From contig NZ_LR746496.1 of NCBI RefSeq assembly GCF_902729405.1, positions 2,976,001 through 3,040,000 of the forward strand: a DNA stretch of 64,000 nt, written 5' to 3'. The notes under the pieces are model-generated. The model ran no database searches. It was not told the DNA's origin and saw only the letters and a list, made by a program, of their open reading frames with translations. Every line of letters starts with the position of its first letter. The stretch's first letter is position 1. A program made the translations under genes and the position numbers. The DNA is from Acididesulfobacillus acetoxydans. GTDB lineage: Bacteria > Bacillota > Desulfitobacteriia > Desulfitobacteriales > Desulfitobacteriaceae. Shown here piece after piece: positions 1 to 64,000 of the stretch.

Positions 1-20
1 GTGAGTTCGGGCGTTCGCTC

Positions 21-40
21 GTCCCTTTCGGGACTTTTTT
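21..40 (+). terminator. Rho-independent terminator, plus strand
   Basis: A short perfect stem GTCCC/GGGAC with a TTTC loop is followed directly by six T residues on the plus strand. It would end a transcript entering from the left edge, converging on scpB. The stem is only 5 bp, so confidence is moderate. Confidence 0.5.
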
Positions 41-94
41 CTCACCGAAGGGCGTACTCTCCGCGGCATTTTCTGGGACCGTGTTGGCCCGGCA

Positions 95-844
95 CTATTC
101 GCCCCCATCCCCTCCGGCGGTATCCTTGCGGACGCCACCTCCTCCGGCGCCGCCTACCCCGGTCGTCTCAACCCCGGCGCCGTCCCCACCGGTGCCCTCT
201 TCCCCGATCGTCTGCTCTCCGGCCGTGTCCTCCCGGGCCGTGTCCTCCCCGGCGCTCTCTTCCCCGGCCTTGATCCCTCCCACGGCATCTTTGCTGAACA
301 CTCCGCCGGGCCCTTCTGCCGCTTCCTCCGCCGGCTCGAAACGCAGGGCGGGAAGCTCGGAGAGAGAGAGCAAACCGAAGTGAGTCAAGAAGCGGTCGGT
401 TGTGCCGAAAAGCACCGGACGGCCCGGCCCTTCTTTCCGTCCCACTTCTTGAATCAGGCCTTTCTCCGCCAGAGTAGCTACAGCCGTATCTGACTGAATC
501 CCGCGCAAAAATTCGATCTCTCCCCTCGTCACCGGCTGCCGGTAGGCCACGATCGAGAGGACCTCCAAGGCCGCTGCGGATAACCCGGTCACAGGCTGTT
601 TGTACAAGAGCTCTATGTAAGGCGCAACCTCCGGCTTGGTCGCCAAACGGAACCCGCCGTTGACTTCCGCCACAGTCAAGCCGCGGGAATCACGCCCATA
701 GCTTTCCTGTAAATCCCGAATCAACTCCGTGACATCCTCCCGGTTCATCGCCAAGATCTCCGCCAGGCGTTCGCGGGACAGGGGCTCTTTGGCCACAAAC
801 AAAAGCGCTTCCAGGGCGGCCATTTCCGCCTCGCGAAAAAGCAC
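95..844 (-). CDS. scpB: Segregation and condensation protein B
   Basis: ScpB is the kleisin-associated subunit of the SMC-ScpA-ScpB condensin, which organises and segregates the chromosome. The first ~170 residues match the family: two winged-helix domains, the first near EALLFVAKEPLS and the second near LSIVAYRQPVTR, ending in the GRPVLFGTTDRFLTHFGL segment. Two in-frame GTG codons compete as start. The one at 844 sits 6 nt after a GGAGGA ribosome site, while the one at 850 touches it, so I use 844 (249 aa). It directly follows scpA and is probably translationally coupled. The last ~60 residues are a Gly/Glu/Thr-rich tail encoded by a 15-bp tandem array and are absent from typical ScpB. Confidence 0.93.
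   Translation of the reverse strand: MLFREAEMAALEALLFVAKEPLSRERLAEILAMNREDVTELIRDLQESYGRDSRGLTVAEVNGGFRLATKPEVAPYIELLYKQPVTGLSAAALEVLSIVAYRQPVTRGEIEFLRGIQSDTAVATLAEKGLIQEVGRKEGPGRPVLFGTTDRFLTHFGLLSLSELPALRFEPAEEAAEGPGGVFSKDAVGGIKAGEESAGEDTAREDTAGEQTIGEEGTGGDGAGVETTGVGGAGGGGVRKDTAGGDGGE
144..278. repeat. 15-bp tandem array, about 9 degenerate copies
   Basis: Nine contiguous 15-bp units begin at 144, 159, 174 and so on to 264. The plus-strand consensus is about CCGGCCGTGTCCTCC. The array lies in the 3' end of scpB and encodes a five-residue repeat (GEDTA-like) in its C-terminal tail. The period keeps the reading frame. Confidence 0.85.
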
Positions 845-846
845 GG

Positions 847-1626
847 TCACTCCTCCTCAGCAAATTCCCAGGCCCTGGCCGTCGGAAAGAGGAAAATCTC
901 GTTGCCGGAGGAAGACTGTTCCGCCCGGATCCTTCCGTCTTTCAGCAACTCCAAAACGGCCAGGAACGCCACCACCGCTTCCAGCCGGTCCGGGGTGCGC
1001 AGAAGCCGGCGGAAACCGATCCCCCTCGGATGCCAAAGCACCCGCCGCCAGACATCTTTCAACATGACTTGCAGAGCTATCTCGTCCGGCTTCAGATGCT
1101 CTATGTCTTCTCCCTTTTCCGCCCTGGCCAAAACTTGCCCAAAAGCCTGCCACAGGTCGGCAAAAGAAACGCCCGCCAAGGGATCTCCCGCTCGGGCTTG
1201 ACGCCTAAGGGCTTCCACATCCGGTTCCCGGAAAAAGCGCCGCCCGGTCGTTCCCTGCAAGCTGCCCAGCCATTGGGCCGCCTCCTTGTAAGCCCGGTAG
1301 GACAGGAGCCGTTCCACCAGTTCCTGGCGCGGGTCTTCCGTGGTCACGCTCTCTTCGGGCCTGAGCGGTTTCGGCAGCAGAAGAGAAGACTTAATGTAAA
1401 GGAGTTGAGCCGCCAGAACCAAGAACTCGCTCGTCACTTCCATGTCCAGCGAGCCCATCCTCTGCAGCGTCCGCATGAACTGTTCCGCAATCCGGGCAAT
1501 GGGAATATCACAGATATCCACTTTTTCCGCTTGAATCAGCTGCAGGAGCAAATCCAGCGGTCCTTGGAAAGCGGGCAGTTCGACCAGAGGGGCCGGATGA
1601 CTTTTTTCCGGATGACTCTTTTCCAT
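847..1626 (-). CDS. scpA: Segregation and condensation protein A
   Basis: ScpA is the kleisin that bridges the SMC heads in the bacterial condensin. The N-terminal segment FQGPLDLLLQLIQAEKVDI is the family signature, followed by the helical LVLAAQLLYIKSSLLLP region. The C-terminal winged helix carries VVAFLAVLELLKDGRI. Its 259 residues are normal for the family. The start is an ATG 11 nt after GGGAG. Residues 2-11 are a five-residue EKSHP unit given twice by a 15-bp tandem duplication, another example of the short repeats seen across this window. Its stop lies next to the scpB start, so the two are co-transcribed. Confidence 0.95.
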   Translation of the reverse strand: MEKSHPEKSHPAPLVELPAFQGPLDLLLQLIQAEKVDICDIPIARIAEQFMRTLQRMGSLDMEVTSEFLVLAAQLLYIKSSLLLPKPLRPEESVTTEDPRQELVERLLSYRAYKEAAQWLGSLQGTTGRRFFREPDVEALRRQARAGDPLAGVSFADLWQAFGQVLARAEKGEDIEHLKPDEIALQVMLKDVWRRVLWHPRGIGFRRLLRTPDRLEAVVAFLAVLELLKDGRIRAEQSSSGNEIFLFPTARAWEFAEEE

Positions 1627-1649
1627 ATGAAATCAGACTCCCGCGGCCT

Positions 1650-2318
1650 TCAATGCAACCAGGGTGCAAAAATAAGCTGGCCGATATTCCAATAAAGATT
1701 AAAAAGCCCGGACATGAGCGGAGAGAGCACAAACCCCAAGACGTTAGTGAAGAGCACTAAGGCCAAGATCAGCATGCCGTAGGACTCCAGAGCCCAAAGG
1801 TAACGGGCATAGCGCGCCGGCAGGAATCCGCTCAGAACCGCAAAACCGTCCAAAGGGGGAATCGGAATCAGGTTAAAAATGCCTAAGCCCAGATTCATGA
1901 GAATAATGGCCATAAAGATGTCTTGGATAACCCGGTTGTATTGGTTCCAGAGAGGGACCGGCAGCAGGATGGATGTCACCAGGAAAAGCATCATGGCTAA
2001 AAAAGCGATCAAAAGGTTCATGACCGGCCCGGCCAAGGCTACCAGCATCCTTCCCCGCAAGGGGTTGCCCTTAAAGTAGCTGGGATTGGTCATAACCGGC
2101 TTAGCCCAGCCAAACCGGAAGAGCAGGGCCATCAGGCTGCCGAAAACATCCAGGTGGACGAACGGATTTAAGGTCAAACGCCCTTGACTGCGCGGGGTCG
2201 GGTCCCCCAGCAAATCCGCCACCCAGGCATGGGCAAATTCGTGGAAAGCAAACCCGATTAAGAGAGCCGGAATATTCGCGATCAAGCTTGATAGGTCAAC
2301 GTTAAAAAAGTTAAACAA
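1650..2318 (-). CDS. Site-2-type membrane metalloprotease (peptidase M50 family)
   Basis: A short rhomboid-like/S2P integral membrane zinc protease of the YwhC type (222 aa). The zinc-binding HEFAH motif (HExxH) lies in the first membrane segment near residue 26. The third ligand region NLIPIPPLDGF lies near residue 165. Four to five hydrophobic segments are visible. The start is a TTG preceded 7 nt upstream by AAAGGGG. It overlaps the end of the upstream DHH-CBS-CCA gene by 8 bp and sits before scpA, an arrangement I recall from other Clostridia. The substrate cannot be told from the sequence. Confidence 0.88.
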   Translation of the reverse strand: MFNFFNVDLSSLIANIPALLIGFAFHEFAHAWVADLLGDPTPRSQGRLTLNPFVHLDVFGSLMALLFRFGWAKPVMTNPSYFKGNPLRGRMLVALAGPVMNLLIAFLAMMLFLVTSILLPVPLWNQYNRVIQDIFMAIILMNLGLGIFNLIPIPPLDGFAVLSGFLPARYARYLWALESYGMLILALVLFTNVLGFVLSPLMSGLFNLYWNIGQLIFAPWLH

Positions 2319-4890
2319 GATTTTGCCCCTTTCTTTCCGTCTGGGCCAGCAGTCGCCGCATCAAGGTTTCTTCATCCCGAGGACTTTTTATTTCCCCCGC
2401 CAGCCAGGCGGACCGAATGCGGGCCAAGACGGCCCCGATGGTTTTCCCCTCCCGCAGACCGGCCGCCAGCAGCACCCGGCCGTTGACGGACAGCTTCATT
2501 TTCTCCAGGGCCTCCGCATACTCGGCCAGCACCTTTCCCCCACCCGCGGCTCCTTCGCCGCTTTCTTCCCGCGCCAGGAGCTTGACCAGCCACAGGGGAA
2601 CCCGGTTCAGGATCCGGTCGAGATCCGGCAGATTTGGCGGCACTTGCGCCAATTCCCCGCGCAGCCGGAAATAGGTCCGGGTGTAAGCGGCAAAAGGCCG
2701 GGGAAGCCGGAGCCTTTGCAGAACCTCTTCCGCTTCCTGCCCGCTCAAGCAGCTGAGGGTGTGCAACCAGCGCTGCAAAGGAGACCCGTCCCCGTCCTCG
2801 CCGCTGAAATTCCACGGGTACTCCCGGGCAAACCAACGGCTGAGAACCCCATATTCCACCAGAGCCCGGCCGATGGCCCGATACTCTGCCTCCCGGTAGA
2901 CAAGCAGCAACTCTTCCGTAAAGCGTTCCCGGCTCACGTTCTCCAAAACGCCGCTGTCCAAGGCCGTCCTCAGGGCCCCCGCCGTCTCCTTGGCCGGTTT
3001 AAACCCGTAACGCCCGGCAAACCGCAAAGCCCGCAGGATCCTGGTCGGATCTTCAATAAAACTCAGGTTATGGAGAAGCCGGATTTCCCCTTGCAGCAAA
3101 TCCCGCATACCCCCGTAATAGTCGACCAACTCGCCGAAACATTCGGGGTTTAAAGCGATGGCCATGGCGTTGACCGTGAAGTCGCGGCGAAAGAGATCGT
3201 CGCGCAGTGTGGACTTTTCCACTTCCGGCAGGGCTCCCGGATATTCATAATATTCCCGCCGCATGCTCGCTATGTCAACGTGCCTGCCGTCCGGAAACAG
3301 GATATTGGCCGTTCCGAAGCGGGTATGCAGCGTCAGTTCGCCGGAACCGAGTTTTGCGGCCAGGACCCCGGCGAACCTGGGGCCGTTGCCTTCGACGACA
3401 AGATCCAGATCGCGGGTGGGCGTCAACAACAGCAAGTCCCGCACAAAACCGCCCACCGCGTAAACCGAAAGACCCTCCTCCGCAGCGGTCTCCCCGGCCA
3501 GCCGGAGCAGTTCCCGCGTATCCGCGGAACCCCGCGCCAAGAGGTCCAGAATATCGGCGCGCACGGCCTGGCTGCGTTCGCGCGCCAGCACGGCCTCCAC
3601 CGGGACCGCGCTCCCGTGCAGCATGCGCAGGACATCGGAGCGGGAAACGATACCGATAACCCGGTTGTCCTCAACCACCGGCAACCGGCCCACGTCATAC
3701 TGGACCATCAACTCTTGAGCGGCCTGCCAAGGTACATCCGCCTCGACCGTAATGACCCGTGTGGCCATAAAACCTTTGACAGGCGCGTGCTCCAGGCCGT
3801 GTTTAATCGCTTTATCGACGTCCCGCCTGGAGATGATCCCCACCAACGCTCCCTGCTCAACCACCGGAACCCCGGTGTGCCCATAACGCAGGAGAACCTG
3901 CTCCACCTCGGCCAGGCGGGTTTCGGGAGCTACGGTTTTCACGGGATAACTCATGATGTCGCGAATCCGGAAAGGCTGCTGTACCCGCTTGTCAATCTCC
4001 GAGCGCACCCTTTGCAAAATGTCCGCGGGATTACCGCCCTTGATCGTGGCCGAAGCCGCTTTCTCGTGTCCTGATCCGCCCAAAGCTTGCACAATCTCCT
4101 GAACGGGCAAACCCTTTCCCCGTGAGCGGGCCACCAGGTAGACCCGGTTTTCCATTTTTACCGCCAAGAACCAGGTCTCCGGCCCCTCCAGTTCACCCAC
4201 GCGGTGGGCGACCAGAGCGAGACCCCCGACGTAATCCGGAATCTCGGCCTGTGACAGATAGACCGGAATTCCCTTAAACAGTTCCGTCTTGCCGTTGTCC
4301 AGCACTTGCTGGAGAAGCGCCTTCTGCTCACCGGACAGCGGGCGGCGCAGATATTCGGCCACCACCGCCAGCTGCGCTCCTCTCTCCAAAAGAAAGGCTA
4401 CGGCCCGAACATCCCGCACAGTCGTGCACTCAAACAAGAGGCTTCCGGTATCGTCATAAATGCCGAGAGCCAAGAGAGTCGCCTCAAACGGGCTGAGCAA
4501 AACCCCGCGCTCGACAATCTTTTCCACCAGCAAAGTTGTGCAGGCCCCGACTGTTTCCACATGCACCCCCGCCGGCAGCGGCCCGGAATAAGGATGGTGA
4601 TCATATATTTCCAGAACCGTTCCCGGCCGGCCGGCCGCCCTCTCCGCCAAAGTGCCGGACCGGTGCAAATCATGGGTATCCACGAGAATGACCCGGCTGA
4701 CATCCTCCGGAACCACCTCGGAAGCCGTTTTCAAAGAGAGACGGTCTTTGGCCAAGGCCAAGAAATCCTGGACATAGGCAGACGGCTTGCCCTCCACTAC
4801 CGGAACACTCTCGGGGTTGAGTTTCTGGGCCGCTACCATAGAGGCCAGGGCATCAAAATCCAATTGGCGATGGGCGACAACGATTTCCAT
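2311..4890 (-). CDS. DHH phosphoesterase - CBS - tRNA nucleotidyltransferase fusion
   Basis: This 859-residue protein joins four modules. Residues ~1-310 are a DHH/DHHA1 phosphoesterase-type domain, with early HRQLDFDAL, then VDTHDLHR, YDHHP and a glycine-rich GGSGHEKAA segment. Residues ~315-435 are two CBS domains (IMSYPVKTV and FMATRVITV). Residues ~465-860 are a class II poly(A) polymerase/CCA-adding domain with YAVGGFVRDLLL, the metal-binding RDLDLVVEG and RRDFTVNAMA. It probably adds or repairs tRNA 3' CCA ends. The DHH part may hydrolyse small nucleotides, and CBS domains usually bind adenine nucleotides. The fusion is a known family in some bacteria. No separate cca gene is visible in the window. 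Confidence 0.9.
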   Translation of the reverse strand: MEIVVAHRQLDFDALASMVAAQKLNPESVPVVEGKPSAYVQDFLALAKDRLSLKTASEVVPEDVSRVILVDTHDLHRSGTLAERAAGRPGTVLEIYDHHPYSGPLPAGVHVETVGACTTLLVEKIVERGVLLSPFEATLLALGIYDDTGSLLFECTTVRDVRAVAFLLERGAQLAVVAEYLRRPLSGEQKALLQQVLDNGKTELFKGIPVYLSQAEIPDYVGGLALVAHRVGELEGPETWFLAVKMENRVYLVARSRGKGLPVQEIVQALGGSGHEKAASATIKGGNPADILQRVRSEIDKRVQQPFRIRDIMSYPVKTVAPETRLAEVEQVLLRYGHTGVPVVEQGALVGIISRRDVDKAIKHGLEHAPVKGFMATRVITVEADVPWQAAQELMVQYDVGRLPVVEDNRVIGIVSRSDVLRMLHGSAVPVEAVLARERSQAVRADILDLLARGSADTRELLRLAGETAAEEGLSVYAVGGFVRDLLLLTPTRDLDLVVEGNGPRFAGVLAAKLGSGELTLHTRFGTANILFPDGRHVDIASMRREYYEYPGALPEVEKSTLRDDLFRRDFTVNAMAIALNPECFGELVDYYGGMRDLLQGEIRLLHNLSFIEDPTRILRALRFAGRYGFKPAKETAGALRTALDSGVLENVSRERFTEELLLVYREAEYRAIGRALVEYGVLSRWFAREYPWNFSGEDGDGSPLQRWLHTLSCLSGQEAEEVLQRLRLPRPFAAYTRTYFRLRGELAQVPPNLPDLDRILNRVPLWLVKLLAREESGEGAAGGGKVLAEYAEALEKMKLSVNGRVLLAAGLREGKTIGAVLARIRSAWLAGEIKSPRDEETLMRRLLAQTERKGQNLV

Positions 4891-5007
4891 ATTACAGCCG
4901 AATGCTCCTTAACTTTATTCACCAACCGCAACAGTTTACTGACGTATTATAGCACAAAAGGACGGCCGGGGCAGGAGCGGATTCGCACGGTCCGGGCAGG
5001 AGCGGAC

Positions 5008-5991
5008 TCACAGGGCCCCGTCGGAGGATGCGGAAGATGCGGAAGATGTGGGAGATGTGGGGGACGCAGAAGGCCGTTCCAAGTGAACCCGGCCGGCTGC
5101 CGTGGCAATATCGAGGTCGATCTTCGTCTTGGCTTGATCGTAACCCGGACTGACCCAGTCCTTATTTTCCAAAAACATCCCGGAGCCCATGAAATCTCCG
5201 ACAATCCCGTTAACATGCACCCGCAGCCCCACGTCCTCCGGCACGACCAGGGTGATGTCCGACGCCCCGCTGTTAATCTTGCCCTGCTCCGTGAGGCCGG
5301 TGTTCCCAAAAGTCAACCGGCACTTACACGCACCGGTGCTCAGATCAAAGCTCTCCAGGGGAATCCGGCCGAAATCCATATTGGCGTCTAGGGCAGCGGA
5401 ATGGATGGTGAGGGCATACTTTACCCCTCCCGCCAAGCCCAAACTCAAGTCATCCCTTAACCCTTCCAGTCCGGGTGAAGAGAGGGACACCGACAGCGTA
5501 TCTCCCTCTTGGCGGGAGGTCAGCCCCGGTACGTTCAAAGGAGATGTGCTCTGCCAGCCGTAGGTACCTTGCATGAGCTTCCGGCCTTTTGCCGCCGGGG
5601 CCAAAGGATGAAGATCCAGGCGGGCACTGCCCAGATTCATCTCCACTTGCGCTTTACCGACTCCTTGGGGCAAAGGGACGTCGATCGGCAGGGAGCCCGA
5701 ACTCGGAGCCGCATTTCGGAAAGGGGCGAAGTCCGGAGCCGGAGGAAGGGTGCGCCGGCCAACCGTCAAAGAATACCCGGCCAAAATCACGAGAAATACC
5801 ACCAAAATGGCACTGAAAGGCACCCTTTTACCCAAAAGCAGGCTGACCCCCAAAAGAATTAAAAGCACGGGCCAGAGGTCGACCACGTTAAACCAAAATC
5901 CCCAGCTGAGGATGCCAAAATTCATCAACAAAAAGAGAACCCCAAGCGTGATCAGCAAAAGGCCCTTGCTGAGCCAAGTCATTCCCTTCAT
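5008..5991 (-). CDS. LiaF-like membrane protein (DUF5668-type N-terminus)
   Basis: Three or four hydrophobic helices at the N-terminus (KGLLLITLGVLFLLMNFGIL, then VVDLWPVLLILLGVSLLLG) resemble the DUF5668/LiaI-LiaF transmembrane region. A C-terminal half rich in beta-type sequence (ALDANMDFGRIPLESFDLS ... INSGASDITLVVPEDVGLRV) resembles the C-terminal domain of LiaF-like cell-envelope stress proteins. I choose the ATG at 5991 (327 aa) because GGAGGGGAG lies just upstream. A longer TTG-initiated frame to 6054 is less likely. The extreme C-terminus is a Ser/Pro/Thr-rich tail encoded by a 9-bp repeat. A role in envelope stress sensing is inferred from family resemblance only. Confidence 0.72.
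   Translation of the reverse strand: MKGMTWLSKGLLLITLGVLFLLMNFGILSWGFWFNVVDLWPVLLILLGVSLLLGKRVPFSAILVVFLVILAGYSLTVGRRTLPPAPDFAPFRNAAPSSGSLPIDVPLPQGVGKAQVEMNLGSARLDLHPLAPAAKGRKLMQGTYGWQSTSPLNVPGLTSRQEGDTLSVSLSSPGLEGLRDDLSLGLAGGVKYALTIHSAALDANMDFGRIPLESFDLSTGACKCRLTFGNTGLTEQGKINSGASDITLVVPEDVGLRVHVNGIVGDFMGSGMFLENKDWVSPGYDQAKTKIDLDIATAAGRVHLERPSASPTSPTSSASSASSDGAL
5023..5067. repeat. 9-bp tandem array, five copies
   Basis: Five contiguous 9-bp units (plus-strand consensus GGAAGATGY, with variants GGGAGATGT and GGGGGACGC) lie in the 3' end of the LiaF-like gene. They encode a three-residue Ser-rich repeat in the C-terminal tail. Confidence 0.8.
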
Positions 5992-6070
5992 TTCTTTCTC
6001 CCCTCCCTCGCTCGTTGGCGCGGCGGCAGCTTCCACCTTTACTACGTCGGGCAAAAGAGAAATGTTTCGT

Positions 6071-6421
6071 TCACATGCTTTGATTCAGCTGTTCCATGGC
6101 CTCGTCAATTTGCGCGCGCCCGACTCCCTCTTTCTGCAGCCTGAAATCGATGGCATCTGCCCAGAAGGCGCATTTGCGGCTGATCTTGCGAAAGGTCTTG
6201 GCCGTGGCCTTACTCGTCTTGGCCCGGGCGTCCGCATTGGCCTGAACTATCGAGCAGATATAGCGGGCTTTCAGACGTTCCTCCTTGTCCATGTTGTCGA
6301 AAGAACGGTTCAAATACTCTATCAGTTCTTGGTAATAAGCCGCAAAATCCGCTACAGGCAGTTCGGATTCCATGCGCAAATATCCTCTTAGTTTCTCGAA
6401 CAAATCTTCCACATCCAGCAC
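6071..6421 (-). CDS. Conserved-looking helical protein of unknown function
   Basis: I do not recognise this 116-residue protein. It is charged, without membrane segments or signal peptide, and looks all-helical. A tyrosine-rich patch (FAAYYQELIEYLNRSFDNM) is followed by a basic stretch (ARAKTSKATAKTFRKISRKC) and an acidic C-terminus. The start is GTG at 6421, 5 nt after GAGG. It begins only 7 nt after the stop of corA, so it is almost certainly co-transcribed with the transporter gene and may be followed by the LiaF-like gene in the same operon. Spacing and ribosome site support a real gene, but function is open. Confidence 0.72.
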   Translation of the reverse strand: MLDVEDLFEKLRGYLRMESELPVADFAAYYQELIEYLNRSFDNMDKEERLKARYICSIVQANADARAKTSKATAKTFRKISRKCAFWADAIDFRLQKEGVGRAQIDEAMEQLNQSM

Positions 6422-6428
6422 CCTTTCC

Positions 6429-7439
6429 TCACTTTTGCCATTTCATCTTGTGAAAAAGCCAAAGGCTCGCGGCTATGATCAGCACGCACATGACATAAAA
6501 GAATACCATCCCGTAGGGCCGGTGGATTAAAGGCATATTCTCGAAGTTCATGCCAAAAAAACTCGTTAAGAGGTTAATCGGCAAAAGAACTGTCGCCAAC
6601 AAGGTCAGGATTTTCATAATGTCGTTCGCCCGGTTGTCGAGCGCCGTTTGGTAAGCTTCCCTCAGATTTTCCACCAACTCATGGGTCTGCCTGACGTTCT
6701 CCAACTCTCTTTGCGTGTCCTGCACAAGCTCCTGCCAATCGGACTGCCCGCCCGCTTCCTCCGGGTTGGCAATCCGGATATAGACGGACAGATGGGCATT
6801 GAGCGATTTTTTCAGGCCCACCACGCGCTGGTGCAGCGTGAGAATCCGGCTTTGCTGCCACTGTTTCGGCGCTTTAAGAATTCCCTCTTCGATCAAATCC
6901 ATCTGGTCCTCAAACCGGTCCAAAAGTGTGCGGTGTTCTTCCAGGACCTTGGAGCCGATGAACTCCGCGAGATGGCTGGCATAAACCAAGAGCCCGCGGC
7001 CGGCCCTTTCTTCCAACTGTTCCCGTTTGAGCCCGCCCCAGCCCAACAGGACAAAACTTTCCCGGCTGAGAAAAAACCGAATCGGGTATTCCTTTCCTTC
7101 CTGGTCAAGGCCCCGGTAGCAGACATAGCTCAGACCGGGAACCAGTTTTTCCGCCCGAGGACGAATCCCCAGGAACCCCTGATTGCGCCGGGGTCGATAT
7201 ACCTGTTCAACCTGTTCTTGCAGCCGTGTCAGGGCACCCGCCAGCGGCTTGTCCAATTCCCGGTTCAAAACCCCGGGAAGTTGGCTCCACTCCGTCGGGG
7301 CCAAAACCGCCAGGAGAAATCCGCCGGCCCGGCCTTCCCCCGTTGGGGACAAGTCCCAGGCCCGGCTGTTCCCCGTTGGCAGCGAGTCCTCCCCGGTCAG
7401 CGGCCGCAAACCGTCCCTGTCAACCCAATACCTTTCCAC
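6429..7439 (-). CDS. corA: CorA-family divalent cation transporter
   Basis: A CorA/MIT-type channel for Mg2+ or related cations. The protein ends in two transmembrane helices separated by the signature GMN motif (FFGMNFENMPLIHRP) and a basic C-terminal tail (FHKMKWQK). A long helical stalk (RFEDQMDLIEEGILKAPKQW ... ELENVRQTHELVENLREAYQ) precedes them. The likely start is the GTG at 7439 (336 aa), 5 nt after a GGAGGGGAG ribosome site; the frame stays open upstream to 7538 but without a better site. Residues ~12-45 hold two copies of a Gly/Pro/Arg-rich unit (TGEDSLPTGNSRAWDLSPTG), another local duplication. It heads a probable operon with the 116-residue protein. Confidence 0.9.
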   Translation of the reverse strand: MERYWVDRDGLRPLTGEDSLPTGNSRAWDLSPTGEGRAGGFLLAVLAPTEWSQLPGVLNRELDKPLAGALTRLQEQVEQVYRPRRNQGFLGIRPRAEKLVPGLSYVCYRGLDQEGKEYPIRFFLSRESFVLLGWGGLKREQLEERAGRGLLVYASHLAEFIGSKVLEEHRTLLDRFEDQMDLIEEGILKAPKQWQQSRILTLHQRVVGLKKSLNAHLSVYIRIANPEEAGGQSDWQELVQDTQRELENVRQTHELVENLREAYQTALDNRANDIMKILTLLATVLLPINLLTSFFGMNFENMPLIHRPYGMVFFYVMCVLIIAASLWLFHKMKWQK

Positions 7440-7558
7440 AGAATCTCCCCTCCGACCTTCCCGCGTCCTTCCCTTGGACCCTTCTCGTATCTTTCGCTCC
7501 GGAGGCACCTCACTTCTTCTCTTCGGGCCAGGTTCCATATCTTTATGGTGCCGGCACC

Positions 7559-7769
7559 GTTAGGACATGTTTCTCATCTTTCGGACGTGCCCCGCACCGT
7601 AATAACAGCTCCCGCGTCTTTAGGGTGCGCCCTGCGTCTTGAGGATACGTCCGTATCTTGGGACCGTGCCAGATATCATTAGAACGTACACCAAAACGTA
7701 CACCGTATCCTCGGGACATGCCGGCGTCCTGAGGCCCGCGTCCTGTGTTCAGAGGCCCCGCCCCACCTT
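7559..7769. repeat. Degenerate ~20-bp tandem array between lcp and corA
   Basis: About ten diverged units of 19-21 bp (one longer) run end to end. Examples are TTTCGGACGTGCCCCGCACC, TTTAGGGTGCGCCCTGCGTC and CTCGGGACATGCCGGCGTC. The array fills nearly the whole gap between corA and the lcp stop codon. I see no gene, promoter or terminator in it. Confidence 0.75.
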
Positions 7770-9092
7770 TTAGGGAAGGCTGCTCCCGGAAGCTGTGTCA
7801 GATTTTTCTCCGAGCACCTCCGTCGAAGACACGGGCAGGCTCGCTTCGTCCGCCGGGTTCGGTTGGTCCGCCGCCGCCGGTTTGGCAGCCGTCTTAGGGG
7901 TGGGAACGAAAACCGGGCTTTTCTGTCCGCGTTCAAATAATTCTTGGACGACCCGACGGCTTTGCGCCCGATCCACCCGCCAATAACTGATCCCGTTTTC
8001 CATGGCAAAGGAACCGGGCAGGGTCTGAGAGACCACCTCCAGGTCGCTGTAGCGGCTGAGGGCGCCGCCCCAGGTCAACAAAGTGCTCAACGGCAGGTCC
8101 GTATGTACGGCACGGTAAACTTCGGGAATAAGCCAGGGCAGCTTGGGCAAGGTTTTCACCTGCCAAACCTCTTTGGCGACAGCCTTAAGGAGAGTCTGCT
8201 GGCGCATCGTCCGGGCAATGTCCGCCAAGCGGTCATAGCGGAAGCGAACATATTGCAAGGCCTGGGACCCGTTCAAGTGCTGGGTGCCTTTTTTCAGATT
8301 AATGACTCCATCCTTTTTGTCCCCGGTGACATAGTACATATTTTCGTCAACGGTGAGCGTTACTCCCCCCAGGATATCGATAATCCGCTTAAAACCCGCA
8401 AAATTCACTTCCACATAACCTTGGACCGGCTCGTTCAACAGCTTTCCCACTGTTCTCACCGTAGCCCCCAAACCCTGGTCCAAACGGGCCACCGCGTTGA
8501 TTTTCTCCGTCCCGTGACCCGGAAGATCAATCTGAGTATCGCGGGGAACCGAAAGGAGACAGAGACGGTGAGCCGCGGGATCAAGATGGGCGAGAATCAG
8601 GGTGTCCGTATTACTAATATAGTGTTCACCCGGCCTGTTGTCTACCCCAACCAGCAGGACCGAGAAAGGTTTCGCCGCAGGATGGCCGGCCGCGCCCGGC
8701 TGGGCCCCATCCCGGAATGCCGGCGCCTCACCTGGGGCCTGTGCGCCCCCCCGAGCCTCAGCGGCGCCGGAGGTCCCCGGACCCGCCGACGGTTTTGCGC
8801 CTTCCGCTTGGGCCTCCCCGGTTCCGGACCTGACCCCGATTCCGCCGGTCCCCGGGCCTTCCCCACTTTGGGGCGCCGAGAAACCCCCAAGTACGAGCTG
8901 CTTGACGCTCAGTCCCAGCCGGTTCAGCCAGGACTCTGTCACCACCCCCCGGTCCGAGCGGACGGCCGGGGCCCGAAGGCTTTGCCCCGCCGCAACCCAG
9001 CCTACCGCAAGGGTCGATGCGAAAGTAAATGCGAGAAGGAAAACAAGCAGATATCTGCGCCCTCTCCGGGAAAAACGCCGGGTTCCCGCCAT
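7770..9092 (-). CDS. LytR-CpsA-Psr (LCP) family cell-wall glycopolymer ligase
   Basis: LCP proteins transfer glycopolymers such as teichoic acids or capsule from lipid carriers to peptidoglycan, outside the membrane. The protein has a basic N-terminus and one transmembrane helix (residues ~14-33). A Gly/Ala/Pro-rich linker follows (~70-135). The LCP domain (~140-330) contains FSVLLVGVDNRPGE, NTDTLILAHLDP, LLSVPRDTQIDLPG, GHGTEKINAVAR and YVRFRYDRLADIARTMRQQ, with the conserved Arg and Asp residues that bind the polyprenyl phosphate. A further C-terminal domain ends in a low-complexity Pro/Ser tail. The 440-residue length is somewhat long because of the linker. Confidence 0.93.
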   Translation of the reverse strand: MAGTRRFSRRGRRYLLVFLLAFTFASTLAVGWVAAGQSLRAPAVRSDRGVVTESWLNRLGLSVKQLVLGGFSAPQSGEGPGTGGIGVRSGTGEAQAEGAKPSAGPGTSGAAEARGGAQAPGEAPAFRDGAQPGAAGHPAAKPFSVLLVGVDNRPGEHYISNTDTLILAHLDPAAHRLCLLSVPRDTQIDLPGHGTEKINAVARLDQGLGATVRTVGKLLNEPVQGYVEVNFAGFKRIIDILGGVTLTVDENMYYVTGDKKDGVINLKKGTQHLNGSQALQYVRFRYDRLADIARTMRQQTLLKAVAKEVWQVKTLPKLPWLIPEVYRAVHTDLPLSTLLTWGGALSRYSDLEVVSQTLPGSFAMENGISYWRVDRAQSRRVVQELFERGQKSPVFVPTPKTAAKPAAADQPNPADEASLPVSSTEVLGEKSDTASGSSLP

Positions 9093-9348
9093 AACAATCC
9101 CTCCACTTCACAATTTCTCAGCCTAGTTTTTGAAGAACCGACTCTGCTTTATGCGAAGTGATGCGAATTTCCCCTTGACAGCCTGCCCATAAAGGCTTCA
9201 TAAAGGCTCGGAGGACCAGTCGGGCATGAACCGGGTCAGACATGAGTCGGTTCAAGTATGGCTCCAGCCACCCCCGGATCGCTCAGAAAAAGCCTCTGCG
9301 AAGAGGGGAGCACACGTGAGCAAAATCACAACGGGGATGAAGAATCTC

Positions 9349-9357
9349 TGCTATACT
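9349..9357 (+). promoter_or_regulatory. Candidate extended -10 promoter for the MetE-core-like gene
   Basis: TGCTATACT matches an extended -10 element (TGnTATAAT, one mismatch), about 35 nt before the chosen GTG start. No good -35 is visible at 17 nt, which an extended -10 can tolerate. The rest of the 9093-9382 gap holds a second weak candidate (a TTGACA near 9174) and small imperfect duplications near 9220-9260, but no gene. Confidence 0.4.
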
Positions 9358-9391
9358 TCGGACAATAGGTAAAGCAGAAAGGGTGATTCGA

Positions 9392-10426
9392 GTGCTGCCC
9401 GGACAAGGACTCACGACTGCCATGGGTATTCTCCCCCATACGGACCTGATCAGAGCGCAAAACTTGGCGCTCTCCCTCGATATTCCTTTTTGGCCCCAAC
9501 TTCCCCATTTCCGCTTCAAAGAAGATATGTATGCCCAATTTGCCGAGCATTTCCCCGGAATCCTGATCGACGAGGAAAAAGAAGTCCTGCGTTTTTCCAA
9601 CGAGCGTTTCGCCGCCGAAATCGACGCCTATCTGGAAGGGAGTAATGACCCCGCGTACTTTGCTCTGTCCGAGGAATTTTCCACGGCTTTCCGCCACTTT
9701 CTCACGCTCGATCTTTCGGCTTATCCCCTGGTGCGGGGACAAACCGTCGGGCCTGTCAGCTTTGGTCTGAAAATTTACGACGAAGAGCTGAAACCCATGA
9801 TCTACAACGACTTTGTGCGCGAAATCCTTTACGACTTTTTGTACAGAAAAATAGCCTGGCAGTATTCCCGGCTGCAATCGGTTCACCCACACCCTTTCGT
9901 CTGGCTGGACGAACCCGGGCTGGAAATGATCTTTAATTCCTTCAGCGCTTACACGTCCGAGTTGGCGCAAACCGAATACCGTGCTTTCTTGGCCAAGCTG
10001 CCCGGACCCAAAGGAGTGCACCTCTGCGGCAACCCCGATTGGTCTTTTCTCTTGGGGGCGGATCTGGATATCCTCTCCGTGGATGTCTTTAGCTGGGGAC
10101 ACATCCTCATCCGCTATCTGGATGAGTTGGGAGAATTTCTACGCCGGGGTAAGATCATCGCCTGGGGCCTTACCCCCACCCTCACAGCGGAACTCAGCCA
10201 AGAATCCGCTGCCGGTCTCACCTCACGCCTGCTCGAATCCTGGGATTTTCTGGACCGGCACGGGATTGACGCCGACCTCATTTACGACCGGGCCTGGCTC
10301 GCTCCTTCGCGCTGCTGCCTAATCAATGCCGACGGAGCCGAGAGTGTCGAGCGCTCCTTTTCCCTCCTGAAAGAAATTCAAGGGGAACTGAGGCGAAATA
10401 TCTACTCCGGAAGGAAACGGACCTGA
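9392..10426 (+). CDS. MetE-core-like methyltransferase (cobalamin-independent methionine synthase C-terminal domain)
   Basis: A single-domain relative of the catalytic half of MetE/UROD-fold methyltransferases (344 aa; full MetE is about 750). Recognisable parts are GILPHTD near the N-terminus, the acid motif WLDEPGL (Glu ~174), the zinc-ligand pair HLC (His ~210, Cys ~212) and a late Cys-Cys (SRCCLIN, ~308) at the place of the third Cys ligand. An Asp (SVDVF, ~231) sits where MetE has its Glu ligand. Such core enzymes are thought to take a methyl group from a corrinoid protein rather than from triglutamyl-folate; that is inference here. The start GTG at 9392 follows AAAGGGTG by 6 nt; an in-frame GTG at 9383 is possible. 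It is monocistronic, facing trpF. Confidence 0.72.
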   Translation: MLPGQGLTTAMGILPHTDLIRAQNLALSLDIPFWPQLPHFRFKEDMYAQFAEHFPGILIDEEKEVLRFSNERFAAEIDAYLEGSNDPAYFALSEEFSTAFRHFLTLDLSAYPLVRGQTVGPVSFGLKIYDEELKPMIYNDFVREILYDFLYRKIAWQYSRLQSVHPHPFVWLDEPGLEMIFNSFSAYTSELAQTEYRAFLAKLPGPKGVHLCGNPDWSFLLGADLDILSVDVFSWGHILIRYLDELGEFLRRGKIIAWGLTPTLTAELSQESAAGLTSRLLESWDFLDRHGIDADLIYDRAWLAPSRCCLINADGAESVERSFSLLKEIQGELRRNIYSGRKRT

Positions 10427-10433
10427 GTCCGCC

Positions 10434-10516
10434 GCACTATTCCTTTCCCACTCACCACACTGTTCCCCTCTTACCTGACGCACTATTCCTTTCTCACTCA
10501 CCACACTGTTTTCCTC
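10434..10516. repeat. 46-bp-period direct duplication at the trpF 3' end
   Basis: Two 37-bp copies (10434-10470 and 10480-10516) differ at three positions. The right copy includes the last codons of trpF and its stop; the left copy repeats them beyond the stop, so the gene end has been duplicated. Confidence 0.8.
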
Positions 10517-11150
10517 TAACCCGTCGCATGAATTCCCGGATCAGATCGCGATCCTTGACCCCTTCTTTTTCCACTCCAGAACTGACATCGACTGCGTAAG
10601 GGCGGGTTTCTTCGATTCCCCGGCGGACATTTTCCGGGGTGAGTCCCCCGGCCAGAATCAGGGGAAAGCCCGCGTCCGCGATTTGTCTCAGCCGCTCCCC
10701 GGCCTCCTGCCAGGACCAGGCGGTACCGGTCCCGCCAAATTGCCCCAAGTGGGTTGAGTCCAGGAGAATGGCCTGGGCAACTCCCTGCCACTCCTTGAGC
10801 TCCCGCTCGGACGCGAGGCTTACTCCGGTGTTGCCCGGAACTTGCAGAGCTTTGATAATGGGAAAACCTGCCCCCCGGAATGCTTCCGCCCTCTCTTGGC
10901 CGTGCAGCTGCACCGCCGTCAGACCGCACCTGCGGACCGCTCTTTCGATCTCTTCTCTCGGCGTGTTGACAAACACTCCCACTCTGGCCGCAAAGGCCGG
11001 CAGGGCAGAAGTAATCCTGCGGACGGATTCCTCATCGATATGGCGTCGGCTTGAAGGATGAAAAACAAAACCCAAAGCGTCCGCTCCCGCTTCCACGGCC
11101 CAAGCCGCCTCTTCCCGGGAGCGGATCCCGCAGATTTTTACTCTCACCAT
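10494..11150 (-). CDS. trpF: Phosphoribosylanthranilate isomerase
   Basis: TrpF performs the Amadori rearrangement of N-(5-phosphoribosyl)anthranilate to CdRP in tryptophan synthesis. The 218-residue TIM barrel shows the opening VKICGIRSREEA (catalytic Cys), LGFVFHPSSRR, VGVFVN, VQLHGQE, the ILLDS segment (catalytic Asp) and the phosphate-binding end LAGGLTPENV and VDVSSGVE. The ATG at 11150 follows AAGGAG by 8 nt. trpC lies 161 bp upstream on the same strand; the rest of the tryptophan operon is not in the window. The C-terminal RRVRGKQCGE lies in a duplicated segment. Confidence 0.95.
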   Translation of the reverse strand: MVRVKICGIRSREEAAWAVEAGADALGFVFHPSSRRHIDEESVRRITSALPAFAARVGVFVNTPREEIERAVRRCGLTAVQLHGQERAEAFRGAGFPIIKALQVPGNTGVSLASERELKEWQGVAQAILLDSTHLGQFGGTGTAWSWQEAGERLRQIADAGFPLILAGGLTPENVRRGIEETRPYAVDVSSGVEKEGVKDRDLIREFMRRVRGKQCGE

Positions 11151-11311
11151 GCCCCTGACTCCTTCCCGCTCGTTGACCTCTTCTCACAATGCTGCTCATA
11201 CGGACCGGCACTCTGGATCCCACAAGACGGCGTCTGACTGCCTTAGACAGCATCGGCTCTCGGCATTGGCGCCGCAACCCTCGGTTTTGGCTTTTTCACT
11301 CGGCTCACCGC

Positions 11312-12118
11312 TCAGCGCCTCTCTCGGTAAGCCGCACTCCCCTCGCTGACCAATCTTCCCACATAATCCCCCGGGTCGGCCCGGCGGACACAGGATTCCC
11401 CTACCAGGGCGCCGTTAACCCCGGCCGCGGCCAAGCGCTTCACATCTTCCGGGCCTGAGACGCCGCTCTCGCTAATCACAACCACATCCGGAGGGACCAG
11501 AGGCAGCAACTCTAAGGTCGTTGCCAAAGAGACCTCAAAAGTGCGCAGGTTGCGATTGTTGATGCCCAATATCCGGGCGCCGGCCTCCAGAGCTTGTTCC
11601 ACTTCCTCACGGTCATGGCATTCCACCAAGGCTTCAAGCTTCAGTTCGCGGGCCAAGCCCACCAGGCCGCGCAGCGCTTCTGCTCCCAGAAGCGCCGTAA
11701 TCAGCAAAACGGCGTCGGCCCCCCAGACCCTGCTTTCCACCAACTGGTACTCGGTCCACATGAAATCTTTGCGCAGCAGGGGCAGGCCGCTTAGTTCTCG
11801 CACCGCATGGAAATCGCGCAGACCGCCCCCAAAAAAGTCTTCCTCCGTCAAGACCGAAACAGCCCCGGCTCCGCCTGCCGCATACCCCTGCACGATCCCG
11901 GGCAAATCCAAAGCCCATTCGATTTTTCCCCGGCTGGGTGATGCGCGTTTCACCTCGGCGATCAGAGCAAACCCGCCCGGCGCGAAAGGCCAGAGGCGAC
12001 GGGGCGGCGTTTTTTGTTCCAACCGCTTCCATAGCTGGGACAGGGAGACTTCCTTCTCTGCGGCGGCCAGTCTCTTTTTCTTGGCGACAACGATCTCATT
12101 CAAAATATCGGCTGACAA
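11312..12118 (-). CDS. trpC: Indole-3-glycerol phosphate synthase
   Basis: TrpC closes the indole ring, converting CdRP to indole-3-glycerol phosphate. Motifs are FALIAEVKRASPSRG (catalytic Lys), SVLTEEDFFGGG, LLRKDFMWTEYQL, ALVECHD, LGINNRNL and VVISESGVSGPEDV. The 268-residue length fits. The start is TTG, shortly after AAAAGGGGTGG. trpF follows after 161 bp; I see no gene in that gap. A -10-like TATAAT on the minus strand at 12196-12201 may belong to its promoter, but no convincing -35, T-box or leader peptide was found upstream. Confidence 0.95.
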   Translation of the reverse strand: MSADILNEIVVAKKKRLAAAEKEVSLSQLWKRLEQKTPPRRLWPFAPGGFALIAEVKRASPSRGKIEWALDLPGIVQGYAAGGAGAVSVLTEEDFFGGGLRDFHAVRELSGLPLLRKDFMWTEYQLVESRVWGADAVLLITALLGAEALRGLVGLARELKLEALVECHDREEVEQALEAGARILGINNRNLRTFEVSLATTLELLPLVPPDVVVISESGVSGPEDVKRLAAAGVNGALVGESCVRRADPGDYVGRLVSEGSAAYRERR

Positions 12119-12195
12119 ATGTCCACCCCTTTTCCCGCGACCACGCGGATATTTGCGGATGAAGTTTAACCCAATTCAGTGGAACTCCTGTTCTA

Positions 12196-12201
12196 ATTAT
12201 A
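12196..12201 (-). promoter_or_regulatory. Candidate -10 element upstream of trpC
   Basis: A TATAAT hexamer on the minus strand lies about 78 nt before the trpC start codon. The sequence 17 nt upstream is a poor -35, so this is only suggestive. Confidence 0.25.
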
Positions 12202-12320
12202 GAGTACGAACCATCCTTTGGGAAGTGTTTCCTCAAGTTTTCAGACTGAAGCCGGAAACTCACGGGCAAACCCACCTTTTCCCGACGGTTGAAACCATGG
12301 GGGCCGCGAGTTAGAGTTCT

Positions 12321-12349
12321 GTCACAAGAGCCCTCTTCAGGAATATACT
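12321..12349 (+). promoter_or_regulatory. Candidate sigma-A-type promoter for the 118-residue gene
   Basis: GTCACA (4 of 6 matches to TTGACA) and TATACT (5 of 6 matches to TATAAT) are separated by 17 bp on the plus strand. The -10 ends 47 nt before the GTG start of the downstream gene. Confidence 0.4.
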
Positions 12350-12396
12350 ACCAGTAGAAAAATCACAAAGCCGGCACTGTCTGGAGGTGTAAGACC

Positions 12397-12753
12397 GTGT
12401 TTTTTTCCAGCCTGAAAAAGCAGAAGAAATGTGACCCCAAACAATCCCCTCAGGCGAATCCCGCTCCCGTCGAAGAAATTCGGGAGAAGACAAACGGGGA
12501 AGTTGCCCCTGAAGCCCTTGCCCAAACGGCCAGCGCGGAAGCCAAGGCCGCGGAAAGTGCCCCCGACGACTCCGGCGCTTCCGCCTCGCGCGGAATCCTC
12601 CTGGGCAAACTGTTCCACAAACAGGAAGGCTACGCCGGGCCGGAATCTTCTTATGAAAACGAATCTTGGGCACCGGAACCCTATGTCGGGCTATTCCGCA
12701 AGAACAGAGCCCCAGCAGAGGAACAACTTCCCTCATCGTCCGCTGCCCAATGA
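12397..12753 (+). CDS. Small charged protein of unknown function
   Basis: I do not recognise this 118-residue protein. It is low in complexity and rich in Ala, Glu, Pro and Ser. There is a basic N-terminus (KKQKKC), then a central Ala/Glu-rich part, then GILLGKLFHKQEGYAGPES and a more aromatic C-terminus (NESWAPEPYVGLFRK). No membrane helix or signal peptide is evident. A strong GGAGGTG ribosome site lies 7 nt before the GTG start and a plausible promoter lies upstream, which supports expression. It is the first of three plus-strand genes leading to the APC permease. Confidence 0.6.
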   Translation: MFFSSLKKQKKCDPKQSPQANPAPVEEIREKTNGEVAPEALAQTASAEAKAAESAPDDSGASASRGILLGKLFHKQEGYAGPESSYENESWAPEPYVGLFRKNRAPAEEQLPSSSAAQ

Positions 12754-12784
12754 CCACGACCTCTCATGGCCGCATCAGAGGCCC

Positions 12785-12869
12785 GAGGTCAGAAGCCGGA
12801 AACCGGAGTGCATGTACTCTAAGTCAGGGGCCGGAGGTCAGAGACCCGAGACCGGAGTGCATGTACTCT
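12785..12869. repeat. 49-bp-period direct duplication
   Basis: Two 36-bp copies, 12785-12820 and 12834-12869, match at 32 of 36 positions and both end in GAGTGCATGTACTCT. They sit in the 300-bp gap between the 118- and 208-residue genes, which otherwise contains nothing I recognise. Confidence 0.8.
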
Positions 12870-13053
12870 CTGCCGGCTCCCACGGGCTTGGCGACAAGTG
12901 TCATTCTTTTTCTGCAGAAGTGTTTACGGCATCCCATTGATCAGAACTGATAAGAAGCACCACCGGAAGACTTATAGATCCGAATTAATTGCAACCGGAT
13001 TGATTCTGACTGGGACATAGATCAAACGGACAAGGGGAGGGGGAAGAAGAGGA

Positions 13054-13680
13054 ATGTCGCACGGAGCCAGACTGTTTCATACGGCCTTTTTACGGCAGCC
13101 GCCTTACCCCGCACCCCCTGGTCCTGCTCAGGCTCAATTCACTCCCGCTCCTCCGGTCCAATTTGCCCCCGCGCCTTCCGCGGCTCGGTTTGCCCCGGGT
13201 CCTTATCCCGCTCAATTTGCCTCCGCGCTTCCTTCGGTTCGTCCTGCCTCCGGTCTTCCCCCGGCTCAATTTGCCTCCGCTCCTCCTTTCCTGACACCCC
13301 TCCTCAAGCGGAACCACGGCTATCCGCCCGGCGCCTGCCCGGGAGGAACCTCTTTAACTTATCCGGCTTCGGCTTATCCGGCCCGGTCCAACCGCTCCCA
13401 CGCTTCCTATTCCCCGAACCCTCCGGCCGCGCCCCTTCCCGGACGACAGCCGGGGCCCGCCGACTTTGGCATGGTCGGACCCGCTCCTTCCGCACAAGCG
13501 AGCCCCTATTTTACCGGCACGTATTCCTCTGTTGCTCTTCCTTCTTCCTCGGGGCTTGGGGCGGTCCTGGTCGCCATTCTCATCCTGGTCGTGCTCGATC
13601 TTGTCCTGGTGCGCCCTTACAAACACCAACACCCGGAAAACCCGCCTGAGCGGCGGTTAATCGGTCCCCCGCCTGGATAA
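13054..13680 (+). CDS. Proline-rich repeat protein with C-terminal membrane anchor, function unknown
   Basis: This 208-residue protein is about half Pro, Ala and Ser. Residues ~20-85 are degenerate repeats of an AQFAPAP-like unit, and ~90-155 are also Pro/Tyr/Ser-rich. A single strong hydrophobic helix near the C-terminus (GLGAVLVAILILVVLDLVLV) is followed by a basic tail, so it looks like a tail-anchored protein with a long disordered domain. The helix resembles those of small sporulation-associated membrane proteins (YjcZ-like), but this is only a resemblance. A GGGGAGGGGGAAG ribosome site precedes the ATG. It lies 48 bp before the permease and probably shares its transcript. Confidence 0.62.
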   Translation: MSHGARLFHTAFLRQPPYPAPPGPAQAQFTPAPPVQFAPAPSAARFAPGPYPAQFASALPSVRPASGLPPAQFASAPPFLTPLLKRNHGYPPGACPGGTSLTYPASAYPARSNRSHASYSPNPPAAPLPGRQPGPADFGMVGPAPSAQASPYFTGTYSSVALPSSSGLGAVLVAILILVVLDLVLVRPYKHQHPENPPERRLIGPPPG

Positions 13681-13728
13681 ACTAGGTCCAAAGCCCAACC
13701 GGGGCTGAGGAAAAGGGGGATTTTTTTC

Positions 13729-15315
13729 ATGTCTGAGCAACGTTCCAAAAAAATGTCCGGTTTCTCATTAACTATGACCGCCTTAGGCAGCATTATCGGA
13801 GCCGGTATGTTTCTCGGAGCCGGCTTGACCCTCCGGGCCGCGGGGCCTTCCGTCCTCTTGGCCTACGCCCTGCTCGGAATCCTGATGTATTTCAACCTGT
13901 CTTTTCTGGCCGAACTCTCCTTACTCGATCCGGAGGAAGGCTCCTTCCAAAGCTATGCGGGCAAAGCCTTCGGAACCGGAACCGGGTTTGTCATCGGCTG
14001 GCTCTATTGGATCTCGGGCATTCTCACCATGTCCAGTGAAGTCACCGCGGCGGCCATTTTTTCCGGCCGCTGGTTTCCCTCAGTCCCCCAGTGGATGTTT
14101 GTCATCGGCTTTGCTTTAGCCCTTACGGCCCTCAACCTGATTGACGCCAGGGGATTCGGCAAAGCCGAATCTGCCTTGTCCATCGTCAAAGTCATCGCTC
14201 TAATCGGCTTTATTATCCTGGGAATCGTTTTGGTTTTTACATCCTGGCTGCAACCGCCCGCCGGTTGGCACAACCTCAGCTCGGCCCCTTTCTTTCCCCG
14301 GGGCACGGCCGGTTTTGCGGGCTCTTTGCTCCTGGTTTTTTATGCTTATTCCGGGACGTCGGTCGTGGGCTTGGCGATTAACCAATCGGAGAAGCCGGCC
14401 AAAACCGTTCCCAAGGTCGTCTTGGCCACTTCGATTTTGGTCACGCTCCTCTACGTCGGCTCCCTCTTTCTCCTGCTCCTCGTTAACCCTTGGTCGGTCT
14501 ACAATGCTTCCGCCAGTCCCTACGTCCTCTCTCTCCAATCCTCCCGGATTCCTTTCGCCCTGGACATCATGAACTTCGTCATTTTGACGGCGGCCCTCTC
14601 CGCCATGAATGCCAGCATGTTCGGCGTCTCGCGCATGCTTTACGCTTTAGCCGACAAAGGAGAAGCCCCCAAATACTTTTTCCGGCTCAACCGCAAAAAG
14701 GTCCCTTTAAGGGCTCTCCTCTTCTCCAACGCCTTCCTCCTCGGGGTCGGCATCCTCTCTTACTTCATACCCAACCAACTCTATTTGCTGGTCACCGGCG
14801 CCAGCGGACTGCTCTCGCTCGTGAACGTCGTGACCATAACTTTTGCCCATTGGAAACTCTATCCCCGCTTGGCGCCCCAAGCAAAAGAAGAAGCCCGCGT
14901 CTTTCATGTCGTGGGCTATCCGGTGAGCAACTTCCTGGTCGGAGCGATCTTCATCTTCATCTTTCTGTCGGCTTTTGCTTTGCCGGACCAACGCCCATCC
15001 TTCATCTTGGGCGCAGCCCTGATCATTCTTATGGGGGTCATCTACTTCGCCGTCCGTACTAAGCTCGGCCCGGAGACCGGGAGGCTGTCCGCGCGAACTG
15101 CAGAGTGGAACACGCGAACGAAGAGGCAAGACTTGCGCACCGAAGAGCGGACCCAAGAGCACAACCAAGAGCAAAACCCCGGTCTCCACCCGGCGGCAAC
15201 CGCGACACAGGAAACCCTTCACACGCCAGCACCCGATCCACGGGAAACCCTCCGGTCGGACCCGTACCCCGAGAAGAAACTCTTCGGGTTCCGGCGCCGG
15301 CGAAACCGCGCCTAA
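13729..15315 (+). CDS. APC-superfamily amino acid permease
   Basis: A secondary amino acid transporter with about twelve predicted membrane helices. The first (SLTMTALGSIIGAGMFLGAG) carries the GSIIGxGxF signature of the APC superfamily, and YAYSGTSVVGLAINQSEKP is the conserved segment of helix 6. Substrate cannot be predicted. Residues beyond ~445 (about 80) form a charged, Thr/Arg/Gln/Pro-rich cytoplasmic tail (TKRQDLRTEERTQEHNQEQN) ending in FGFRRRRNRA, unusual for the family and again low in complexity. The ATG follows AAAAGGGGGGA. An upstream proline-rich membrane-anchor gene is likely in the same operon. Confidence 0.9.
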   Translation: MSEQRSKKMSGFSLTMTALGSIIGAGMFLGAGLTLRAAGPSVLLAYALLGILMYFNLSFLAELSLLDPEEGSFQSYAGKAFGTGTGFVIGWLYWISGILTMSSEVTAAAIFSGRWFPSVPQWMFVIGFALALTALNLIDARGFGKAESALSIVKVIALIGFIILGIVLVFTSWLQPPAGWHNLSSAPFFPRGTAGFAGSLLLVFYAYSGTSVVGLAINQSEKPAKTVPKVVLATSILVTLLYVGSLFLLLLVNPWSVYNASASPYVLSLQSSRIPFALDIMNFVILTAALSAMNASMFGVSRMLYALADKGEAPKYFFRLNRKKVPLRALLFSNAFLLGVGILSYFIPNQLYLLVTGASGLLSLVNVVTITFAHWKLYPRLAPQAKEEARVFHVVGYPVSNFLVGAIFIFIFLSAFALPDQRPSFILGAALIILMGVIYFAVRTKLGPETGRLSARTAEWNTRTKRQDLRTEERTQEHNQEQNPGLHPAATATQETLHTPAPDPRETLRSDPYPEKKLFGFRRRRNRA

Positions 15316-15360
15316 GGCTGTGCGACCGGCGTTCTGAAGCCGATGCCGCTGATGGCATGT

Positions 15361-15519
15361 TCATACATACAAGAACACTTTGACAAGGCTCATGCCGTTT
15401 GTGTTATGGTAAGCCATGAGCAAGTCGTTGAACTGCGCCACGTTCCTTTCGGTGATGGTCAATATTCCGTTTCCGTTTTCGACCAATATCTTTTTAGCGA
15501 GCAGAAGGGACTCAATCAG
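15361..15519 (-). other. Possible small gene or gene remnant downstream of tcdA
   Basis: On the minus strand, immediately after tcdA in another frame, 52 codons read like real protein (AKKILVENGNGILTITERNV then FNDLLMAYHNTNGMSLVKVF) to a TGA at 15361. No ATG, GTG or TTG with a suitable ribosome site begins it; the first plausible codon is a CTG at 15519, too far from GGAGG. It could be a degraded gene or a small ORF with an unusual start. I do not recognise the product. Confidence 0.3.
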
Positions 15520-16268
15520 CTTCTCAGCAAGTCCCGGACAACCTCCCCGGCCAAGAGAAGCCCGACCACCGAAGGAACAAAGGAAATACTGCCGGGGATT
15601 TGGCGTTTTTGCGCGCAGTGCGCTTCGCCGCCCGGGCAAATGCAGTTGTTGCGGCAGTCCGCTTCCACGGCCAGTGGTGTGAGCGGAAGGTCGGGAGAAA
15701 ATACGACTTTCAGACCCCGGGTGATCCCTTCTTGACGCAGCAATTTGCGCATTGCTTTCGCCAGCGGATCCCCGCTGGTCTCGGAAATGTCCGCGACCCT
15801 GTAATTCGCCGCACTCAGACGATTGCCCGCTCCCATGCTGGCAATCAGGGGAATTCCGCGGCCTAAACACTCTTTGACCAGACTCACTTTGCCCGCTACC
15901 GTATCAATGGCGTCAACCACATAATCAGGCCGCAGAGTGAGAAAACGGTCCGCCTTCTCTGCCGCGTAAAATTCCTTGATGGCTTCGACCCTGGCCTGGG
16001 GATTGATTTCGAGAATACGCGCTTTCATAACCTCCGCCTTGGCCTTGCCCACGGTTGAGCGCAAAGCGTGCACCTGGCGGTTAATGTTCGTTAAGCAGAT
16101 ATCATCATAATCAACCAGGATCAGGTGTCCCACGCCGGCCCGCGCCAGGGCTTCCGCCGTATAAGACCCGACCCCGCCCACACCGAAAAGCGTGACTGTG
16201 CTTTGGTCGAGTTTGGCTAAACCGTCAGCCCCAATGAGCAGCTCGGTTCTGGAAAACCTATGTTGCAT
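15516..16268 (-). CDS. tcdA: tRNA threonylcarbamoyladenosine dehydratase (ThiF/E1-like)
   Basis: TcdA (CsdL/YgdL) uses ATP to cyclise t6A37 of tRNA to ct6A. The protein has the E1-like Rossmann motif VTLFGVGGVGSYTAEALARA, LVDYDDICLTNINRQ with the adenylation Arg/Asn, DAIDTVAGKVSLV, IASMGAGNRL, and a C-terminal Cys-containing CRNNCICPGG segment before SFVPSVVGLLLAGEVV. The 250-residue length matches the family. A GGAGGAGATT ribosome site precedes the ATG. It lies downstream of the activase-dehydratase genes but is separated by 185 bp containing a terminator-like hairpin, so it is probably transcribed separately. Confidence 0.93.
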   Translation of the reverse strand: MQHRFSRTELLIGADGLAKLDQSTVTLFGVGGVGSYTAEALARAGVGHLILVDYDDICLTNINRQVHALRSTVGKAKAEVMKARILEINPQARVEAIKEFYAAEKADRFLTLRPDYVVDAIDTVAGKVSLVKECLGRGIPLIASMGAGNRLSAANYRVADISETSGDPLAKAMRKLLRQEGITRGLKVVFSPDLPLTPLAVEADCRNNCICPGGEAHCAQKRQIPGSISFVPSVVGLLLAGEVVRDLLRS

Positions 16269-16328
16269 AATCTCCTCCGTCGATCAAGTTTCGGAACCGT
16301 GAAGAAGCGAGGAGGACACAGCCACCCG

Positions 16329-16368
16329 CAAAATTAAACTGTCCGGCGCCATTATAGCGCCGGGCAGT
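16329..16368 (-). terminator. Terminator-like hairpin after the activase gene
   Basis: A 12-bp stem (ACTGTCCGGCGC pairing with GCGCCGGGCAGT, one G-U) with a 7-nt loop lies downstream of the CoA-activase gene. On the minus strand it is followed by TTTAATTTT, giving a plausible rho-independent terminator. Confidence 0.6.
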
Positions 16369-16453
16369 TCGGCAAGCAAGTCATTCTTAGCAGAAGCGAC
16401 CGCTTTTCATCATTACAGACCATTCCCCTGCTCCGCCGGCCGCGGTCGGAAAC

Positions 16454-17479
16454 CTAAGCCCGTATTGTCTGTTCTGCCGCGCGCGCACAATGAGCCGCGG
16501 CTTGGTTTTCCGCCGACCACTTGCCGCAACGGTCGCCCCAGCGGGCCAGAATCTGCCCATCCTGGAAAATCTCCACCACCTCGCAGCGGTTAGCGCAGCC
16601 TGAGCATTCAAAACTCCCGGCCTGAAACGTGGTTTCCGCTAACTGCAGACCGCGGAAACGCGAGCCTGCCCCGCTCCCCCCCTGCGAAGTCAGCTTTTCC
16701 TGGGCCAGATATGCGGCGCCTAAAGCGCCCATGACCGCGAAGTGTTCCGGCACGATGACCTCCTGCCCCAGTTCCTGCTCGAAAGCCCGGCGAATGCCCG
16801 GGTTGGCGGCCACCCCGCCCTGAAAGAGAATGGGGGAAATAATCTCTTTGTTTTTGCCGACGTTATTCAGGTAATTGCGCACCATGGCCTGACAGAGCCC
16901 CGCCAGGATGTCCGGCAGGGAATGCCCAAGCTGCTGTTTATGAATCATATCGGATTCGGCAAACACCGAACAGCGCCCGGCAATACGCACGGGATGCTCC
17001 GCCCGGACCGCGGTCGGGCCGAATTCTTCGATCGGGATGCCCAGGCGGGCGGCCTGCTGGTCGAGAAAAGACCCCGTTCCCGCGGCACAGACCGTATTCA
17101 TGGCGAAATCGACCACCACCCCGTCACGCAGGCAAATAATTTTGGAATCCTGCCCCCCGATTTCCAGAATGGTCTGCACCCCCGGGTGCAGCCGGGAAGC
17201 GGCCACAGCATGGGCGGTGATTTCGTTCTTGACCACATCCGCGCCGAGCAGGGTGGCGGCCAGCTGCCGGGCGCTGCCCGTGGTGCCCACGCCGGCGATG
17301 TGGGCCTGAGGAAACTCGCTGCGCAGCATTCTCAAGCCTTCCTGAATCGTCTGCATCGGCCGGCCCATGGTCCTCAAATAAAGGGTTTTCGCCGCTTGCT
17401 CCCTTTCATCCAAAAGCACCAAATTCGTGCTGACAGAACCCACATCGACTCCCAAATAATAATTATTTTCCCGCAACAC
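16454..17479 (-). CDS. 2-hydroxyacyl-CoA dehydratase activase-like ATPase (BadF/BadG/BcrA/BcrD family)
   Basis: An ASKHA-fold ATPase that, in characterised systems, injects an electron from its [4Fe-4S] cluster into a partner enzyme. GVDVGSVSTNLVLLD is phosphate loop 1, ILEIGGQDSKII loop 2 and FQGGVAANPGIRRAFE the adenosine motif. The two cluster-binding Cys lie in NTVCAAGTGSFLDQQ and AGRCSVFAESDMIHKQQLG. A C-terminal extension (residues ~280-341) adds a second Cys cluster, CSGCANRC plus GDRCGKW, as in large DUF2229-linked activases. The GTG start follows GGGAG by 8 nt and overlaps the upstream gene by 17 bp. With the next two genes it forms a split three-gene version of that large protein. 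Confidence 0.9.
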   Translation of the reverse strand: MLRENNYYLGVDVGSVSTNLVLLDEREQAAKTLYLRTMGRPMQTIQEGLRMLRSEFPQAHIAGVGTTGSARQLAATLLGADVVKNEITAHAVAASRLHPGVQTILEIGGQDSKIICLRDGVVVDFAMNTVCAAGTGSFLDQQAARLGIPIEEFGPTAVRAEHPVRIAGRCSVFAESDMIHKQQLGHSLPDILAGLCQAMVRNYLNNVGKNKEIISPILFQGGVAANPGIRRAFEQELGQEVIVPEHFAVMGALGAAYLAQEKLTSQGGSGAGSRFRGLQLAETTFQAGSFECSGCANRCEVVEIFQDGQILARWGDRCGKWSAENQAAAHCARAAEQTIRA

Positions 17480-18599
17480 TTAACACACTCCCTCGTTTCA
17501 ACCTGCCGCTTTTCCGCCTCTCCAAGAGATCCACAAAAGCTTCCAGCCGAGTCTGAAGGCCGGCTCGTCCTGTGTGCTCATCCAAGGTCAAAGTCATGAT
17601 GGGTATGGAAAAATCCGCTTGAATGCGCGGCAAAATGCCGGCCGCGACAATTTCCGGCATGCACCCCAAGGGGAGAAGCTGAAGGATCCCGTCGAATCCG
17701 CGGCGGGCAAAGCTCACCGCCGCTCCTACAGTTTCCAGGCCGTGTCCCCCGACCATGTGCTCCAGGTAGGGCTTGGCCAGGCGGGAATAGACGCGCAGCG
17801 GCCGGTAACCCTGGGCCAGACCGCGAAAGATGTGCTGCCCTACCCAGCCGGAAAGATAAATTGAGCGGTCCACTTCGGCACCCAAGGCACCTAACTGCTG
17901 TTCCACATCCAGAGATGCAAACGGTTCCAGGATGGTATAAATTTCACCCACGATCCCGATGCGAAGCGGCTCCTTGCCCCCGCTCCCGTTCGCGTCACCC
18001 TGAGAGTCCCGAATGTTTTGCGCCAGCCTGACCGGTACCCGGTGCAAAGATTCATAACTTGCGGACTCGATCAGGTGCTGCCTCGCTATGGCATAGAGCT
18101 TTTCCGCACCCGCGGCATCGCTGAAACGCGGCCGGGCCTGGTGGATCAAGTCTTCCACCTGATCCAGCACAACGCTCTTCTCGTAGGCAAAGCGCACGGC
18201 CCTCACAATCCTGGCCCAGGAGTTCCTGCTCCCGGCCAGATAGCGGATGCGCCGGGCCAAGCCCCAAAGGCTGCCACCCGGGGGCTCGAGAATGACCACC
18301 TCAAAATCATAACCCGCATCAGCCAGGATCTGACGCTCACTTTCCCCATAAAAGCCAAAACGGCAAGGTCCGCTGCCGCCGGTGATGACGATGGTATCCG
18401 CGCCTTTCGCCGCCGCTTCGATATAGTTGCCTAAATTGATTTTTAAAGGCAGGCAGGCAGATTCCGGAGCCAGCTTCGTGCCCAAGTTGAGCGTCCCTTT
18501 CCCGCTCGGCGGCGGCACCACGACCTCCACGTCCAGCGCTTCAAACAAAGCTTGGATCACGATCCAGGCATTACCCATGTGCGGAAATGTCACTTTCAC
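17463..18599 (-). CDS. 2-hydroxyacyl-CoA dehydratase-like protein (DUF2229-associated), short form
   Basis: This 378-residue protein belongs to the HgdB/DUF2229-related group partnered with activases. It has Cys residues placed as in that group: SACLPLKINLGNYIEAA, GGSGPCRFGFYGE and LLPLGCMPEIVA. The C-terminal segment MTLTLDEHTGRAGLQTRLEA is nearly shared with the downstream-numbered neighbour, showing that the two are paralogues. The GTG start follows AGGAGGG by 7 nt and overlaps that neighbour by 29 bp. No dehydratase substrate genes are nearby. Role and substrate are unknown; iron-sulfur binding is inferred from the Cys pattern. Confidence 0.8.
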   Translation of the reverse strand: MKVTFPHMGNAWIVIQALFEALDVEVVVPPPSGKGTLNLGTKLAPESACLPLKINLGNYIEAAAKGADTIVITGGSGPCRFGFYGESERQILADAGYDFEVVILEPPGGSLWGLARRIRYLAGSRNSWARIVRAVRFAYEKSVVLDQVEDLIHQARPRFSDAAGAEKLYAIARQHLIESASYESLHRVPVRLAQNIRDSQGDANGSGGKEPLRIGIVGEIYTILEPFASLDVEQQLGALGAEVDRSIYLSGWVGQHIFRGLAQGYRPLRVYSRLAKPYLEHMVGGHGLETVGAAVSFARRGFDGILQLLPLGCMPEIVAAGILPRIQADFSIPIMTLTLDEHTGRAGLQTRLEAFVDLLERRKSGRLKRGSVLSVAGK

Positions 18600-19779
18600 G
18601 CCGAACCCTCCTCTCCGTCATATCCAAAAAGGCCTCCAACCTGGTTACGAGCCCCGCTTCCCCGCTGTGCTCATCCAAGGTCAACACCATATAGGGCTTA
18701 TGTTCTTTGCGGGCCACCCGGGCCAGAAGGTCCTGGGTAATGGAATCCGTACCGCAGCCGAAACAAGAGAGATAGATGATTCCGTCCACCTCATCCCCCC
18801 GGCTGAAGAAGCTCCCGGCTCCCAAGATCTTACGGGCATGACTCCAGAACAGGTCTTTGCGCTGGCCTTGCAGCCCTTGCGCGATGCGACTGGTTTCGAC
18901 CTCTTCCACCAGGCGGACCCGGGCCTGGCTTTGCAGACGGCCGAGTAAATTGAGATTGGCATAGGTCTCCTGAGTTAAGTAGGAATGCCCGATGAGCGCG
19001 ATTTTCAAAGGCGGTTCCTTTTTTTCTTCCGGAGAGCAGCCCGGCGTGCGGCCCGCGGCTTCCCGGCTCATAACGTCCGGGCCGCTGCCTTCCCGGCCTA
19101 TAACTTCCCGATCATCAACTTCCCGGCCGCTGCCTTCCCGGTCTGTGAGCTCGCCATCAACTCTGTCACCCGGCACTTCCCCTGCAGACGGTTTTGGCCC
19201 CCGCACCCTTGCAGGGAACTGGTTCTGCGGGCCCGCCTCCGCTTTTCGCCGGCTTGATCGCAAAACGGGATCAAACTCCGCCATGCTTTGCGTAAAACTC
19301 AATCCCTGCAAGCGCGATCTTTCAAAGCGTTCCTGCCACTCGCCGCCCTGCCCAAAAGCCTGGCGCACCTCCGCCCGCTTCTTGCCTAAAGAAGCTCCGA
19401 AACGTTCCAGCTCGGCCAAGAGACGACGGTTGCCTAAGCGCCGGTTGAAATTGACGGTGAGAACCGGCAAGCCTTGCGGCACAGCCGCCAAGATGCTTTC
19501 GGGTAAGCCCAGAAGTTTGGGACAGAGATAAGTTTGCTCCTCCGTACTCACCATGCGGGGCAGAAACAAGGCATCAACACCCTTGAGAGCCTGAATATGC
19601 CCGGCCAGGATTTTGATCGGCAGGCAAGTTTCATCACTGGCTTTTTTGAGACCCGATTCCATGATGCTCCGGTTCGTCAGGGGGGAGGTGACGAGTTCCA
19701 GATTCAAACTGCGGAAAAAACCGGCCCAAAAAGGAAAATAGTCATAATAGTGAACAGCTCGGGGAAAACCAATCCTCAC
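18571..19779 (-). CDS. 2-hydroxyacyl-CoA dehydratase-like protein (DUF2229 family)
   Basis: First gene of the activase-dehydratase set (402 aa). The N-terminus RIGFPRAVHYYDYFPFW and DETCLPIKILAGH are typical of DUF2229 proteins. CFGCGTDS near residue ~350 and the C-terminal LTLDEHSGEAGLVTRLEAF match its paralogue. Between residues ~210 and ~255 an insert rich in Gly/Arg/Glu/Asp (DREGSGREVDDREVIGREG) interrupts the domain; it is encoded by a 15-bp tandem array and is probably a disordered loop. The start is GTG, 10 nt after AAAGGA. A 180-bp gap separates it from spoVAF upstream; I saw no terminator there. Confidence 0.8.
   Translation of the reverse strand: MRIGFPRAVHYYDYFPFWAGFFRSLNLELVTSPLTNRSIMESGLKKASDETCLPIKILAGHIQALKGVDALFLPRMVSTEEQTYLCPKLLGLPESILAAVPQGLPVLTVNFNRRLGNRRLLAELERFGASLGKKRAEVRQAFGQGGEWQERFERSRLQGLSFTQSMAEFDPVLRSSRRKAEAGPQNQFPARVRGPKPSAGEVPGDRVDGELTDREGSGREVDDREVIGREGSGPDVMSREAAGRTPGCSPEEKKEPPLKIALIGHSYLTQETYANLNLLGRLQSQARVRLVEEVETSRIAQGLQGQRKDLFWSHARKILGAGSFFSRGDEVDGIIYLSCFGCGTDSITQDLLARVARKEHKPYMVLTLDEHSGEAGLVTRLEAFLDMTERRVRRESDISAHG
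19060..19149. repeat. 15-bp tandem array, six copies
   Basis: Six contiguous 15-bp units with plus-strand consensus TTCCCGGCCNNTAAC begin at 19060, 19075, 19090, 19105, 19120 and 19135. They lie in frame inside the DUF2229-family gene and encode a five-residue repeat. Confidence 0.9.
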
Positions 19780-19959
19780 AACGCAAGCATCCTTTCCCTA
19801 AACCCGTATTCTTTCTTAAATAACCGATACTATCCCGGTAAACTCATATCTTACGCCGTTATAAGGAGTTGCCGGGGCAAGTGCTGTTTTTCGGAAAATC
19901 CGCTCAAACCTATTTGATAACAGCCGTATCTGCCATAACAGCTTTAACAGGTGTAACAG

Positions 19960-21441
19960 CTATTTCTTCGGCTGCCTGGTCTTGTCCCGAGTGTGGAGCT
20001 TCTTGGGCCGGGTATTGTGAATGGGCACCGGCTCGCGTACCAGGATTGTCTTTAAAGCCTGCAGATCCAAAGGCAGCAAAGGCCAGAGGTAGGGCACTTC
20101 AAAGGACTTGGTCCTAAGCAGGAGGAAGAACCAAAGGGCGAAACCGATGATCAAGCCGGGAACGTGAAACGCCCCCACCATCAGCACCAGAAATAGGCGG
20201 GCGATGCGGTTGGCCTGCGACAATTCATAGCTGGGAGTCGCAAAGGTACCCACCGCGGTGAAAGCCACATACATAACCACATCCGGAGCAAACATACCGA
20301 CCTTGATCGCCACATCGCCGATCATGAAAGCGGCAATTAAGCCAAGGGCCGTCGCCAGGGGAGTCGGGGTGTGAATCGCGGCCATGCGGACCAGATCCAC
20401 TCCGAAATCCGCGATCACGACCTGCCAAAAGAGGGGAACTTTGGTCGGCTTGCCCGGGGCTAAAAAATGAAGCCCATGGGGTATCCCTCCGGGGTTCGTC
20501 ACAATAGACAGCCAGACCGGCAGGAGAAACAGGCAAATGATGATACCCATGAAACGCACCCAGCGCAAATAAGCCCCCACGATCGGTTCCTGGCGGTATT
20601 CCTCCGCGTGTTGCACATGGTGCCAAAAGGTTGCGGGCGCAATGATGACGCTGGGAGAGGTATCCACTATGATAATGACATGTCCCTCGAGAATATGCAT
20701 GGCCGCCACGTCCGGCCGCTCGGTATAGCGGACGCGCGGGTAAGGATTCCACAGTTTGCTGCCGAGGATGAATTCCTCCACGCTCTTTTCGGCCATGGGA
20801 ATCCCGTCGATCTGGATCTTCTTGATATCTGACTCGATTTTGTCGACCAGGTCGGCGTTGGTCACATCTTCAATATAGGCGATGCAGACATCGGTCTTAG
20901 AACGTTTCCCCACTTGGACGAGTTTCATGCGCAGCCGAGGGTCCCTGAGACGCCTCCGAATCAGGGTCGTGTTAAACACCATCGTCTCCGTAAATCCGTC
21001 TCTGGACCCTCTCGTTACCCGCTCAATATCCGGCTCCTCCGGCTGCCTGCCAGGATACATGCGTAAATCGACAATGATGGATTTTTCCTGGCCCTCGACC
21101 AGGATGGCCATCGGACCTGAGAGCATAAAGTAGAGCACCTTTTCCATCGTGTCGACTTCCGTGACCTGGAGATCGACGATCCGACCCTTTACCAGCTTGT
21201 CCAAAGCATTGACCAGGAGGTCCGACCTTTCCAGGTCAATGATGGCATCCAGAACATAACTGGCCACATGAGTATCCACCATGCCATTGATCGAATAAAT
21301 GGCCACCCTTTTGCCGCCGATCGTCATTTCCCGTAAAATGACGTCATAACTGTCGGGAACCCCCAGAAGCTGGTTCAAGTAATCAATATTGTGCTGATAG
21401 TTCTTGCTGATCGGAGTGCCTTTTTCCTTGTCATCACCCAT
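19960..21441 (-). CDS. spoVAF: Stage V sporulation protein AF
   Basis: SpoVAF is a GerA-type inner-membrane spore protein encoded in the spoVA operon and thought to help Ca-dipicolinate release during germination. The large N-terminal soluble part contains GGKRVAIYSINGMVDTHV, SGPMAILVEGQEKSII and TRGSRDGFTETMVFNTTLIR, followed by four to five membrane helices (MGIIICLFLLPVWLSIV onward) and a basic tail. The ATG at 21441 (493 aa) follows GGGTAGGGG closely; a TTG-initiated extension to 21471 is less likely because it overlaps spoVAE. Last gene of the operon. Confidence 0.95.
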   Translation of the reverse strand: MGDDKEKGTPISKNYQHNIDYLNQLLGVPDSYDVILREMTIGGKRVAIYSINGMVDTHVASYVLDAIIDLERSDLLVNALDKLVKGRIVDLQVTEVDTMEKVLYFMLSGPMAILVEGQEKSIIVDLRMYPGRQPEEPDIERVTRGSRDGFTETMVFNTTLIRRRLRDPRLRMKLVQVGKRSKTDVCIAYIEDVTNADLVDKIESDIKKIQIDGIPMAEKSVEEFILGSKLWNPYPRVRYTERPDVAAMHILEGHVIIIVDTSPSVIIAPATFWHHVQHAEEYRQEPIVGAYLRWVRFMGIIICLFLLPVWLSIVTNPGGIPHGLHFLAPGKPTKVPLFWQVVIADFGVDLVRMAAIHTPTPLATALGLIAAFMIGDVAIKVGMFAPDVVMYVAFTAVGTFATPSYELSQANRIARLFLVLMVGAFHVPGLIIGFALWFFLLLRTKSFEVPYLWPLLPLDLQALKTILVREPVPIHNTRPKKLHTRDKTRQPKK

Positions 21442-21448
21442 CTCTCCC

Positions 21449-21817
21449 CTACCCTTTCGGATTGAACGCAATCGAGACCAAATACCCGAACAGAACAGCC
21501 GCCGCTATTCCCACGGCCGTAGCGGCAACTCCTCCGGAGAGAGCCCCCATCAGCCCCTCGCGGCTCACTGCGTCCATGGCCCCTTTGGCCAGGCTGTAAC
21601 CGAAGCCTGATAAAGGGACCGAGGCCCCCGCGCCGCCGATTTCGATCAGCGGCTTATACCAGCCCAAAGCCCCCAGGATAGCCCCTCCCGTGACAAAGGT
21701 CACCAGGACGTGGGCGGGTGTGAAGGAAGGTTTGGTCAAATCCATCAGCAGCTGTCCGATCACACAAATCACTCCCCCAACCAAAAAGGCGGGGATAATC
21801 ATCCGAAATACAAACAT
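21449..21817 (-). CDS. spoVAE: Stage V sporulation protein AE
   Basis: A small four-helix inner-membrane protein of the SpoVA channel that moves dipicolinic acid into and out of the spore. IPAFLVGGVICVIGQLLMDL, FVTGGAILGALGWYKPLIEI and the GAGASVPLSGFG loop identify it as the SpoVAEb type; it is paralogous to SpoVAC. The ATG at 21817 (122 aa) follows AGGAGTG by 5 nt. spoVAF starts 7 nt after its stop. Only one AE gene is present, and spoVAA and spoVAB are missing, as is common in Clostridia. Confidence 0.95.
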   Translation of the reverse strand: MFVFRMIIPAFLVGGVICVIGQLLMDLTKPSFTPAHVLVTFVTGGAILGALGWYKPLIEIGGAGASVPLSGFGYSLAKGAMDAVSREGLMGALSGGVAATAVGIAAAVLFGYLVSIAFNPKG

Positions 21818-21879
21818 GTCGCCACTCCTTTCTTGCCTTGCGCGGACGACCAATTTTGCCCTTGAACAACGAAATACTT

Positions 21880-22887
21880 TTATCCCTCAATGACAACCGC
21901 GTGCCCGATGCCTGGAACCGATTCGCCCTGGAGTGAGGAGGTCGGGGAGTGAAGGGCCCCGCTGCCGACGAGGAGCACCCTTTTCAAACTTCCGGCTGTC
22001 AGCCTCTGCATAATGTCGCCGGCAAACACCACGGCTGAGCAGCCGCAGCCACTGGCGCCCGCATGCACGTCCTGGCTTTTGTCATAGATCATCAAGCCGC
22101 AGTCCGTGTATTCCGACCCGAGGGACATGCCGCTTCTCAGCATCACTTCCCGCGTCAGATCGGCTCCCACCATGCCCAGATCACCGGACGCTATCAGGCT
22201 GTAATCTTCCGGCTGGCGCTGCAAATCCTGAAAATGGTTCAAGAGGGTGTCCGCCACAGCCGGTGCCATAGCCGCACCCATGTTGCCGACATCCGTTTCT
22301 CCGTAGTCCAGCACCCTGCCCAGGGTCGCCGCGGTGATCCTGGGTCCTGTGCCGCTTTGACCCAGAAGGACACTCCCTGCACCCGTCACTGTCCACTGGG
22401 CACTCAGGGACCTTTGGCCTCCCTGTTCCGTGGGCAGGCGGTACTGCCTTTCCGCCGAATCGTGATGGCTGGAAACGCCCACCAGGACATGACTGGCAAA
22501 TCCCCCATCGATGAGCATACTCCCTACGGCCATGCCCAGTGCCATCGTAGAGCAAGCTCCGTAAAGGCCGATGAAGGGCAAAGCCAGCTTGCGGGCAGCA
22601 AAGTTGGAGGATATGATCTGGTTGAGCAAATCTCCCGCCAGCATATAATCCACTTGACTGAGCGGAATTCCCGCCTGCTCCACCGCTCCCTGCATCGCCT
22701 CCTGCAACAGTTTACTCTCGGCCAGTTCCCAGGATTTTTCCCCATTGATATTGTCCTGCCAGACCTTGTCGAAGGTCTTACCCAGCGGCCCCCGCCCCTC
22801 CATCGGCCCGACTACTGAGTAGGAAGCCAGAATCACCGGCGGGCTGGAGAAAACTACCGTCTGGTTGCCCACGCGTTTTAAATCCAT
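21880..22887 (-). CDS. spoVAD: Stage V sporulation protein AD
   Basis: SpoVAD has a thiolase fold and binds dipicolinic acid at the spore inner membrane; it acts with SpoVAC and SpoVAE. Marker segments are VGNQTVVFSSPPVILASYSV, DYMLAGDLLNQIISSNFAAR, LYGACSTMALGMA (position of the thiolase Cys), GQRSLSAQWTVTGAGS and SGCGCSAVV. Its 335 residues match the family length. The ATG is preceded by AAGGATGGGTG. It lies 145 bp after spoVAC; the gap has no other gene that I can support. Confidence 0.96.
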   Translation of the reverse strand: MDLKRVGNQTVVFSSPPVILASYSVVGPMEGRGPLGKTFDKVWQDNINGEKSWELAESKLLQEAMQGAVEQAGIPLSQVDYMLAGDLLNQIISSNFAARKLALPFIGLYGACSTMALGMAVGSMLIDGGFASHVLVGVSSHHDSAERQYRLPTEQGGQRSLSAQWTVTGAGSVLLGQSGTGPRITAATLGRVLDYGETDVGNMGAAMAPAVADTLLNHFQDLQRQPEDYSLIASGDLGMVGADLTREVMLRSGMSLGSEYTDCGLMIYDKSQDVHAGASGCGCSAVVFAGDIMQRLTAGSLKRVLLVGSGALHSPTSSLQGESVPGIGHAVVIEG

Positions 22888-23032
22888 AGTTCACCCATCC
22901 TTTTTCACGCTCTCTCCCAAAAAAATCCGTGTCATCTCGGCCATAAGTGTCTCTTATCGTCAGCCCGGCTTTTTCACCTTCTGACAGAGCCACATGACTG
23001 ACATAGCACCGGGCTCTCCCGGTCACAAGCAT

Positions 23033-23497
23033 TCAGTGGAGAAAGTAATAAATGATCCCCACCACGATGGAAGTGGCAATTCCGTAAACCAGCACCGGCC
23101 CTGCGACCGTGAAGAGCCTGGCGCCGACACCCATCACATACCCCTCGCGCTTGAATTCCAAGGCGGGAGAAACAATGGAATTGGCGAAACCCGTCACTGG
23201 GACAATGGAGCCCGCGCCGGCATATTTGCCGATTTCGTCGTAAACTCCCAAACCGGTCAAGAGCGCACCCAGAAAAATCAAAAGAGCCGTAGCGGCCGTC
23301 GAGGCCTGCGTCTGGTTCAAGCCCCCAGCCACAAAAAGATTGATAATCACCTGACCGATAGCGCAGATCAGCCCGCCCACAAAAAAAGCCCAGATGCAGT
23401 TTTTTAACACGGTCGGCTTCGGCGTGAGTTTGGTTGACAGGTCCTTATACTCCTCGGGCGTTATTTTGAGCGTGGGCGGGCGCATGTTCTGAGACAA
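23033..23497 (-). CDS. spoVAC: Stage V sporulation protein AC
   Basis: First gene of this spoVA operon, encoding a mechanosensitive-type membrane component of the dipicolinate channel. Four hydrophobic segments are visible (CIWAFFVGGLICAIGQVIIN, TAATALLIFLGALLTGLGVY, the GAGSIVPVTGFANSIVSP loop, TVAGPVLVYGIATSIVVG). The start is TTG at 23497 (154 aa): a full AAAGGAGG ribosome site lies 7 nt upstream and MSQNMRPPTLK fits family N-termini. Longer frames upstream have no such site. It diverges from spoIIAA across a ~430-bp region. A sigma-G promoter is expected but I could not find a convincing one. Confidence 0.95.
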   Translation of the reverse strand: MSQNMRPPTLKITPEEYKDLSTKLTPKPTVLKNCIWAFFVGGLICAIGQVIINLFVAGGLNQTQASTAATALLIFLGALLTGLGVYDEIGKYAGAGSIVPVTGFANSIVSPALEFKREGYVMGVGARLFTVAGPVLVYGIATSIVVGIIYYFLH

Positions 23498-23864
23498 GTT
23501 GTTTCCTCCTTTCGGTCTCCGGTCTTCTCGGAAAATCCCCTGTACCGTCCCGCGACAGTCCTTTCTCATCCGCACAGCCAAAACCCGCCTGCACGATTCG
23601 GGTGAAGATTTCGCTTTCCGACTTCACTGCCGCGCCAGACTTCCGGGCAATAGCCACCGGAATGCAAATGCTATCACCTTGATGAGCGCTCCGGGCGCAC
23701 TTCGCCCTGCGGGCCGGCCTGGTTCGCACAGTGCTTCCTTTGTCTGACGATGCCGCTTTGACGTGACATGGAATCTACCGGATATTATGTTTTGATTTTC
23801 GGACAATTATACCAAACCCGCCAAGGTCTAAGGGAAGAAAACTTGGCGCTTTTTTCCAAGACCA

Positions 23865-23891
23865 GAAGGAAAATTATGGGTTCCGTCGAAT
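23865..23891 (+). promoter_or_regulatory. Sigma-H-type promoter of the spoIIA operon with 0A-box-like -10
   Basis: GAAGGAAAA matches the sigma-H -35 RNAGGAWWW exactly, and GAAT follows after 14 nt, the expected -10. The -10 is embedded in CGTCGAA, one mismatch from the Spo0A box TGTCGAA. The promoter ends 38 nt before the chosen spoIIAA ATG and lies downstream of longer possible starts, which rules those out. The promoter of spo0A in this window has the same design. Confidence 0.75.
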
Positions 23892-23929
23892 TCTCCCTTA
23901 GCAGAATGATCAAGGAGGGATTTCCCGGG

Positions 23930-24271
23930 ATGGAAAAGAACATCGAGCGTCAGACCCTGCTTTTGCGCTTGGACGGCGACCTGGACATGAAAACTGCGGA
24001 AACGCTGCGCCAAGCCATTGATAATGAGATTGAACGCCGAAAGGTCCGTACGGTCATCCTCAATCTGGAAAAGGTGCAATTCATCGACAGTTCAGGTCTC
24101 GGCGTCATCCTGGGACGCTATAAAAAGCTGGTCCCGCTGGGGGGAAAGATCAAAATCACCAACGTTCCGGCCCACGTTTTCAAGATCATGGAATTATCCG
24201 GTTTGCCCAAAATTATCGACTTTTACCAAACGGAGGCGGCGGCCCGCGAAGAAGGAAGGGGAGCACAATGA
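23930..24271 (+). CDS. spoIIAA: Anti-sigma-F factor antagonist
   Basis: SpoIIAA is the STAS-domain switch that, when dephosphorylated by SpoIIE, binds SpoIIAB and frees sigma-F in the forespore. LLLRLDGDLDMKTAETLRQA and ILNLEKVQFIDSSGLGVILG are diagnostic; the Ser of DSSG is the phosphorylation site. The ATG at 23930 (113 aa) fits the family length, and the sigma-H promoter lies just upstream. AAGGAGG is 11 nt before it, slightly far. The last codons overlap spoIIAB by 4 bp. Confidence 0.96.
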   Translation: MEKNIERQTLLLRLDGDLDMKTAETLRQAIDNEIERRKVRTVILNLEKVQFIDSSGLGVILGRYKKLVPLGGKIKITNVPAHVFKIMELSGLPKIIDFYQTEAAAREEGRGAQ

Positions 24272-24711
24272 TGAAAGAAAATCAATTGACACTCAGTTTT
24301 TCCAGCCTGGCAGAGAATGTGGGCATAGCCAGGATGCTCATCGCCTCAGTAGGAGCGCAACTGGACTTTCCCATCAACGATATTGAAGAATTGAAAGTGG
24401 CGGTTTCCGAGGCCGTGTCGAACGCTATTATCCACGGCTATCACGGCCGGAGCGGGCATGTCGTCCTCATGGAACTGGAGATTGATGATGACGCTTTGAA
24501 GATCACCGTTTCGGACGAGGGGTGTGGCATCCCCGACGTCGTACAAGCCATGCAGCCAGCCTACAGTACAGATCCCGAACGCATGGGGCTGGGTTTTGTT
24601 TTCATGCAATCTTTCATGGATGAACTGCACGTTGACTCCGCCGTTGATAAGGGTACCACCGTGAGCATGGTCAAACTGCTCAACCGCGCTGCCTCGTCCC
24701 CCTCGCGTTAG
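24268..24711 (+). CDS. spoIIAB: Anti-sigma-F factor / SpoIIAA kinase
   Basis: SpoIIAB holds sigma-F inactive and phosphorylates SpoIIAA. It is a GHKL-type kinase: N box ELKVAVSEAVSNAIIHGY with the catalytic Glu and Asn, the G1 box ITVSDEGCGIPD and the G2 box ERMGLGFVFMQSFMDEL. 147 residues. It overlaps spoIIAA by 4 bp (ATGA type coupling) with GAAGGAAGGGGAG upstream; sigF begins 13 bp after its stop, the standard tricistronic spoIIA arrangement. Confidence 0.97.
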   Translation: MMKENQLTLSFSSLAENVGIARMLIASVGAQLDFPINDIEELKVAVSEAVSNAIIHGYHGRSGHVVLMELEIDDDALKITVSDEGCGIPDVVQAMQPAYSTDPERMGLGFVFMQSFMDELHVDSAVDKGTTVSMVKLLNRAASSPSR

Positions 24712-24724
24712 GGAGGGATGGATT

Positions 24725-25513
24725 ATGATACAGCGCCTGACAGAGATGAATTTGCCCCGCTTTCCCCTGCTTTCGGACCAGGAAATGATGGAATTGTTGC
24801 ACCGGGCCAAAGAGGGGGACGCGGAAGCCCGTGAACGCCTGATCAACTGCAACCTCAAACTGATTTTCAATCTGGTGCAACGCTTCGCCCACCGTGGTTA
24901 TGAGATTGAAGACCTGTTTCAAATCGGCACCATCGGTCTGATCAAAGCCATCGACAAGTTTGATTTTACTTACGGCGTTAAATTTTCCACCTACGCGGTG
25001 CCCATGATCATCGGAGAGATCCGGCGCTTTTTGCGGGACGACCACCCGGTCAAGGTCCCCCGTTCCTACAAGGAATTGGTTTACCGGGTTAACCGGACCC
25101 GTGAACAGCTGGCCGCCACCCTGGGCCGGGAACCCACCATTGGCGAGATTGCGGCTGAAATCGGCGTGGAGCGGGAAGATATCGTTTCGGCTCTGGAAGC
25201 GGTTCAAAGCCCCACTTCCATCTATGACACACTCTACCAGGATGACTCCGACCCTATCTATGTCCTCGACCAACTTCCCTTGGAGAAGGAACTGGAACCG
25301 GCTTGGTTTGAAAAAATCGCGCTCAAGGAAGTGCTGGATAAGCTTCCGGAGCGCGAGAAACGAGTCCTCTTGATGCGTTTTTTCGAAGACAAAACCCAAA
25401 GCGAAATTGCCGGCCAACTCCACCTCTCCCAGGTACAGATCTCCCGCATTGAGCGCACGGCCCTGCACCACATCCGGGAACTCATGCAGGAAAAGAACGG
25501 GGAGCCCGGTTAG
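24725..25513 (+). CDS. sigF: RNA polymerase forespore sigma factor sigma-F
   Basis: Sigma-F directs the first forespore-specific transcription. Region 2 reads RLINCNLKLIFNLVQRFAHR and DLFQIGTIGLIKAIDKFD, then FSTYAVPMIIGEIRRFLRDD. Region 3 follows (KVPRSYKELVYRVNRTREQL), and region 4 with the helix-turn-helix (KTQSEIAGQLHLSQVQISRI). 262 residues from an ATG after GGGAGGG; an internal ATG at 24746 is also possible. The operon converges on dacF. In B. subtilis dacF lies upstream in the same direction and is co-transcribed, so the orientation here is unusual (see findings). Confidence 0.97.
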   Translation: MIQRLTEMNLPRFPLLSDQEMMELLHRAKEGDAEARERLINCNLKLIFNLVQRFAHRGYEIEDLFQIGTIGLIKAIDKFDFTYGVKFSTYAVPMIIGEIRRFLRDDHPVKVPRSYKELVYRVNRTREQLAATLGREPTIGEIAAEIGVEREDIVSALEAVQSPTSIYDTLYQDDSDPIYVLDQLPLEKELEPAWFEKIALKEVLDKLPEREKRVLLMRFFEDKTQSEIAGQLHLSQVQISRIERTALHHIRELMQEKNGEPG

Positions 25514-25522
25514 AGGCTCCCC
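25499..25522. terminator. Hairpin at the sigF stop, between convergent sigF and dacF
   Basis: An 8-bp perfect stem GGGGAGCC/GGCTCCCC with an 8-nt loop contains the sigF stop codon. It has no T-run on either side, so it may be a weak or factor-assisted terminator. The remaining gap to dacF shows nothing else. Confidence 0.4.
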
Positions 25523-25631
25523 GCCCGAAAATACGCCCGGAAACTGACCTATCGCCTAACAACCCCGGACGCGACGGTAAGGGCTCGTTCACAAACGCTC
25601 GTCATATAGATGATCCTTCGCGACCCGCTGC

Positions 25632-26780
25632 CTAAAAGCCAAACACCGCCCTCAACGTCCTGCCGATCTGTTCGTAGATTTTAGCCCGCTTAACCGAAGT
25701 TTGTGCCACCAGATCGACAGTTTGCAAAGGTTTATCTCCCTGATACAGTAAAACCTCACCCAGTTTCTCTCCGGCCCGGACCGGAGCCGTCACTTCGGGC
25801 TTGAGCTTGGTTTCGAGCCAGATGTTTTTCCCCTTGCCTTTTTCCGTGGTCACTCCCAGGGGCTGGTCGGTCGTTACCACGACCTCATCCCGGTTCCCTT
25901 TCAGCACCTTGACCACACCCTGCTTTTGTCCGGCCGGCGCAAATTCTTTGTAAGCATAGTTAGCAAAACCCCAATTGTAAATTTTCATGGATTCGGCGAA
26001 GTGCCCTTTGGGCTTAGGCACACCCATGACGACACAGATAAGCCTGAGACCGTCGCGTTTCACGGTCGAAGCCAGACAATAATGAGCCTCATTCGTCCAA
26101 CCTGTCTTAAAACCCTCACTTCCCGGATACCACCACAGCAGTTTGTTGGTATTCCAGAGTTTGAATTTCCCGCCGCGCAGGTCATATTCTTTGGTACCTG
26201 TGAGCTGCATGACGAGAGGGTATTTCAAAGCCTCGCGGGCCATGACGGCCAGGTCATACGCACTCGTGTAATGGCCTGCGGCCGGCAGCCCGTAAGCATT
26301 GACGAAATGCGTATTTTTCAAGCCCAGTTCCTGGGCTTTCTTGTTCATTTCCTCCACGAAAGCCTCTTCCGTTCCGCAGATATGTTCTGCTACCGCCACG
26401 CAGGCGTCATTGGCTGAACCCACGGCAACCGCGTAAAGCAATTGTTCCAAGGTAAACGTTTCACCGGGCTCCAGGTAAATTTGCGAACCGCCCAACTTGC
26501 TGGCGTTCTCACTTGACGTCACTTTGTCCGTCAGTTTGACCTTTCCCTCCTTGACCGCTTCGGCTGCCACCAAAAGGGTCATGAGTTTGGTCACGCTGGC
26601 CGGAGGAAGCTCTTGCTGAGCATCTTTTTCCCAAAGAATTTTCCCGCTCGCCGCGTCCATCAAGACCGCGCTGACGGCGTCCGTCTGCAGCTCCACGCCC
26701 AAGGCGCGGGCCGGCCGAATCAGGCCGAGGTTGCCTAAGGTTAACACGAATGTGAGCAAAATGGCCAAACCTTTACGCAT
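25632..26780 (-). CDS. dacF: D-alanyl-D-alanine carboxypeptidase, DacF type
   Basis: A secreted, membrane-anchored low-molecular-weight penicillin-binding protein that trims D-Ala from peptidoglycan stem peptides, with sporulation-specific relatives acting on spore cortex. A signal peptide spans residues 1-26 (cleavage near ARA/LG). The serine-protease-like motifs are ASVTKLM (SxxK), SAND (SxN) and GFKTGWT (KTG). A C-terminal beta domain and an amphipathic end (YEQIGRTLRAVFGF) fit the family. The ATG follows GAGGAGGG by 7 nt. The neighbourhood of xerD, punA and spoIIA supports DacF. Confidence 0.93.
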   Translation of the reverse strand: MRKGLAILLTFVLTLGNLGLIRPARALGVELQTDAVSAVLMDAASGKILWEKDAQQELPPASVTKLMTLLVAAEAVKEGKVKLTDKVTSSENASKLGGSQIYLEPGETFTLEQLLYAVAVGSANDACVAVAEHICGTEEAFVEEMNKKAQELGLKNTHFVNAYGLPAAGHYTSAYDLAVMAREALKYPLVMQLTGTKEYDLRGGKFKLWNTNKLLWWYPGSEGFKTGWTNEAHYCLASTVKRDGLRLICVVMGVPKPKGHFAESMKIYNWGFANYAYKEFAPAGQKQGVVKVLKGNRDEVVVTTDQPLGVTTEKGKGKNIWLETKLKPEVTAPVRAGEKLGEVLLYQGDKPLQTVDLVAQTSVKRAKIYEQIGRTLRAVFGF

Positions 26781-26848
26781 CGCAAACCCTCCTCAAACAG
26801 TCTGGCCATAGTATTCCCGAAAAGCGGGATTATATTGAAAAAAGCCTG

Positions 26849-27331
26849 CTACAAATGGCGCTTTAGAGGTACTTTGAGATCCCTCAGACCGTGCCAGAAG
26901 CAGGGATGAAAATAGCCCAGAGGTTGGCGGTAAGTCCTGTGGCGCAGCACACAGCCGCGCACCGCCTGGATCCCGGCCAGCTCGCACTGTTGGTGCATCT
27001 CGGGACTCCAGCTTTGTTCCTGAAACCAGATTTGTTCCACACCGGCGGCCAGGGCTTCCGCCACCAAATCCGGCATTTCTTCGGGGCTCAGACAGGGCAC
27101 CGCTACCTGCACTTTCCCTGTCAAAGCCGGCAAATCGGGGTAGACTTTTGCCCCCTCCCAGCGTTTTAACTCCGCGGCGACCAGATAAACGGTGCAGCCG
27201 AAGCCTTGCAAAGCCCGCCAGGCTTTCCAGGCGTGCCGGTGCTGTCGCAGTTCCTCCTTTGAGCCGATGACGGCATAACTTAACCCCGTATGTAAGCTTT
27301 CCGTAAAAGGATGGATCTTTTTCTCCCGCAT
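26849..27331 (-). CDS. CoA-binding (Rossmann) domain protein
   Basis: A single-domain protein of the YccU/CoA-binding family (160 aa). SYAVIGSKEELRQHRHAWKA, GFGCTVYLVAAELKRWEGAK and VQVAVPCLSPEEMPDLVAEA follow the family order, and the IWFQEQSW then ELAGIQAVRGCVLR segment carries the usual Cys. These proteins are usually annotated as CoA-binding, but the physiological role is unclear. The ATG follows GGGGGAG by 7 nt. It sits between punA and dacF on the same strand. Confidence 0.82.
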   Translation of the reverse strand: MREKKIHPFTESLHTGLSYAVIGSKEELRQHRHAWKAWRALQGFGCTVYLVAAELKRWEGAKVYPDLPALTGKVQVAVPCLSPEEMPDLVAEALAAGVEQIWFQEQSWSPEMHQQCELAGIQAVRGCVLRHRTYRQPLGYFHPCFWHGLRDLKVPLKRHL

Positions 27332-27365
27332 TTCTCACTCCCCCTGCGCTCCCTTAAAAAGTTTA

Positions 27366-27457
27366 CGCCGGCTACAGCGAGGTTAGACCCGCGGTCTGTC
27401 TATGAAGCTGAAGGTAACCCGTTAAGCCTGCGCCGGCTACAGCCGGGCAGACCCGGG
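27366..27457. repeat. 65-bp-period direct repeat between punA and the CoA-binding gene
   Basis: Two imperfect ~28-bp copies (27366-27393 and 27431-27457) share CGCCGGCTACAGC and AGACCCG. They fill most of the 135-bp gap. Confidence 0.6.
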
Positions 27458-27466
27458 CTTGCCGCT

Positions 27467-28306
27467 CTAGAGCACCCGTATAATCTTTTGGACGAGACTG
27501 ACAAATTCTTTCTCAATGCGCTCAGCCGTTTCCATCACTTCCAAGTGGCTGAGTTTCTGCGGCAGGACTCCCGCCGCCATATTGGTGACACACGAAATAC
27601 CGAGAACCCGCATCCCGCCGTGGTTGGCAGCAATGACCTCCGGCACAGTCGACATGCCGACGAGGTCCGCGCCGATCGTGCGCAGAAAGCGGATTTCCGC
27701 CGGAGTCTCATAACTCGGGCCGAGCATGGCGGCATACACTCCCTCCTCCAGCCGGACCCCGGTCTCCCCTGCCACTTGAAGCGCTTTCTTCCTCCATTCG
27801 CGGTCATAACCTTCGCTCAGATCCGGAAAGCGCAGCCCGAGATCGTCGAGATTGGCTCCCCGCAGCGGATTGTCCCCCAGGAGGTTAATGTGGTCTTTGA
27901 TCAAGACCAGGTCGCCCGGCTTATACGCCGCGTTGATTCCTCCGGCCGCATTGGTCACGATCAGCCCCTTCACCCCCAGGACCTGCATCACCCGCACCGG
28001 CAAGGTCACCTCTCGCATGGAATACCCTTCGTAATAGTGGAAACGCCCCTGCATGACGACGACCTCTTTGCCCTGAAGCCGGCCGAACACCGCCTGTCCG
28101 GCATGTCCTTCCACCGTTGACACCGGAAAGTTAGGTATCTCCCGATAGGGAATTTCTGTTCTATTCTCCACCACCTCGGCCAAGGGCCCCAATCCCGAAC
28201 CCAGGATAATCCCCAATTCGGGCACTTGGCTTATTTTTCGGCGCACAAACTCTTTGGCCTCATTGATTTGGGCCATATAGTCTCTTTCGTCCGGTCTGAT
28301 GGGCAT
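27467..28306 (-). CDS. punA: Purine nucleoside phosphorylase
   Basis: Phosphorolyses inosine and guanosine for purine salvage (trimeric PNP type). LGIILGSGLGPLAEVV is the phosphate loop, FPVSTVEGHAGQAVFGRLQG and MQGRFHYYEGYSM are active-site segments, and IVTNAAGGINAAYKPGDLVL and GPSYETPAEIRFLRTIGADL with VGMSTVPEVIAANHGGM complete the family pattern. I start at the ATG at 28306 (279 aa), 8 nt after GGAGG; the open frame upstream contains a small duplicated segment (RVAN twice) and has no ribosome site. In B. subtilis the equivalent gene also lies between xerD and dacF. Confidence 0.95.
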   Translation of the reverse strand: MPIRPDERDYMAQINEAKEFVRRKISQVPELGIILGSGLGPLAEVVENRTEIPYREIPNFPVSTVEGHAGQAVFGRLQGKEVVVMQGRFHYYEGYSMREVTLPVRVMQVLGVKGLIVTNAAGGINAAYKPGDLVLIKDHINLLGDNPLRGANLDDLGLRFPDLSEGYDREWRKKALQVAGETGVRLEEGVYAAMLGPSYETPAEIRFLRTIGADLVGMSTVPEVIAANHGGMRVLGISCVTNMAAGVLPQKLSHLEVMETAERIEKEFVSLVQKIIRVL

Positions 28307-28524
28307 GGCTGAAACCTCCTCAACTCTTTTTTTGACCTTTTCCGTTTCCCGTTGTTTTCCGTTAGCGACGCGGGGGCAAGTATGAGACCGCATGACATTA
28401 GCGACGCGCAAGCGAAACGGGTCAGTGAACTGTCTCGCGCCGCAAGGCTAATCTCCAACGGACTAAATCGCACCTCCCTGGGGCACCTGCCGTGAGGTTA
28501 GTCTGCCCGGTTCGGGCGAAGACT

Positions 28525-29418
28525 TTACTGGCTGCGTGGGTGTGCCCGCCGAAATACCTCTAGCAGCCTCTGCCTGCTCAAATGCGTGTAGATCTGAGTC
28601 GTCGAAATGTCCGCGTGCCCCAGCATCTCTTGGACCGAGCGCAGGTCCGCGCCGTGGTCCAAGAGATGGGTGGCGAAAGTATGCCTGAGCATATGAGGAA
28701 AGACATTCTGCTCCAGGCCGTGTGCCCGGGCCCAGTCTTTGAGGATTTGCCAGAAGCCCTGCCTAGTCAGACGGTTTCCCCGAGCATTGAGGAAAAGAAC
28801 CTCTGTCCGCCGCCCGCGGCGCAGGCGCTCGCGGGGACCCCGCAGATAAGCGTTCAAGGCCTGAACGGCGCATTCGCCCAGGGGGACGATTCTCTCCTTG
28901 CCGCCCTTGCCCAAACAACGGACATACCCCACGTCCAGAGCCACGTCTTTCACGCAGAGGTTCGTCAGCTCGGAAACCCGCAGCCCGCTGCCGTACATCA
29001 CTTCCAGCATGGCTAAATTGCGCTGGTCCAGGTCCGTCCCCGAGCGGACTGTTAGCAGCTTATCCATCGCCTGCTCGGACAAAACATGGGGCAGGACCTT
29101 CTCCAACTTAGGGGTGTTCAGATAAAGCGTCGGATCTTCGGAACGCAGTCCCTCATTGAGCAAGTAGGAAAAAAAACCGCGCAGAGTGGCGGTTGCCCTG
29201 GCCAGACTGCGTGCGGCTTTTCCCTCAGACCTGAGATGATAGACAAGGAGAAAAAGGTCATTGGCCTCACAGGTCAGGAGTCCTTGACCCCGGCCAGCCA
29301 GGAAGGCGCTCAACCGCTTCAAATCCCGCCGGTAGGCCGCAACCGTGTTTTCAGCCAGGCCTCTTTCCAGCTTGAGAAAGTTAAGATAGTTATCGATGAG
29401 CATCTGTTCTTCGGCCAT
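28525..29418 (-). CDS. xerD: Tyrosine recombinase XerD
   Basis: XerD resolves chromosome dimers at dif together with a partner recombinase. N-terminal SAM-like domain: LIDNYLNFLKLERGLAENTV. The catalytic residues are visible: Arg in GSGLRVSELTNL, Lys in GKGGKERIVPL, His-x-x-Arg in HMLRHTFATHLL, His in EMLGHADISTTQ and Tyr in IYTHLS. The ATG at 29418 (297 aa) follows GGGAGGTGG; an ATG at 29445 lies too far from its ribosome site. Gene order (small membrane gene, xerD, punA, dacF) is that of B. subtilis and argues for the housekeeping recombinase rather than a mobile-element integrase. Confidence 0.94.
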   Translation of the reverse strand: MAEEQMLIDNYLNFLKLERGLAENTVAAYRRDLKRLSAFLAGRGQGLLTCEANDLFLLVYHLRSEGKAARSLARATATLRGFFSYLLNEGLRSEDPTLYLNTPKLEKVLPHVLSEQAMDKLLTVRSGTDLDQRNLAMLEVMYGSGLRVSELTNLCVKDVALDVGYVRCLGKGGKERIVPLGECAVQALNAYLRGPRERLRRGRRTEVLFLNARGNRLTRQGFWQILKDWARAHGLEQNVFPHMLRHTFATHLLDHGADLRSVQEMLGHADISTTQIYTHLSRQRLLEVFRRAHPRSQ

Positions 29419-29617
29419 ACGTCCCCACCTCCCGCTCTTGTTCATTCTACATCAAGGCAGATTCTCCTCCTCCCCCTGCTTGATTTTTTGTCACACCCCG
29501 ATTCAGTGCCTTGCCTAAGACCACCCCGAAAAGTCCCAGAGCGCATTGGGAAATGGGAAATCATGTCAAATCTGAGCTTTTAGCCATGAACGCAGCGTTG
29601 TCTTTGAATATAACGAT

Positions 29618-29857
29618 CTACTCCGGCACTTTCTCCCCGGCGCCGGCTCTGGGTAAGATATGGATGACGAACTCAGTCCAGGGGCGGCTCTCCACCCGCA
29701 TGGGATTCCCGCTCGGTTTACGTTCCCCGTGGTCCAAGGCCGACATCCAGGCTCCCCACACCTGCGCGACTTTGGGCAGCAACAAGGCCAGTAAAACCAG
29801 GAGCAACAGAATCCTTACCACATAGAAGAAAAATTCTCCCCAGCTCTCCCGACGCAC
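29618..29857 (-). CDS. Small membrane protein upstream of xerD (possible YqzK/DUF4227 counterpart)
   Basis: A 79-residue protein with one strong hydrophobic helix (FFFYVVRILLLLVLLALLLP) followed by a basic, Pro-rich C-terminal part (RVESRPWTEFVIHILPR). A GGGGGGAGGA ribosome site precedes the GTG start. In B. subtilis the small membrane gene yqzK lies immediately upstream of xerD in the same orientation, so position suggests a counterpart. I cannot confirm sequence similarity, and no function is known to me. Confidence 0.6.
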   Translation of the reverse strand: MRRESWGEFFFYVVRILLLLVLLALLLPKVAQVWGAWMSALDHGERKPSGNPMRVESRPWTEFVIHILPRAGAGEKVPE

Positions 29858-29904
29858 GCTCCTCCCCCCTATCCTTACAGTCTATGCCGGGGGGGGATTG
29901 TCAT

Positions 29905-29952
29905 ATTAAAAAGACGGGAGAAAGGGCTGCCAAGCGGCAGTCCTTTCCCGTT
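29905..29952 (-). terminator. Rho-independent terminator of ald
   Basis: A long hairpin (CGGGAAAGGACTGCC pairing with GGCAGCCCTTTCTCCCG, loop GCTT, one bulge) is followed on the minus strand by CTTTTTAA. It lies 65 bp after the ald stop. Confidence 0.75.
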
Positions 29953-30016
29953 GTTTGTGTCCCTTGTTCAAAGAAACGCTACCCCAATTACATGCCGTGT
30001 AGCGCACTGAAATAAC

Positions 30017-31132
30017 CTAGAGTAATATCTCTTCCAAAGGTGTGTAGGGCATGTTCAAAGCTTCCGCGACTGCCTTGTACGTCAATTTGCCGTTCACGAC
30101 ATTGACCCCTTTGCGCAGGGCCCTGTTTTCCTGAACCGCCTTCAGGTAACCCTTGTTGGCCAGTTCGAGAGCATAGGGAAGGGTGGCGTTGGTCAGGGCA
30201 AAAGTGGAAGTACGGGCCACGGCCCCCGGCATATTCGCCACGGAATAATGGACAACGCCGTAGCGGGTGTATACCGGATCGCTGTGGGTCGTCACCCGGT
30301 CAATCGTAGCGATACTGCCGCCCTGGTCGATGGCGACGTCAACGATGACGCTGCCGGGGGTCATGGATTTGACCATCTCCTCGCTCACCAGCCGCGGTGC
30401 GCGGGCTCCGGGAATGAGGACGGCTCCTACTAACAGGTCGGCCTGAGCGACACTGTGTGCCAGGTTGTAGGCGTTCGACATCAAGGTCTTGACCCGGCCG
30501 CCGAAGAGGTCGTCAATTTCACGCAGGCGCTGGGGATTGTTATCCAGGATCGTCACATCGGCGCCCAGGCCCAAAGCCATCCTGGCCGCGTTGGTGCCGA
30601 CAATGCCGCCGCCCACGATGGTGACATGCGCGGGCGGGACTCCCGGCACTCCGCCCAGCAAAACTCCCTTGCCGCCGTAGTGTTTTTCCAGAAACTGAGC
30701 TCCGATTTGGATGGACATCCTGCCGGCTACCTCGCTCATAGGTACCAGCAGCGGCAAGGCGCCGTTATCCTGCTGAATCGTCTCATAGGCGATACCGACT
30801 GTTTTCTTTTCCAGCAAGGCTTTCGTCAGTTCCGGTTCAGGGGCCAAATGCAGGTAAGTAAAGAGAACTTGTCCTTCCTTAAAATATTGATATTCCTGGG
30901 GGAGGGGCTCCTTGACCTTAATGATCATGTCCGCCTGAGACCAAACACTTGCCGCTTCCGCCACCTGAGCTCCGGCTTGCACGTACTCGGCATCTGTAAT
31001 ACCACTGCCCTCACCCGCGCTCTTTTCCACCACGACCTGGTGTCCGGCCTGGACAAAAGCGTGAACACCGGCAGGTGTAATTCCCACCCTGTTTTCACTG
31101 TTTTTGATTTCTTTTGGTACCCCGATAATCAT
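30017..31132 (-). CDS. ald: Alanine dehydrogenase
   Basis: Interconverts L-alanine and pyruvate plus ammonia with NAD. Segments: [20 protein letters not shown] (Arg for substrate), [32 protein letters not shown] (Lys), [20 protein letters not shown] (Rossmann), [15 protein letters not shown] and [20 protein letters not shown]. The ATG at 31132 gives exactly 371 residues and follows GGAGG by 8 nt. The frame stays open to 31276 only because of a repeat array. It interrupts the spoIIM to xerD neighbourhood known from Bacillus, where fur sits instead. Confidence 0.97.
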
Positions 31133-31161
31133 TTGCCAAACCTCCAATTTCTTCTGTCTTC

Positions 31162-31259
31162 CCGGTGCTGTTTCCCCGGTGATGTCATCCTTCTGACATT
31201 CTCCCGGTGACGTCATCCTCGTGACGTCTTCCTTGTGATATTTTCCCGCAGATATCCGC
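31162..31259. repeat. 14-bp tandem array upstream of ald, seven copies
   Basis: Seven contiguous 14-bp units start at 31162, 31176, 31190, 31204, 31218, 31232 and 31246, for example CCGGTGATGTCATC, CCGGTGACGTCATC and CTCGTGACGTCTTC. They fill much of the 231-bp gap between spoIIM and ald, in the region where the ald promoter should lie. Confidence 0.85.
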
Positions 31260-31363
31260 CGCGGTTTCCGCGGCACCCCGTCCCCATCACGGCTCCCGTG
31301 ATTTCTCCCACCCTCGGTTATTATTCCTAATCCTTCGCGGCAAAATACTTTAATGCTTTCTCC

Positions 31364-31963
31364 TCACAGACCGAACAGGTGCACCCCCAAGAGGGAAAAA
31401 TACCCCTGGGCGATGCCCACCAGCACAGCTCCCAAGGAAACTAACGCGGCTGACAGGCTATAGTAGAAAAAATCGCGTCTCAAAGACTCCCCTTTGCCGC
31501 GGCCGCGCAACAAAAGGAAGGAAAAAATCGTGGCCATGCCGGCGTCCAGCAGCAGAAGCGGTACTGCCGCCAAAGCGGGCAGAAAAATCGTAACGACTGC
31601 CAGCGCCACCCCGGCCGCCCCCTTAACCTCAATGAGAAAGCTGGCGGTAAAACCGAGAATGAACCCCCGGGTGAAAACGACCATATAGATTAAGGGAACC
31701 CCGACGACCGTCAAACCCAAAAGCCAGATCCCGGCCATTATAATCAAGGTATCCCGGGCCAGCGCCAGCAAGAACTGAGGGCTCAAGGCCGCAGGTTGGC
31801 TGAGCAGCAACGTGTCCAGAAATTGCCCGAGCCGGGAAGTCTCTTGTCCGCCCAAAGCTCCGACTCCGACCGCGCCCAAAACGATTCCCGCCAGATAGAT
31901 ACTGGCAAGGGTTAAGTAAATTAACCAATACCGGCGAACATGCTCCTCCAACCTGTGCCGCAT
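31364..31963 (-). CDS. spoIIM: Stage II sporulation protein M
   Basis: SpoIIM scaffolds the SpoIID-SpoIIM-SpoIIP machine that thins septal peptidoglycan and drives engulfment. Six hydrophobic segments are visible: YWLIYLTLASIYLAGIVLGA, ARDTLIIMAGIWLLGLTVVG, VPLIYMVVFTRGFILGFTAS, VALAVVTIFLPALAAVPLLL and further to the C-terminus. The start ATG at 31963 (199 aa) follows AAAGGGGT by 7 nt; the frame extends upstream without a site. Its position between the EndoQ-like gene and xerD matches B. subtilis. Confidence 0.93.
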   Translation of the reverse strand: MRHRLEEHVRRYWLIYLTLASIYLAGIVLGAVGVGALGGQETSRLGQFLDTLLLSQPAALSPQFLLALARDTLIIMAGIWLLGLTVVGVPLIYMVVFTRGFILGFTASFLIEVKGAAGVALAVVTIFLPALAAVPLLLLDAGMATIFSFLLLRGRGKGESLRRDFFYYSLSAALVSLGAVLVGIAQGYFSLLGVHLFGL

Positions 31964-32015
31964 GAACAATACCCCTTTCCGGTTCCATACCTTCAAAGGA
32001 TATTTATTCCAGGTT

Positions 32016-33203
32016 TCAGGAAAGTATGTCCACGACCCTGCCGAATATCCCCCCTCCGCCGGGCTCGACTCTAAGCTCTCCCCGCCGCGAACCCAGAATC
32101 CAGCGGGCCGCTTTCTCGCCAGCCACCCTCATCAAGTCCTCCGGATCGGCTTCATGCAGGACGGCCATCTCGGTACCGAAAACCCCGAGCAGGCGCTCGA
32201 TGGTCTTCGGACCGATTCCGGGCAAGCGGCGCAGGGGGATCTGGTAAACGTAACGACCCCCTCCGGCTGCTTCCGGCAATCCGGCCGCGGACACGCCGGA
32301 AGCCACGGCTCGGTCGGCGATGCTGACCAGGCGATCCAAGACCCCGGGAACCACATGTTCACTCCCGCAGCGCGGGCAGACGAAAGCCGGCGGAGCCCCC
32401 TCCACCACTTTTTCGCAGATTAGGCAGAAACTCCGGTGGTACTTGCCGACTTCCGGGTTCAAGCCATAATTCGCCGCCACCCGCCCCGCCCTCCGGGCCA
32501 GCAGATCCTGCCAACCGGCAAAGGATGCTTCGCTCAACTGCAAGGCATTGTACTCCCGGGCGATGTTCGGCAGGGAATGGGCATCCGAATTGCTGAACAG
32601 CTCCACCCCGTCCAATTCGCTGATACTGCGCGCCATCTGCCGATCGGCACTCAGTCCGATTTCCAAGCCCCGGGGAAGCTCGGGCAGAACCTCCGCTAAA
32701 CGCCGGCAGCAGTTGCCGTAGATCCCTTTGTGCGGCGTAAAAGCGTGGGCCGGAAGCCAGACCCCCCCGGAGCTGAGAACAGCGTCTAACCAGTCTTTAA
32801 CCGGCAGGAAGGCCTTCTGCGAGCTGAGTTGCCAATTCTTTACATAAGGCCGCAGCCGGCGCACATATTCCCCCACCTCCGCCAGGCCCGGAAAATAAGC
32901 CAGGAGGTGCGCAGCGCCCCCGCCCACGGCCAATTCCGCCTCAACCCCCGGAATCACGGTCAGTTCGCCTGCCCGGTACCCGCCGCCCGCCAGGGGGCGA
33001 AGGATGCCCTCGGCCAAGAGGGTCTCAAAATCCCGTCGCACTCCGGTCGAGTGGGCATCCACAATTCCGATCAAGGAGAGACCTTTGACCGCACCGGCCT
33101 GCTCAAGAATACGAGGCAAGTCCAGCGAAGCGGCTGCCGTAATCTTGACCGCTTTGCCGTCCAGGCTCCGACCGATATGAATGTGCATATCCGCGTAGAT
33201 CAT
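32016..33203 (-). CDS. Endonuclease Q-like PHP-domain protein (YqxK family)
   Basis: A PHP-superfamily metal-dependent nuclease related to endonuclease Q, which nicks DNA 5' to deaminated bases. The PHP metal motifs are ADMHIHIGRSLDG, IGIVDAHSTGV, VIPGVEAELAVGGG, LPAHAFTPHKGIYG and FSNSDAHSLPNIA. A zinc-finger segment follows (FCLICEKVVEG then VCPRCGSEHV). A helix-hairpin-helix (LRRLPGIGPKTIERLLGVFG) ends the protein. 395 residues fits the family. It overlaps nudF by 4 bp. The substrate is inferred from homology. Confidence 0.88.
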   Translation of the reverse strand: MIYADMHIHIGRSLDGKAVKITAAASLDLPRILEQAGAVKGLSLIGIVDAHSTGVRRDFETLLAEGILRPLAGGGYRAGELTVIPGVEAELAVGGGAAHLLAYFPGLAEVGEYVRRLRPYVKNWQLSSQKAFLPVKDWLDAVLSSGGVWLPAHAFTPHKGIYGNCCRRLAEVLPELPRGLEIGLSADRQMARSISELDGVELFSNSDAHSLPNIAREYNALQLSEASFAGWQDLLARRAGRVAANYGLNPEVGKYHRSFCLICEKVVEGAPPAFVCPRCGSEHVVPGVLDRLVSIADRAVASGVSAAGLPEAAGGGRYVYQIPLRRLPGIGPKTIERLLGVFGTEMAVLHEADPEDLMRVAGEKAARWILGSRRGELRVEPGGGGIFGRVVDILS

Positions 33204-33742
33204 TTCAGCCTTTCCGCCGCCAGCAAGAGAGCCAGAACCGTTTTCGCGTCCCGGAAACCGCCGCCGCGAGCCCTGGTCACAGCCTCCGCCCAGTCAAGGG
33301 CTTCCACCGCCAAGAACTCATCCTCATCCGGAACGAGGGGGTCCCAAACCAAGTCCCGGGCCAGGTAAAGGTGCATAATTTCGTCCGAGAATCCGGGAGT
33401 TGTGCAGAACGTGCCGAGGGGAACCATAGTTCCCCTGTAACCCGTTTCCTCCCTCAGTTCCCGCTCGGCGCAACTCAAAAGCCCCTCCCCCGGATCCAAC
33501 TTTCCGGCCGGGATCTCCAAGGTCACGTCCCCGATGGGATAGCGGAACTGCCTGACAAGCAAAACCCTCTCCTCCAACCGGGCCACAATCCCCACGGCTC
33601 CCGGATGCCTGACCACTTCCCGGGTCGTTTTCCCCCCCTGGGGCAGGCGGACCGTATCCCGTTCCAAACGCAGCATGCGTCCTTGAAAGACAACTTCCCG
33701 GCTGATTCTCTCTTCACGTAAATCGGTGTCGCTCTTTTTCAT
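33200..33742 (-). CDS. nudF: ADP-ribose pyrophosphatase (Nudix)
   Basis: Hydrolyses ADP-ribose to AMP and ribose 5-phosphate. The Nudix box is intact: GKLDPGEGLLSCAERELREE followed by TGY. VGIVARLEERVLLVRQFRYP and VTLEIPAGK fit the ADPR-specific subgroup, and TTPGFSDEIMHLYLA is the conserved C-terminal loop. 180 residues. It overlaps the oxidoreductase gamma gene (TCATGA) and the EndoQ-like gene, so it is translationally coupled at both ends although functionally unrelated to the upstream operon. Confidence 0.93.
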   Translation of the reverse strand: MKKSDTDLREERISREVVFQGRMLRLERDTVRLPQGGKTTREVVRHPGAVGIVARLEERVLLVRQFRYPIGDVTLEIPAGKLDPGEGLLSCAERELREETGYRGTMVPLGTFCTTPGFSDEIMHLYLARDLVWDPLVPDEDEFLAVEALDWAEAVTRARGGGFRDAKTVLALLLAAERLK

Positions 33743-34281
33743 GATTGAGCCAACTCAACTCCCAATTCTAAAGCCTGCCGATTCAGCGGAATTAACTTGT
33801 GCCGATGCTCGGGCAGCACTTTCTTCAGGGCCCCCACCACGGAGTCGAGACTCACGGCCCCCGTGATTGCCACGAAAGCGCCGACCAGAATCATATTGGC
33901 CACGCGGGAATTGCCGAACTTCTCCTGGGCCAGATTGTCCACCGGGAGTTTCAGGACCCGCAGGTCCGTCCTTTGCGGTTCGACCTTCACGAGAGAGGAA
34001 TTAAGCAAGAGCAGCCCGCCAGGTTTGACGTTCCCTTCGAATTTTTCCAAAGAAGGCCGGTTGAGAACAAAAAGGGTATCGGGTTCGTCAATCAAAGGGG
34101 AACTCACCGGGGTATCCGACAAGGTCACGGAACAGTTGGCCGTTCCTCCCCGCATCTCCGGACCATAAGAAGGAATCCAGCTTACCTGCTTGTTCTCCTC
34201 CATCCCGGCATAAGCCAGAAGCTGCCCCATGGACATGACTCCTTGGCCGCCAAAACCGGCCAAAATAATTTCCTGCAACAT
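33739..34281 (-). CDS. 2-oxoacid:ferredoxin oxidoreductase, gamma subunit
   Basis: Gamma subunit of a four-subunit VOR/KOR-type oxidoreductase. ILAGFGGQGVMSMGQLLAYA at the N-terminus and SYGPEMRGGTANCSVTLSD are diagnostic. 180 residues. It overlaps the beta gene (TGATG). In context with bcd and buk it most likely serves branched-chain 2-oxoacids (VOR, from valine, leucine and isoleucine), making acyl-CoA, CO2 and reduced ferredoxin; 2-oxoglutarate remains possible. Confidence 0.92.
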   Translation of the reverse strand: MLQEIILAGFGGQGVMSMGQLLAYAGMEENKQVSWIPSYGPEMRGGTANCSVTLSDTPVSSPLIDEPDTLFVLNRPSLEKFEGNVKPGGLLLLNSSLVKVEPQRTDLRVLKLPVDNLAQEKFGNSRVANMILVGAFVAITGAVSLDSVVGALKKVLPEHRHKLIPLNRQALELGVELAQS

Positions 34282-35030
34282 CAGGCCTTCACCTCCTCAG
34301 GTGCTTTCTGTACACCCAGGGGATAATAGGGAATCATGTTATCCTTGAGCCACTCCAAAGCCTTGAGCGGAGTCAGGCCCCAGTTCGTCGGACAGCTGGA
34401 GAGGACCTCGACCATGGCAAACCCTTTGCGTTCCAGCTGAACCTGAAAAGCAGTCTTAACGGCCTTTTTCGCTTTCGCCACTTCCTGCGGATTATGCACC
34501 GAAACGCGGGCGATGTAGGCCGCCCCCGGCATCGTAGCCAGAATCTCGGACATCCGGATGGGGTAACCCTGCACCTCCGGATCGCGTCCGTTTGGGGCCG
34601 TTGTCGCTGTCTGCCCAATCAGAGTCGTGGGGGCCATCTGTCCCCCGGTCATGCCGTAAATCGCATTATTGACGAAGATGGTGGTAATCTTCTCCCCCCG
34701 GGCCGCGGCGTGAATGATCTCGGCCGTTCCGATAGCTGCCAGATCTCCGTCTCCCTGATAGGTAAACACCACTTTATCGGGATGAACCCGCTTGATCCCC
34801 GTGGCCACCGCCGGAGCGCGCCCATGGGCCGCTTCGTACATATCCACATTAAAATAGTTATAAGCGAGCACTGAGCAACCTACGGGAGCGATGCCGATGG
34901 TCTCTTCCCTCACACCGAGTTCGTCGATAACTTCCGCCACCAAGCGGTGAATAATTCCGTGCGTACACCCGGGGCAATAATGCGTCTTGGCTGGGGTCAG
35001 GGACTTTGGCCTTTCAAACACCGTAATCAT
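34281..35030 (-). CDS. 2-oxoacid:ferredoxin oxidoreductase, beta (TPP-binding) subunit
   Basis: Carries thiamine diphosphate: [15 protein letters not shown] near the N-terminus, [18 protein letters not shown], the TPP motif [20 protein letters not shown] (GDG to N) and [20 protein letters not shown]. 249 residues, typical. AAGGAGG lies before the ATG. It is coupled to the alpha and gamma genes by short overlaps, ensuring matched subunit synthesis. Confidence 0.94.
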
Positions 35031-36097
35031 GCCGATCGTCCTCCTTCCTGCACCAACTCTGTGATCTTAGAGACGACTGCCCGAGTCGTGGGAACCATCC
35101 CCCCGGCACGTCCATAGAAGTGAACGGGTACTTTAAATTCGAGGTTGTAGCGCACATCTTCAACCAATTGACCCATGCTCATTTCCACCGTCAGGACCGA
35201 CTTCGCCTGCCTGCAAGCCGCCTGGATCTCCGCTTTCGGAAAGGGGAAAAGAGTGATGGGCCTGAACAAACCGGCTTTAATCCCCTGCTGCCGAGCCTGA
35301 TCCACTGCCGCTTTGCACACGCGGGCCGAGGAGCCGTACCCGACCAGGACAATTTCGGCGTCATCCGTGTAATAGCTCTCCGAGCGTGTCTCCTCCTCCG
35401 CCATCTGGGCGTACTTGGCTTGGAGTTTTAGATTGTGTTCTTCCAGTTCCAGCGGATTGAGGTAGAGAGAATTGATGATATTGGGCTCGCGTCCTTTGGC
35501 TCCCCGGGCCGCCCAGGGTTTGGACGGCAGTTTGTCCGGATCGATCATCTCGGGGAACTCCACCGGCTCCATCATTTGCCCCAGAGTTCCGTCTCCGAGA
35601 ATCATTACGGGGTTGCGGTATTTATCCGCCAGGGCGAAAGCCAGACCCATTAAGTCCACCATCTCCTGGATACTGGCGGGAGCGAGGACCAGAAGCCGGT
35701 AATCGCCGTGCCCTCCGCCTTTTACCGCTTGAAAGTAGTCGGATTGCCCCGGCTGAATACTGCCCAAGCCCGGGCCGCCCCGTTGCATGTTGACGATAAC
35801 ACAGGGTAATTCGGCACCCGCGATATAGGAAATACCCTCCATCTTCAGGCTGACGCCCGGGGAAGAGGAAGAGGTCATAACGCGCGCACCCGCGCCGGCC
35901 GCCCCGTAAACCATATTGATTGCCGCCACTTCCGACTCCGCCTGCAGAAAGACTCCCCCGATTTCGGGCAGGCGCTTGGCCAAATAATGCGGAAGTTCGC
36001 TCTGCGGAGTAATCGGATAGCCGAAGAAAAAGCGGCAGCCGGCCCGGATCGCCGCCTCACCGAGTGCCTCATTCCCTTTCATCAGGACCTTAGCCAT
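35027..36097 (-). CDS. 2-oxoacid:ferredoxin oxidoreductase, alpha subunit (VorB-like)
   Basis: The alpha subunit forms the substrate/CoA domains. [20 protein letters not shown] and [20 protein letters not shown] are the Pyr-domain start, then [40 protein letters not shown] and a C-terminal [20 protein letters not shown] segment. 356 residues, the length I associate with VorB/KorA. The ATG follows GGGAGGAG. Substrate assignment as branched-chain oxoacid rests on the neighbouring leucine dehydrogenase and butyrate kinase. Confidence 0.92.
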
Positions 36098-36311
36098 GGT
36101 TTTTCTCCTCCCTTCGCACTGTAATCACCACATCGGGACACATCCGGGCACAAAACGCGCAGGATATACAGCTGTCCTGATCGATGACCGTCGCCGGATA
36201 GAACCCCATGGAGTTCAGGTGATCGGCCATAACGATGATCCCTTTCGGACACGCGGCCTTGCACAGTTCGCACCCTTTGCAGCGTTCTTCATCAAACTCT
36301 ACCTTCAGCAT
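36090..36311 (-). CDS. 2-oxoacid:ferredoxin oxidoreductase, delta (2[4Fe-4S] ferredoxin) subunit
   Basis: A 73-residue two-cluster ferredoxin: CKGCELCKAACPKG and CISCAFCARMCPDV give two complete CxxCxxCxxxCP motifs. It accepts electrons from the TPP subunit and passes them to soluble ferredoxin. First gene of the delta-alpha-beta-gamma order, with a GGAAGGAGGG ribosome site and an 8-bp overlap into alpha. Confidence 0.94.
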   Translation of the reverse strand: MLKVEFDEERCKGCELCKAACPKGIIVMADHLNSMGFYPATVIDQDSCISCAFCARMCPDVVITVRREEKNHG

Positions 36312-36330
36312 GAAAATCCCTCCTTCCTTC

Positions 36331-37065
36331 TCAATGAAAGGGCGGCCCGATTCTGTTTACCTGTCCTTCCTCCGACTCCCAAGGGGGAAGGAGGTAATTC
36401 CTGACCCGTTGCCTGGGACCCGCCGGCCTTTCCCCCTGACTCCAACCCGCGCGTTCGGCCAGCTCTCGCTCCAAGCGCTCGGCCCAGCGTTCCGTCACCC
36501 CCGTCATCAGCACCGGCAAGTCTAAACCCCGTGCCATAGCGTTGACCTGAGCATACCCCGCCAGCAAATCCTCCCATTCCGTCTTCTCACCTAAGTTCGG
36601 ATTGCTGACAATACCGTCAATCCGCAACTGGGAAGCATGCTCGATCTCCAGCCGCAGGGCTTGCAGGCCGGCCGCGTCCCCGGCAAAAGGCCGGTACGGA
36701 TTGATCACCAAAAACATACGATAACCGCGCTTGTGCAAAATCGGGGCAAAAGCGGCCAAAGCCAAAGCACCGGCCGCGTCTCCGCCCACATCGATCAGGA
36801 CTTCCCCCTCCGCGCTGGTCAAAGCGCCCAGTACTCGAGGACTGACCACCGGCAGGTCGGCGTCTTCCCAGTCTCCGTTCGGCATAATCAAATCCACCCC
36901 GGCTTCCGCCAGGAAGGCGCGGGCTTCCCGCGAACGAAAATACGGTTTGACAATGTCCAGGTCGACCACATGTACTCGCTGCCCAGCCGCGGTCAGACTC
37001 ACGGCCCGATTAAGCGCAATCTCCGTTTTGCCGCTGCCGAAATACCCGGTGAAAATCTCAATCAA
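36331..37065 (-). CDS. P-loop ATPase of the MinD/CobB-like type in the oxoacid oxidoreductase operon
   Basis: A 244-residue SIMIBI-class NTPase. Walker A is FTGYFGSGKTEIALNRAV, followed by VHVVDLDIVKPYFRSREARA (deviant switch Asp), EVLIDVGGDAAGALALAAFA (Walker B/switch II) and LVINPYRPFAG. The TTG start follows GAGGCGGGAAG and overlaps the butyrate-kinase-like gene by 8 bp. I know such ATPases next to vor genes in Clostridia but no function for them; a role in cofactor handling or enzyme maturation is only a guess. The C-terminus is Pro/Arg-rich and poorly structured. Confidence 0.82.
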   Translation of the reverse strand: MIEIFTGYFGSGKTEIALNRAVSLTAAGQRVHVVDLDIVKPYFRSREARAFLAEAGVDLIMPNGDWEDADLPVVSPRVLGALTSAEGEVLIDVGGDAAGALALAAFAPILHKRGYRMFLVINPYRPFAGDAAGLQALRLEIEHASQLRIDGIVSNPNLGEKTEWEDLLAGYAQVNAMARGLDLPVLMTGVTERWAERLERELAERAGWSQGERPAGPRQRVRNYLLPPWESEEGQVNRIGPPFH

Positions 37066-37984
37066 GCTTCCCGCCTCTTTCCGCCGCCAAGCGCATGTCG
37101 GTCAACCAAATACGCGCGAGCCCCAAAGCGCGGTCTGCGCCGGGAATCTCCCGAACCGCCGGGTCAGGCGGCAGCCGTTTCTTGATGCGAGCCATTCCCG
37201 AGAGGGAAGCCATTTCCCCCGTGAGAACGATCTTGTCCACCCTCTGCTTAAGCACCGCCCGCATCGCGCCGATCTCTTTAACCACCTGATAAGCCATGAT
37301 CTCTTCCCATTCTTCCGGAGACATCATCCCTTTATAGGCAGCCCAGCCGCCTTCCTCATCCAGGGCCGACTCCAATTGTGCCCGGGTCTTGCCGCCCGTA
37401 AAAGCCCAATGAACGAAGGGTTCCGTCGGCAGGGAACCGCAGAATTTCCAGCCCATGGGCCCCTCGCCATCGCGCGCATTGTTGACATCCAAAAGCCGTC
37501 CGCCGGCATAGGCCGCCACGGACACCCCTTCTCCGAGGCTGGCCACGATGATCCCGGCGGGAAGGTTTTGCCCCGACTCCCGCTCCAGCCGGCAGAGCGC
37601 TGCCTCGTGCGCGATCCGGTCATATATTCCCTTGCGCTTGATGCCGGGAAAACCGGAAACCTGGGCCGACTCCGGCAGGTCCTCTTCCCACCACAGCGGG
37701 ATGGCACAGAGACAAGCGCCAAAAGCCCGCGCCAGCTTGTCAACCCGGCACGAACCGGAAGCGGGACCCCGGAAATCCAGACCCGAAACGAGGACAACCC
37801 GCAAGGCGCTCACGCCCAAACCGCCCAGCCAGCCCTCGCAGGCCGCCCGCAGCGCGTCCGGATCTGTGTTCTGACCCCCTGCCGCGGGGCCGTACGGAGG
37901 GAAACACCGGGACTCAAGGCGTTCTTCGCCCCGCCAAAGCGTCAATTCAATCCCCTTGACTTGTTCCACCCATGTCAGAAACAC
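37058..37984 (-). CDS. Butyrate-kinase paralogue lacking catalytic residues
   Basis: This 308-residue protein aligns along its second half with the butyrate kinase encoded 1.5 kb away: GRLLDVNNARDGEGP versus GRIVDVSNANHGGP, CGSLPTEPFVHWAF versus SGSLPARELLHLCF, and MAYQVVKEIGAMRAVL versus MAYQIAKEIGAMAAVL. Key residues are lost. The N-terminal phosphate-binding NPGSTSTK is absent, HLGGG is SLGEG (catalytic His to Ser), the Arg in ERSGSLP is Phe (KFCGSLP), and YTGG is LTGE. It is probably not a kinase. The GTG start follows GGAG by 9 nt. It overlaps the ATPase gene, suggesting the two act together. Confidence 0.75.
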   Translation of the reverse strand: MFLTWVEQVKGIELTLWRGEERLESRCFPPYGPAAGGQNTDPDALRAACEGWLGGLGVSALRVVLVSGLDFRGPASGSCRVDKLARAFGACLCAIPLWWEEDLPESAQVSGFPGIKRKGIYDRIAHEAALCRLERESGQNLPAGIIVASLGEGVSVAAYAGGRLLDVNNARDGEGPMGWKFCGSLPTEPFVHWAFTGGKTRAQLESALDEEGGWAAYKGMMSPEEWEEIMAYQVVKEIGAMRAVLKQRVDKIVLTGEMASLSGMARIKKRLPPDPAVREIPGADRALGLARIWLTDMRLAAERGGKLD

Positions 37985-38130
37985 AGCCCAGCACTCCGTC
38001 CTTTAAGATTATACACCGGATGACCCCGTAAATCGAATCTCAATTCGAGCGGGCCTTCATATCCTCCCGCCGGTCCTCCGGACGAGTCCCCGGGGCCTCC
38101 AAGGAGAAGGTTCGGTTTCCCGCCTCAGCC

Positions 38131-39198
38131 TTAGCGCAGGAAAGTATTGCTCACCTTGCCGATTTTGGCGATTCTTTCTTCCGCCATGCGATCGGCTGCC
38201 TTATAGGTCGGGATATGGTCCCGTTTGGCGATGGCAATCACCCTGGCCACATTGTCGTAGACCGTCTCGACTTTCTTCAAAGCGCGCTCGGCGTTATACC
38301 CTTCGAGTTCGTCCGCAACGTTAATAACACCCCCGGCATTGATCACATAATCCGGAGCGTAAAGGATTCCCTTTTCATAGAGTTCATCTCCATGGCGATC
38401 CTCTTTGAGGACATTGTTGGCAGCTCCCGCCACCACCTGGCATTTAAGCTGGGGAATGGTGTCGTCATTAATCACTGCTCCCAAAGCGCAGGGAGCGAAA
38501 ATATCGCACTTAACCCCGAAAATCTCCTCCGGACGCACCGCCGTCGCCACAAATTCGCGGGCTACGCGTTTCACGGCCTCGCTGTTGATATCCGTAACGA
38601 TCAGCTTCGCCCCTTCGTCCGTGAGGTGTTTGGCCAGGTAATAGCCCACATGCCCCAGACCCTGGATAGCTACGGTCTTTCCTTCTAAGGAGTCTGAGCC
38701 GAAAGCCTCCTTGGCGGCGGCTTTCATACCGCGATAGACGCCCAAAGCCGTGAGAGGGGAAGGATCTCCGGATGCTCCGTAAGATGAGGAAATACCGGTG
38801 ACAAACTTGGTTTCCGTGTGAATCCAGTCCATATCCTGAACGTTGGTTCCCACATCTTCCGCGGTGATGTAGCGCCCGTTGAGAGACTGAACGTAACGTC
38901 CAAAGGCCCTGAACAGTTCCTCGGACTTCTGGGTGCGAGAATCACCCATGATGACGGCTTTCCCTCCACCCAGGTTAAGGCCCGCGGCAGCATTCTTGTA
39001 GGTCATCCCTCTGGCCAGCCGCAGGGCGTCGAGAATGGCATCTTCCTCACTGGCATAATTCCACATGCGTGTTCCGCCCAAGGCAGGTCCCAAAGTCGTA
39101 TCATGAATACAGATGACGGCTTTCAGGCCGGATGTGTTATCCTGGCAGAGAACAAGTTGTTCATAGTCGTACTTTTCCATATACTCGAAAGTTGTCAT
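38131..39198 (-). CDS. bcd: Branched-chain amino acid (leucine/valine) dehydrogenase
   Basis: NAD-dependent oxidative deamination of leucine, valine and isoleucine to 2-oxoacids, the step before the oxoacid oxidoreductase. Substrate-binding lobe: [20 protein letters not shown] and [16 protein letters not shown] (catalytic Lys region), with [15 protein letters not shown]. Rossmann lobe: [44 protein letters not shown] and [16 protein letters not shown]. 355 residues, typical of leucine dehydrogenase. It lies between buk and the kinase paralogue, as bcd precedes the dehydrogenase genes in the Bacillus bkd operon. Confidence 0.95.
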
Positions 39199-39240
39199 GT
39201 CTGATTACTTCCTTTCTTTTCTTTCTCTTTACCCTGTCGC

Positions 39241-39435
39241 TTCCGCAGACCTCGCTTCGGTAAACGCGGGTTTACTTCGGCAACTCGGCTTGCCCCAGCA
39301 GACGCAGTTTTGCTTCAGTAACGCATGGGTTTACTTTGGTGAACGCCGGTTGGTTCCGATAAACGCGGGCTTATTTGGGCATACACCGGCATCCCACGGG
39401 TTTGTTCCGGTGAAGACGGGTTTGCTTCAGTAGAC
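39241..39435. repeat. Degenerate ~20-bp tandem array between bcd and buk
   Basis: Eight or nine diverged units of 18-21 bp (one longer), such as CTTCGGTAAACGCGGGTTTA, CTTTGGTGAACGCCGGTTGG and TTCCGATAAACGCGGGCTTA, fill the gap between bcd and buk and run into the last codons of buk. No gene or terminator is visible in it. Confidence 0.75.
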
Positions 39436-40482
39436 GCGTGCCTCTTCTTTTCCGCTCAAGACCCGGTAAGCTCCCTCCGCCAAAGCAGCCAGTTCGTCTT
39501 CACCCGGCAGCCGGAAAGCAGGGGCTAAAGAACCGACGTACTCCTGTATCAAGCCCAACAAAAGCTCCGAATGCGCCAGACCCCCTGTGTAAATAAGGCC
39601 GTCAATTTGCGGGAGAACCGCAGCCATGGCGCCGATTTCTTTAGCAATTTGGTAGGCCATAGCCCGAAAAATCCGTCCGGCCTCCTCATCCCCCTGCTCA
39701 ATGCGTTTTTCTATCTCTTGACCGGCATTGGTCCCCAAGTAGCCGAGCAGTCCGGACTTGCCATTGATCTGCCTTCTCAACTCCATTTCCCCATACCGGC
39801 CGGAAAAACAAAGATGCAGAAGTTCTCGCGCCGGCAGGCTACCGGAGCGTTCGGGAGAAAAAGGCCCTCCATGATTGGCATTGCTCACATCGACGATTCG
39901 CCCCTCTTTGACAGCGACGACGCTGATTCCCCCTCCCAGATGAACTGCGACAAAGTGACAAGTTTGCAACGGCCTGCCCAGTTCGGCGGCACAGCGGAGA
40001 ATCGCCCGGCGGATGTTCAAAGCGTGCAGGAAACTGACGCGGGGAAGCTCGGGCCGGCCGGAGAAACGCGCCCAATCTTCCAATTCGTCTACCGACGGAG
40101 GGTCGACGACAAAAGCCGAGATCCCGGCCCTGTCCGCCAGAGCCTTGGCCAGCACCGCACCGAGATTGGAAGCGTGTTCGCCGTTTTTGGCCGTCAGCAG
40201 ATGCTCGAGCATTTTGGCGTTGACCGCGTAGGTCCCGCTGGGAACCGGATCGAGAAGTCCGCCCCGCGCTGCCACCGCAGACAGTTTGTCCGGGCTCAGT
40301 CCCTGTCGGGAGAGAAAACCCTCCACCGCCCGGCGGCGCATCTCCTTTTGGTCCATGACATTCCGAAACCGGCGCATTTCCTCGGGCGCGTGCTGCAAAG
40401 TGTCGACTGCCAGCAGCTCGCTGTTCCGGCTGAGACCGACTTTGGTCGAGGTTGAACCCGGGTTGATCACCAATAGATACAT
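39427..40482 (-). CDS. buk: Butyrate / branched-chain fatty acid kinase
   Basis: Phosphorylates butyrate, isobutyrate or isovalerate, or in catabolism makes ATP from the acyl phosphate. The acetokinase-family pattern is intact: LVINPGSTSTKVGLSRN, VAVHLGGGISVVAVKEGRIV, SNANHGGPFSPERSGSLPAR and DGLIYTGGLAHSELL. The ATG at 40482 (351 aa) follows AAGGGG by 5 nt; the frame stays open upstream to 40566 but that stretch contains the sigma-54 promoter. First gene of the operon. No phosphotransbutyrylase (ptb) gene is present in the window, so acyl-CoA to acyl phosphate must be made elsewhere. Confidence 0.95.
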   Translation of the reverse strand: MYLLVINPGSTSTKVGLSRNSELLAVDTLQHAPEEMRRFRNVMDQKEMRRRAVEGFLSRQGLSPDKLSAVAARGGLLDPVPSGTYAVNAKMLEHLLTAKNGEHASNLGAVLAKALADRAGISAFVVDPPSVDELEDWARFSGRPELPRVSFLHALNIRRAILRCAAELGRPLQTCHFVAVHLGGGISVVAVKEGRIVDVSNANHGGPFSPERSGSLPARELLHLCFSGRYGEMELRRQINGKSGLLGYLGTNAGQEIEKRIEQGDEEAGRIFRAMAYQIAKEIGAMAAVLPQIDGLIYTGGLAHSELLLGLIQEYVGSLAPAFRLPGEDELAALAEGAYRVLSGKEEARVY

Positions 40483-40549
40483 GTCTGCCCCTTCGTTTTC
40501 ACGACACCGTGCCGTGGTAGTGCTCTCTCGCTGTTCCGCTTTTTTCTCA

Positions 40550-40565
40550 TGCAAGATAGATGCCA
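40550..40565 (-). promoter_or_regulatory. Sigma-54 promoter of the buk-bcd-vor operon
   Basis: The minus strand reads TGGCATCTATCTTGCA, a full -24/-12 sigma-54 promoter (TGGCAY-N5-TTGCA) with exact spacing. A transcript would start near 40538, about 55 nt before buk. A sigma-54 activator gene is adjacent and paired dyads lie about 110 bp upstream. Confidence 0.85.
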
Positions 40566-40663
40566 AAACTCGGGGCAGAGGTAAAACTTTCGAATTGTCT
40601 GATTTAATGCCCTCTCCCGCCTCCTATCCCGTCCTGTCGATAAACGTAGGGGCCCGGTTGGTC

Positions 40664-40695
40664 TGCAATTCCTTGCGTATCATGCAATATATTGC
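40664..40695. promoter_or_regulatory. Tandem dyads upstream of the sigma-54 promoter, likely activator-binding sites
   Basis: Two copies of TGCAA-N4-TTGC (TGCAATTCCTTGC at 40664 and TGCAATATATTGC at 40683) lie 19 bp apart, close to two helical turns. They are 100-130 bp upstream of the -24 element, where sigma-54 activators usually bind. Both lie between the activator gene and its presumed target operon. Confidence 0.65.
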
Positions 40696-40814
40696 CTGCT
40701 ATAATTTGCCCGCCGCGGGGCGGTTTTAAGCAGGGGGCGAGCCGCAAAACCCACCAACATGCGGGAACATCGTCCCGAGCATCGTCTTCTGAGCGGGCCC
40801 GTGTCATCAACTGT

Positions 40815-42551
40815 TTAAACAAGTCCGTGGCGCCGCAGTTTGTAATAAAAATTCCGGATTGAGATCTTCAGGTCGCGGGCCGCCTGGGTTTTATTCCCCC
40901 CCGCTTCTTTTAAAGCCCGGCGGAGGACCTCCTCTTCCCAGCAAAACTGCAGTTTTGCGTAGCTTCTCTCTTCCGGCTCTCCGTCCTCAACGGGGTTTGA
41001 CACGCCTTTTCCAGCCCGGCCCCCTCCGCCCTGCCGCGCGTCCAGCGGGGGTAAGTGACCGGCCTCCATGACCGTGTCGCCGACGCGCATGTTGATAATA
41101 GCCCTTCCTAAGACATTTTCCAATTCCCTCACATTTCCCGGCCACCGGTACCTGCTTAAAATCTCAAGGGCCTCATCCGTAACCTTTTCAACACCCCGGC
41201 CGTACTCCTGATTGAACCTGCGGATCAAATGGTGCACCAGGAGGGGAATATCCGGACGCCGCTGACGCAGCGGGGGGATCAATACCGGAATGACATTTAA
41301 GCGGTAATAAAGATCTTCCCGGAACTTGCCCAGACGCAGTGCCTCTTCCAGGTCGGCGTTCGTAGCGGCAATGACCCGTACATCCACGCTGACAGGCTGA
41401 TTGGCTCCCACCCGCACGATTTCCCGTTCCTGCAGAACCCTGAGAAGCTTGGTTTGCAGGTTCAGGCTGATTTCCCCGATTTCGTCCAGGAAAATCGTCC
41501 CCCCGTTGGCCTCTTCAAAAAGTCCGACCTTTCCCCCTCTTTTGGCTCCGGTAAACGCCCCTTCCACATAGCCGAAAAGTTCGCTTTCCAGTAAACTGTC
41601 CGAAAGAGCCGCACAGTTCACCCGGATGAACTGGCCTTTGGGCCGTGAGCTCAAACGGTGAATGGCGTGGGCGAAAAGTTCCTTACCTGTCCCGCTCTCA
41701 CCCCGCAGCAAGACGGTCGCGGGGGTAGCGGCGGCGCGCTGAGCCTGTTCAACCGTCGCCCGGATCGCTTCGCTCTCCCCGATAATATCCGTAAAAGTAT
41801 ATTTTGCCTCCAAATGCCGGATGATCCGTTTGGCACCTTCGAGTTCATCGGATAGTTTACGAATCTCGGAGACATCCTGCAGCACGCCCACTGAACCCAA
41901 AAGTCTCCCCTGAGCCAGAATGGGCGCCACATTGACGATCACTTCTTTGTGTTTGGGACCCACTTTCATACTGATCCCTTTGACCGCTTTGCCGGTGCGC
42001 AGGACTTTCATGTGCATGCTCTCCCCCCCCTCGGCCATATCGACCGTGGGAGGCTTGCCCAGGACATCCTCCGCGGTCAAGCCCGTTAAACGCGTGTAGG
42101 CCGGGTTAACCAGGATCCCCACACCTTTTTCGTCAGCGACCGAGATGGCGTCTTGCGTGGAATTAATGATAGCCGTGAGGAGATTGCCCGCTTCCCGCAG
42201 GTTATTGACCTGGGCGCTCAGACTCTCGAATTCGTCCATATTCCGAATAAAAGCGACCACACCGCCCACCCGCCCGGATAAGCTCCGGTAAGGAACACTG
42301 CTGACCGCGACTTGCTTGCCGCCGATTCGGGTCAGCCGGTTAAAACTCGCCGTCTGCCATTGCCGCGCCTCAGAAAGGAATAGGTCAGGCAAAACCTGAC
42401 CGTAATCCAGGCCCAGGGCTTCATCCTTTTCTATTCGCAATAATTTTGCCGCAGCCCGGTTGAAAACCGCAATTTTGCCGCGCCCGTCGATCGCGATGAC
42501 GGCGTTGTCTCCTTCACGTGCCAGACGCTCGACCTGAAGACGCGTAAGCAC
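40815..42551 (-). CDS. Sigma-54-dependent activator, BkdR-like
   Basis: A bacterial enhancer-binding protein (578 aa) expected to switch on the buk-bcd-vor operon. It has a PAS domain (~8-110), a second PAS domain (~125-235) and an AAA+ domain (~255-490) with [20 protein letters not shown] (Walker A), the sigma-54-contact loop [24 protein letters not shown] (Walker B) and [20 protein letters not shown]. The C-terminal Fis-type helix-turn-helix is [20 protein letters not shown]. The GTG at 42551 follows GAGGGGGG; the frame upstream reads through the spo0A terminator. In B. subtilis bkdR also lies beside its operon, downstream of spo0A. Confidence 0.92.
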
Positions 42552-42572
42552 TTCCAATCCCCCCTCAGACTG

Positions 42573-42599
42573 AAAAAAGAAAAGCCGAATCCGGCTTTT
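42573..42599 (-). terminator. Rho-independent terminator of spo0A
   Basis: On the minus strand AAAAGCCG-GATT-CGGCTTTT is followed by CTTTTTT, a strong intrinsic terminator just after spo0A. It separates spo0A from the activator gene. Confidence 0.88.
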
Positions 42600-42621
42600 T
42601 CCTGGCGACAATACCTCTTCA

Positions 42622-43446
42622 TCAGAGCATCAGATTTGTCATGCGCAATTTATCCGCTACCATGGCTATAAATTCGGAATTAGTCGGTTTACCTCGGTCT
42701 ACATCAATCGTATAACCGAAAAATTTGTTCATGAGCTCGATGTTACCCCGGTCCCAAGCCAGTTCAATTGCGTGCCGGATCGCGCGTTCTACCCGGCTCG
42801 GTGTGGTTTCGTATTTCTCAGCAATCATAGGATACAATTCCTTGGTCACCGCGCCCAAGAGAGAAATCTCCTGCACGACATCGACAATGGCGTCCCTGAG
42901 ATACTGATACCCCTTGACATGGGCCGGAACCCCCATCTGATGAATCATACGCGTCACCTCGACCTCCAGGCGTTTGGCTTCCTCGTCGGCACTCTTGGGG
43001 GACAACCCCGCGGCCAAAGCGCCGTTCGCCAGGACGATGTTCGCTGCTTGCAGGCCCGGGCCGGACGGGAAGGGATCGTTGCCGGCCAGCTGCCGGATGC
43101 GGCGGCCTAATGTCTCCAGGTCAAAAGGTTTTAAAATATAGTAATCAGCACCAAGGTTTACCGCCTTCTGCGTCATTGTCTCCTGACCGAAGGCCGACAG
43201 AATAATAACCCGAGGTTTTTTTCCCCGGTTCTGGATTTTCTCCAAAACCCCCAGCCCGTCAAGGTGGGGCATAATAATATCAAGAACAACCACATCAGGT
43301 TCTTCCCGATTAATCAATTCAACCGCTTCTTGACCGTGATAGGCGACTCCGACCAAATCCATGTCTTGCTGGCGGTTAATATATTCCTTCAAAACCTCAA
43401 TGAAATCGCGGTTGTCATCTGTAAGCAGCACTCGAACTTTGTGCAT
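42622..43446 (-). CDS. spo0A: Sporulation master response regulator
   Basis: Spo0A, once phosphorylated, commits the cell to sporulation. Receiver domain (1-125): [16 protein letters not shown] (acidic pocket), [17 protein letters not shown] (phospho-acceptor Asp), [10 protein letters not shown] and YYILKPFD (conserved Lys). The C-terminal DNA-binding domain contains [40 protein letters not shown] and [15 protein letters not shown]. The ATG at 43446 (274 aa) follows AAAGGG; the TTG further upstream is less likely. It lies just downstream of spoIVB, as in most spore formers, and has its own promoter. Confidence 0.97.
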
Positions 43447-43516
43447 GTTCCCTTTTCGCCTTCCCTCCAACTGCAGCGATTCGCGGAGAATCCACGACGC
43501 TATGCCCTCTTAATTG

Positions 43517-43542
43517 TTCGACATCATTTATCCTATTCCTTC
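43517..43542 (-). promoter_or_regulatory. Sigma-H-type promoter of spo0A with a perfect Spo0A box
   Basis: On the minus strand GAAGGAATA matches the sigma-H -35 RNAGGAWWW, and after 14 nt comes GAAC (consensus GAAT). The -10 overlaps TGTCGAA, a perfect 0A box at 43517-43523, pointing to autoregulation. It lies about 70 bp before the spo0A start. Confidence 0.72.
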
Positions 43543-43676
43543 TCCGCCCGGCTATGTATTTCCAATCCCATCAAATAACGGGGAGTTTAAACCCGAGGCT
43601 CGACTTGCCCTTGCCCGCCGGGAAAGAGCAATGAGTCCCGGCTGAGTTTGAACGAGCACCTAGCCAAATGAACTTG

Positions 43677-43775
43677 TTCAACTAAAGTTGAATATCGAGA
43701 CTTCGGTGGGGGAGTTTACCCCCACCGAAGTAAACCACTCCCATTTGCAGAAGTGGGAGTCTCACGGTTGGATGA
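43677..43775 (+). repeat. Structured element with IS200/IS605-like right-end hairpin, downstream of spoIVB
   Basis: Three hairpins in a row: TTCAAC/GTTGAA, a 13-bp perfect stem ACTTCGGTGGGGG/CCCCCACCGAAGT (43700-43731), and ACTCCCATTT/AAGTGGGAGT (43737-43760). Then comes GTCTCACGGTTGGATGA, which is repeated at 57126-57142. The last hairpin plus GTCTCAC recurs also at 52.65 kb. The shape suggests the end of an IS200/IS605-type element or a derived MITE; no tnpA or tnpB is present. The 13-bp stem might also stop transcription after spoIVB. The rest of the 43447-43780 gap carries only the spo0A promoter. Confidence 0.6.
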
Positions 43776-43780
43776 AATAC

Positions 43781-45043
43781 TCAAGCCGCTTTTCCCTCCC
43801 GGAGGAAACCCGAATCACGGAGCATGTTTTCGATGAAGACCCCGTAGCCCCGGGAACTGTCATTGACAAAAACATGCGTGACCGCCCCGATGAGTTTGCC
43901 GTTTTGAACAATCGGGCTGCCGCTCATCCCCTGGACGATTCCTCCGGTTTCCGCCAGCAGTCTGGGATCGGTAACCCGAATGACCATGTTTTTACTGTCG
44001 GTCCGGTTCAACATAACCCGTTCAATGTCTATACTGTACTCTCCGATCTTCTCTCCGTGCAAAACCGTGTAGATTTTTGCCGGCCCGGTTTTGACCTCAG
44101 TCTGCCAGCCGACCGGGATGGGCTTTGAAAAGTAGGGGTTCTTTAATTTGCCTTGGAGGGTGCCAAATATCCCGGTGCGCGTGTTTTTCTCAATGGTCCC
44201 GCTGAAGGAAGAACCAAGGTCAAAAGATCCTACTTTTTCGCCGGGATGCCCTCTGCGGCCCTTTTCAATGGAGTGAATGTCGGAAGCGACCACTTGACCG
44301 GAGGAGACGTCAATTTTCTGATTTGTATCGGCGTCATTGATCACGTGCCCCAACGCTCCGTACTTGTTGGTGGCCGGGTCATAATACGTTAAGGTGCCGA
44401 CACCGGCAGCCGCGTCTCGGACGTAGAGCCCGATGCGATAACGGTTGTCGTCGGGACAGTAAACCGGATGCACTGTCCGCACCAGTACCTGGCCCTGGTG
44501 CTTGAAGGTGATCTGAAGGCCCTCTTGACTTTTGCCGGCATCATTCACGAGGCTGGCCACCTCCTGATCGGATTGCACCTCCTCCTGATTAATCTTCAAT
44601 AAAACATCCCCCGTTTCGATCCCCGCGTCCCTGGCCGGAAACTGTTTTTTCCCATCCGCACCGACCACCGGCGCTTGTCCGACAACCATGACCCCTTTGG
44701 ATTGGAGGGTGACACCAATGGATTCTCCGCCGGGCACCAGACTCATCTCCGGCATGACTTCAACTTCGCTTGACTTTAAAGGAAAGATCCCGAAAAGCTT
44801 GTAGGTGAGCTGAACGGTTTGAGCCGTGGGACCCGCCAGGGTCTTGACCGCCGGTACTTCGTTGAACTGAATCACATGGCTCCAAAACCCCGATATGGCA
44901 GGCGCCGCAAGTTTTGTTTGGGTCTGGAAATCCGGAAACTGGGCCAACTGCTGAATGCTCGGGTTGAAGCTTAGGAAGGTACAGAGAAGGAGGCTCAAAA
45001 TAACGATGAATCTTCTAGTTTTCACCTCTCTATCACCCTCCAT
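43781..45043 (-). CDS. spoIVB: SpoIVB signalling serine peptidase (S55 family)
   Basis: SpoIVB is secreted from the forespore and cleaves SpoIVFA, which triggers sigma-K processing in the mother cell. An N-terminal membrane anchor (FIVILSLLLCTFLSFNPSIQ) is followed by a PDZ domain (~110-190, with GIETGDVLLKINQEEVQSDQ) and the S55 domain: GALGHVINDAD with the catalytic His, and GMSGSPIVQNGKLIGAVTHV with the catalytic Ser. 420 residues. Start at ATG 45043 or at the GTG at 45025 (VKTRRF); both have acceptable ribosome sites. Confidence 0.96.
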   Translation of the reverse strand: MEGDREVKTRRFIVILSLLLCTFLSFNPSIQQLAQFPDFQTQTKLAAPAISGFWSHVIQFNEVPAVKTLAGPTAQTVQLTYKLFGIFPLKSSEVEVMPEMSLVPGGESIGVTLQSKGVMVVGQAPVVGADGKKQFPARDAGIETGDVLLKINQEEVQSDQEVASLVNDAGKSQEGLQITFKHQGQVLVRTVHPVYCPDDNRYRIGLYVRDAAAGVGTLTYYDPATNKYGALGHVINDADTNQKIDVSSGQVVASDIHSIEKGRRGHPGEKVGSFDLGSSFSGTIEKNTRTGIFGTLQGKLKNPYFSKPIPVGWQTEVKTGPAKIYTVLHGEKIGEYSIDIERVMLNRTDSKNMVIRVTDPRLLAETGGIVQGMSGSPIVQNGKLIGAVTHVFVNDSSRGYGVFIENMLRDSGFLREGKAA

Positions 45044-45468
45044 GTTATTTTTTCCCTTTCTCCTTCGGCTCTCCTCGTTTTTCGGCCCTTATCAAGCGAA
45101 GCCTAATCTTAAAGTGTCCAAGTGACTCGTCTTTCATCCTGTAAAAAGCGTTCCATCATTTCCTGGCTTTTTGCAACATTGTCATAAGGTGGGATATTAT
45201 TTTAGTAATCTTACATATCCGACTATATACAATCATATGTGAATACTCTGCTCGGCGGAAAGCCTGTTTCCCTTGCTTGGACCAATCTCATCCCACGCTT
45301 GCCCGCATTGATCTTTCGGGCACTTTCCTTTGTCTGATTTCACCTTTTTCGATCACACTGACATGAGCCCCCGCCTTCTGACCGGAGCGGGGGACGGCGG
45401 CATTTCCGACGGAATACGCCGAATTTCCCCATGACTTGAAGCCAGAGGCATGTAGCTAAGTTTTGAGG
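45044..45468. other. Intergenic region between recN and spoIVB
   Basis: A 425-bp gap. The part at 45190-45260 is strongly AT-rich and should hold the forespore promoter of spoIVB; I could not fix a convincing sigma-F/G match. A 7-bp GC stem (CCCCCGC/GCGGGGG) near 45369-45393 might end recN transcripts but lacks a T-run. No gene is supported. Confidence 0.4.
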
Positions 45469-47184
45469 TCAGATGAGATTGTTCTCGGACTCCGGCTTCC
45501 CCTCGCTCTCCGCTTGCCGGCCGCCCGCGTGCCAAAGCTCCTGAGCATGGCGACGGGAGATTTCACCCTTTCCTCCCAGCATCCGGGCCAGTTCCTCCAC
45601 CCGCTCCTCCTGACCGAGCAGCCTCACCAGGGTTCGCGTTTTCCCGTTCATGACTTCTTTGACAATCCCGAAGTGCTCCTCCGCCAAGGCGGCCACGGCG
45701 GCGGAATGAGTAATGCAGAATACTTGTTTTTCCCGGGCGATTTGGCTGAGCTTCTCGCCGACCTTTTGCACCGTCCGGCCCCCGACCCCGCTGTCCACTT
45801 CGTCAAAGACAAAAGTCCCCACCTCTTCGGCCCGGGCCAGAAGCGCTTTCAGGGCGAGCATCAAACGGGACATCTCCCCGCCGGAAGCTACTTTGCTCAA
45901 AGGTTTCGGCGGTTCGCCCGGGTTGGCGGAAAAGTAGAACTCGATGTCCTCCATACCTTCCGGATGCACTCCGGACCGCGGAAGCAAACGCACCTCTAAG
46001 CGGCTGCGTTCTAAGCCCAGCCCGGAAAGTTCCCGGGCCAACCCTTTTTCCAACCTTTCGGCCTGCTCCTTTCTTTTTTCGCTCAAGCAACCGGCCGACT
46101 CCCGGTAGGATTGCAGCGCCTCTTTTTGGCGAACCCGCACCTCCTCCAACTGAAACTCCAGGCTGCCGAGGTCCCCGAGTTCCTTAACCAGGCCGGACCG
46201 CAACATCAGAATCTCCTCAATGGAGACACCGTATTTGCGCAGGCGGTGCAGTTCGACCAAACGGTCCCCGATTTCCTCAAGCCTCCCCGGATCGAAGTCA
46301 AAGTCTTCCCGGTAAGCTCTAACCTGTTCGGCCAGATCTTCCAAAGCGTAATAGACAGTCTCGACCTGATCCGCCATTCCGGCGCAGCGACCGTCCAGGC
46401 GGGCGAGTTCGGCCAGATCCTTGCGCGCGGCGGCTAATAAATCATAGGCGGCTTGTCCGCGCCCCGAACCTTCATAGAGACAGGCATAGGTTTCTCCTGC
46501 CAGGTTGAGGATCTTTTCCGCGTTGCTTAAACGTTTTTTCTCCTCAGTCAGCTTTTCCTCCTCGCCGGGAAGGGGATTGATCCGGTCGATCTCGTCCAAT
46601 TGAAATTGCAGCATGTCCACCCGTTTTTGGCGCTCGGCCTCGGAGAGGCCCAATTCCTGCAGTCTCTTGCTGATACCCCGGTAAACCAAGGCCTGCCTTT
46701 GTACCTCGTCTTTGAGTTTCCTTTGTTCCCGGCCGCCCAGGGCATCGAGCAGATTCCTTTGAGTTTCCTGCTGCAGAAGGGACTGATGTTCCGCTTGGCC
46801 GTGAATGTCGACCAGGCCCGCACAGAGGGTTCGGTAGAGGCTGAGAGGGAGTGTTCGTCCCTGAACCCGGCAAACATTCCGGCCTGAACTGTTGACCTCC
46901 CGGCCCAGGAAAAGCTGGCCCTCTTCAGCCGGATAGCCGGCTTCTTCCAGCCTGCTCAGGATGCTCGCGGGCAGACCCGCAAAGACTCCTTCCAAAGTGG
47001 CCCGCCCCTGCCCGTGTCGAATATGTTCCGCCGAAGCCCGTCCGCCCAAAAGGACAGCGAGGGCATCAATGAGCATGGATTTCCCCGCACCGGTCTCGCC
47101 GGTGAAGACCGTAAGCCCCAGACTGAAATTCAAATGAATCTTCTCGATAAGGCCGAAGTTTTCTACGTGTAATTCCGCCAGCAC
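45469..47184 (-). CDS. recN: DNA repair protein RecN
   Basis: An SMC-like ATPase acting in double-strand-break repair. Walker A: LTVFTGETGAGKSMLIDALA. The middle is two long coiled-coil arms (~160-370) around a short hinge. The C-terminal half holds the signature LSKVASGGEMSRLMLALKAL, Walker B TFVFDEVDSGVGG and the His switch CITHSAAVAA. 571 residues. The GTG start follows GAGGGGG by 7 nt and lies 12 bp after argR. The argR-recN-spoIVB-spo0A order is conserved in spore formers. Confidence 0.97.
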   Translation of the reverse strand: MLAELHVENFGLIEKIHLNFSLGLTVFTGETGAGKSMLIDALAVLLGGRASAEHIRHGQGRATLEGVFAGLPASILSRLEEAGYPAEEGQLFLGREVNSSGRNVCRVQGRTLPLSLYRTLCAGLVDIHGQAEHQSLLQQETQRNLLDALGGREQRKLKDEVQRQALVYRGISKRLQELGLSEAERQKRVDMLQFQLDEIDRINPLPGEEEKLTEEKKRLSNAEKILNLAGETYACLYEGSGRGQAAYDLLAAARKDLAELARLDGRCAGMADQVETVYYALEDLAEQVRAYREDFDFDPGRLEEIGDRLVELHRLRKYGVSIEEILMLRSGLVKELGDLGSLEFQLEEVRVRQKEALQSYRESAGCLSEKRKEQAERLEKGLARELSGLGLERSRLEVRLLPRSGVHPEGMEDIEFYFSANPGEPPKPLSKVASGGEMSRLMLALKALLARAEEVGTFVFDEVDSGVGGRTVQKVGEKLSQIAREKQVFCITHSAAVAALAEEHFGIVKEVMNGKTRTLVRLLGQEERVEELARMLGGKGEISRRHAQELWHAGGRQAESEGKPESENNLI

Positions 47185-47196
47185 ACTTAAGCCCCC

Positions 47197-47649
47197 TCAA
47201 CCCATTAACCGTTCAAGGCGCGCCATCACCGCGGGAGTTGCCTCTTTGGGCTTAACGACCATTAAGATCGTATTGTCGCCCGCCACTGTACCGATAATAT
47301 CTTTCCATTCGCTGTTATCGATGAGCTCGGCCAAGGCATGAGCATTCCCGGGAATGGTACGGATCAGGATGATGTTTTCACTGGAATTGACGCTGACTAC
47401 GGCCTCGCGGGCCAAGCGTTTCAAACGCTCGGAGTAGTTGATCGGATGGCTCACCGGTGCCAGGGCATAATGGTACTCCTCGTTCTGCCCGGCCACTTTG
47501 ACCAGGCCCAATTCTTTAATGTCCCGTGACACTGTGGCTTGTGTGACCTCAAATCCCGCTTGGCGCAGTTTATCGGCCAATTCCTCCTGGGTGTGAACGG
47601 CCTCCTGCGTGATCAGTTCCTGAATCTTCATCTGCCGGCGAGTTTTCAT
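47197..47649 (-). CDS. argR: Arginine repressor
   Basis: A hexameric repressor of arginine synthesis genes that uses L-arginine as co-repressor. The N-terminal winged helix contains QEELADKLRQAGFEVTQATV and SRDIKELGLVKV; the C-terminal oligomerisation and arginine-binding domain contains IPGNAHALAELIDNSEWKDI and GTVAGDNTILMVVKP (the GD pair binds arginine). The ATG at 47649 gives 150 residues, the family norm, 6 nt after AAGGGG. It directly abuts mnmM. Confidence 0.95.
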   Translation of the reverse strand: MKTRRQMKIQELITQEAVHTQEELADKLRQAGFEVTQATVSRDIKELGLVKVAGQNEEYHYALAPVSHPINYSERLKRLAREAVVSVNSSENIILIRTIPGNAHALAELIDNSEWKDIIGTVAGDNTILMVVKPKEATPAVMARLERLMG

Positions 47650-48239
47650 CACCCACCCCTTCCTTTCCTTTCCACCAGAATCCAATACGGAACCGTGGCC
47701 TCTTGGTTGATGTATCCTCCTTTGAGAACGCTGAATTCCCGGGCGGGCAGGGCGCCTAAATACCGCTCCGCCTCGGCCGCCTCTTTCTCTCCCCCGGCAT
47801 GGCCCCTGTACAGGGTCACTGCCAGGACACCGCCGTCTCGAAGAAGTCCGACGCCCGCCCTCAGAGCGGCTAGAGTAGAAGCCGGCTCTGTCCGGACCCG
47901 ATGGTCGCTTCCGGGCAAATAGCCCAAATTAAACATAACCGTCCTGACCGGATCCTTGAGGATTTCCCCCAGATGCGCGTGATCGGACAGATGCAAGATG
48001 ACCCTTTTTTCCCAGCCCCTCTCCGCCAAGCGCCTCCCGGTTTCGGCCAAGGCCGCGGCTTGGACGTCGAAAGCATGCACCATACCGGAACTTCCCACGC
48101 ATTCCGCCAGGAAAAGGGTGTCCCTCCCCCACCCCGCCGTGGCATCCACCGCCAGGTCGCCCGGTTGCAGGTATTGCCGGATCAGCAATCTCAGTACTCC
48201 TTGAATATCTTGCAGGCGTAAGGCGCCGGCCCTAATCAT
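47649..48239 (-). CDS. mnmM: YtqB/MnmM-like tRNA methyltransferase
   Basis: A Rossmann-fold SAM methyltransferase (196 aa) of the former rRNA_methylase family. B. subtilis YtqB of this family was identified as MnmM, which methylates the wobble nm5s2U of tRNA. SAM-binding: GDLAVDATAGWGRDTLFLAE, VHAFDVQAAALAET, then the NLGYLPGSDHRV motif (NPPY-like) and VLAVTLYRGHAGG. The C-terminus LKGGYINQEATVPYWILVER is typical. It overlaps nadK by 8 bp. The family match is firm; the exact modification is by homology. Confidence 0.85.
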   Translation of the reverse strand: MIRAGALRLQDIQGVLRLLIRQYLQPGDLAVDATAGWGRDTLFLAECVGSSGMVHAFDVQAAALAETGRRLAERGWEKRVILHLSDHAHLGEILKDPVRTVMFNLGYLPGSDHRVRTEPASTLAALRAGVGLLRDGGVLAVTLYRGHAGGEKEAAEAERYLGALPAREFSVLKGGYINQEATVPYWILVERKGRGG

Positions 48240-49116
48240 GCCAACGGTCCATGAGCTTCTCTCTCACCACGGCGGGAAAACTCCTCCGGCCCAAGCGAAT
48301 CAGCAAACCCTGCAAAGGGGACCTTTGCACCTTGACCCGCTCCCCCGGATGGAGGTAAAGTTCTTCCTGCCCGTCGAAAGTGACCCGGCATTTCTCACCC
48401 CGGGCCATCAGAATCTCGATCTCTTCGTCAGATCTGAGAATCATGGGACGTGCCGATAAGGAATGCGCCGCCAGAGGAGTGAGAAGGATCGCTTCCACTT
48501 CCGGACTGACAATCGGCCCCCCCGCCGATAAGGAATAGGCGGTCGACCCAGTCGGAGTCGCGATGATCATACCGTCCGCGGGATAACTGACCGAGGGCTC
48601 TCCGGAAAGATTAGCCTGCAGGGTGACCAGACCGCAGCTCTGATCCCGGACAAAGACCACATCGTTTAAAACTGTAAATTGAGCCGTCCTGCCCGCAGTC
48701 TGGGCTGCGGCGTTCAGCATAAAACGGCGCTGCAGTTTGTACTCTCCGGCCAACACCTTGGTTAGTGCCGGAAAAATTTCTTCTTTTTCTATCTCACAGA
48801 GAAAACCCAATCGACCCAGATTAACACCCAGAACCGGAATCCCCGGGGCGGCCATGGCGCGGGCCGCCTCCAGCAAAGTTCCGTCTCCCCCGAGTGAGAT
48901 AACAAACTCCACCTTTTCTTCCGCCATCCGCGCAGGTTCTTTAACCAGCCGGCACTTCCCGGCTTCAAGCCACTCTTCAATCCGCGCGGCCATAATCCTG
49001 GCATGGGGTTTGGCGGCGTTTATCCATAAACCTACCCTGCGCTGCCGTCCCGAGCCCGTACTTACGACCTCTTCCCTGTGCCTGCCCTGATTTCCCAATT
49101 CATCCTCACTGCCCAT
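48232..49116 (-). CDS. nadK: NAD kinase
   Basis: Phosphorylates NAD to NADP. VISLGGDGTLLEAARAMAAP is the GGDG motif, VLGVNLGRLGFLCEIEK and LNDVVFVRDQS follow, and IATPTGSTAYSLSAGGPIVS is the substrate-binding TPTGST segment. I start at the ATG at 49116 (294 aa), which overlaps the tlyA stop by 11 bp and follows AAGGGG. The first ~24 residues before RRVGLWINAAKPHA are an extra N-terminal extension not expected in the family. The frame open to 49149 has no ribosome site. Confidence 0.94.
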   Translation of the reverse strand: MGSEDELGNQGRHREEVVSTGSGRQRRVGLWINAAKPHARIMAARIEEWLEAGKCRLVKEPARMAEEKVEFVISLGGDGTLLEAARAMAAPGIPVLGVNLGRLGFLCEIEKEEIFPALTKVLAGEYKLQRRFMLNAAAQTAGRTAQFTVLNDVVFVRDQSCGLVTLQANLSGEPSVSYPADGMIIATPTGSTAYSLSAGGPIVSPEVEAILLTPLAAHSLSARPMILRSDEEIEILMARGEKCRVTFDGQEELYLHPGERVKVQRSPLQGLLIRLGRRSFPAVVREKLMDRWHD

Positions 49117-49924
49117 GCCTATTGGTCCCCTTCTGTGCCTCCCGCACAACTCTCGCTATTTCATCCCGATCCGGTTCCGGGGAAGGGCCGATGCCAAGCC
49201 AAACCAAATATTCTACATTTCCCTCCGGCCCCCGGATTGGGGAATAATCCAGACCCTTCAGACAAAAACCCAATTCCAGAGCGTCCGCCACTACCTCCGC
49301 GACCACGCGCTCCTGAACTTCCGGTTCCCGCACCACACCGCGTTTGCCCACATATTGCCGGCCCGCCTCAAACTGGGGTTTGATCAGGGCTATCACTTCA
49401 CCGGCCGGTTTGAGGATGCGACGCATCGCCGGAAAGATCTTCCTCAAGGAAATAAATGAAACATCGCTCACGATCCAGTCCACTTTCTCCGGCAGAGCGC
49501 CCTCCTCCAGATAGCGGGCATTTACCCGCTCCATCGTAACCACCCTGGGATCGGTGCGGAGCTTCCAGGCCAGTTGCCCATAACCCACATCAATCGCATA
49601 GACGCGCGCAGCCCCATTTTGCAAGGCACAATCCGTGAATCCCCCGGTTGACGCCCCGATATCGGCGAGTACCCGGCCGGCGAAAGAGAGGCCGAAGGCC
49701 TGTACGGCCTTAGCCAGTTTCAGTCCCCCGCGGGAGACAAAAGGTAATGTCTCCCCCCTCACTTCAACCCCGGCTTCCCCGGCCACTTCCTGCCCCGGTT
49801 TGTCCGCCCTTTGCCCGTCCACAAAAACCAAGCCGGCCATAATTGATGTTTTTGCTTTTTCCCGGCTCGGGGCTAATCCGCGCCTCACCAGTAAACTATC
49901 CAAACGCTCTTTGCCTTTTGCCAA
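49106..49924 (-). CDS. tlyA: TlyA-family rRNA 2'-O-methyltransferase
   Basis: TlyA methylates ribose 2'-OH positions of 16S and 23S rRNA. An N-terminal S4 RNA-binding domain (ERLDSLLVRRGLAPSREKAK) precedes an FtsJ/RrmJ-type methyltransferase: FVSRGGLKLAKAVQAFGLSF, LADIGASTGGFTDCALQNGA (SAM loop), IVSDVSFISLRKIFPAM (catalytic Asp) and VIALIKPQFEAGRQYVGKRG (catalytic Lys). 272 residues. TTG start after AAGGAGACGTC. It sits between dxs and nadK, its usual place. Confidence 0.95.
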   Translation of the reverse strand: MAKGKERLDSLLVRRGLAPSREKAKTSIMAGLVFVDGQRADKPGQEVAGEAGVEVRGETLPFVSRGGLKLAKAVQAFGLSFAGRVLADIGASTGGFTDCALQNGAARVYAIDVGYGQLAWKLRTDPRVVTMERVNARYLEEGALPEKVDWIVSDVSFISLRKIFPAMRRILKPAGEVIALIKPQFEAGRQYVGKRGVVREPEVQERVVAEVVADALELGFCLKGLDYSPIRGPEGNVEYLVWLGIGPSPEPDRDEIARVVREAQKGTNRHGQ

Positions 49925-49941
49925 GACGTCTCCTTCTCTTC

Positions 49942-51861
49942 TCAGCGGGCCTTCAGCCGGACCAGGTCGTGCAGGGAGCCGCGGGGGGTTCTCGCCTGAC
50001 CCAGGAGACGATCCGCGGCCGCCAAAATCCCCTTGACAGACAATCCCCGGCTCTGCTGCAAGACCGCAATGGGACCCTGGTCCACGAAATCTTCGTACCC
50101 CAATCGTTCCACCCGCACATCCGTGACCCCGCGGTCAGCCAGGACCTCAAGCACGGCGCTCCCCATCCCCCCATCCAGAATGTGGTCTTCCACTGTGATC
50201 AGGCGTTTTGTCTGACGGGCATAGTGTATGATCAGTTCCTCATCCAGGGGGCGGAGGAAACGCAGGTTGATCACCGCCGCCTCCCAGCCGCGCTGGCGCA
50301 GTTCCTGAGCCGCAGCCAGACAGGTATAGACCAGGGGCCCGGCGCTGATAAGAGTGAGGTCTTTTCCTTCGCGCAAGACTTCGCCTTTTCCGTAAGGAAT
50401 CTCCCGCAATTCCGGCTCCAGAGCGACTCCCTGGCCGGCCGACCTGGGATAACGCAGAGCCACAGGCCCATCGAGCCTGAAGGCGGTAAAGAGCATATGC
50501 CTGAGTTCGTTTTCATCTTTCGCAGCCATGAAGGTCAGGTTGGGAATAACGCGCAAAAAAGAGATATCAAAGACTCCGTGATGGGTGGGACCGTCATCCC
50601 CGACCACACCCGCCCGGTCAATGGCCAGGACGACGGGGGCCTTCTGCAGGCAGACATCGTGCAACACCTGGTCATAGGCCCTTTGGTAAAACGTGGAATA
50701 GATGGCCACAACAGGCTTTAACCCGCCGAAGGCCAATCCCGCCGCAAACGTAACCGCGTGTTGTTCCGCGATCCCGACGTCGAAGAAACGTTGGGGAAAT
50801 TCCCGCGCAAATTGATTCAGCCCGGTACCACCGGGCATAGCGGCCGTAATGGCCACGATCTTCTCATCTTCCCGGGCCAAGGCGCAAAGTGTTTCCCCAA
50901 AAACCTGGGTGTAGGTTGGCGGAGTTATCCCTTTGAAAACCTCTCCCGTTTCCCGGTCGAACGGCCCGACCCCGTGGAAAACATCCGGATTCTGTTCGGC
51001 CGGTAAGTAACCTTTCCCTTTCCGCGTCAGAACATGCACCAAGACGGGACCCTTCTTCTGCTTGGCCTGTTCAAATACCTGTTCCAGCAGGCCCAGATTG
51101 TGACCGTCTATCGGCCCCAGATAAGTGAAGCCCAGCTCTTCAAACCAGAGGCCGGGCACGAGCAAATACTTGAGCCCATCCTTGGCCTTTTCCGCCGCTT
51201 TCGCCACTTTGTTGCCGATGCGGGGAATGCGTTTGAGCAGATACTCCACGTCCGCCTTGCGCTTGTCATACCGTGGATCTGTACGCAGGCGGTTGAGGTA
51301 GGAGGAGATTGCCCCTACATTCGGCGCTATCGACATTTCGTTGTCATTCAAGACCACGATCAGGTTCATCTCTGTTTGGCCGGCATAATTCAGAGCCTCA
51401 TAGGCCATCCCCCCGGTCATCGCTCCGTCGCCGATCACCGCCACCACATGGTATTTTTCGTGCAGGAGATCCCGCGCCTGGGCAAAACCCACGGCGGCGG
51501 AGATGGAAGTGCTGGAATGACCGGTGCCAAAAAAATCATATTCGCTTTCCGAGCGTTTAGGAAATCCGGACAGGCCGTTGAACTGGCGCAGGGTTTTAAA
51601 AGCGGCCAACCGTCCCGTGAGCAGCTTATGGACGTAGGTTTGGTGCCCCACATCCCAGACAATTTTGTCCTTCGGAGTGACGAAGGCGCGGTGCAGGGCC
51701 AAAGTGAGTTCGACGACTCCCAAATTCGGCGCCAAATGACCGCCGTTCACGGAGACTACGGAAATCATCTGTCTGCGGATCTCCTCTGCCAGTTCGGCCA
51801 GTTGTACCGAATCCAGGGAACGTAAATCGCTTGGCTCATGAATGCTTTCGAGCAGGCCCAT
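49942..51861 (-). CDS. dxs: 1-deoxy-D-xylulose-5-phosphate synthase
   Basis: First enzyme of the MEP isoprenoid pathway, condensing pyruvate and glyceraldehyde 3-phosphate. [20 protein letters not shown] and [20 protein letters not shown] are at the N-terminus, [20 protein letters not shown] is the TPP motif (GDG), and [20 protein letters not shown] with the catalytic Glu and [20 protein letters not shown] are in the central domain. The transketolase C-domain ends the protein. 639 residues, normal. GGAGG is 9 nt before the ATG. It overlaps the DUF21-like gene by 26 bp; ispA lies further upstream in the same direction. Confidence 0.97.
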
Positions 51862-52447
51862 GCTTTTTTCCTCCTCGTTTTTTTCCGTCTGTGATCTTCC
51901 AGCCCGTAAACTTTTCGATCGTCGCCAAGATCCCTCCCACGGTTCCGATGATCATGTTGGCCTCGTCAATGGCAAAGGACTTGCCTACCGCTTTACTCGT
52001 CACCATAACGGAGGCGATCAAAGCCAACATTCCGGTATTGAGCCAGATTTCGCCCGGGCTCAGCTCGGGATGACTGCGCACCAGACTTATGATAATACTG
52101 GCCCCCATCGCCCCAGCCAAGGTGCCGGTCACGTCCCCCACGATATCGTTAGCAAAATTGGCTACCATGTCGGCATGGCGAACCAGCGTAACCGCTTGTT
52201 TTCCTCCGTGGACCTTGTTCGCCGCCCGGGCGTGATGCGGGGGCTCCGTGGCCGCCGTGGCCGCGATGCCGATAATATCGAAGAGCACGTGAACCAGAAT
52301 TACCACCAGCAGAAAGACCCAGGCTATAACCAGAGAAGTGTGCCGCAAAAGCACCTCGGAGCCGCCGGCCACGACAGAGGCGATCAGAAAACTCACGACG
52401 AAGACCAGAAAAAGATGCTTAAGCTTCGGCCTTTTCCGACTCGACAA
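51836..52447 (-). CDS. DUF21/CNNM-like integral membrane protein
   Basis: A 203-residue membrane protein with about four hydrophobic segments ([72 protein letters not shown]) and the cytoplasmic [19 protein letters not shown] loop seen in DUF21-type (CorB/CNNM-like) proteins. The C-terminus is Lys/Gly-rich. It lacks the CBS pair of full CorC/CNNM transporters. Ion transport is only a family-level guess. It overlaps dxs and is probably the first gene of that transcript. Confidence 0.65.
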
Positions 52448-52911
52448 ACGCGAGACCTCCCAGTTCAGACATCCGAAGTCAGATGCCGGAGGTCAGAATG
52501 GACATCCGGGCAGCCCTTCCAAAAATAATTTCTTCGGAGTCCTATTTCTTCAGCCATCTCCGGAACCTAGATGCCGGAGTTCGGAACGGGCCGCTCTCAC
52601 GACCTTTCCGGGCAGAAATTATTGCAAACAAAATCCTGTCTCGATCCAGTAGTGAGACTCCCACTTTTACAAGCAGGAGCGGTTCCCTGCACTCTGCTTC
52701 GCTGAAGGTTGACTCCAGCCTTCAGCGCGATAGCGTTCGTCAAAGGCTGAGCGCTTTCGGCGAAAGTGTCCACTAAACAATTTGGTCACCGAAGTCATCC
52801 TCAGCGCACAAGCGTTCCTTAGAAAGCTTGCGGTTCGGCGATAGTGTCCACAGGACACTATCGTGCTGTTCAACTTAAGCCAAACGAGTTCACTGAAGCC
52901 TTATCCTTGGC
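52448..52911. other. Intergenic region with repeats and hairpins
   Basis: A 464-bp region without a supported gene. Its left part (52460-52590) carries scattered degenerate copies of a CCGGAGGTCAGA-like motif also found at 12.8 kb. Its right part (52649-52863) contains a series of hairpins described separately. Confidence 0.6.
52649..52863 (-). repeat. Multi-hairpin element ending in an IS200/IS605-like terminal hairpin
   Basis: Read on the minus strand, this ~215-bp segment contains an 11-bp perfect hairpin CGATAGTGTCC/GGACACTATCG with a 3-nt loop (52839-52863), CTTTC/GAAAG (~52751-52763), a 9-bp perfect hairpin CGCTGAAGG/CCTTCAGCG with a 10-nt loop (52700-52727), and CTCCTGCTTG/AAAGTGGGAG (52659-52678). 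It ends in GTCTCAC. The last hairpin and heptamer recur at 43.75 and 57.12 kb. It may be a MITE, an IS605-end relic or a structured RNA; there is no transposase. Confidence 0.5.
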
Positions 52912-53346
52912 TCAGACGATGGTTCCTATGATGACCCCCACCAAAGCACCCCCGAAGACTTCTAAAGGAGAGTGGCCGATAAGTTCTCTCAGCCTCTCCT
53001 GAGAAGGATCCGAACCTTGATACAGGCGTTCGACCAACTGGTTGATCACCTCGGCTTGCTTTCCCGCCGCCCTTCTCACCCCGGCCGCATCATACATGAC
53101 GATCATGGCAAAAACCGCCGCCACGGCAAAAATGGGGGAATTCCAACCGTAGTATTTACCGATTCCGAAAGCCAAGGCGGTCACCGTCGCGGAATGCGAA
53201 CTGGGGAAGCCGCCGGAACTAAAGAGTAATTGCAAATCCAACTTTCCGTGCAAAAACAGATGAAGGAAAACCTTCAGCACCTGGGCCGCAAACCAGGCCA
53301 ACAAAGCGGAAAACAAAATCGTATTCGTGAAGATTCCTGGAAACAT
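52912..53346 (-). CDS. Divergent PAP2-family membrane protein (DUF212, YuiD-like)
   Basis: A 144-residue membrane protein with the DUF212 signature: LAWFAAQVLKVFLHLFLHGK, then SSGGFPSSHSATVTALAFGI (the PSSHSA phosphatase-type motif), FAMIVMYDAAGVRRAAGKQA and GHSPLEVFGGALVGVIIGTI. The reaction is not established; the motif resembles lipid phosphate phosphatases. The ATG at 53346 is 12 nt from AAGGAG, a bit far, but the extension to 53415 runs into ispA. It starts 17 bp after ispA, so isoprenoid diphosphate processing is a tempting but unproven link. Confidence 0.85.
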   Translation of the reverse strand: MFPGIFTNTILFSALLAWFAAQVLKVFLHLFLHGKLDLQLLFSSGGFPSSHSATVTALAFGIGKYYGWNSPIFAVAAVFAMIVMYDAAGVRRAAGKQAEVINQLVERLYQGSDPSQERLRELIGHSPLEVFGGALVGVIIGTIV

Positions 53347-53362
53347 AGTGTTTATCCACTCC

Positions 53363-54241
53363 TTAGCGCCTGCGTTCTGCAATAAAATCGGCCAGGTCCC
53401 GCAAAAACTCCCCACGTTGTCCGAATAAGCGGAGAGACGCCTTCGCTTGGTCCACCTGGCTTTGGAGGTGTGCTCTGGCCCCGGCTAAACCCAAGAGCGA
53501 GGGATAGGTAGCCTTGCCTCTTTTCTGATCGCTGCCGACCGGTTTGCCTAAGATCTCACTCTCTCCCTCCACATCCAAAATGTCATCTTTAATCTGAAAA
53601 GCCAACCCCAGGGCCCCGGCATACTCAGTTAAAGCCGCCAGGCGCAATTCGTCCGAGCCCGCCAGAATCCCGCCCAAACGGGCCGAAACCATGAGCATAG
53701 CCCCTGTTTTGTGCCTGTGAATGCGTTCGATCTCCGCCAAGGAGAGGCTCGTCCCTTCCCCTTCCAGGTCAAGTACCTGCCCATAGACCATGCCCCGCGG
53801 ACCGGCTGCCTCCGCTACTTCACGCAGCACGCGAACCTGCAGTTCAGGGGCGACGTCCGCCGGCAGAGACAGCAGCTCAAAGGCATAAGTCAGAAGGGCG
53901 TCCCCGGCCAAGATGGCAGTGCCCTCACCAAAAACCTTATGATTGCTCAGGCGTCCGCGCCTGTAGTCATCATCATCCATCGCCGGCAAATCGTCATGAA
54001 TTAAAGAATAAGTGTGAATGAGTTCAAGCGCGGCGGCTGAGGGTAAAACCTTTTTGGGGTCTCCCCCGTTCATTTCGGCCGCAGCCAGGGCCAGAACCGG
54101 CCGGATGCGTTTTCCGCCTCCGGCAAGCGAATACCGCATACTCTCTGCGAGTACATTCTTTTGCCAGGGCAAAGTGTTGAGAAAATCCTCAATTAAAGTC
54201 GCATATCTCTGCAATTCCTCTTTGAACACTTGCGCCCTCAT
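53363..54241 (-). CDS. ispA: Polyprenyl (farnesyl/geranylgeranyl-type) diphosphate synthase
   Basis: Short-chain trans-prenyltransferase making farnesyl (or geranylgeranyl) diphosphate. SLAGGGKRIRPVLALAAAEM, the first Asp-rich motif LIHDDLPAMDDDDYRRG, HKTGAMLMVSARLGGILAGS and the second Asp-rich motif FQIKDDILDVEGES are present. The start ATG at 54241 overlaps the xseB stop (ATGA), giving 292 residues; longer frames run into xseB. xseA-xseB-ispA-dxs is a widely conserved order. Confidence 0.95.
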   Translation of the reverse strand: MRAQVFKEELQRYATLIEDFLNTLPWQKNVLAESMRYSLAGGGKRIRPVLALAAAEMNGGDPKKVLPSAAALELIHTYSLIHDDLPAMDDDDYRRGRLSNHKVFGEGTAILAGDALLTYAFELLSLPADVAPELQVRVLREVAEAAGPRGMVYGQVLDLEGEGTSLSLAEIERIHRHKTGAMLMVSARLGGILAGSDELRLAALTEYAGALGLAFQIKDDILDVEGESEILGKPVGSDQKRGKATYPSLLGLAGARAHLQSQVDQAKASLRLFGQRGEFLRDLADFIAERRR

Positions 54242-54555
54242 CCTTCCGACGGGAAATTGACTGTCTTGATTTGTAATTTCCCATCCTCTTCCACCAGGAT
54301 TCGCATCTCCTGTTCGGCCTGATCGAGCAAACGCGAACAATGCCGGACAAGCCCCACGCCCTCTTTAAATAAGGCCAAGGCGGTCTCTAAAGGGACCTCC
54401 CGCTGTTCCAAGGCTTTCACGACCCTCTCCAGGTTTTCGACCCCGGCTTCGAAGCTGAGTTCCGGCCCTTCCCCGGCCTGATGTGTTCCGGGCTTCTCTT
54501 TAACTCTTTCCTCCGGTTCTCCTGTAGTTTCCGCCCACAGCCCGTCTTCCGTCAT
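54238..54555 (-). CDS. xseB: Exodeoxyribonuclease VII small subunit
   Basis: Several XseB chains bind one XseA to form exonuclease VII. The core SFEAGVENLERVVKALEQRE, VPLETALALFKEGVGLVRHC and SRLLDQAEQEMRILVEED match the family. At 105 residues it is longer than usual because of ~30 charged N-terminal residues (TGEPEERVKEKPGTHQAGEG). GGAGTAGGGG precedes the ATG. A 176-bp gap without a recognisable feature separates it from xseA, unusual as the two are often adjacent. Confidence 0.92.
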   Translation of the reverse strand: MTEDGLWAETTGEPEERVKEKPGTHQAGEGPELSFEAGVENLERVVKALEQREVPLETALALFKEGVGLVRHCSRLLDQAEQEMRILVEEDGKLQIKTVNFPSEG

Positions 54556-54731
54556 TAACCCCTACTCCTTATTCTGCTGACTTCAGCCCGCCCGCCTGCT
54601 CCGAACAAACTCCCATAAGGTCCCGGCCGTTTGGGTCAACAAGCGGCCCGGCCGTACATGAATCCCTCACCGCACCGCTTAAGTACTCTTTGACAGTTGG
54701 CGGCAGGCAATACGCTCGCTGTTGCCGTCCG

Positions 54732-55952
54732 CTACGACACCGAGGTGCCCCCGATGTCTTTCGTCAAGACCCGGCATTGTAAGGAACCGGACGCCAGGCG
54801 AACTCGGAGTACGTCTTCGCAGTCTACCTCCTCGGCCGAGCGTACGAGCCTGCCATCTTCTCCGTAAGTCAGGGAATACCCCCTGTTTAATATAGCCAAA
54901 GGGCTCAATAAATCCAACCTTGTCCCCAATATTTGTAGTATACCATTTTTATCCGTAATAAATCTAGCCATGTTCTCAGACAGGGCTTCGAAAAGGGTAT
55001 CCAGTTCTTGCCGGCTCCTTTCGCTGCGCCAAAAGGGATCCTTCAGGGGTGCTTTTAGGGCAAAATACTCCAGTTCCCGGCGTTTCCAGGCCAATTGTGC
55101 TTTCATGTTCTTCAGCAAAGCCGCAAGTGCAGAGCCGATTCGATTCTTTAGGTCGGCCAGCAGGGGTACCGCCAGCTCGGCCGCGGCAGATGGTGTGGGA
55201 GCCCGTAGATCCGCCGCATAATCGGCAATCGTCACATCCGTTTCGTGCCCCACCGCCGAAATGACCGGGATGCGAGAAGCGGCAATCGCCCTCGCCACCT
55301 CTTCCGAATTGAAGGCCCAAAGCTCCTCCAGTGAACCTCCGCCCCGGCCGACAATAATAACGTCCAGCCCGCCATAGCGGTTCAGGCGCTCGATCGCCAG
55401 AGCCACTTCGCGCGGAGCCGTTTCACCCTGAACCGCGGCCGGGGCCAGAAGCCAGGACATTTTAGGATGGCGCCGGCGCCCGATATTGAGAATATCCCTG
55501 AGCGCCGCTCCGGAAGGGCTGGTCACGATCCCCAGGCGGCGCGGCAAAAGGGGCACCGCCTTCTTGCGCGCGGGGTCAAAAAGGCCCTCACGCCCCAGAC
55601 GTTCCTTCAATTGCTCAAAAGCCAGATACAGTTCCCCTATTCCGCTGGGCTGCATATCCGAAACATAGAGCTGGATATTGCCGTCCCGATCATAGAGTCT
55701 CAGGTCTCCCCGCACAACCACTTGCAGGCCGCTGCGCGGCTCGAAGCGCACCCGTTCGGCCCGGCTGCGAAACATCACGGCCCGCAGGCTGGAGTCTTCG
55801 TCTTTTAGGGTAAAATACCAATGTCCCGACGGCCGGTGGTTCTTATAATTGGAGATTTCCCCGCTCACCCAGCAATTGCGAAATTCGGCACGTTCCGACA
55901 GCGCCCGCCCTATTTCCGCCGTTAACTCACTCACTGACCAGATTTTCGGCAT
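54732..55952 (-). CDS. xseA: Exodeoxyribonuclease VII large subunit
   Basis: Catalytic subunit of exonuclease VII, which digests single-stranded DNA to oligonucleotides. The OB-fold N-terminus reads WVSGEISNYKNHRPSGHWYF and TLKDEDSSLRAVMF, and the catalytic domain includes LGIVTSPSGAALRDILNI, DVIIVGRGGGSLEELWAFNS and SAVGHETDVTIADYAADLRA with PTPSAAAE. 406 residues from the ATG at 55952 (AGGTG 5 nt upstream), about 40 shorter than many homologues, mainly in the C-terminal coiled coil. First gene of the xseA-xseB-ispA set. Confidence 0.95.
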   Translation of the reverse strand: MPKIWSVSELTAEIGRALSERAEFRNCWVSGEISNYKNHRPSGHWYFTLKDEDSSLRAVMFRSRAERVRFEPRSGLQVVVRGDLRLYDRDGNIQLYVSDMQPSGIGELYLAFEQLKERLGREGLFDPARKKAVPLLPRRLGIVTSPSGAALRDILNIGRRRHPKMSWLLAPAAVQGETAPREVALAIERLNRYGGLDVIIVGRGGGSLEELWAFNSEEVARAIAASRIPVISAVGHETDVTIADYAADLRAPTPSAAAELAVPLLADLKNRIGSALAALLKNMKAQLAWKRRELEYFALKAPLKDPFWRSERSRQELDTLFEALSENMARFITDKNGILQILGTRLDLLSPLAILNRGYSLTYGEDGRLVRSAEEVDCEDVLRVRLASGSLQCRVLTKDIGGTSVS

Positions 55953-56033
55953 ATTTTCACCTCTCACCCGTTTATAATAAGGTAAGAGGTGGTGAATTTC
56001 AACTCCCGAAGCGGTGAATCGATTGAATCGAAT

Positions 56034-56195
56034 TCATTTTTCAAAGGCTATGCCATCAATACATTTATCGTAAAGAAAACGTTTAATCACTTCATCCTTA
56101 TTACTTTCATAAAAATCGATGAGTAATGCCGTAAAATCTCTCTGATGCTCAATGGGAACAGATCCATGCCCCTCTAATTCCTTTCCCAGTGAACC
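56034..56195 (-). pseudogene. C-terminal gene fragment of unknown family in an AT-rich scar
   Basis: Minus-strand codons encode a protein-like sequence (GKELEGHGSVPIEHQRDFTA then LLIDFYESNKDEVIKRFLYD) ending at a TGA at 56034. An in-frame stop lies a few codons upstream of the stretch, and no start is present. It might be the tail of a Fic-type protein, but I am not sure. Base composition is lower in G+C than the surroundings. Confidence 0.35.
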
Positions 56196-56362
56196 TCCCC
56201 CAGCGACACTTCATGTTGTTGAGGCTGCTGACCCACATTTTACCACACTACTTTAGCCAACTCAATGCGTCAGGGTTTCGTCCCGTACATTTCGACCTCC
56301 GTTCTGGAAGCCCAAATCACTCGATAGATGCCAATCCTACTGACGTTTCCCTATGATGTTGA

Positions 56363-56528
56363 CAAATCCGAAAAGGCAGCTTATCAGCTTTGCTTGCCAT
56401 AATTATTGTGATAATTGCTTATGTCCGTAAAATAAGGCAGGAGGAGATTTTCCTTCGTCAAGAATTTGGTTTAGAGTATGAGCAATACATGAAAAATACC
56501 TCAGCATTGATACCTTGGATATATTAAT
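56363..56528 (+). pseudogene. 3' fragment of an isoprenylcysteine-methyltransferase-like gene
   Basis: Plus-strand codons give SALLAIIIVIIAYVRKIRQE followed by EIFLRQEFGLEYEQYMKNTS and LIPWIY before a TAA. This matches the C-terminus of ICMT/PEMT-type membrane methyltransferases (last helix, then R-I-x-x-EE, FGxEYxxY, and a terminal IP). A TGA immediately precedes it, and no N-terminal part or start is present, so it is a remnant. Confidence 0.6.
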
Positions 56529-56535
56529 ACTTTCT

Positions 56536-57000
56536 CTATTTGGCTCTCGAACCTTGAGCGAGCCGCTTCAGCAGGCCGGCAAACTCGCGGACCCTGTCTT
56601 CCCCGCAAGCTTCCTCTCCGTATCGGACCCGAATGTAGATCGCGCGCATATCCTTCAGAACACCTTTGTCAAAATGCTCCTCGCCCTTTTTCTCAATCTC
56701 AGAAGTCGTGTCTGAGTGTAAAAGGCTGATGTTTCTCTTGAGGGACAAGCTCAGAAAGCGTTCATAATAATGTCTTATGGTCTCAGCCCTGTTTCTTCCG
56801 GCAAACAGGCCAAACTTCCGGGGAAAGCGGGATGTCCTTTCTCTTAACGGCCGGAGAGATTCCCGGCTTTCCCTATACCCCTCGCTTTCCCGCCCCACAT
56901 CATGGAACCGCCGCAGCAGTCTGAATAAACCGTCTCCCGAAGTTTCGCAAGATCGAAGTTTGACATAGCTGAGAGGTCTGACAGGCACCCGCATCATCAA
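56536..57000 (-). pseudogene. Truncated DUF4129-type C-terminal domain
   Basis: The 154-residue frame resembles only the cytoplasmic C-terminal DUF4129 domain of transglutaminase-like membrane proteins: ETIRHYYERFLSLSLKRNIS, then HSDTTSEIEKKGEEHF and MRAIYIRVRYGEEACGEDRV. The usual membrane and transglutaminase parts are missing. Its first codons (MMMRVPVRPL) follow a poor ribosome site and a TAG a few codons upstream. It may be a broken gene or, less likely, a short independent protein. It diverges from the amidase gene. Confidence 0.45.
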
Positions 57001-57041
57001 CAGACTTTTTTCTTTACGCCGGCAAAAGTTCTAGAGATTTG

Positions 57042-57050
57042 TGATATAAT
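57042..57050 (+). promoter_or_regulatory. Extended -10 promoter of the amidase gene
   Basis: TGATATAAT is a perfect extended -10 element (TGnTATAAT). The predicted transcript would start near 57057 with a ~110-nt leader that contains the IS605-like hairpin. No clear -35 is visible. Confidence 0.6.
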
Positions 57051-57103
57051 CGACACAAATTAGGATAAAATTTGCCAATTCGGCCGCGAATTTCCCCGCG
57101 ACC

Positions 57104-57142
57104 CACTCTCACTTGTAGAGGTGGGAGTCTCACGGTTGGATG
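57104..57142 (+). repeat. IS200/IS605-like terminal hairpin in the amidase leader
   Basis: An imperfect hairpin (ACTCTCACTT/AGGTGGGAGT with a GTAG loop) is followed by GTCTCACGGTTGGATGA, the same 17 bp as at 43759-43775. A 6-bp dyad AATTCG/CGAATT lies just upstream (57078-57093). The repeat ends about 28 nt before the amidase start codon. Confidence 0.6.
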
Positions 57143-57169
57143 AGGAGAGAGAAAGAGAGGGATAGAGGT

Positions 57170-59404
57170 TTGAAAAAAGTTATCCTCTTTGCCGTCATAT
57201 TATTTGCTCTGTTTTGGGGGCATCCGCTGAGCGCCCAAGCCAGTCCTTTGGCTTTCTCGACTCAGCGCCTGGCCGGGCACGACCGAATCGGAACGGCCCT
57301 CAAAATCGCGCAAGAAGGCTGGACTTCGGCCCAAACGGTCATTTTGTGCGAGGAATCGGACTATGCGGACTCCATTGCCGCCACTCCTTATGCGGTGAGT
57401 TTAAATGCTCCCATTCTTCTCACCGCGGGCAGCGCCCTGGACCCAAGGGTAGTGGCGGAACTGCAGCGACTGAAGCCTCAAAAAGTCATCCTCCTGGGAG
57501 GCAGCGGTTGTCTGCAGCCTACGATCGAACAGGAACTCAGCCGCCTCTCTTTGAAGTGGGAGCGCATCGGTGGCGCTGACCGTTATGAAACCTCCATCCT
57601 TCTCGCCCAACGTCTGCCCGGTGATTCCCTTATTCTGGCCAACGGAGATAATTTCCCCGACGCCCTGTCCGCGGCCAGTTTCGCCGGAATCAAGCAAATT
57701 CCCATTGTTCTGACCTCCAAGACCTTTCCGGCCTCGGTCGTGAAGTATTATGCCCAGGTCCACCCTCAACATTTGCTGGTGATCGGCGGTGAGGGGGCTA
57801 TTCCCTCAGCGGAGTTAGCCAAATACAATTTCAGGGTGGAAACCCGTTTGGGCGGTCAGGACCGTTATGACACCAATGCCCAAGTCGTTACGTATATGCA
57901 AAGCGCCGTTCAGTCCAATGATCTATTCTTGGCTTCAGGCCTCACCTTCCCGGACGCCATAGCCGGCACCGTTCTGGCCGCAAAACTGAAAGCTCCCCTC
58001 TTGCTGACAGAAAGCAACGACATTCCTCCGGCGGTCTATCGCCTCCTGCGGGCCCATATGAAAGTCGCGCCCCCCGCCTCCGCGGCAGACTCTTCGGGAA
58101 ATCCCTCCGCGAATACCTCCGGAAATGCTTCGGGGAATACTTCCGGGGACACCTCCGGGCAGACCCCGCATAACCCCTCCGGAAACACCTCAAACCCGGA
58201 TTCAGGCGGCAACGCGGCCCTGCAAGGGACGATCAACGCGGCGGCGGGCCTGAACCTGCGCAATGCCCCGTCGACGACCGGCAAAATTCTGGGAGTCATT
58301 CCCCAAGGCACCGTCGTCGGTCTCTCCGCCCGGCAGGGCCAATGGTACGAAACAGCGTATCAAGGCAGCACAGGCTGGATCTTCTCGAGTTATGTAACCC
58401 TCGCCGGTTCAAGCTCCTCTGACTCCACCCCGGCTCAACCGGGCACTGAGCCTTCCGCCTCCGGCACAGCAAACAAAATCAACTCGGCCCCAGGTATTGA
58501 TTTGTCTCCGAACGGCACCGTCTATATTCTGGGGGGACCCGGCGCCATCAGCCTTCACGCGCAAAACATTATCGAAGGGAAAGCTTCTTCCGCCTATCCC
58601 GAAAATCTCCAAGCCTCCCCCCCGCAGATCACACCACCGTCCCCTCCCGCAGCCGGCGGCACTCCCCCGGCTGATCCCGGCGCGCCCGTCACCCCACCTG
58701 TCGTTACCTCGCCTGTCGTTACCCCACCTGTCGTTACTCCGCCTGTCGTCACCCCCTATGACCCCTCCAAAGAAATTCCGGTTGATCCTTTTCAGGGCAT
58801 TCCGGCTCAGGCCCTGTCAGGCAAAACCATCGTCGTGGACCCCGGACACGGGGGACCGGACGCCGGAGCAGTCGGACCGAACCATACTTATGAAAAAGAC
58901 AATACCCTGGCTATAGCCCTGGCCTTGAACACTATCTTAAAGAAAGCGGGGGCCAAGGTCGTTTTGACCCGCGACAGCGACGTGTCACCGGCAACGCCAT
59001 ATTCCGTCATGGCCGATCTCCAGGCCCGCGTGGATATAGCGAACCAGAGTCACGCCGACCTGTTTATCAGCATCCACAATAATTCTTTCACCAACCCGGA
59101 TGTCCAGGGCACGGCAACCTATTTTTCCTCTGACAATCCCAAGCAAAATGAAAGCCTGCAACTGGCCCATTGCATCCAGACGGCCGTGGTCAATACGATT
59201 CACACCAAGGACCGGGGAATCAATGACGAAGCCTTTTACGTCATCAAACATACGACCATGCCCGCCGTTTTACTTGAGGTGGCCTTCATTTCCAATCCCT
59301 ATGAAGAAGCAAGGCTGCAAAACCCCATCTTTCGCCAAAATGTCGCCGCCGGCATTTTCCATGGCATCTATAATTATTTTAAGAATCCCCTACCCTCAGA
59401 CTGA
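57170..59404 (+). CDS. Secreted cell-wall-binding N-acetylmuramoyl-L-alanine amidase
   Basis: A 744-residue exported peptidoglycan hydrolase. Signal peptide 1-24 (cleavage after AQA). Cell-wall-binding type 2 repeats begin at ~33 (RLAGHDRIGTALKIA), ~127 (RIGGADRYETS) and ~215 (RLGGQDRYDTN). The third repeat is interrupted at ~299 by ~150 residues holding an Asn/Ser/Thr/Gly repeat and a bacterial SH3 domain (~355-412, LNLRNAPSTTGKILGVIPQG), and ends with VYILGGPGAIS at ~449. A Pro/Val/Thr linker leads to Amidase_3 (~552-740) with zinc ligands in VVDPGHGG, YEKDN, SIHNN and VLLEVAFISN. The start is TTG, 8 nt after GAGAGGG; the ATG at 57140 lies inside the hairpin repeat and would spoil the signal peptide. 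Confidence 0.92.
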   Translation: MKKVILFAVILFALFWGHPLSAQASPLAFSTQRLAGHDRIGTALKIAQEGWTSAQTVILCEESDYADSIAATPYAVSLNAPILLTAGSALDPRVVAELQRLKPQKVILLGGSGCLQPTIEQELSRLSLKWERIGGADRYETSILLAQRLPGDSLILANGDNFPDALSAASFAGIKQIPIVLTSKTFPASVVKYYAQVHPQHLLVIGGEGAIPSAELAKYNFRVETRLGGQDRYDTNAQVVTYMQSAVQSNDLFLASGLTFPDAIAGTVLAAKLKAPLLLTESNDIPPAVYRLLRAHMKVAPPASAADSSGNPSANTSGNASGNTSGDTSGQTPHNPSGNTSNPDSGGNAALQGTINAAAGLNLRNAPSTTGKILGVIPQGTVVGLSARQGQWYETAYQGSTGWIFSSYVTLAGSSSSDSTPAQPGTEPSASGTANKINSAPGIDLSPNGTVYILGGPGAISLHAQNIIEGKASSAYPENLQASPPQITPPSPPAAGGTPPADPGAPVTPPVVTSPVVTPPVVTPPVVTPYDPSKEIPVDPFQGIPAQALSGKTIVVDPGHGGPDAGAVGPNHTYEKDNTLAIALALNTILKKAGAKVVLTRDSDVSPATPYSVMADLQARVDIANQSHADLFISIHNNSFTNPDVQGTATYFSSDNPKQNESLQLAHCIQTAVVNTIHTKDRGINDEAFYVIKHTTMPAVLLEVAFISNPYEEARLQNPIFRQNVAAGIFHGIYNYFKNPLPSD
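58094..58190. repeat. 12-bp tandem array encoding a four-residue repeat
   Basis: Seven to eight degenerate 12-bp units (for example GGAAATGCTTCG, GGGAATACTTCC, GGGGACACCTCC) encode the GNTS-like linker inside the amidase insertion. Confidence 0.75.
58688..58762. repeat. 15-bp tandem array encoding PVVTP repeats
   Basis: Four good copies and one partial copy of a 15-bp unit (GTTACCCCACCTGTC) encode the PVVTP linker before the amidase catalytic domain. Confidence 0.9.
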
Positions 59405-59463
59405 GGCAGTGCGTCTCAGATTATCGTGTTATCGTGGTTATGCTGGGGAATTCCGGGAAACGC

Positions 59464-59490
59464 AAAAAGGCGCGGTAAACACGCTTTTTT
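59464..59490 (+). terminator. Rho-independent terminator of the amidase gene
   Basis: A GCG/CGC core extended by an AAAAAG/TTTTTT arm with a 9-nt loop ends in a run of six T residues, 60 bp after the amidase stop. The stem is weak, so confidence is moderate. Confidence 0.5.
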
Positions 59491-59503
59491 GCTCTGCAGA
59501 GAG

Positions 59504-59688
59504 TTACCGGAGTTTCTTGAACTCTTCCTGTGTTAATCCAGCATCTTGCAGAATTTCAAGTGTTAACCCCGGTCCAAGTTTTTGTGCAAAGGAACCGTAA
59601 CAGCACTTTTGATTGGGTGTTAAAGCCTAACGTGGCTTCCCCTCTGCCTAATTGCTTTGTACCCGGTTTTCCCAAAGGCGTCAATCAT
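59504..59688 (-). pseudogene. hicA toxin relic
   Basis: The minus strand encodes KTGYKAIRQRGSHVRL, a stop (TAA), then HPIKSAVTVPLHKNL. After a one-base shift (probable loss of a G) comes GLTLEILQDAGLTQEEFKKL to a TAA at 59504. Together this is the HicA mRNA-interferase fold: the RQRGSH catalytic motif, the VTVPLHxxxxL strand and the terminal GLTxEEF. The N-terminal helix is largely lost and no hicB was seen, so it is dead. Confidence 0.75.
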
Positions 59689-59806
59689 TTTTGCCGCGCG
59701 GTGCGAACCAACGTCAAATGCGCCTGACCAGACCACCCCAGAAAACGCTCCCTAAAAAACAGCCCGTCCCCCTTCTCCTATCGCAACAGCGGGAGAAAGC
59801 GAAACG

Positions 59807-59880
59807 GGTTACCAACAGAGAAACAAGATCACAAACAGGTTACGTACAGGAAATCCTATCACAATGGGTTACCACACCCT
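59807..59880. repeat. Degenerate ~30-bp tandem repeat
   Basis: Three diverged units starting with GGTTACC or GGTTACG at 59807, 59838 and 59867 lie in the gap before fchA. The rest of the 59690-59984 gap shows nothing else. Confidence 0.5.
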
Positions 59881-59984
59881 CGATTGCGGCAGTCGTACCT
59901 CAACTTTAGCCGGCAAAACACGTCAGGGGTCCGGCCAGACCGCAGCAGGGTGCCGGCTCAGGCGCGCAACCCCAATCGTGACAC

Positions 59985-60620
59985 CTAAAGTCTGCTTTCC
60001 ACAACCGCCACGGTGGCGGCGCAGATCTTAGCGGCCTCCCCGAACAGACGGGCGCGCTCCGCCTTAACTTTGGCCTGGTAGTCCCCGTCTTTAATCTGGG
60101 GTAAATTGATGTCGACACTGAACATGGCGGCCTTCAGGGCGCTCTCCGCCAGATAGGCCGCCACCCCGACGTCGCTGATCGCCCCTTTGTTGCCGATGGG
60201 AGCCAAGGCCTGAGCGAGTTTTAAGACTTGGAAACAGTTTTCGGCAATACCCAAGGGCGTGTCGGTTGCGGAAACCAGAGCCCCCTGCATTTTTTGCGCC
60301 CGGGCTGCTTTTTCTTCCTCGCTGTTCTTAGGCAGCTTGAGGACGGCCATGAAATTGGAGAATTCGTCAATATCCTGGCTTAAACCGTTTTTCAAGCCGC
60401 TGAGAGCCGCCTCGGCCTCTGCCAAAATCCCTTGGACCTGAGGTTCAACTTCCTTGTACTTCTCTTTACCGAGGGTCAGATTGGCAACCATTGAGACCAT
60501 CGAGGCCGCCAGGGCCCCGACAAAAGCGGAGACACTTCCGCCCCCTGGCGTAGGCGCGGAACTCGCCGCCTCGGTCAGGAGCTTTTCCGTGGTCCACTGC
60601 CACAGTTCTTTTCCGGCCAT
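59985..60620 (-). CDS. fchA: Cyclodeaminase/cyclohydrolase family protein (methenyl-THF cyclohydrolase FchA-like)
   Basis: An all-helical folate enzyme of the FTCD_C family. Beside folD it most likely interconverts 5,10-methenyl-THF and 10-formyl-THF. SSAPTPGGGSVSAFVGALAA is the folate-binding signature, followed by SMVANLTLGKEKYKEVE, DIDEFSNFMAVLKLPK (catalytic Asp region), ATDTPLGIAENCFQVL and GNKGAISDVGVAAYLAESAL. 211 residues, usual. Its ATG overlaps the folD stop (TAATG). Formiminotransferase activity is not expected because that domain is absent. Confidence 0.88.
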   Translation of the reverse strand: MAGKELWQWTTEKLLTEAASSAPTPGGGSVSAFVGALAASMVSMVANLTLGKEKYKEVEPQVQGILAEAEAALSGLKNGLSQDIDEFSNFMAVLKLPKNSEEEKAARAQKMQGALVSATDTPLGIAENCFQVLKLAQALAPIGNKGAISDVGVAAYLAESALKAAMFSVDINLPQIKDGDYQAKVKAERARLFGEAAKICAATVAVVESRL

Positions 60621-61474
60621 TACTTCTGATTCCCCCTCTGCAAAGCAATACCCTGCAAGACATTGCGCATGATCAGGGCCGTGGTCAGAGAGCCTACCCC
60701 GCCGGGAACCGGGGAAATCAGCCCTGCCACATCCTTAACCGCTTCGAAATCCACATCTCCGCAGATTCCGCCCGGAATCTCATTGATCCCGGCATCGACC
60801 ACAACCGCTCCGGGCTTCACCATATCCTTCTTAATGAGCTTAGCCCTGCCCACCGCCGCAATTAAAATGTCCGCCTGGCGGGTGTGGTAACTCAGATCCG
60901 GAGTCTTGGAATGGCAAATCGTCACCGTGGCATTGTGTTTAAGGATGAGAAAGACCAAAGGCTTGCCTACGGTTTCTCCCCGGCCGACGATGACCACGTG
61001 CTTGCCGGCTATTTCCACACCCGAACGCAGGAGGATCTCGATACAACTCTGGGGCGTGGCCGGGAACAGCCCTTTTTGCCCGCTGAGAATATAGCCCCTG
61101 TTCACGGGATGAACCCCGTCCACATCCTTTTCCGGCAGCACCGCCGCCATGATTCTCTCTTTGGCAATATGTTTGGGCAGCGGCAGCTCGATCATGATGC
61201 CGTGCGTCTGCGTGTCCCCGTTCAGACGCTCGATCAGAGTGAGAACTTCCGTCTCCGCCGTATCCGCCGGCAAGGTGAAAAGTTCGAAAGCCATCCCCAA
61301 GCTCTCGCTGACTTTCTGTTTGGACTTGGCATAGACCACGGAGGCCGGGTCATCCCCCACCAGAATCACCGCGAGCTTCGGTTGGACCCCTTTTTCCCGC
61401 CACTGGGCGATTTCCTGACGAATTTCTTCTTTGAGCGTTTTGGCAACCGCTTTGCCATCCAGCAACTGTGCCAT
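60620..61474 (-). CDS. folD: Methylene-THF dehydrogenase / methenyl-THF cyclohydrolase
   Basis: Bifunctional C1-folate enzyme. LAVILVGDDPASVVYAKSKQ with the catalytic Tyr and Lys, GIMIELPLPKH, EKDVDGVHPVNRG, ATPQSCIEILLRSG, VVIVGRGETVGKPLVFLILK (NADP loop) and KPGAVVVDAGINEI match FolD. 284 residues; AAAGGGGAG precedes the ATG by 6 nt. In B. subtilis folD lies upstream of xseA; here the amidase and the scar lie between them. Paired with an FchA-like protein, the cyclohydrolase step is duplicated, as in several acetogens and clostridia. Confidence 0.96.
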   Translation of the reverse strand: MAQLLDGKAVAKTLKEEIRQEIAQWREKGVQPKLAVILVGDDPASVVYAKSKQKVSESLGMAFELFTLPADTAETEVLTLIERLNGDTQTHGIMIELPLPKHIAKERIMAAVLPEKDVDGVHPVNRGYILSGQKGLFPATPQSCIEILLRSGVEIAGKHVVIVGRGETVGKPLVFLILKHNATVTICHSKTPDLSYHTRQADILIAAVGRAKLIKKDMVKPGAVVVDAGINEIPGGICGDVDFEAVKDVAGLISPVPGGVGSLTTALIMRNVLQGIALQRGNQK

Positions 61475-61764
61475 GCCGCACTCCCCTTTCTATCTTTCCG
61501 GACCAACCCCGGAGTATTCGCACCTTCCGAAACACTCGCGGCAGGTGCGCACGTTTCGGAGCGGCTCCGGCCGCATTCACACTCCTCTGCCGCGTGCCGC
61601 CCGGAGGACCCCCATCCCGCACAGGCGGCGCCGACAGAGAATGAGCCCGTTCACCAAACATACTCTCAGATCTCGGGTTTCAGGTCCGGCGCCTCGCGCT
61701 CCGTGCCCCCGCTCGCAGCCCCCGGCCCGACGTCCGCGACGGAAAAGCGGGCCCCCGGATCCCT
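61475..61764. other. Intergenic region between nfnB and folD
   Basis: A 290-bp GC-rich gap on the minus-strand transcript. I see only the folD ribosome site at its left end; no terminator, promoter or gene could be supported. Confidence 0.3.
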
Positions 61765-63168
61765 TCAGTGAGACCGGTTCTCCCCGTTCAGATAGGCATT
61801 AATTGAGGCCGCTGCCTTTTTGCCGGCGCCCATGGCCAAAATGACCGTCGCCGCACCGGTGACGATATCTCCGCCGGCAAAGACTCCCGCCTTCGAGGTG
61901 GCGAGGGTTTCCGGATCTGCCACAATATTGCCGCGCCTGTTCAATTCCAAGCCGGGCGTGGACTTGGTCACCAAAGGATTCGGCCCCTGACCGATGGCTA
62001 CCACTACCGTGTCCACTTCCAGTTCAAATTCCGAACCGGGGATGGGCACGGGAGAGCGTCTTCCGGAAGCATCCGGTTCACCCAATTCGTAGCGCAGGCA
62101 AGTCATGCTCTTCACCCAGCCCTTTTCATCGCCGTGCAAAGCCACCGGGTTAGTCAGGAGGCGGAAATTGATCCCCTCTTCTTCCGCATGATGCGCTTCT
62201 TCCGCCCGGGCCGGCATCTCCTCCCGGGAGCGGCGGTAAACGATGGACACCTCTTCCGCGCCCAGGCGCAGGGCTGTGCGCGCGCCGTCCATCGCGACGT
62301 TCCCGGCTCCCAGAACCGCCACTTTCTTGCCCACCTTGATGGGCGTGGCATATTCGGGGAATTTATACCCTTTCATCAGGTTGGTTCGGGTGAGAAATTC
62401 GTTGGCGGAGTAAACCCCGAGCAGGTTTTCCCCGGGAATTCCCATAAAATAGGGCAGCCCGGCGCCGGTACCAATGAAAACGGCGTCATAGCCGCCGCTC
62501 GCCATCAGTTCGTCGACCGAGGTGATCTTGCCGACGACCTCGTTGGTCCGGATCTCCACGCCCATTTCTTTCAGGTTATTGATTTCCGTCTGAACGATCT
62601 CTTTGGGCAGACGGAATTGGGGGATACCGTACATGAGCACGCCGCCCGCCACATGGAGGGCTTCAAATACAGTAACCCCATGTCCGGACTTGGCCAGATC
62701 CCCGGCACAAGCCAGACCCGACGGACCGCCGCCGATGATGGCCACTTTTTTGCCGGTCGGGGCCGGTTTTTCCCCATGGCTTTCCCCGAACTTAATTTCA
62801 TAGTCGGCCACAAAGCGCTCCAGCCGGCCGATGGCCACCGGTTCGCCTTTCTTGCCCAAGATGCACCGGCTTTCACACTGGGTTTCCTGCGGACAAACGC
62901 GCCCGCAGATCGCGGGCAGGGAATTCTTCTCTTTCAGCGTCACCGCAGCGGCCAGAAAATCCCCTTCGGCCACTTGCTTAATAAAATCCGGAATCAAAAC
63001 CTCCACCGGACAGCCGGAACGGCAGGTCGGTTTTTTGCACTGCAGACAGCGTTTCGCTTCTTCTACCGCCATCTCTTCCGTATAGCCCAAGGCTACTTCG
63101 TCAAAGTTATGGGCCCTTACCGCCGGCTCCTGACACGGCATTTCGTGACGCGGAATCTTTAAAGCCAT
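61765..63168 (-). CDS. nfnB: NADH-dependent reduced ferredoxin:NADP+ oxidoreductase subunit B (GltD-like)
   Basis: Large subunit of the electron-bifurcating transhydrogenase NfnAB, homologous to the glutamate synthase small chain. The N-terminal ferredoxin-like region has CLQCKKPTCRSGCPV and ICGRVCPQETQCESRCILG (two [4Fe-4S] clusters). The FAD motif is VAIIGGGPSGLACAGDLAKS, the NADP motif VAVLGAGNVAMDGARTALRL, and the end is VFAGGDIVTGAATVILAMGA with KKAAASI. 467 residues. It starts 3 bp after nfnA with AAGGAGGG upstream. A lone GltD without GltB would not be a glutamate synthase; the paired nfnA supports Nfn. Confidence 0.9.
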   Translation of the reverse strand: MALKIPRHEMPCQEPAVRAHNFDEVALGYTEEMAVEEAKRCLQCKKPTCRSGCPVEVLIPDFIKQVAEGDFLAAAVTLKEKNSLPAICGRVCPQETQCESRCILGKKGEPVAIGRLERFVADYEIKFGESHGEKPAPTGKKVAIIGGGPSGLACAGDLAKSGHGVTVFEALHVAGGVLMYGIPQFRLPKEIVQTEINNLKEMGVEIRTNEVVGKITSVDELMASGGYDAVFIGTGAGLPYFMGIPGENLLGVYSANEFLTRTNLMKGYKFPEYATPIKVGKKVAVLGAGNVAMDGARTALRLGAEEVSIVYRRSREEMPARAEEAHHAEEEGINFRLLTNPVALHGDEKGWVKSMTCLRYELGEPDASGRRSPVPIPGSEFELEVDTVVVAIGQGPNPLVTKSTPGLELNRRGNIVADPETLATSKAGVFAGGDIVTGAATVILAMGAGKKAAASINAYLNGENRSH

Positions 63169-63171
63169 AAC

Positions 63172-64000
63172 TCAATGCCCTCCTTCTTGGCCGCAGGCAC
63201 CGTGTGCTTTGGCTCTGTTCTCTTCATCCTTATAAAAAGCCAAGCGCTGCATGGCCAGCTCAAAGTCGACCAAATGCCCGTCAAACTCCGGCCCGTCCAC
63301 GCAAGCAAACTTGGTCTCCTCGCCCACCTTGACCCGGCAAGCCCCGCACATCCCCGTGCCGTCGACCATAATCGGATTCATGCTGACGATCGTCTTAATT
63401 CCCAAGGTCTTCGTATACCTGGCCACGGCCCTCATCATCACCATCGGTCCGATAGCCCAGATGACCTCCACTTTATGTCCTTGGGCCAAGATCTGATCGA
63501 GCCCGGTACTGTGATATCCTTTAGTTCCCAAGCTGCCGTCATCCGTCACGATCACCACTTCATCGCTCACGGCTGCCATCTCTTCTCTCAGGATCAACAA
63601 ATCGGCAGTGCGGGCGCCCAGAATGGAAATGACATGGTTGCCGGCCTCTCGCAAAGCGCGCGCTATGGGGTAGATGGGGGCGATTCCCAGTCCGCCTCCC
63701 ATGCAGACCACAGTACCGTAATTCTCAATATCGGACGGAACACCCAAAGGACCCACAAAATCCAAGAAAGAACTTCCTTCCTGTAAATTGTTAATCATGC
63801 AAGAAGAATAACCCACGTCTTGAACCACGATGGTTATGGTGCCCCGCTCCCGGTTAAAATCCATAACCGTCAGAGGGATGCGTTCTGACTTTTCATCCAT
63901 CCGAACGATAACAAACTGACCCGGTTTGACTTTGGCGGCAACTCTCGGGGCTTCCACCTCGAAAAGGACAATGGCGGGAGCCAGTTGCCTTCTTTTCACT
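63172..64000 (-). CDS. nfnA: NADH-dependent reduced ferredoxin:NADP+ oxidoreductase subunit A (partial)
   Basis: Small subunit of NfnAB, a PyrK/ferredoxin-NADP reductase-like flavoprotein binding FAD, NAD(H) and a [2Fe-2S] cluster. VKPGQFVIVRMDEKSERIPL (FAD), VVCMGGGLGIAPIYPIARAL (NAD) and the cluster ligands in GTGMCGACRVKVGEETKFAC are visible, with a last ligand (C) near the C-terminal end possible. The right edge of the window cuts the gene a few codons inside its start: a GTG at 63999 is in frame, but homologues have several residues before the KRRQLAPAIVLFEVEAP segment. Confidence 0.9.
   Translation of the reverse strand, partial: VKRRQLAPAIVLFEVEAPRVAAKVKPGQFVIVRMDEKSERIPLTVMDFNRERGTITIVVQDVGYSSCMINNLQEGSSFLDFVGPLGVPSDIENYGTVVCMGGGLGIAPIYPIARALREAGNHVISILGARTADLLILREEMAAVSDEVVIVTDDGSLGTKGYHSTGLDQILAQGHKVEVIWAIGPMVMMRAVARYTKTLGIKTIVSMNPIMVDGTGMCGACRVKVGEETKFACVDGPEFDGHLVDFELAMQRLAFYKDEENRAKAHGACGQEGGH

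Follow-up and report, generated by a model that had tools for sequence, protein, structure and literature searches.

What is a relative of butyrate kinase (BUK) for, once it has lost the residues that make a kinase? The question is raised by one gene in the window analysed here, a stretch of 64,000 nucleotides from the genome of the acidophilic, sulfate-reducing bacterium Acididesulfobacillus acetoxydans (4.52 Mb, one contig). This gene encodes a 308-residue protein, hereafter BUKL, and shares its operon with an intact buk, a P-loop ATPase gene and the vor genes. A preliminary description saw in BUKL and the ATPase a possible accessory module for oxoacid oxidoreductases. The genes around BUKL, its residues, its constraint and its distribution all bear on this proposal, and partly lead elsewhere.

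A bkd-type locus with two butyrate kinase homologues

The bkd operon of Bacillus subtilis, near spo0A, reads bkdR-ptb-bcd-buk-lpdV-bkdAA-bkdAB-bkdB. In the window the order is argR-recN-spoIVB-spo0A-sigma54 regulator-buk-leuDH-BUKL-ATPase-Fd-vorB-vorA-vorC-Nudix, and we take its sigma-54 regulator, bcd and buk, downstream of argR-recN-spoIVB-spo0A, to be the counterparts of the B. subtilis genes. The BUKL operon is indeed a bkd-type locus, in which VOR replaces the Bkd dehydrogenase. It differs from the B. subtilis operon in having VOR, a ferredoxin and a P-loop ATPase in place of that dehydrogenase, in lacking ptb, and in placing the intact buk before bcd and BUKL after it. The genome has two ptb copies at other places. 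One of them belongs to a second operon, of the type leuDH-buk-ptb-ATPase-vorBAC (L064:6641-13448, that is C1:672640-679447), whose buk is likewise intact.

The 8-bp overlap of the BUKL and ATPase frames (37058-37065) and the position of the pair upstream of vor are as first described, and the ferredoxin subunit between the ATPase and vorB, which the preliminary description did not include, can now be added (Table 1). The SD-like sequence of the ATPase gene, AAAGAGG, sits within the 3' end of BUKL. The buk frame likely starts at the ATG at 40482 rather than at the TTG at 40566. The sigma-54-like site upstream of it, TGGCATCTATCTTGC, has the same letters in Peptococcaceae bacterium CEB3, which has been placed in Acididesulfobacillus (PMC8982180); six sites with one mismatch are found in the window against 4.6 expected, a number that taken alone is not beyond chance. 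No terminator-like site was found on the operon strand of the intergenic region between leuDH and BUKL. The part of this region just before BUKL (37985-38040, minus strand) carries a TATAAT and an SD-like sequence and is better conserved in CEB3 than the rest; from its sequence, it is a possible internal promoter. Against the model for tryptophan dehydrogenase ScyB, which has a cut-off of 600 bits, the product of the leuDH-type gene reaches only 410.8 bits.

Table 1. Features of the BUKL operon, with positions in the window.
Feature	Position	Strand	Remarks
Sigma-54-dependent regulator, bkdR position	40815..42611	-	no equivalog cut-off passed
Sigma-54 -24/-12-like site TGGCATCTATCTTGC, upstream of buk	40551..40565	-	one mismatch
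Intact butyrate kinase (buk)	39427..40482	-	TIGR02707 429.8 bits, above cut-off; every catalytic position present
Leu/Glu/Phe/Val-type dehydrogenase, bcd/leucine dehydrogenase position	38131..39198	-	PF02812 and PF00208
leuDH-BUKL intergenic region	37985..38130	-	last ~30 bp (TATAATCTTAAAGGACGGAG...) almost invariant in CEB3
BUKL, pseudo-butyrate-kinase	37058..37984	-	open frame, GTG start, 308 aa
P-loop ATPase, CbiA/MinD-like	36331..37065	-	TTG start, 244 aa
4Fe-4S ferredoxin-type subunit (delta) of 2-oxoacid:ferredoxin oxidoreductase	36097..36311	-	70 aa
vorB (alpha subunit)	35027..36097	-	NF005507 574.9 bits, above cut-off
vorA (beta, TPP-binding subunit)	34281..35030	-	
vorC (gamma subunit)	33739..34281	-	TIGR02175 89.7 bits, above cut-off

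Lost catalytic residues and retained core

The relationship first proposed between BUKL and the buk product of its own operon is borne out, with 34% over 174 aa (E 1e-20). BUKL also matches the solved Thermotoga Buk2 (1x9j, 1saz; E 7e-23) and the NCBIfam butyrate kinase model NF002834 (E 2.7e-33). Judged from these comparisons, homology to butyrate kinase is far beyond chance. BUKL shares with the family its C-terminal part, the YQxxKEIG helix, the DVNNA-GEGP block and the position in a bkd-type operon. It departs from the family by being about 45 residues shorter, by lacking the catalytic and nucleotide-binding residues, and by scoring below the family cut-offs (115.6 bits for NF002834, cut-off 222; 102.7 bits for TIGR02707, curated cut-off 289).

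All the losses claimed for BUKL hold in an alignment with 46 BUKs, in which no missing residue is restored at a shifted position, and further losses are added. In the numbering of the operon's own BUK, the PHOSPHATE1 motif NPGSTSTK has become VEQVKGIE (N7 to V, S10 to V, S12 to G, K14 to E). Arg73 is replaced by Ser, Asp127 by Pro, His153 by Asp, His181 by Ser, Arg212 by Phe, Gly301 by Glu and Glu328/330 by Ala/Arg, and His103 is deleted. Each of the 14 catalytic and nucleotide-loop positions checked is changed, in BUKL as in its CEB3 ortholog. Sequencing error or frameshift was ruled out as the source of these losses, since two independent genomes agree. All these residues are present in the operon's intact BUK, and in the second BUK of the genome as well, except for a Ser at the Gly184 position.

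It is hardly credible that BUKL should still be a kinase working through substitute residues, as its overall fold, probably kept according to a low-confidence model, might allow. The carboxylate of the substrate is bound in acetate kinases by Arg91 and Arg241, both of them essential residues, and losing the Glu384 equivalent abolishes activity (PMC6461089); the equivalents of Arg91, His180, Arg241 and Glu384 are S, D, F and A/R in BUKL. Nucleotide use depends on PHOSPHATE1 residues and on Gly331 of the ADENOSINE loop, where the Gly331Gln change by itself makes acetate kinase over 100 times less active (PMC4390882). In BUKL, one Glu has been gained in each of the PHOSPHATE2 and ADENOSINE loops; the one at the Gly331 position and the one in the PHOSPHATE2 loop would be expected to repel the phosphates of ATP.

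What remains lies mainly in the C-terminal domain. Of the 96 columns conserved among BUKs, 36 are kept in BUKL, and every one of these in CEB3 too; they comprise 31 of the 59 C-terminal columns and 5 of the 37 N-terminal ones. The N-terminal domain is reduced and the C-terminal acetokinase core retained, in agreement with the initial view of BUKL as a degenerate sugar-kinase-fold protein, which can be specified as a degenerate protein of probable acetokinase (ASKHA) fold. The structure models are weak, with alignment rows from the window and the CEB3 locus (L005) only; in the one with a pLDDT of 54, built from four such rows, the top Foldseek matches are Buk2 structures over the full length, at a TM of about 0.3. 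The solved acetokinases, Buk2 included, form dimers whose interface is lined by the helix equivalent to YQxxKEIG and holds a conserved pocket, and a citrate-bound asymmetric dimer appears inhibited (PMC3475010). In both BUKL and its CEB3 ortholog, the six residues checked in this helix, mapped by alignment, are all kept.

Such a core, kept while the nucleotide loops are gone, would suit a protein that works independently of BUK as a ligand sensor or scaffold and that would bind, for example, an acyl phosphate or a branched-chain acid. The arginines that hold the acyl group (Arg73 and Arg212 of BUK) have gone too, and with them the usual carboxylate site, which makes this reading rather unlikely.

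Constraint, origin and proposed role of BUKL

BUKL was found only in Acididesulfobacillus, in both genomes compared. The CEB3 ortholog (L005:6001-6924) is 91% identical to it, with no indels. No ortholog was found beyond the genus in 82 genomes of the class, nor in 398 genomes of the phylum, where the other matches listed are frames of BUK length. A search of genome contigs, a method that reaches close relatives only, gave no further BUKL. Between the window and CEB3, BUKL has a dN/dS of 0.197, and replacement differences are depleted relative to silent ones (p 1.4e-10). In this comparison of two closely related species, BUKL is under purifying selection, and the constraint is real but moderate. 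Its dN/dS is the highest of ten genes compared, followed by Nudix (0.189), the sigma-54 regulator (0.147), the ATPase (0.134) and BUK (0.100), the remaining genes being below 0.06.

These figures are relevant to the idea that BUKL is a relic of a second kinase gene, buk2, with some weak function left, and that it persists chiefly through the coupling of its translation to that of the ATPase and vor. Its rank among the ten genes, its very long branch, its overlap with the ATPase start and its lack in related genera all fit. On the other hand, selection is clearly seen at the amino-acid level, the frame has neither stops nor indels, and the ATPase carries an SD-like sequence of its own. Coupling alone would not lead both species to keep an identical set of 36 BUK-conserved residues. 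A mere relic is considered unlikely, although it deserves some weight. The sequences are best read as those of a pseudoenzyme, a dead descendant of a butyrate kinase that would neither bind nucleotide in the normal way nor transfer phosphate and that is under maintenance as a protein.

Descent from buk2 is itself suggested by gene order. Ten loci (L116-L124, L129) carry two BUK genes as well as the ATPase, in the order buk1-ptb-(leuDH)-buk2-ATPase-(Fd)-vorBAC; there buk2 lies immediately upstream of the ATPase, so that BUKL sits in the slot held by an intact buk2 in other Bacillota. The tree cannot confirm this origin, because the BUKL branch, at about 4 changes per site, is saturated and its placement uninformative; nor does it reject the neighbouring BUK, duplicated locally, as the source (AU p 0.56). 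BUKL is real, constrained and unusual; it is also genus-restricted, and can be accounted for as a variation on a known operon and on a known kind of evolutionary event.

A tentative role, to which we would give a little less than an even chance on the basis of sequence, is that of a partner of the intact BUK without catalysis of its own. An action on BUK is suggested by the dimer helix that BUKL has retained, by the operon that the two share and, as a general precedent, by the reduced ASKHA partners of other systems. BUKL would pair through its C-terminal domain with the operon's intact BUK, or with itself, and would tune the activity or stability of BUK as a non-catalytic subunit, possibly with a ligand bound in the conserved interface pocket. 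In the open-licence literature, no protein of the acetate/butyrate kinase family was found described as catalytically dead, nor anything relevant on a butyrate kinase pseudoenzyme or a MinD-like VOR helper. BUKL would be a clean case of a dead acetokinase maintained by selection beside an intact paralogue in one operon, and would make the role of acetokinase pseudoenzymes experimentally testable.

The P-loop ATPase and its linkage to vor

The ATPase has only weak Pfam matches, none at gathering level. Its Walker A motif (GxxGSGKTE) and CbiA-like core resemble, by weak profile matches, those of Mrp/NUBPL, MinD and ArsA-type ATPases; it differs from them by the absence of the deviant KGG lysine and by a family signature of its own (DLDIVNPYFRSR, DVGGDxxGA, VNxxRP). 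The window protein has LAA after DVGGD, versus LGR in the family, where the Gly at 104 is almost invariant. Fe-S carrier and MinD-type ATPases are among these distant matches, a mere hint that the ATPase may handle metal or Fe-S clusters.

For the ATPase, the linkage to vor is a statistical one. It lies immediately upstream of Fd/vor at 27 of 28 loci in relatives and 22 of 28 loci in the phylum, and coordinate lists place it next to vor in at least 62 of 102 places. Among 299 genomes of the phylum, 151 have both the ATPase and VorB, 34 the ATPase only, 30 VorB only and 84 neither, which amounts to an odds ratio of 12 in a statistic that ignores kinship. This part of the initial accessory-module claim stands. 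A dedicated vor pair of BUKL and ATPase is not supported, BUKL having been found in one genus only. The two genes do not consistently co-occur or always flank vor: everywhere outside the genus, the ATPase adjoins vor without BUKL, and in four genomes from the same family or order (G014, G006, G037, G007) a syntenic vor operon is kept that contains no BUK/BUKL gene and no ATPase gene. In three of them (G014, G007, G037), no ATPase match was found genome-wide at E 1e-10.

The same vor operon occurs in related genera lacking BUKL, in some of them without the ATPase too, and BUKL is therefore not a general VOR accessory. No special BUKL-ATPase pair is needed, as an intact buk2 occupies the BUKL slot elsewhere. 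That same slot lies before the same ATPase, so the adjacency of BUKL to it is probably inherited, the ATPase being probably a separate and older component that often adjoins vor. An accessory module of BUKL and ATPase that would activate VOR or insert its cofactor, which the frequent adjacency to Fd-vor and the kinds of ATPase relatives would favour, is improbable in view of these distributions and of the occurrence of the ATPase fused to FolC or beside it. The ATPase is a better candidate than BUKL for an oxoacid-oxidoreductase helper, and the more general question; no function for a vor-linked P-loop ATPase was found in the open-licence literature.

An analogy can also be drawn with a system in which YeaZ/TsaB, a reduced ASKHA protein, is the partner of YgjD/TsaD, together with the ATPase YjeE/TsaE (PMC3157347). 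BUKL, the intact BUK and the ATPase could by this analogy form a three-part switch like TsaB-TsaD-TsaE: the degenerate ASKHA paralogue would dock on the active ASKHA enzyme and the ATPase would reset the complex. The likeness of a reduced ASKHA protein, an active one and a small P-loop ATPase is a works-like lead only; YeaZ acts in tRNA modification, and such a switch seems very improbable. If it did exist, it would couple the substrate-level formation of ATP in the metabolism of branched-chain acids to VOR flux.

Two further arrangements of the ATPase gene can be mentioned. In several Bacillota (L081:6940-8943, L083:6173-8197 and others), the ATPase is fused to the C-terminal end of a FolC-like (Mur ligase) protein or directly follows FolC. 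In G006, the ATPase is separated from the ferredoxin-vor genes by a 427-aa ORF (L072:5033-6316) that looks, by eye, like a transposase.
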